A stretch of 8,091 bases of DNA. It comes from an uncultured Ruminococcus sp. Lineage in GTDB: Bacteria; Bacillota; Clostridia; Oscillospirales; Ruminococcaceae. The notes under the pieces were generated by a model that saw nothing but the letters and a program-made list of their open reading frames with translations, ran no database searches and was not told the DNA's origin. The position numbers and the translations under genes are program-made. Shown here piece by piece: positions 1 through 8,091 of this stretch; positions within the stretch are counted from its first letter, which is position 1; each line of letters begins with the position of its first letter. The DNA lies in the NCBI GenBank assembly GCA_946612185.1, contig CAMOEP010000083.1, positions 1 through 8,091 on the forward strand, written 5' to 3'.

Positions 1-20
1 TACCATTGAACTACACCCGC
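1..20 (-). tRNA. tRNA-Gly, 5' end only (cut by window edge)
   Basis: The reverse complement of bases 20 to 1 reads GCGGGTGTAGTTCAATGGTA. This matches the acceptor strand, T8 position and D-arm start of bacterial tRNA-Gly (GCGGGYGUAGUUCAAUGGUA type). The anticodon and 3' half lie outside the window, so the isoacceptor is not directly seen. The assignment to glycine rests on recall of the conserved 5' half. A consensus promoter sits just upstream on the same strand. The gene is divergent from the operon to its right. Confidence 0.85.
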
Positions 21-49
21 AATTGGGATTCAGCCGTTCAACAGATAAT

Positions 50-78
50 ATTATAGCACACGAAAGACACTTTGTCAA
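50..78 (-). promoter_or_regulatory. Promoter of the tRNA gene
   Basis: On the minus strand there is TTGACA (78-73), a 17-base spacer and TATAAT (55-50), a perfect match to both sigma-A hexamers. TG sits one base before the -10 box, giving an extended -10. Transcription would start near base 43, leaving a leader of about 23 bases before the mature tRNA 5' end at base 20. This strength and geometry are typical of stable-RNA promoters. Confidence 0.9.
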
Positions 79-223
79 GTGGAATCTGCAAGTTTTTTGA
101 AAAAAGTCGATATGCACAAATTTATGAGAAGTTATCCGGCGGAAAAGTTAACTATCCACAATACATTGTCACTTTGCAGTAAGATTCTGGCGGTATACTT
201 ATTATAGTCAAAGAATTCATGTC

Positions 224-274
224 AAAAAATTTTTGGCGAAACCTCTTGACTTTTTAATATCAATGTGATATTAT
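224..274 (+). promoter_or_regulatory. Promoter P1 with upstream A6T5 tract
   Basis: TTGACT (246-251), a 17-base spacer and TATTAT (269-274) make a good sigma-A promoter. TG at 266-267 adds an extended -10. Six A followed by five T at 224-234 lies about 47 to 57 bases before the predicted start near 281, where an UP element would sit. Its transcript would read through a leader of about 280 bases into the operon. Its spacer and -10 are occupied by a perfect dyad, so it is probably repressible. Confidence 0.75.
255..273. promoter_or_regulatory. Candidate operator (19-base perfect dyad) on P1
   Basis: TAATATCA-ATG-TGATATTA is a perfect inverted repeat with 8-base arms (255-262 and 266-273) and a 3-base centre. 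It covers the spacer end and almost all of the -10 box of P1. Binding of a dimeric regulator here would block RNA polymerase. The regulator is not encoded in this window and I cannot name its family from the site alone. Confidence 0.6.
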
Positions 275-281
275 AGGAGTG

Positions 282-308
282 TAGTAAGCGTACTATTTTC
301 ATTAGTAC
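282..308 (+). repeat. Three-part TAGTA/TACTA inverted repeats
   Basis: TAGTA (282-286), TACTA (291-295) and TAGTA (303-307) are arranged so that the middle copy can pair with either neighbour. The downstream pairing is the longer one: GTACTA 290-295 with TAGTAC 303-308, around a 7-base loop. The set starts at the predicted first transcribed bases of P1. It could be a DNA-binding site or a small 5' hairpin. The stems are short and AT-rich, so it may have no function. Confidence 0.35.
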
Positions 309-334
309 AGTTCACGCTGCTGCCAGAATACTGC

Positions 335-388
335 TGCATCGGTATTTGCATTTTTTAATGCATGAAATTGCAAAATTTCTGCAAAATT
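335..388 (+). repeat. Helically phased TGCA motifs upstream of P2
   Basis: TGCA occurs at 335, 347, 359, 369 and 380, at intervals of 12, 12, 10 and 11 bases, and the P2 -35 box starts 11 bases after the last. The last two are part of an exact 9-base direct repeat, TGCAAAATT (369-377 and 380-388). Within the set are also TGCATT-TTTT-AATGCA (347-362) and GAAATT-GCAA-AATTTC (364-379). The one-turn spacing next to the -35 box fits an activator array or intrinsically bent DNA. Confidence 0.45.
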
Positions 389-390
389 AC

Positions 391-419
391 TTGAAATACT
401 GCGCAGATAGTATTATAAT
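391..419 (+). promoter_or_regulatory. Promoter P2, proximal promoter of the operon
   Basis: TTGAAA (391-396), a 17-base spacer and a perfect TATAAT (414-419) form a strong sigma-A promoter. The predicted start is near base 426, giving a leader of about 135 bases before the ATG at 562. No gene or terminator intervenes, so it should drive the five-gene operon. The -10 box sits inside the palindrome at 410-421, which may allow repression or simply ease melting. Confidence 0.75.
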
Positions 420-421
420 AC
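410..421. promoter_or_regulatory. Perfect 12-base palindrome over the P2 -10 box
   Basis: GTATTATAATAC (410-421) is identical to its own reverse complement and contains the whole TATAAT of P2. A -10 consensus is itself partly palindromic, which makes this less surprising than it first looks. It could still be a regulator half-site or operator. Confidence 0.35.
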
Positions 422-548
422 AGTCGTAAAGATTTTACAGATCAATTGCAGAAAAGATATCAGGGTAAATTAGTTAAAAAATAAAAATTTGTTTTTGCCT
501 CGTCTTTTTTGCATTTTCAAGACACTTATATATAGAGACTGTTTTTTG

Positions 549-556
549 AAGGGTGG
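549..556 (+). promoter_or_regulatory. Ribosome binding site that sets the first gene's start at 562
   Basis: AAGGGTGG lies five bases before the ATG at 562. An in-frame GTG at 553 would add three residues but lies inside this Shine-Dalgarno sequence. The ATG at 562 is therefore the better start. Confidence 0.75.
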
Positions 557-561
557 ATAAA

Positions 562-1446
562 ATGAACAAAAGAAAAGACCAATGCGGCAGAAGGGGTGAA
601 CGCATTTTCAGTAATATATGTATAATCCCCAGTCTTGTGGGAGTTATGATATTCTTCCTTGTGCCTTTCGGGATAGTTATTTACTACTCCATGATCGACA
701 ACCCAATATCGCATAATTTCGTGGGACTGGACAACTACACTAAGCTTATGCACACCACCGCATTTACCAAAGCCGTAAGCCATACCGCAAGATTTACGCT
801 CATAGCCGTTCCGCTGTCATTGATAATATCCATGTGGCTGGCGGTGATACTTGAACGCAATATCAAGGGAAAAAGTGTTTGCCGCACGTTCTTCCTCAGC
901 CCGCTTATGGTGCCTACTGCTTCAATAGTGCTTGTATGGCAGGTGCTTTTCCACAACCACGGTACTATCAGCCAGATCATCGAGGCTTTCGGCGGTCACG
1001 GCGTTGACTGGCTGAAATCAGAACACTGTCAGGTGATAATAATACTCATGTTCCTGTGGAAGAACATAGGGTACAATATGATACTTTTCATGTCGGCGCT
1101 GGCTTCTGTGCCACGGGATATACTTGAAGTTGCGGAACTTGAAGGCGCTGGAAAGTTGTATCAGTTCTTCCATATCAAACTCAGATACCTGTCACCTACG
1201 ATACTTTTCGTGCTGATACTCTCCCTTATCAATTCATTCAAGATATTCCGTGAGGTATACCTGCTTACCGGCGAGTACCCCTACGGAAAGATGTATATGC
1301 TCCAGCACTTCATGAACAATACCTTTGAAAAGCTGGACTACCAGAAACTTTCTGCGGCGGCGGTACTTTTCTTTGCTGTTATGATAGTCGTTATCGCTGT
1401 TCTCCTGATAACAGAGAACCACTTCGGAAAGGACGTGGAAAACTGA
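562..1446 (+). CDS. Carbohydrate ABC transporter permease, MalF/UgpA type
   Basis: This is one of the two membrane subunits of a CUT1-family sugar importer; it forms half of the translocation path in the cytoplasmic membrane. The 294-residue product has a basic N-terminus and about six hydrophobic segments, near residues 21-42, 77-97, 111-131, 158-180, 212-232 and 263-284. The VGLDNYTKLM stretch (54-63) is typical of this subfamily. The cytoplasmic EAA loop lies at about 189-212, with E189, A191, G195, A196 and P212 in place; this loop docks on the ATPase. The usual Pro of its 'LP' pair is Arg208 here, a mild deviation. Length is normal for the family. It is the first gene after P1 and P2, and its stop overlaps the next start by one base, implying translational coupling to its partner permease. 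The substrate cannot be read from the sequence. Confidence 0.93.
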   Translation: MNKRKDQCGRRGERIFSNICIIPSLVGVMIFFLVPFGIVIYYSMIDNPISHNFVGLDNYTKLMHTTAFTKAVSHTARFTLIAVPLSLIISMWLAVILERNIKGKSVCRTFFLSPLMVPTASIVLVWQVLFHNHGTISQIIEAFGGHGVDWLKSEHCQVIIILMFLWKNIGYNMILFMSALASVPRDILEVAELEGAGKLYQFFHIKLRYLSPTILFVLILSLINSFKIFREVYLLTGEYPYGKMYMLQHFMNNTFEKLDYQKLSAAAVLFFAVMIVVIAVLLITENHFGKDVEN

Positions 1447-2339
1447 TGATGACACATAAGCAGAGACAGCATAACCTGGATATAGCGCTGACGGTACTTG
1501 TATTTTTTGCGGCATTTCTTTTCCTTATGCCAACGGTGCTGACCATAGCCAACAGCTTCATGACATCAACGGAGATATCCGCTAACTACGGCGCAATGTT
1601 CAGCAATATGACCGAGGACAAAAAGACGTTTATATCCGATAACGTAAACCTGAAATTCATTCCGGATAAGGTCACTTTCGAGCAGTACAAGTCGGTACTC
1701 CTGAAAAGCCCTGATTATCTGCTGAAATTCTGGAATTCTGTTATACTTACCGTTCCTATCACAGTATTCCAGCTTTTAGTGGCAGTATTCACCGCTTATG
1801 GCTTTTCAAGATATCCGGGCAAGATAAAGAACATCATCTTCTTCGCTTACATAATCCTTATGATAATGCCTTATCAGGTAACACTTGTTCCGAATTATCT
1901 GGTAGCAGATAAATTCGGTATACTGAATACACGCTGGGCAATTATCCTCCCCGGAATATTTTCCCCGTTCAGTATATTCCTGCTGACGAAGGTAATGAGG
2001 AGAATACCCATATCCTATGTGGAAGCCGCAAAACTGGACGGCGCTTCTGAATTCCAGATACTTACAAAGATATACCTCCCCCTATGCAAAGGCGCTATCG
2101 TTTCAATTGGTATGCTGGTATTCATCGACTACTGGAATATGGTGGAACAGCCGTTGGTACTTATCAAGGATACTTCCCTGCATCCGCTTTCGGTATTCCT
2201 GTCACAGATAAATACAGGTGACGTTGGTCTGGCGTTTGCTGTAGGGGTTGTGTATATGGTGCCTACGGTACTCATGTTCCTCTATGGCGAGGATTATCTG
2301 GTAGAGGGTATAACCTATTCCGGCGGCATCAAAGGCTGA
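1446..2339 (+). CDS. Carbohydrate ABC transporter permease, MalG/UgpE type
   Basis: This is the second membrane subunit of the sugar importer and pairs with the upstream permease. It is 297 residues long, with hydrophobic segments near 13-35, 98-119, 130-150, 164-181, 216-236 and 262-281. The EAA loop is a textbook copy at about 193-214 (E193, A194, A195, D198, G199, A200, L211, P212). The C-terminus VEGITYSGGIKG resembles the conserved VEGLTAGAVKG ending of MalG-type subunits. A sizeable extracytoplasmic stretch (about 36-97) follows the first helix, as is common in this family. The start ATG overlaps the previous TGA. A second ATG follows directly at 1449, so the first Met is uncertain. Only weak Shine-Dalgarno matches precede it (AAAGGA, 1428-1433), consistent with coupling to upstream translation. 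Confidence 0.93.
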   Translation: MMTHKQRQHNLDIALTVLVFFAAFLFLMPTVLTIANSFMTSTEISANYGAMFSNMTEDKKTFISDNVNLKFIPDKVTFEQYKSVLLKSPDYLLKFWNSVILTVPITVFQLLVAVFTAYGFSRYPGKIKNIIFFAYIILMIMPYQVTLVPNYLVADKFGILNTRWAIILPGIFSPFSIFLLTKVMRRIPISYVEAAKLDGASEFQILTKIYLPLCKGAIVSIGMLVFIDYWNMVEQPLVLIKDTSLHPLSVFLSQINTGDVGLAFAVGVVYMVPTVLMFLYGEDYLVEGITYSGGIKG

Positions 2340-2360
2340 CGAACAAAAGGAGTGTGCAAT

Positions 2361-4178
2361 ATGAACGAGACTTCATCAAATGAGATAAAAGAACAAAGTG
2401 AGATAAATATACCAACAGAGACAAGTGTACAGAACGAGGTAAAATTACCACGGGAACTGAAAACCGAGGAGACTTATGACCCAAGACACAAAAGAGAGGT
2501 AATCAAGAATATAATCATAGTATTCCTTGCGGTGCTTCTGGTGCTGACATTCTGCTCAAACACCATTATGAACCGCTCGCTGCCTGAGATAACCACCGAG
2601 CGCACCTCCTCCGGAAAGCTTACCGAGAGACTGCGTGGAAGCGGTCTTGTAATGTCCAACCAGACATACGAAGTTACTCTTACCGGCAATCATACCGTTG
2701 ATACCATTATGGTGAAAAACGGCAAGGAAGTCAAGAAGGACGATGTACTTTTCACAGTAGGCAAGGGCGAGAACGCCGAACTTACCACCGCTGAGGAAGC
2801 GCTCGCTGCTATGGAACTTGAATACCAGAAAGCCCTCCTTGCAATGCCGGCAGACTATAGCTCAGAGAATCAGGCTATCGCCAATGCAAGGGCTGATCTG
2901 CAAGCCGCTATAACCAAGCGTGACAACGCCGCTGCCAGTCAGGACGACCAGCAGGCTGCAAAGGACGCTTACAACAGCAACAAGTCCGAACTGAACTACT
3001 ATACCCGTGAGCAGGCTAAATTACAGGCTACTATATCCGCTATCGACAGCGATGAGTATTCCGGCGCTGCACCTGAGTATACAGGCGACCTGATAAGACT
3101 CAAAAGCGACTTCGAGAATGCTTCCGCTGACTACAACGCAGCTTTTGGACTGTACACCCAGCTTGTTTCCGGCGGAAACGACGAGGAAAGTTCCGGAGGC
3201 GCATCTCAGGATATGATAGACTCCGCAAAGGCTGATGCTGATGCAAAGGAGGAAGCCCGTGACGAGGCAAGAGATGCCTATGAGGACGCTAAGTACGATC
3301 TGAGAAGCTGGCTTATCTCCGAACTGAGTTCCGCTGAGGATAATGTTAATTACTATACCGACCTTGTAAATTCCTATGAGTCCTCCCAGACTACAGGCTT
3401 TTCTGACCTGGATATGCTGGAGGAGGACGTTAAGGCTAAACAGCGTACCCTTGATGACCTTATCACAGCACTCAACAAAACTAAAGCAAGTAACGACAAC
3501 GAAAGCAAAATATCAAATCTTGACCTTGAAGCCAAGAAGAAAGAGATCGAAAAGCAGAAATCAAAGATAGCTAAGATAAAGGAAACCTCCGATATCACCG
3601 AGGTAAAGTCAAAGTACAGCGGCGTGGTAAGTTCAGTAAATATCAAGCCCGGTGACGAGACTGTTCCGGATACGCCCCTTATCGAGATCGACCTTGCTGA
3701 CGAGGGATATACCGTTCAGGTAAGCGTTCCCTCCGACAAGGCAATGAAGGTAAAGAAGGGTACTGCTGCTGAGATAGTAAACAACTGGAACGGCAAGGCT
3801 GAGGCTGTCCTCACTGACATAAAGAATGATACTACTGCAAATTCCAGAAATAAGCTGCTTACCTTCTCCATTACCGGCGATGTTACCTCCGGTTCATTCC
3901 TTGACCTTTCCATTCCCTGCGGCGGCGGAAACTTTGATGCTATCGTTCCCAAAAGTGCTGTAAGACAGGACACTGACGGCTTCTTCGTCCTCACTGTCCG
4001 CTCAAAGAGTTCACCTCTTGGAAACCGCTACTATGCCGAGAAGGTTGCTGTTGAAGTGCTGGCTTCTGATGAAGTATCAAGCGCAGTTTCCGGCAATGTC
4101 ATGAACGGCGACTACGTTATCACCGCTTCAAGCAAGAGTATCGCTCCCGGCGACCAGGTACGCATCAAGGATAAATAA
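2361..4178 (+). CDS. Membrane-anchored HlyD/MacA-like adaptor protein
   Basis: The product resembles a membrane fusion (periplasmic adaptor) protein. It is 605 residues long when started at the ATG at 2361, which follows AAAGGAG (2346-2352); an upstream GTG at 2352 overlaps that site and is less likely. Order of parts: a hydrophilic, probably cytoplasmic tail of about 46 residues; one membrane helix (47-68); the first half of a lipoyl-like barrel-sandwich domain (about 84-133, with VKNGKEVKKDDVLF); a long, mostly helical, Ala/Glu/Lys-rich coiled-coil region (about 140-410) broken near 162-170, 229-241, 269-284 and 339-349; the second lipoyl half (about 414-445, YSGVVSSVNIKPGDE); and a beta-rich C-terminal part (449-605). 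Known relatives link a MacB- or HlyB-type transporter to further components. Here the gene follows two sugar permeases and precedes a MacB-like gene, with no ATPase. An extracytoplasmic scaffold role is inference. Confidence 0.85.
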   Translation: MNETSSNEIKEQSEINIPTETSVQNEVKLPRELKTEETYDPRHKREVIKNIIIVFLAVLLVLTFCSNTIMNRSLPEITTERTSSGKLTERLRGSGLVMSNQTYEVTLTGNHTVDTIMVKNGKEVKKDDVLFTVGKGENAELTTAEEALAAMELEYQKALLAMPADYSSENQAIANARADLQAAITKRDNAAASQDDQQAAKDAYNSNKSELNYYTREQAKLQATISAIDSDEYSGAAPEYTGDLIRLKSDFENASADYNAAFGLYTQLVSGGNDEESSGGASQDMIDSAKADADAKEEARDEARDAYEDAKYDLRSWLISELSSAEDNVNYYTDLVNSYESSQTTGFSDLDMLEEDVKAKQRTLDDLITALNKTKASNDNESKISNLDLEAKKKEIEKQKSKIAKIKETSDITEVKSKYSGVVSSVNIKPGDETVPDTPLIEIDLADEGYTVQVSVPSDKAMKVKKGTAAEIVNNWNGKAEAVLTDIKNDTTANSRNKLLTFSITGDVTSGSFLDLSIPCGGGNFDAIVPKSAVRQDTDGFFVLTVRSKSSPLGNRYYAEKVAVEVLASDEVSSAVSGNVMNGDYVITASSKSIAPGDQVRIKDK

Positions 4179-4187
4179 GGTGATGCC

Positions 4188-5363
4188 ATGAAACTGAAGA
4201 TAAAACTCAGGTACGCCGTTATCGCTGCGGTGAATACGGTATGCCTTGTTTCAGCCGGTATCATGTCGCTGGTGGGAAGTTCTATGGCAAAGAGCCAGTC
4301 GTATAATACTATTGCTGAGGAGTGGGACACTAAAGGGGGCTGTTCGCAGGTAAGCTGTTTTCTGGACAGCAATTCCGGGTTCAGTACCGATATGCTCGGC
4401 GCTGTCCGCAACGCTGAACTTGAAGCCCTTGGTAATGTGTCCGTAGCCCCGGAGGAGGGCAAGACCCTTGTACCTGATGCGTATAGCTGCCAGATAGGAC
4501 AGGTGAGCGCAAGGTGCGATACCTCCGGACGCTCAGAGGCTATTGTAACGGCTGTAGGCGGCGACTTCTTCCTTTTCCGTGACTTCCGGCTGCTCAGCGG
4601 CTCGTATTTCTCCGACAGCGACACTATGCAGGACGGCGCTGTTATCGACAAGGAACTTGCCTGGTCACTTTACGGCTCAGTAAACGTGGCTGGCATGAGT
4701 ATCTACTTAAACGACGTAAAACTCTACATCTCAGGTGTAATTGATAATCCCCGGACTAAACCGGAGAAAAAATGCGTGGGGGATACTCCACGGGCTTACA
4801 TCTCTTATACTATGGCTGCTGACCCACTTATTTCAGGAGATATAGGTCAGATGTCTCCGGACGGCGGCACATACGGGTTCAGGAATATCTCATGCTACGA
4901 ATGTATCATGCCCGACCCGGTGGAGAATTACGCTTACAATACCATAAAAAAATACTTTACAGAAGGATTCCCGGAGCATTGCGCAGTTGTCAGCAACTCC
5001 GACAGATTCACTCCCTCAAAGAGGGCAAAGGCTTTCAGGAAGCTTACCGGTTATGCAGTCCGCAGCGACAGCATAGCTTACCCCTGGTGGGAAAACGCAT
5101 CAAGGATAACGGAAATGAAACTCTCCATACTCTACCACTTCCGCAGGATAGTCCTCATACCCGTTATCATAACGCTGCTCTGGCTGCTTGTGATAGTATA
5201 CAAACTGGCAGTTAAGGGCAGAAGGAGACTTTTTGAGGCGATAGAAGATAAATATACACGCATCGCCTACAAAATACTACAGAGACAAAAACAAAAGAAA
5301 GATAATATACAAATTAAACCAAAAAAAGAAAAAGAAACACAAACAGTTACCAACGACAAATAA
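4188..5363 (+). CDS. MacB-like extracytoplasmic domain protein with two membrane segments
   Basis: This 391-residue protein has one N-terminal membrane helix (about 9-31), a large extracytoplasmic region (32-320), a second helix (321-342) and a basic cytoplasmic tail (343-391, Lys/Gln-rich). The segment at about 121-184 (LLSGSYFSDSD, then AVIDKELAWSLYG, then IYLNDVKLYISGVI) follows the pattern of the MacB periplasmic core domain. Typical MacB/FtsX-type permeases add two further helices after this second one, and MacB also has an ATPase domain; all are missing. The reading frame is intact and runs to a normal stop, so this looks like a stable reduced form, not a broken gene. The ectodomain has eight cysteines (52, 57, 101, 110, 196, 236, 239, 265), including CYEC. 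AAGGTGAT (4177-4184) precedes the ATG, 9 bases after the adaptor gene. It probably partners that adaptor, as MacB does MacA. Its function is unknown. Confidence 0.78.
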   Translation: MKLKIKLRYAVIAAVNTVCLVSAGIMSLVGSSMAKSQSYNTIAEEWDTKGGCSQVSCFLDSNSGFSTDMLGAVRNAELEALGNVSVAPEEGKTLVPDAYSCQIGQVSARCDTSGRSEAIVTAVGGDFFLFRDFRLLSGSYFSDSDTMQDGAVIDKELAWSLYGSVNVAGMSIYLNDVKLYISGVIDNPRTKPEKKCVGDTPRAYISYTMAADPLISGDIGQMSPDGGTYGFRNISCYECIMPDPVENYAYNTIKKYFTEGFPEHCAVVSNSDRFTPSKRAKAFRKLTGYAVRSDSIAYPWWENASRITEMKLSILYHFRRIVLIPVIITLLWLLVIVYKLAVKGRRRLFEAIEDKYTRIAYKILQRQKQKKDNIQIKPKKEKETQTVTNDK

Positions 5364-5367
5364 TTAT

Positions 5368-5372
5368 GGAGG
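5368..5372 (+). promoter_or_regulatory. Strong ribosome binding site of the binding-protein gene
   Basis: GGAGG lies seven bases before the ATG at 5380 and is the best Shine-Dalgarno match in the operon. It follows a notably A-rich, presumably unstructured stretch (about 5278-5350). Both features fit the usual need for more solute-binding protein than permease. Confidence 0.8.
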
Positions 5373-5379
5373 ATTATCT

Positions 5380-7812
5380 ATGAGAACCAATACTATCAAA
5401 AGAACTCTCGCCGGCGTATTCGCTGCGGCAATGCTCTGTTCCGCAGCTTCATGCTCATCAGGCGGCAATAACGGCAGCGGCGACGGCTCAAACGAAAATG
5501 GCAGCGGCAATTCCCCCAGCGCATCTAATGTATCCGACAAGACCATAACAAATGTTTACCGCTCTGTTGAAATGAATACTGATCTTCCTATGGAATATAT
5601 TTCAGCTATAACTCCACTGGGCGACAGCGGAAACTTTATTGTATGCGGCAGCGATACAAAGGGAAACAGCTATATATATACTGCTGATCCTGAGTTTTCT
5701 TCCTTTACAGAACTTGATCTCGGCGTAGAGTACCCGGAGAACTCCACACATAATATGAACTGCTGCGTACTCGGAAACGGCAATATCGCTGTACTTCTCC
5801 AGGTAGCTGACTACGGCGATTTCAAACTCCCCAACTATGATGACCCCGACTTCGACTATGATACATTTGACTTTGAAGCTATGCAGGAAGCTGCCAAGTA
5901 CTCAAACTACTTCATTATCCTCGACAGCACCGGCAGCGTTGTCAGCACAAATGAACCCACCGAACTTGAAGAATACACATATATGGACGGCACTATCGCT
6001 GTAAGCGCATTAGCTCCTATCGGTGAGGATAAGTGCATAGCAAACCTGTATACAGAAGCAGAGGAAATATACCTGGTAATCGACACGGACGGCAAGGTCA
6101 TTGAAAAGTTAGACCTTGAAAACGGAAACGGTCTGTATCAGAGCTGCATGGACTCCGAGCATAACCTGTGCTATGTTACATGGGAGGAGGCTGGTATGGC
6201 GATCAGGAAGCTGAGTGCGTCTGACTATAGTCAGCTTGATTCTATCAGCCTCAAGGACGTTGAAAACAATGGTATGTTAAATATAATAAAGGGCGACGGT
6301 GATTACGAATTCTACATGACAGGCAGTACATCTCTCTACGGCATCAAGGCTGACGGTACGGTAAATGAGGTCATTAACTGGATAGACTCCGATATCAACG
6401 GAAACTATATCAGCGCTGTTGCTTCACTGGGCAATGGTGAGTTCGTAACATACGAAAGAGACTGGAATACCAATGCAAGTTCACTCAACCGTCTGACAAA
6501 GCGTGATGCTTCTGAACTGGCTGATACCGAAGTCCTTACCCTTGCTGTAATGTACGCAGATTCTTCTATAACTTCTCAGGTAACTGATTTCAATAAGAAG
6601 AACGACAAGATCCGTGTAAAGATCAAGGACTACTCCAGCTACTATGAGTACGATGAGCAGAACGAAAAGACCGTCAATACTCCTGCAAAGCAGCTTAAAA
6701 TGGACATCGTTTCCGGCAATCGTCCTGATATGATATGCTGTTACGATATGGCAGTAATGAATAATCTGGCTTCCAAGGGTGCATTTGCTGACCTGAACCA
6801 GGTAATGAGCGAAAGCGGCACTATCAAGCAGGAGGACATTATGCCCAATGTGATAGATGCACTTGCCCTTGACGGAAAGCTGTACTACATCACTCCCTCT
6901 TTCAGCATAAATACCCTTGCCATCAAGTCAAAGAACTTCGACAAGGAGAACTGGACGCTTGATGACCTTATCGAAACCTACAAAAAAGCACCTGAAGGCA
7001 CTAAGCTGTTCAATGAGTCGAATTCAAAGGAAAGCGTATTCTACAACCTCTACTACAATATGACTTTCGTTGACGAGGTAAACGGCACTTGCAGCTTTGA
7101 TTCACCTGATTTTCTCAAGCTTCTGGAATTTGTTGATACATTCGACAAGGAAGCTGACGAACCCGACTGGGATAACGCTTCTCAGGAGGAGATGGACGCT
7201 TACTATACCGAACAGCAGGCAGCCTGCCGCAACGACAAGGCTCTCCTCAGCACGGTATACCTGGGCGATGCAAGAGAGTACGCAAGAGCTGCTCAGGGCG
7301 AATTTGGCGACAAGATAACTCTCGTTGGTTATCCCTCCGATAATGGTCAGGGCGCAAAGCTCAACTTCAATAGCTGCTACGCTATCACCGAGGAGTGCCA
7401 GCATAAGGAAGCTTGCTGGGAGTTCATAAGCAGCTTCTTCGACTACACAAACAGCGATAGCAAGATGTACAATGGTTTCCCGGTTCTCCAGAGCGAGTTT
7501 GATAATATCATGGATCAGGCTATGGATCGTCCCTTCTGGACTGACGAAAAGGGCGAGAAGCAGTACTACGACGATAGCTACTGGCTCAGCGATACAGAGC
7601 AGATAGATGTAAAGCCCCTCACTAAGGAGGAGCGTGACTTCGTTGCTGACTACATCAAGAATACTTCCAGCAGATCAGCATACTATAACGAGGACGTTTA
7701 TGAGATAGTTAACGAGGAGATAGAGGCTTTCTTTAATGGTGAGCGCAGCGCTCAGGAGACAGCCGACCTTATCCAGAACCGTGCATCTATCGTAATAAGC
7801 GAGCAGAACTAA
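5380..7812 (+). CDS. Lipoprotein: propeller-like domain fused to a sugar-type solute-binding domain
   Basis: This is the substrate-capture protein of the importer, anchored outside the membrane. It has 810 residues. A signal peptide ends in AASC, with Cys25 the likely lipidated residue; the Ser before it makes the lipobox slightly atypical. A Gly/Ser/Asn linker (26-50) follows. Residues 60-375 carry recurring short beta-type units (FIVCGSDTKGNSYIYT, YFIILDSTGSVV, IYLVIDTDGKVIEKLDL, SLYGIKADGTVNEVI), suggesting a beta-propeller; blade number is not certain. Residues 384-810 match family-1-type extracellular binding proteins: DIVSGNRPDMICCYD, KGAFADLNQVM, LDGKLYYITPSFSINTLA, GYPSDNGQGAKLNFNSCYAI, ACWEFISSFF and GFPVLQSEFDNIM. 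The usual family length is 400-550, so the N-terminal domain accounts for the excess. An acidic, aromatic patch lies at 144-166. It is the last gene before the terminator. The ligand is unknown; a carbohydrate is likely. Confidence 0.88.
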   Translation: MRTNTIKRTLAGVFAAAMLCSAASCSSGGNNGSGDGSNENGSGNSPSASNVSDKTITNVYRSVEMNTDLPMEYISAITPLGDSGNFIVCGSDTKGNSYIYTADPEFSSFTELDLGVEYPENSTHNMNCCVLGNGNIAVLLQVADYGDFKLPNYDDPDFDYDTFDFEAMQEAAKYSNYFIILDSTGSVVSTNEPTELEEYTYMDGTIAVSALAPIGEDKCIANLYTEAEEIYLVIDTDGKVIEKLDLENGNGLYQSCMDSEHNLCYVTWEEAGMAIRKLSASDYSQLDSISLKDVENNGMLNIIKGDGDYEFYMTGSTSLYGIKADGTVNEVINWIDSDINGNYISAVASLGNGEFVTYERDWNTNASSLNRLTKRDASELADTEVLTLAVMYADSSITSQVTDFNKKNDKIRVKIKDYSSYYEYDEQNEKTVNTPAKQLKMDIVSGNRPDMICCYDMAVMNNLASKGAFADLNQVMSESGTIKQEDIMPNVIDALALDGKLYYITPSFSINTLAIKSKNFDKENWTLDDLIETYKKAPEGTKLFNESNSKESVFYNLYYNMTFVDEVNGTCSFDSPDFLKLLEFVDTFDKEADEPDWDNASQEEMDAYYTEQQAACRNDKALLSTVYLGDAREYARAAQGEFGDKITLVGYPSDNGQGAKLNFNSCYAITEECQHKEACWEFISSFFDYTNSDSKMYNGFPVLQSEFDNIMDQAMDRPFWTDEKGEKQYYDDSYWLSDTEQIDVKPLTKEERDFVADYIKNTSSRSAYYNEDVYEIVNEEIEAFFNGERSAQETADLIQNRASIVISEQN

Positions 7813-7827
7813 CAAGGTCTAAATATA

Positions 7828-7869
7828 CCGTGGGGCATTTCCATATTGGAGATGCCTCACGGCTTTTTT
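7828..7869 (+). terminator. Intrinsic terminator of the operon
   Basis: Arms 7828-7842 and 7848-7862 form a 15-pair stem with two G-U pairs and a 5-base loop (7843-7847). After one C comes a run of six T (7864-7869). It begins 15 bases after the stop codon of the last gene. The T run lies only on the plus-strand side, so it is directed at the operon and is not clearly bidirectional. Confidence 0.95.
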
Positions 7870-7992
7870 ATGGCAACACCGCACAGAGATTGCGGCGCAG
7901 CCTTATGCAATATCCAGGGCAACAGCATTTACTTTCCGTGAAGCATTTTCTGATATACAATGGAAAACTACCGGTTTTTGTAGAAAGCCATG

Positions 7993-8012
7993 CGCCGGAA
8001 TTATTTCCGGCG
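7993..8012. repeat. Perfect 8-base inverted repeat, GC-rich hairpin
   Basis: CGCCGGAA-TTAT-TTCCGGCG has perfect 8-base arms around a 4-base loop. No T run follows on either strand, so it is not a standard terminator. It is a stable hairpin in RNA or a symmetrical protein site in DNA. Confidence 0.5.
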
Positions 8013-8055
8013 ACAGGCTGGTAAGGGTCTGCACCATCTTGGGTATCCGGAAAAC

Positions 8056-8075
8056 TTGCCGGTAAAAATCGGCAA
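8056..8075 (-). terminator. Weak possible terminator for a minus-strand gene beyond the window
   Basis: TTGCCG (8056-8061) and CGGCAA (8070-8075) pair around an 8-base loop. Read on the minus strand, the stem is followed after one base by four T (8054-8051). The T run is short and the stem modest. This is the best hint of a convergent gene to the right, but it may be only a hairpin. Confidence 0.25.
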
Positions 8076-8091
8076 AAGAGGGGAAAAAAGG

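Follow-up and report, generated by a model that had tools for sequence, protein, structure and literature searches.

A CUT1-type importer operon of an uncultured Ruminococcus sp. with a MacA-like adaptor and an ATPase-less MacB-like protein, predicted to position the binding protein at the permease

Gene content and organization

The window analyzed here is an entire contig of 8,091 bases from an incomplete genome (74%). It encodes five consecutive genes on the forward strand (Table 1), spaced by a 1-base overlap and then by 21, 9 and 16 bases, and the Pfam matches of all five exceed their cut-offs. The ORF coordinates and Pfam matches bear out the original prediction of a tight five-gene operon with these gaps, and a terminator was found after gene 5, as had been claimed. 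Gene 1 is taken to begin at an ATG (alternative GTG at 553) and gene 3 at an ATG behind aaaggag (alternative GTG at 2352). An Rfam search of the window at the gathering threshold gave no match, a tRNA scan found none, and the ORF list of the 8,091 bases contains no ATPase gene.

Table 1. Genes, protein domains and signals in the 8,091-base window.
Feature	Coordinates	Strand	Details
Candidate sigma-70-like promoter, TTGAAA-17-TATAAT	391..419	+	11/12 consensus match alone
Gene 1, permease A, CUT1/MalF-like TMD, 294 aa	562..1446	+	BPD_transp_1 1.9e-17; EAA-type loop EVAELEGA
Gene 2, permease B, CUT1/MalG-like TMD, 297 aa	1446..2339	+	BPD_transp_1 3.9e-15; EAA-type loop EAAKLDGA
Gene 3, MacA/HlyD-like adaptor, 605 aa, one N-terminal membrane helix	2361..4178	+	HlyD_3 5.8e-7; helix by hydropathy of relatives
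Gene 3 membrane helix and exit motif LTFCSNTIMN..LPEI, ~residues 48-77	2502..2591	+	
Gene 3 insert between two lipoyl halves, ~residues 133-410	2757..3590	+	Pfam lipoyl/HlyD boundaries
Gene 3 C-terminal membrane-proximal-type domain, SPLGNRY motif	3888..4175	+	
Gene 4, MacB-like protein, 391 aa: TM1, core domain, stalk, TM2, cytoplasmic tail	4188..5363	+	MacB_PCD 1.3e-9, model
Gene 4 MacB-type core domain, ~residues 50-290	4335..5057	+	
Gene 4 final helix, residues 300-389, from conserved YPWWENASR block, includes TM2	5085..5354	+	
Gene 5, solute-binding lipoprotein, 810 aa, lipobox Cys25	5380..7812	+	SBP_bac_1 1.1e-11
Gene 5 N-terminal all-beta domain, residues 60-374, ~24 strands	5557..6501	+	
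Gene 5 solute-binding domain, residues 384-810	6529..7809	+	
Intrinsic terminator, hairpin of 16 pairs, then T-run	7828..7862	+	

The importer and its probable ATPase

Genes 1, 2 and 5 provide parts by which a CUT1 (type I) importer is recognized, namely two BPD_transp_1 permeases with EAA-type loops, which we take to be the NBD-docking motif, and a family-1 solute-binding lipoprotein. The lipobox cysteine of the lipoprotein (C25) is invariant across 38 sequences. Its binding domain has a fold resembling CbpC and YesO, and the all-beta domain that precedes it probably forms a beta-propeller. Based on the family and on this fold resemblance, the substrate is likely oligosaccharide, or carbohydrate at large. 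Neighboring genes gave no hint: no flanking gene family occurs in more than 16 of the 55 same-genus loci.

A UgpC/MalK/MsmX-type ATPase is encoded on the same strand within ~3 kb (at most 3.1 kb) in 17 of 225 loci, its family having been individually checked for L307, L158 and L207, the last of which falls under the UgpC cut-off. The ATPase of L307 is of UgpC type (467.7 bits, cut-off 432), and that of L207, a 228 aa protein encoded 2.1 kb upstream, scores 85 bits to UgpC versus 66 to the MacB type. Stand-alone ATPases nearer the MacB type were found in none of the 225 loci over the same span and strand. An OB_MalK ATPase occurs once per genome, away from the operon, in all eight genus members examined. 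We infer that a UgpC/MalK/MsmX-type ATPase, unlinked or adjacent, drives permeases A and B. A point against the function proposed below is locus L228 of Butyrivibrio, where genes for a different ABC ATPase and for a protein of 725 aa precede the operon in the same orientation.

The MacB-like protein and its adaptor

The protein of gene 4 has a MacB-type core domain whose fold resembles the MacB/YknZ core, along with two membrane helices, one per end, as indicated by the model and by the hydropathy of relatives. Lacking are an ATPase domain and the second half of the MacB membrane domain. Compared with MacAB and YknXYZ, the locus thus retains the MFP adaptor parts (lipoyl, barrel and membrane-proximal, all in gene 3) and the core domain, and is without the four membrane helices of the MacB subunit and the dedicated MacB-type ATPase, fused or adjacent. 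Gene 4 had originally been described as a MacB-like ectodomain protein; the MacB-like core stands, but the protein is more than an ectodomain, given the membrane helix at either end. Hydropathy gives at least four membrane helices in distant members only (L147, L149, L307). These helix counts are rough: 37 loci show at least two C-terminal helices, and in L192, L237, L261, L272, L278 and L291, which belong to the close permease-B subfamily (E at most 1e-110), they may be miscounts.

These features bear on whether the pair is still a MacB-type pump, with either the importer ATPase or an unlinked ATPase of MacB type as its motor. The distant members with additional helices would suit a pump, as would the canonical MacB-type set found in the same genome (L087), but that set has its own linked ATPase, gene 4 itself has two helices, and the survey of 225 loci (no ATPase nearer the MacB type versus 17 of UgpC type) disfavors a pump with an unlinked ATPase. 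We consider a pump very unlikely.

The adaptor matches the NCBIfam family RND_mfp (1.8e-22), yet below its cut-off (79.7 versus 94.9 bits). From its sequence, the insert between the lipoyl halves is expected to form an alpha-helical hairpin. A strict pattern of the exit motif was found in 154 of 228 adaptor-HMM hits and a relaxed pattern in 197; those missed by the latter are slightly changed members and a few unrelated proteins (L062, L087, L261, L265). Among the 163 loci in which hydropathy assigns gene 4 no more than one C-terminal helix, adaptors have a median length of 581 aa. Short adaptors (219-433 aa) occur in some loci, and mini adaptors of 122-146 aa retain just the membrane anchor, with its helix and exit motif still recognizable, and the last domain, the hairpin being absent.

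A long hairpin could serve as a wall-spanning anchor that brings the importer or the binding protein toward or into the peptidoglycan. Most systems indeed have long adaptors, and work on related pumps reports that an S. pneumoniae MacAB-like pump was modeled with a reach of ~154 A, comparable to the inner wall zone (PMC5768738), and that YknX binds peptidoglycan (PMC5985334). Given the short adaptors and the hairpin-less mini adaptors, however, reach is not the common function, and we judge an anchor quite unlikely.

The membrane-proximal stalk block of gene 4 (P299, W301, E302, R306) is among the best conserved parts of the protein. Its position near the membrane would suit gating by a sensor or regulator, in which the MacB-like core and adaptor sense the substrate or the state of the wall and gate the permease but do not supply it with substrate. 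The mini adaptors, which retain the membrane-near parts alone, and the cytoplasmic tail of gene 4 are also consistent with such a role. However, the tail is variable in length and sequence, no flanking gene family is common to most loci, and in two Lachnospiraceae (L260, L269) the fusion partner of the MacB-like protein is the binding protein and not a signaling domain. A sensor therefore appears unlikely. Both fusions retain a lipobox between the halves, at which the fused proteins may be cut apart. Open frames of 1199-1213 aa hinted at similar fusions within the genus; the genes are separate ORFs there.

Distribution and linkage

Gene 4 was identified in 54 of the 59 other genomes of the genus, at one locus each. 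Four genus members, among them a genome that is 98% complete, have neither gene 4 nor this permease B; in a fifth without gene 4, permease B lies at a contig end. All 55 same-genus loci fetched combine permease B, adaptor and gene 4. The binding-protein gene is downstream of gene 4 in 49 of these, and three of the other six stop at a contig edge. The same-genus loci had been found via gene 4, and counts are therefore also given without them.

The MacB-like gene adjoins permease B in 214 of 223 loci uncut by a contig end (159 of 168 without the same-genus loci), counts that are out of sample only from L225 upward, the adaptor and MacB-like HMMs having been iterated on loci up to L216. It is present in all 177 uncut loci of the close subfamily (123 of 123 without the genus; 8 more are cut) and in 37 of 46 loci with a distant permease B (36 of 45). 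The nine distant systems without the MacB-like protein still keep the adaptor or an adaptor remnant. Not every importer of this kind thus requires the MacB-like protein. In a first pass with filtered ORFs, 72 of 82 loci had the strict order permease B, adaptor, MacB-like gene, the ten exceptions being contig ends, ORF-overlap artefacts or fusions; final counts are from unfiltered ORFs.

Viewed from gene 4, 394 genomes of the order gave 35 strong hits: 29 adjoin permease B, two adjoin a permease-B fragment at a contig edge, three are split from the permease by contig ends, and one is without permease B. These genome searches scored 5-6 first-look candidates per genome, and extra copies can be missed. 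Close homologues of the MacB-like protein are thus not mostly beside a MacB-type ATPase, the finding that would have spoken against the original prediction. Outside the genus we identified 83 whole-genome loci in 47 genera and 24 families, including the window's own family. Together with the genus survey, these searches rule out a gene order unique to one strain. The control with other CUT1 permeases was small (20 hits in 7 genomes, only 8 of them, from G035 and G028, in genomes with gene 4). Across 147 loci, the distances of the MacB-like protein, the adaptor and permease B are correlated (Spearman 0.88-0.91), as joint inheritance alone predicts.

A common transcript does not in itself prove a common function, and a 100% complete genome (G448) has a lone partial gene 4 and no permease of this type; both points would fit a pair that is an unrelated efflux remnant and is only co-transcribed with the importer. 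We reject such a remnant as highly improbable because the set is conserved together over 24 families, even where the pair precedes the permeases (L170, L171, L195), because of the fusion to the binding protein, and because of the co-absence within the genus.

Proposed function

Fusion, co-absence, adjacency, mini adaptors, folds and the UgpC-type ATPase near some relatives are all evidence for the function proposed below. The co-occurrence and the absence of a nearby stand-alone MacB-type ATPase support the central idea of the original prediction, that the pair forms part of the importer and could be an accessory module not described before. We found no description of such a module among the matches listed from an open-access library.

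We consider it probable that the operon encodes a CUT1 importer, likely for oligosaccharides, together with an ATPase-less MacB-like protein and a MacA-like adaptor that form a platform or conduit on the outer face of the permease and position the binding protein. The adaptor would dock on the permease through its membrane anchor and last domain and may form a MacA-like oligomer, and the binding protein, or else its propeller-like domain, would be held by the MacB-like core. The importer ATPase would be the sole source of energy, so that the MacAB-derived part would be passive. The MalF P2 loop acts in the importer's handling of maltose-binding protein, and the pair may serve Gram-positive importers in the same way.

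More tentatively, the operon could represent a new class of ABC importer, in which a MacAB-type export machine that lost its motor has become part of a sugar importer and operates in the inward direction. The adaptor ring and MacB-like core would then capture cargo on the extracytoplasmic side, receiving it from a wall-tethered, propeller-bearing binding protein and passing it to the permease, with all energy provided by a shared MalK-type ATPase.

If the proposed platform is correct, near-constant subunits would be added to a textbook transporter, and genes currently named only 'ABC transporter permease' would be explained. The system is widespread among bacteria of the rumen and gut (Ruminococcus, Butyrivibrio and other Lachnospiraceae) and in many other Bacillota, and a MacA/MacB-like annotation in these genomes need not imply efflux. 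The system would also make it testable by what means binding proteins are recruited to Gram-positive importers that have no MalF P2-like loop.

Relation to known systems

Importers and MacAB-like machines are usually treated as separate worlds, and the operon joins both. As described in PMC7658222, CUT1/type I sugar importers with a multitask MsmX/UgpC/MalK ATPase consist of TMDs, NBDs and a binding protein. Like these, the system has two EAA-loop TMDs, a family-1 binding lipoprotein and a UgpC/MalK ATPase, nearby in some relatives or elsewhere; unlike the importers as outlined there, the operon adds a near-constant MacA-like adaptor and MacB-like protein.

YknXYZ of B. subtilis and Spr0693-0695 of S. 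pneumoniae are described as Gram-positive MacAB-like pumps (PMC5985334, PMC5768738). In contrast to these pumps, the pair has no dedicated ATPase, gene 4 has two rather than four membrane helices, and both genes sit with sugar-type permeases and a binding protein. Gene 4 likewise differs from MacB and other type VII ABC transporters (LolCDE, HrtBA, YtrEF) in having neither an ATPase domain nor TM3-TM4. Finally, unlike C. thermocellum CbpC and B. subtilis YesO, gene 5 carries an extra N-terminal all-beta domain of ~315 residues.

Operon organization and conservation within the genus

The window is the whole of contig C83 (8091 bases), part of an incomplete genome. Its five genes are separated by -1, 21, 9 and 16 bases and closed by a terminator with 16 pairs, bearing out the tight, singly terminated operon of the original prediction. 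Genes 1 and 2 encode CUT1-type permeases (A and B) with EAA-type loops, a motif for NBD docking. Gene 3 encodes an MFP adaptor with a single membrane helix, gene 4 a MacB core domain with two membrane helices, and gene 5 a lipoprotein in which an all-beta domain precedes a family-1 binding domain. Public relatives of gene 4 carry the names Ruminococcus sp. and R. flavefaciens. The contig begins with a presumed tRNA-Gly fragment (see table), and no tRNA was identified in the window by ARAGORN. Same-genus contigs L033, L041, L043 and L045 likewise start just upstream of the operon.

Gene 4 was identified in 54 of the 59 other genomes of the genus, at one locus apiece (in G059 the match is broken into two pieces). 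Among the five genomes lacking it, permease B sits at a contig end in G011, and this permease is also absent from G013 (98% complete) and from G029, G033 and G058 (73-81% complete). We fetched 55 same-genus loci, those of the 54 other genomes and a second locus from the window's own assembly. Permease B, the adaptor and gene 4 occur together in all 55, with gene 5 downstream in 49. Of the remainder, L073, L080 and L081 run out at a contig edge, binding proteins lie upstream instead in L074, and the same search found no binding protein in L034 or L038. The commonest flanking gene family occurs in 16/55 loci, many of which are cut by contig ends. The second operon copy (L085, on own-genome contig C246; gene 4 75% identical) reflects either strain mixing or a paralogue, because the 54 other genomes show one locus each.

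Table. Coordinates and composition of features in the window and in fetched loci
Feature	Locus or contig	Coordinates	Strand	Composition
Five-gene operon	C83 (window)	562-7812	+	
Presumed tRNA-Gly gene 5' end, truncated at contig end	C83 (window)	1-26	-	
Partial gene 4 homologue	G448 C46	71640-72287		
ABC ATPase and DUF6449 protein	L228	3997-7051		301 aa and 725 aa
Adaptor with apparently duplicated barrel/lipoyl part	L165	9162-10649		495 aa
MacB-like/binding protein fusion	L260	10915-14151		MacB-like residues 2-356, binding protein 330-1077
MacB-like/binding protein fusion	L269	10964-14245		MacB-like residues 6-349, binding protein 332-1095
Gene set with ATPase, in order	L307-L310			permease A, permease B, adaptor (388-403 aa), MacB-like (471-480 aa), ATPase (371-392 aa), binding protein (459-498 aa)

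Linkage of permease B and gene 4

Profile searches recovered close and distant sets of permease B in 49/394 genomes of the order (1e-60), 45/391 of the class (1e-55) and 9/398 of the phylum (1e-60), samples that overlap in some genomes. Except for G535, G733 and G645 from the class search, every match had its neighbourhood fetched. Scanning GTDB contigs provided 80 named loci, the best 80 of 569 confirmed and biased to Lachnospiraceae, including Butyrivibrio proteoclasticus P6B7, B. hungatei NK4A153, Parablautia muri D42-62 and Sarcina sp. DSM 11001; one locus is common to both sets. Outside the genus, the module (permease B, adaptor and gene 4) occurs at 83 whole-genome loci, which represent 47 genera in 24 families; one of these is the family of the window itself. 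The association is thus not restricted to one strain, a restriction that would have refuted the original proposal.

The tally set of 237 loci was reduced to 235 by removing two own-genome controls that lack this permease (L087 and L088), and to 223 by removing 12 whose contig stops short of gene 4. Of the 223, 214 carry gene 4 on the same strand at a distance of up to 5 kb, and 213 of these have a recognised adaptor (in L195 the adaptor is located at the contig start). The association is complete in the close permease-B subfamily (177/177; E at most 1e-110) and partial in the distant set (37/46). The 55 same-genus loci were located via gene 4; leaving them out gives 159/168 overall, 123/123 close and 36/45 distant, one of the 123 (L086) having been seen first via gene 4 and later via permease B too. 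The nine loci without gene 4 (L158, L163, L164, L165, L166, L167, L172, L207 and L209) all keep the adaptor or a remnant, that of L158 falling under the HMM threshold and being recognised by its likeness to the L164 remnant.

In the reverse direction, a two-helix gene 4 profile was searched against the 394 genomes of the order, with five candidates scored per genome. This returned 35 matches at 1.8e-49 or better, the next reaching only 2e-17. Permease B adjoins 29 of the 35, a permease-B fragment at a contig edge adjoins two (G000:C246 and G211), and for three (G327, G274 and G301) permease B ends another contig. No such permease was found in the remaining genome, G448, which is rated 100% complete and holds a partial gene 4 homologue, possibly a decayed operon.

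No gene 4 was found near 20 other CUT1 permease-B matches (E 5e-24 to 2e-36) in seven members of the genus. The informative part of this control is the eight matches in G035 and G028, because the other five genomes lack any gene 4 match. The closest of the eight permeases lies 14.5 kb from gene 4; no adaptor match was found within 15 kb of them, and the closest is the module's own.

Candidate ATPases

The window contains no ATPase gene. In each of eight same-genus genomes a single OB_MalK-type ATPase gene is present, either more than 300 kb distant or on a separate contig. An ATPase gene lies within the gene set at four loci from three genomes outside the class (L307-L310); that of L307 is of the UgpC type (467.7 bits versus a cut-off of 432), with OB_MalK and TOBE_2 domains. 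At 17/225 loci, the same strand encodes a UgpC-like enzyme no more than 3.1 kb away.

No stand-alone ATPase nearer to the MacB type was found within 3 kb on the same strand in the 225 loci. Together with the 29/35 matches adjoining permease B, this agrees with the prediction that gene 4 homologues accompany sugar permeases and not a MacB-type ATPase. The nearest such enzyme, ABC-2-like ones aside, is of 246 aa and lies 3.4 kb upstream (L268). Butyrivibrio-type loci (L179-L183, L227-L230, L235 and L238) have ABC-2-like ATPases of 301-306 aa at roughly 3.0-3.1 kb upstream; these score about 40 bits to UgpC and MacB-type queries alike. Exporter-size ORFs (567-614 aa) lie within 3 kb in L034, L162 and L164, and a 228 aa ATPase within 3 kb in L207 scores 85 bits to UgpC versus 66 to the MacB type. 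In L228 and other Butyrivibrio-type loci, the 301 aa ATPase and a DUF6449 protein gene are co-directional and directly upstream of permease A; the top NCBIfam likeness of the L228 ATPase is PmtA/DrrA, under cut-off.

Variants of the module

Helix counts behind the gene 4 core were made by hydropathy and are rough: 163/200 loci have at most one helix (median adaptor 581 aa) and 37/200 at least two (median adaptor 431 aa). Minimal systems (L158, L164 and L207) comprise permeases A and B, a mini adaptor of 122-146 aa and a UgpC-like ATPase. Aligned to full adaptors, the mini adaptors retain the membrane helix, a looser form of the exit motif and the last domain. Because these parts are retained, we infer from the alignments that they may form the adaptor docking surface. 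The L165 adaptor, with its apparently duplicated barrel/lipoyl part, has no MacB-like partner.

In two Lachnospiraceae assemblies (L260 and L269) the MacB-like and binding proteins share a single open frame, with the binding protein signal segment and lipobox retained mid-protein. Such an arrangement is consistent with the MacB-like part ending in the cytoplasm, and would also permit cleavage of the fusion. Among the loci scanned, no other fusions joined different module genes. Two large binding protein genes flank the same importer, one per side, in L177, L178, L240-L242 and L247-L251.

Comparison with known systems

We favour the reading that the operon encodes a CUT1 importer bearing a motorless platform of MacAB descent; the docking, oligomer state, cargo and direction that such a platform would have are all matters of inference. 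No description of an importer combined with MacA/MacB-like parts was found in the open-access literature searched. Type I importer architecture as given in the abstract of PMC7658222 includes no such parts, nor are they named in the passages of PMC10094684 that were examined. The window's own genome provides an internal contrast, as its canonical MacB-type set (L087) has adaptor, ATPase and MacB-type permease together, whereas the window encodes no ATPase. Published Gram-positive MacAB-like pumps (PMC5985334; PMC5768738) differ from the operon in the same way, being described with a dedicated ATPase; they are discussed as exporting or protective pumps.
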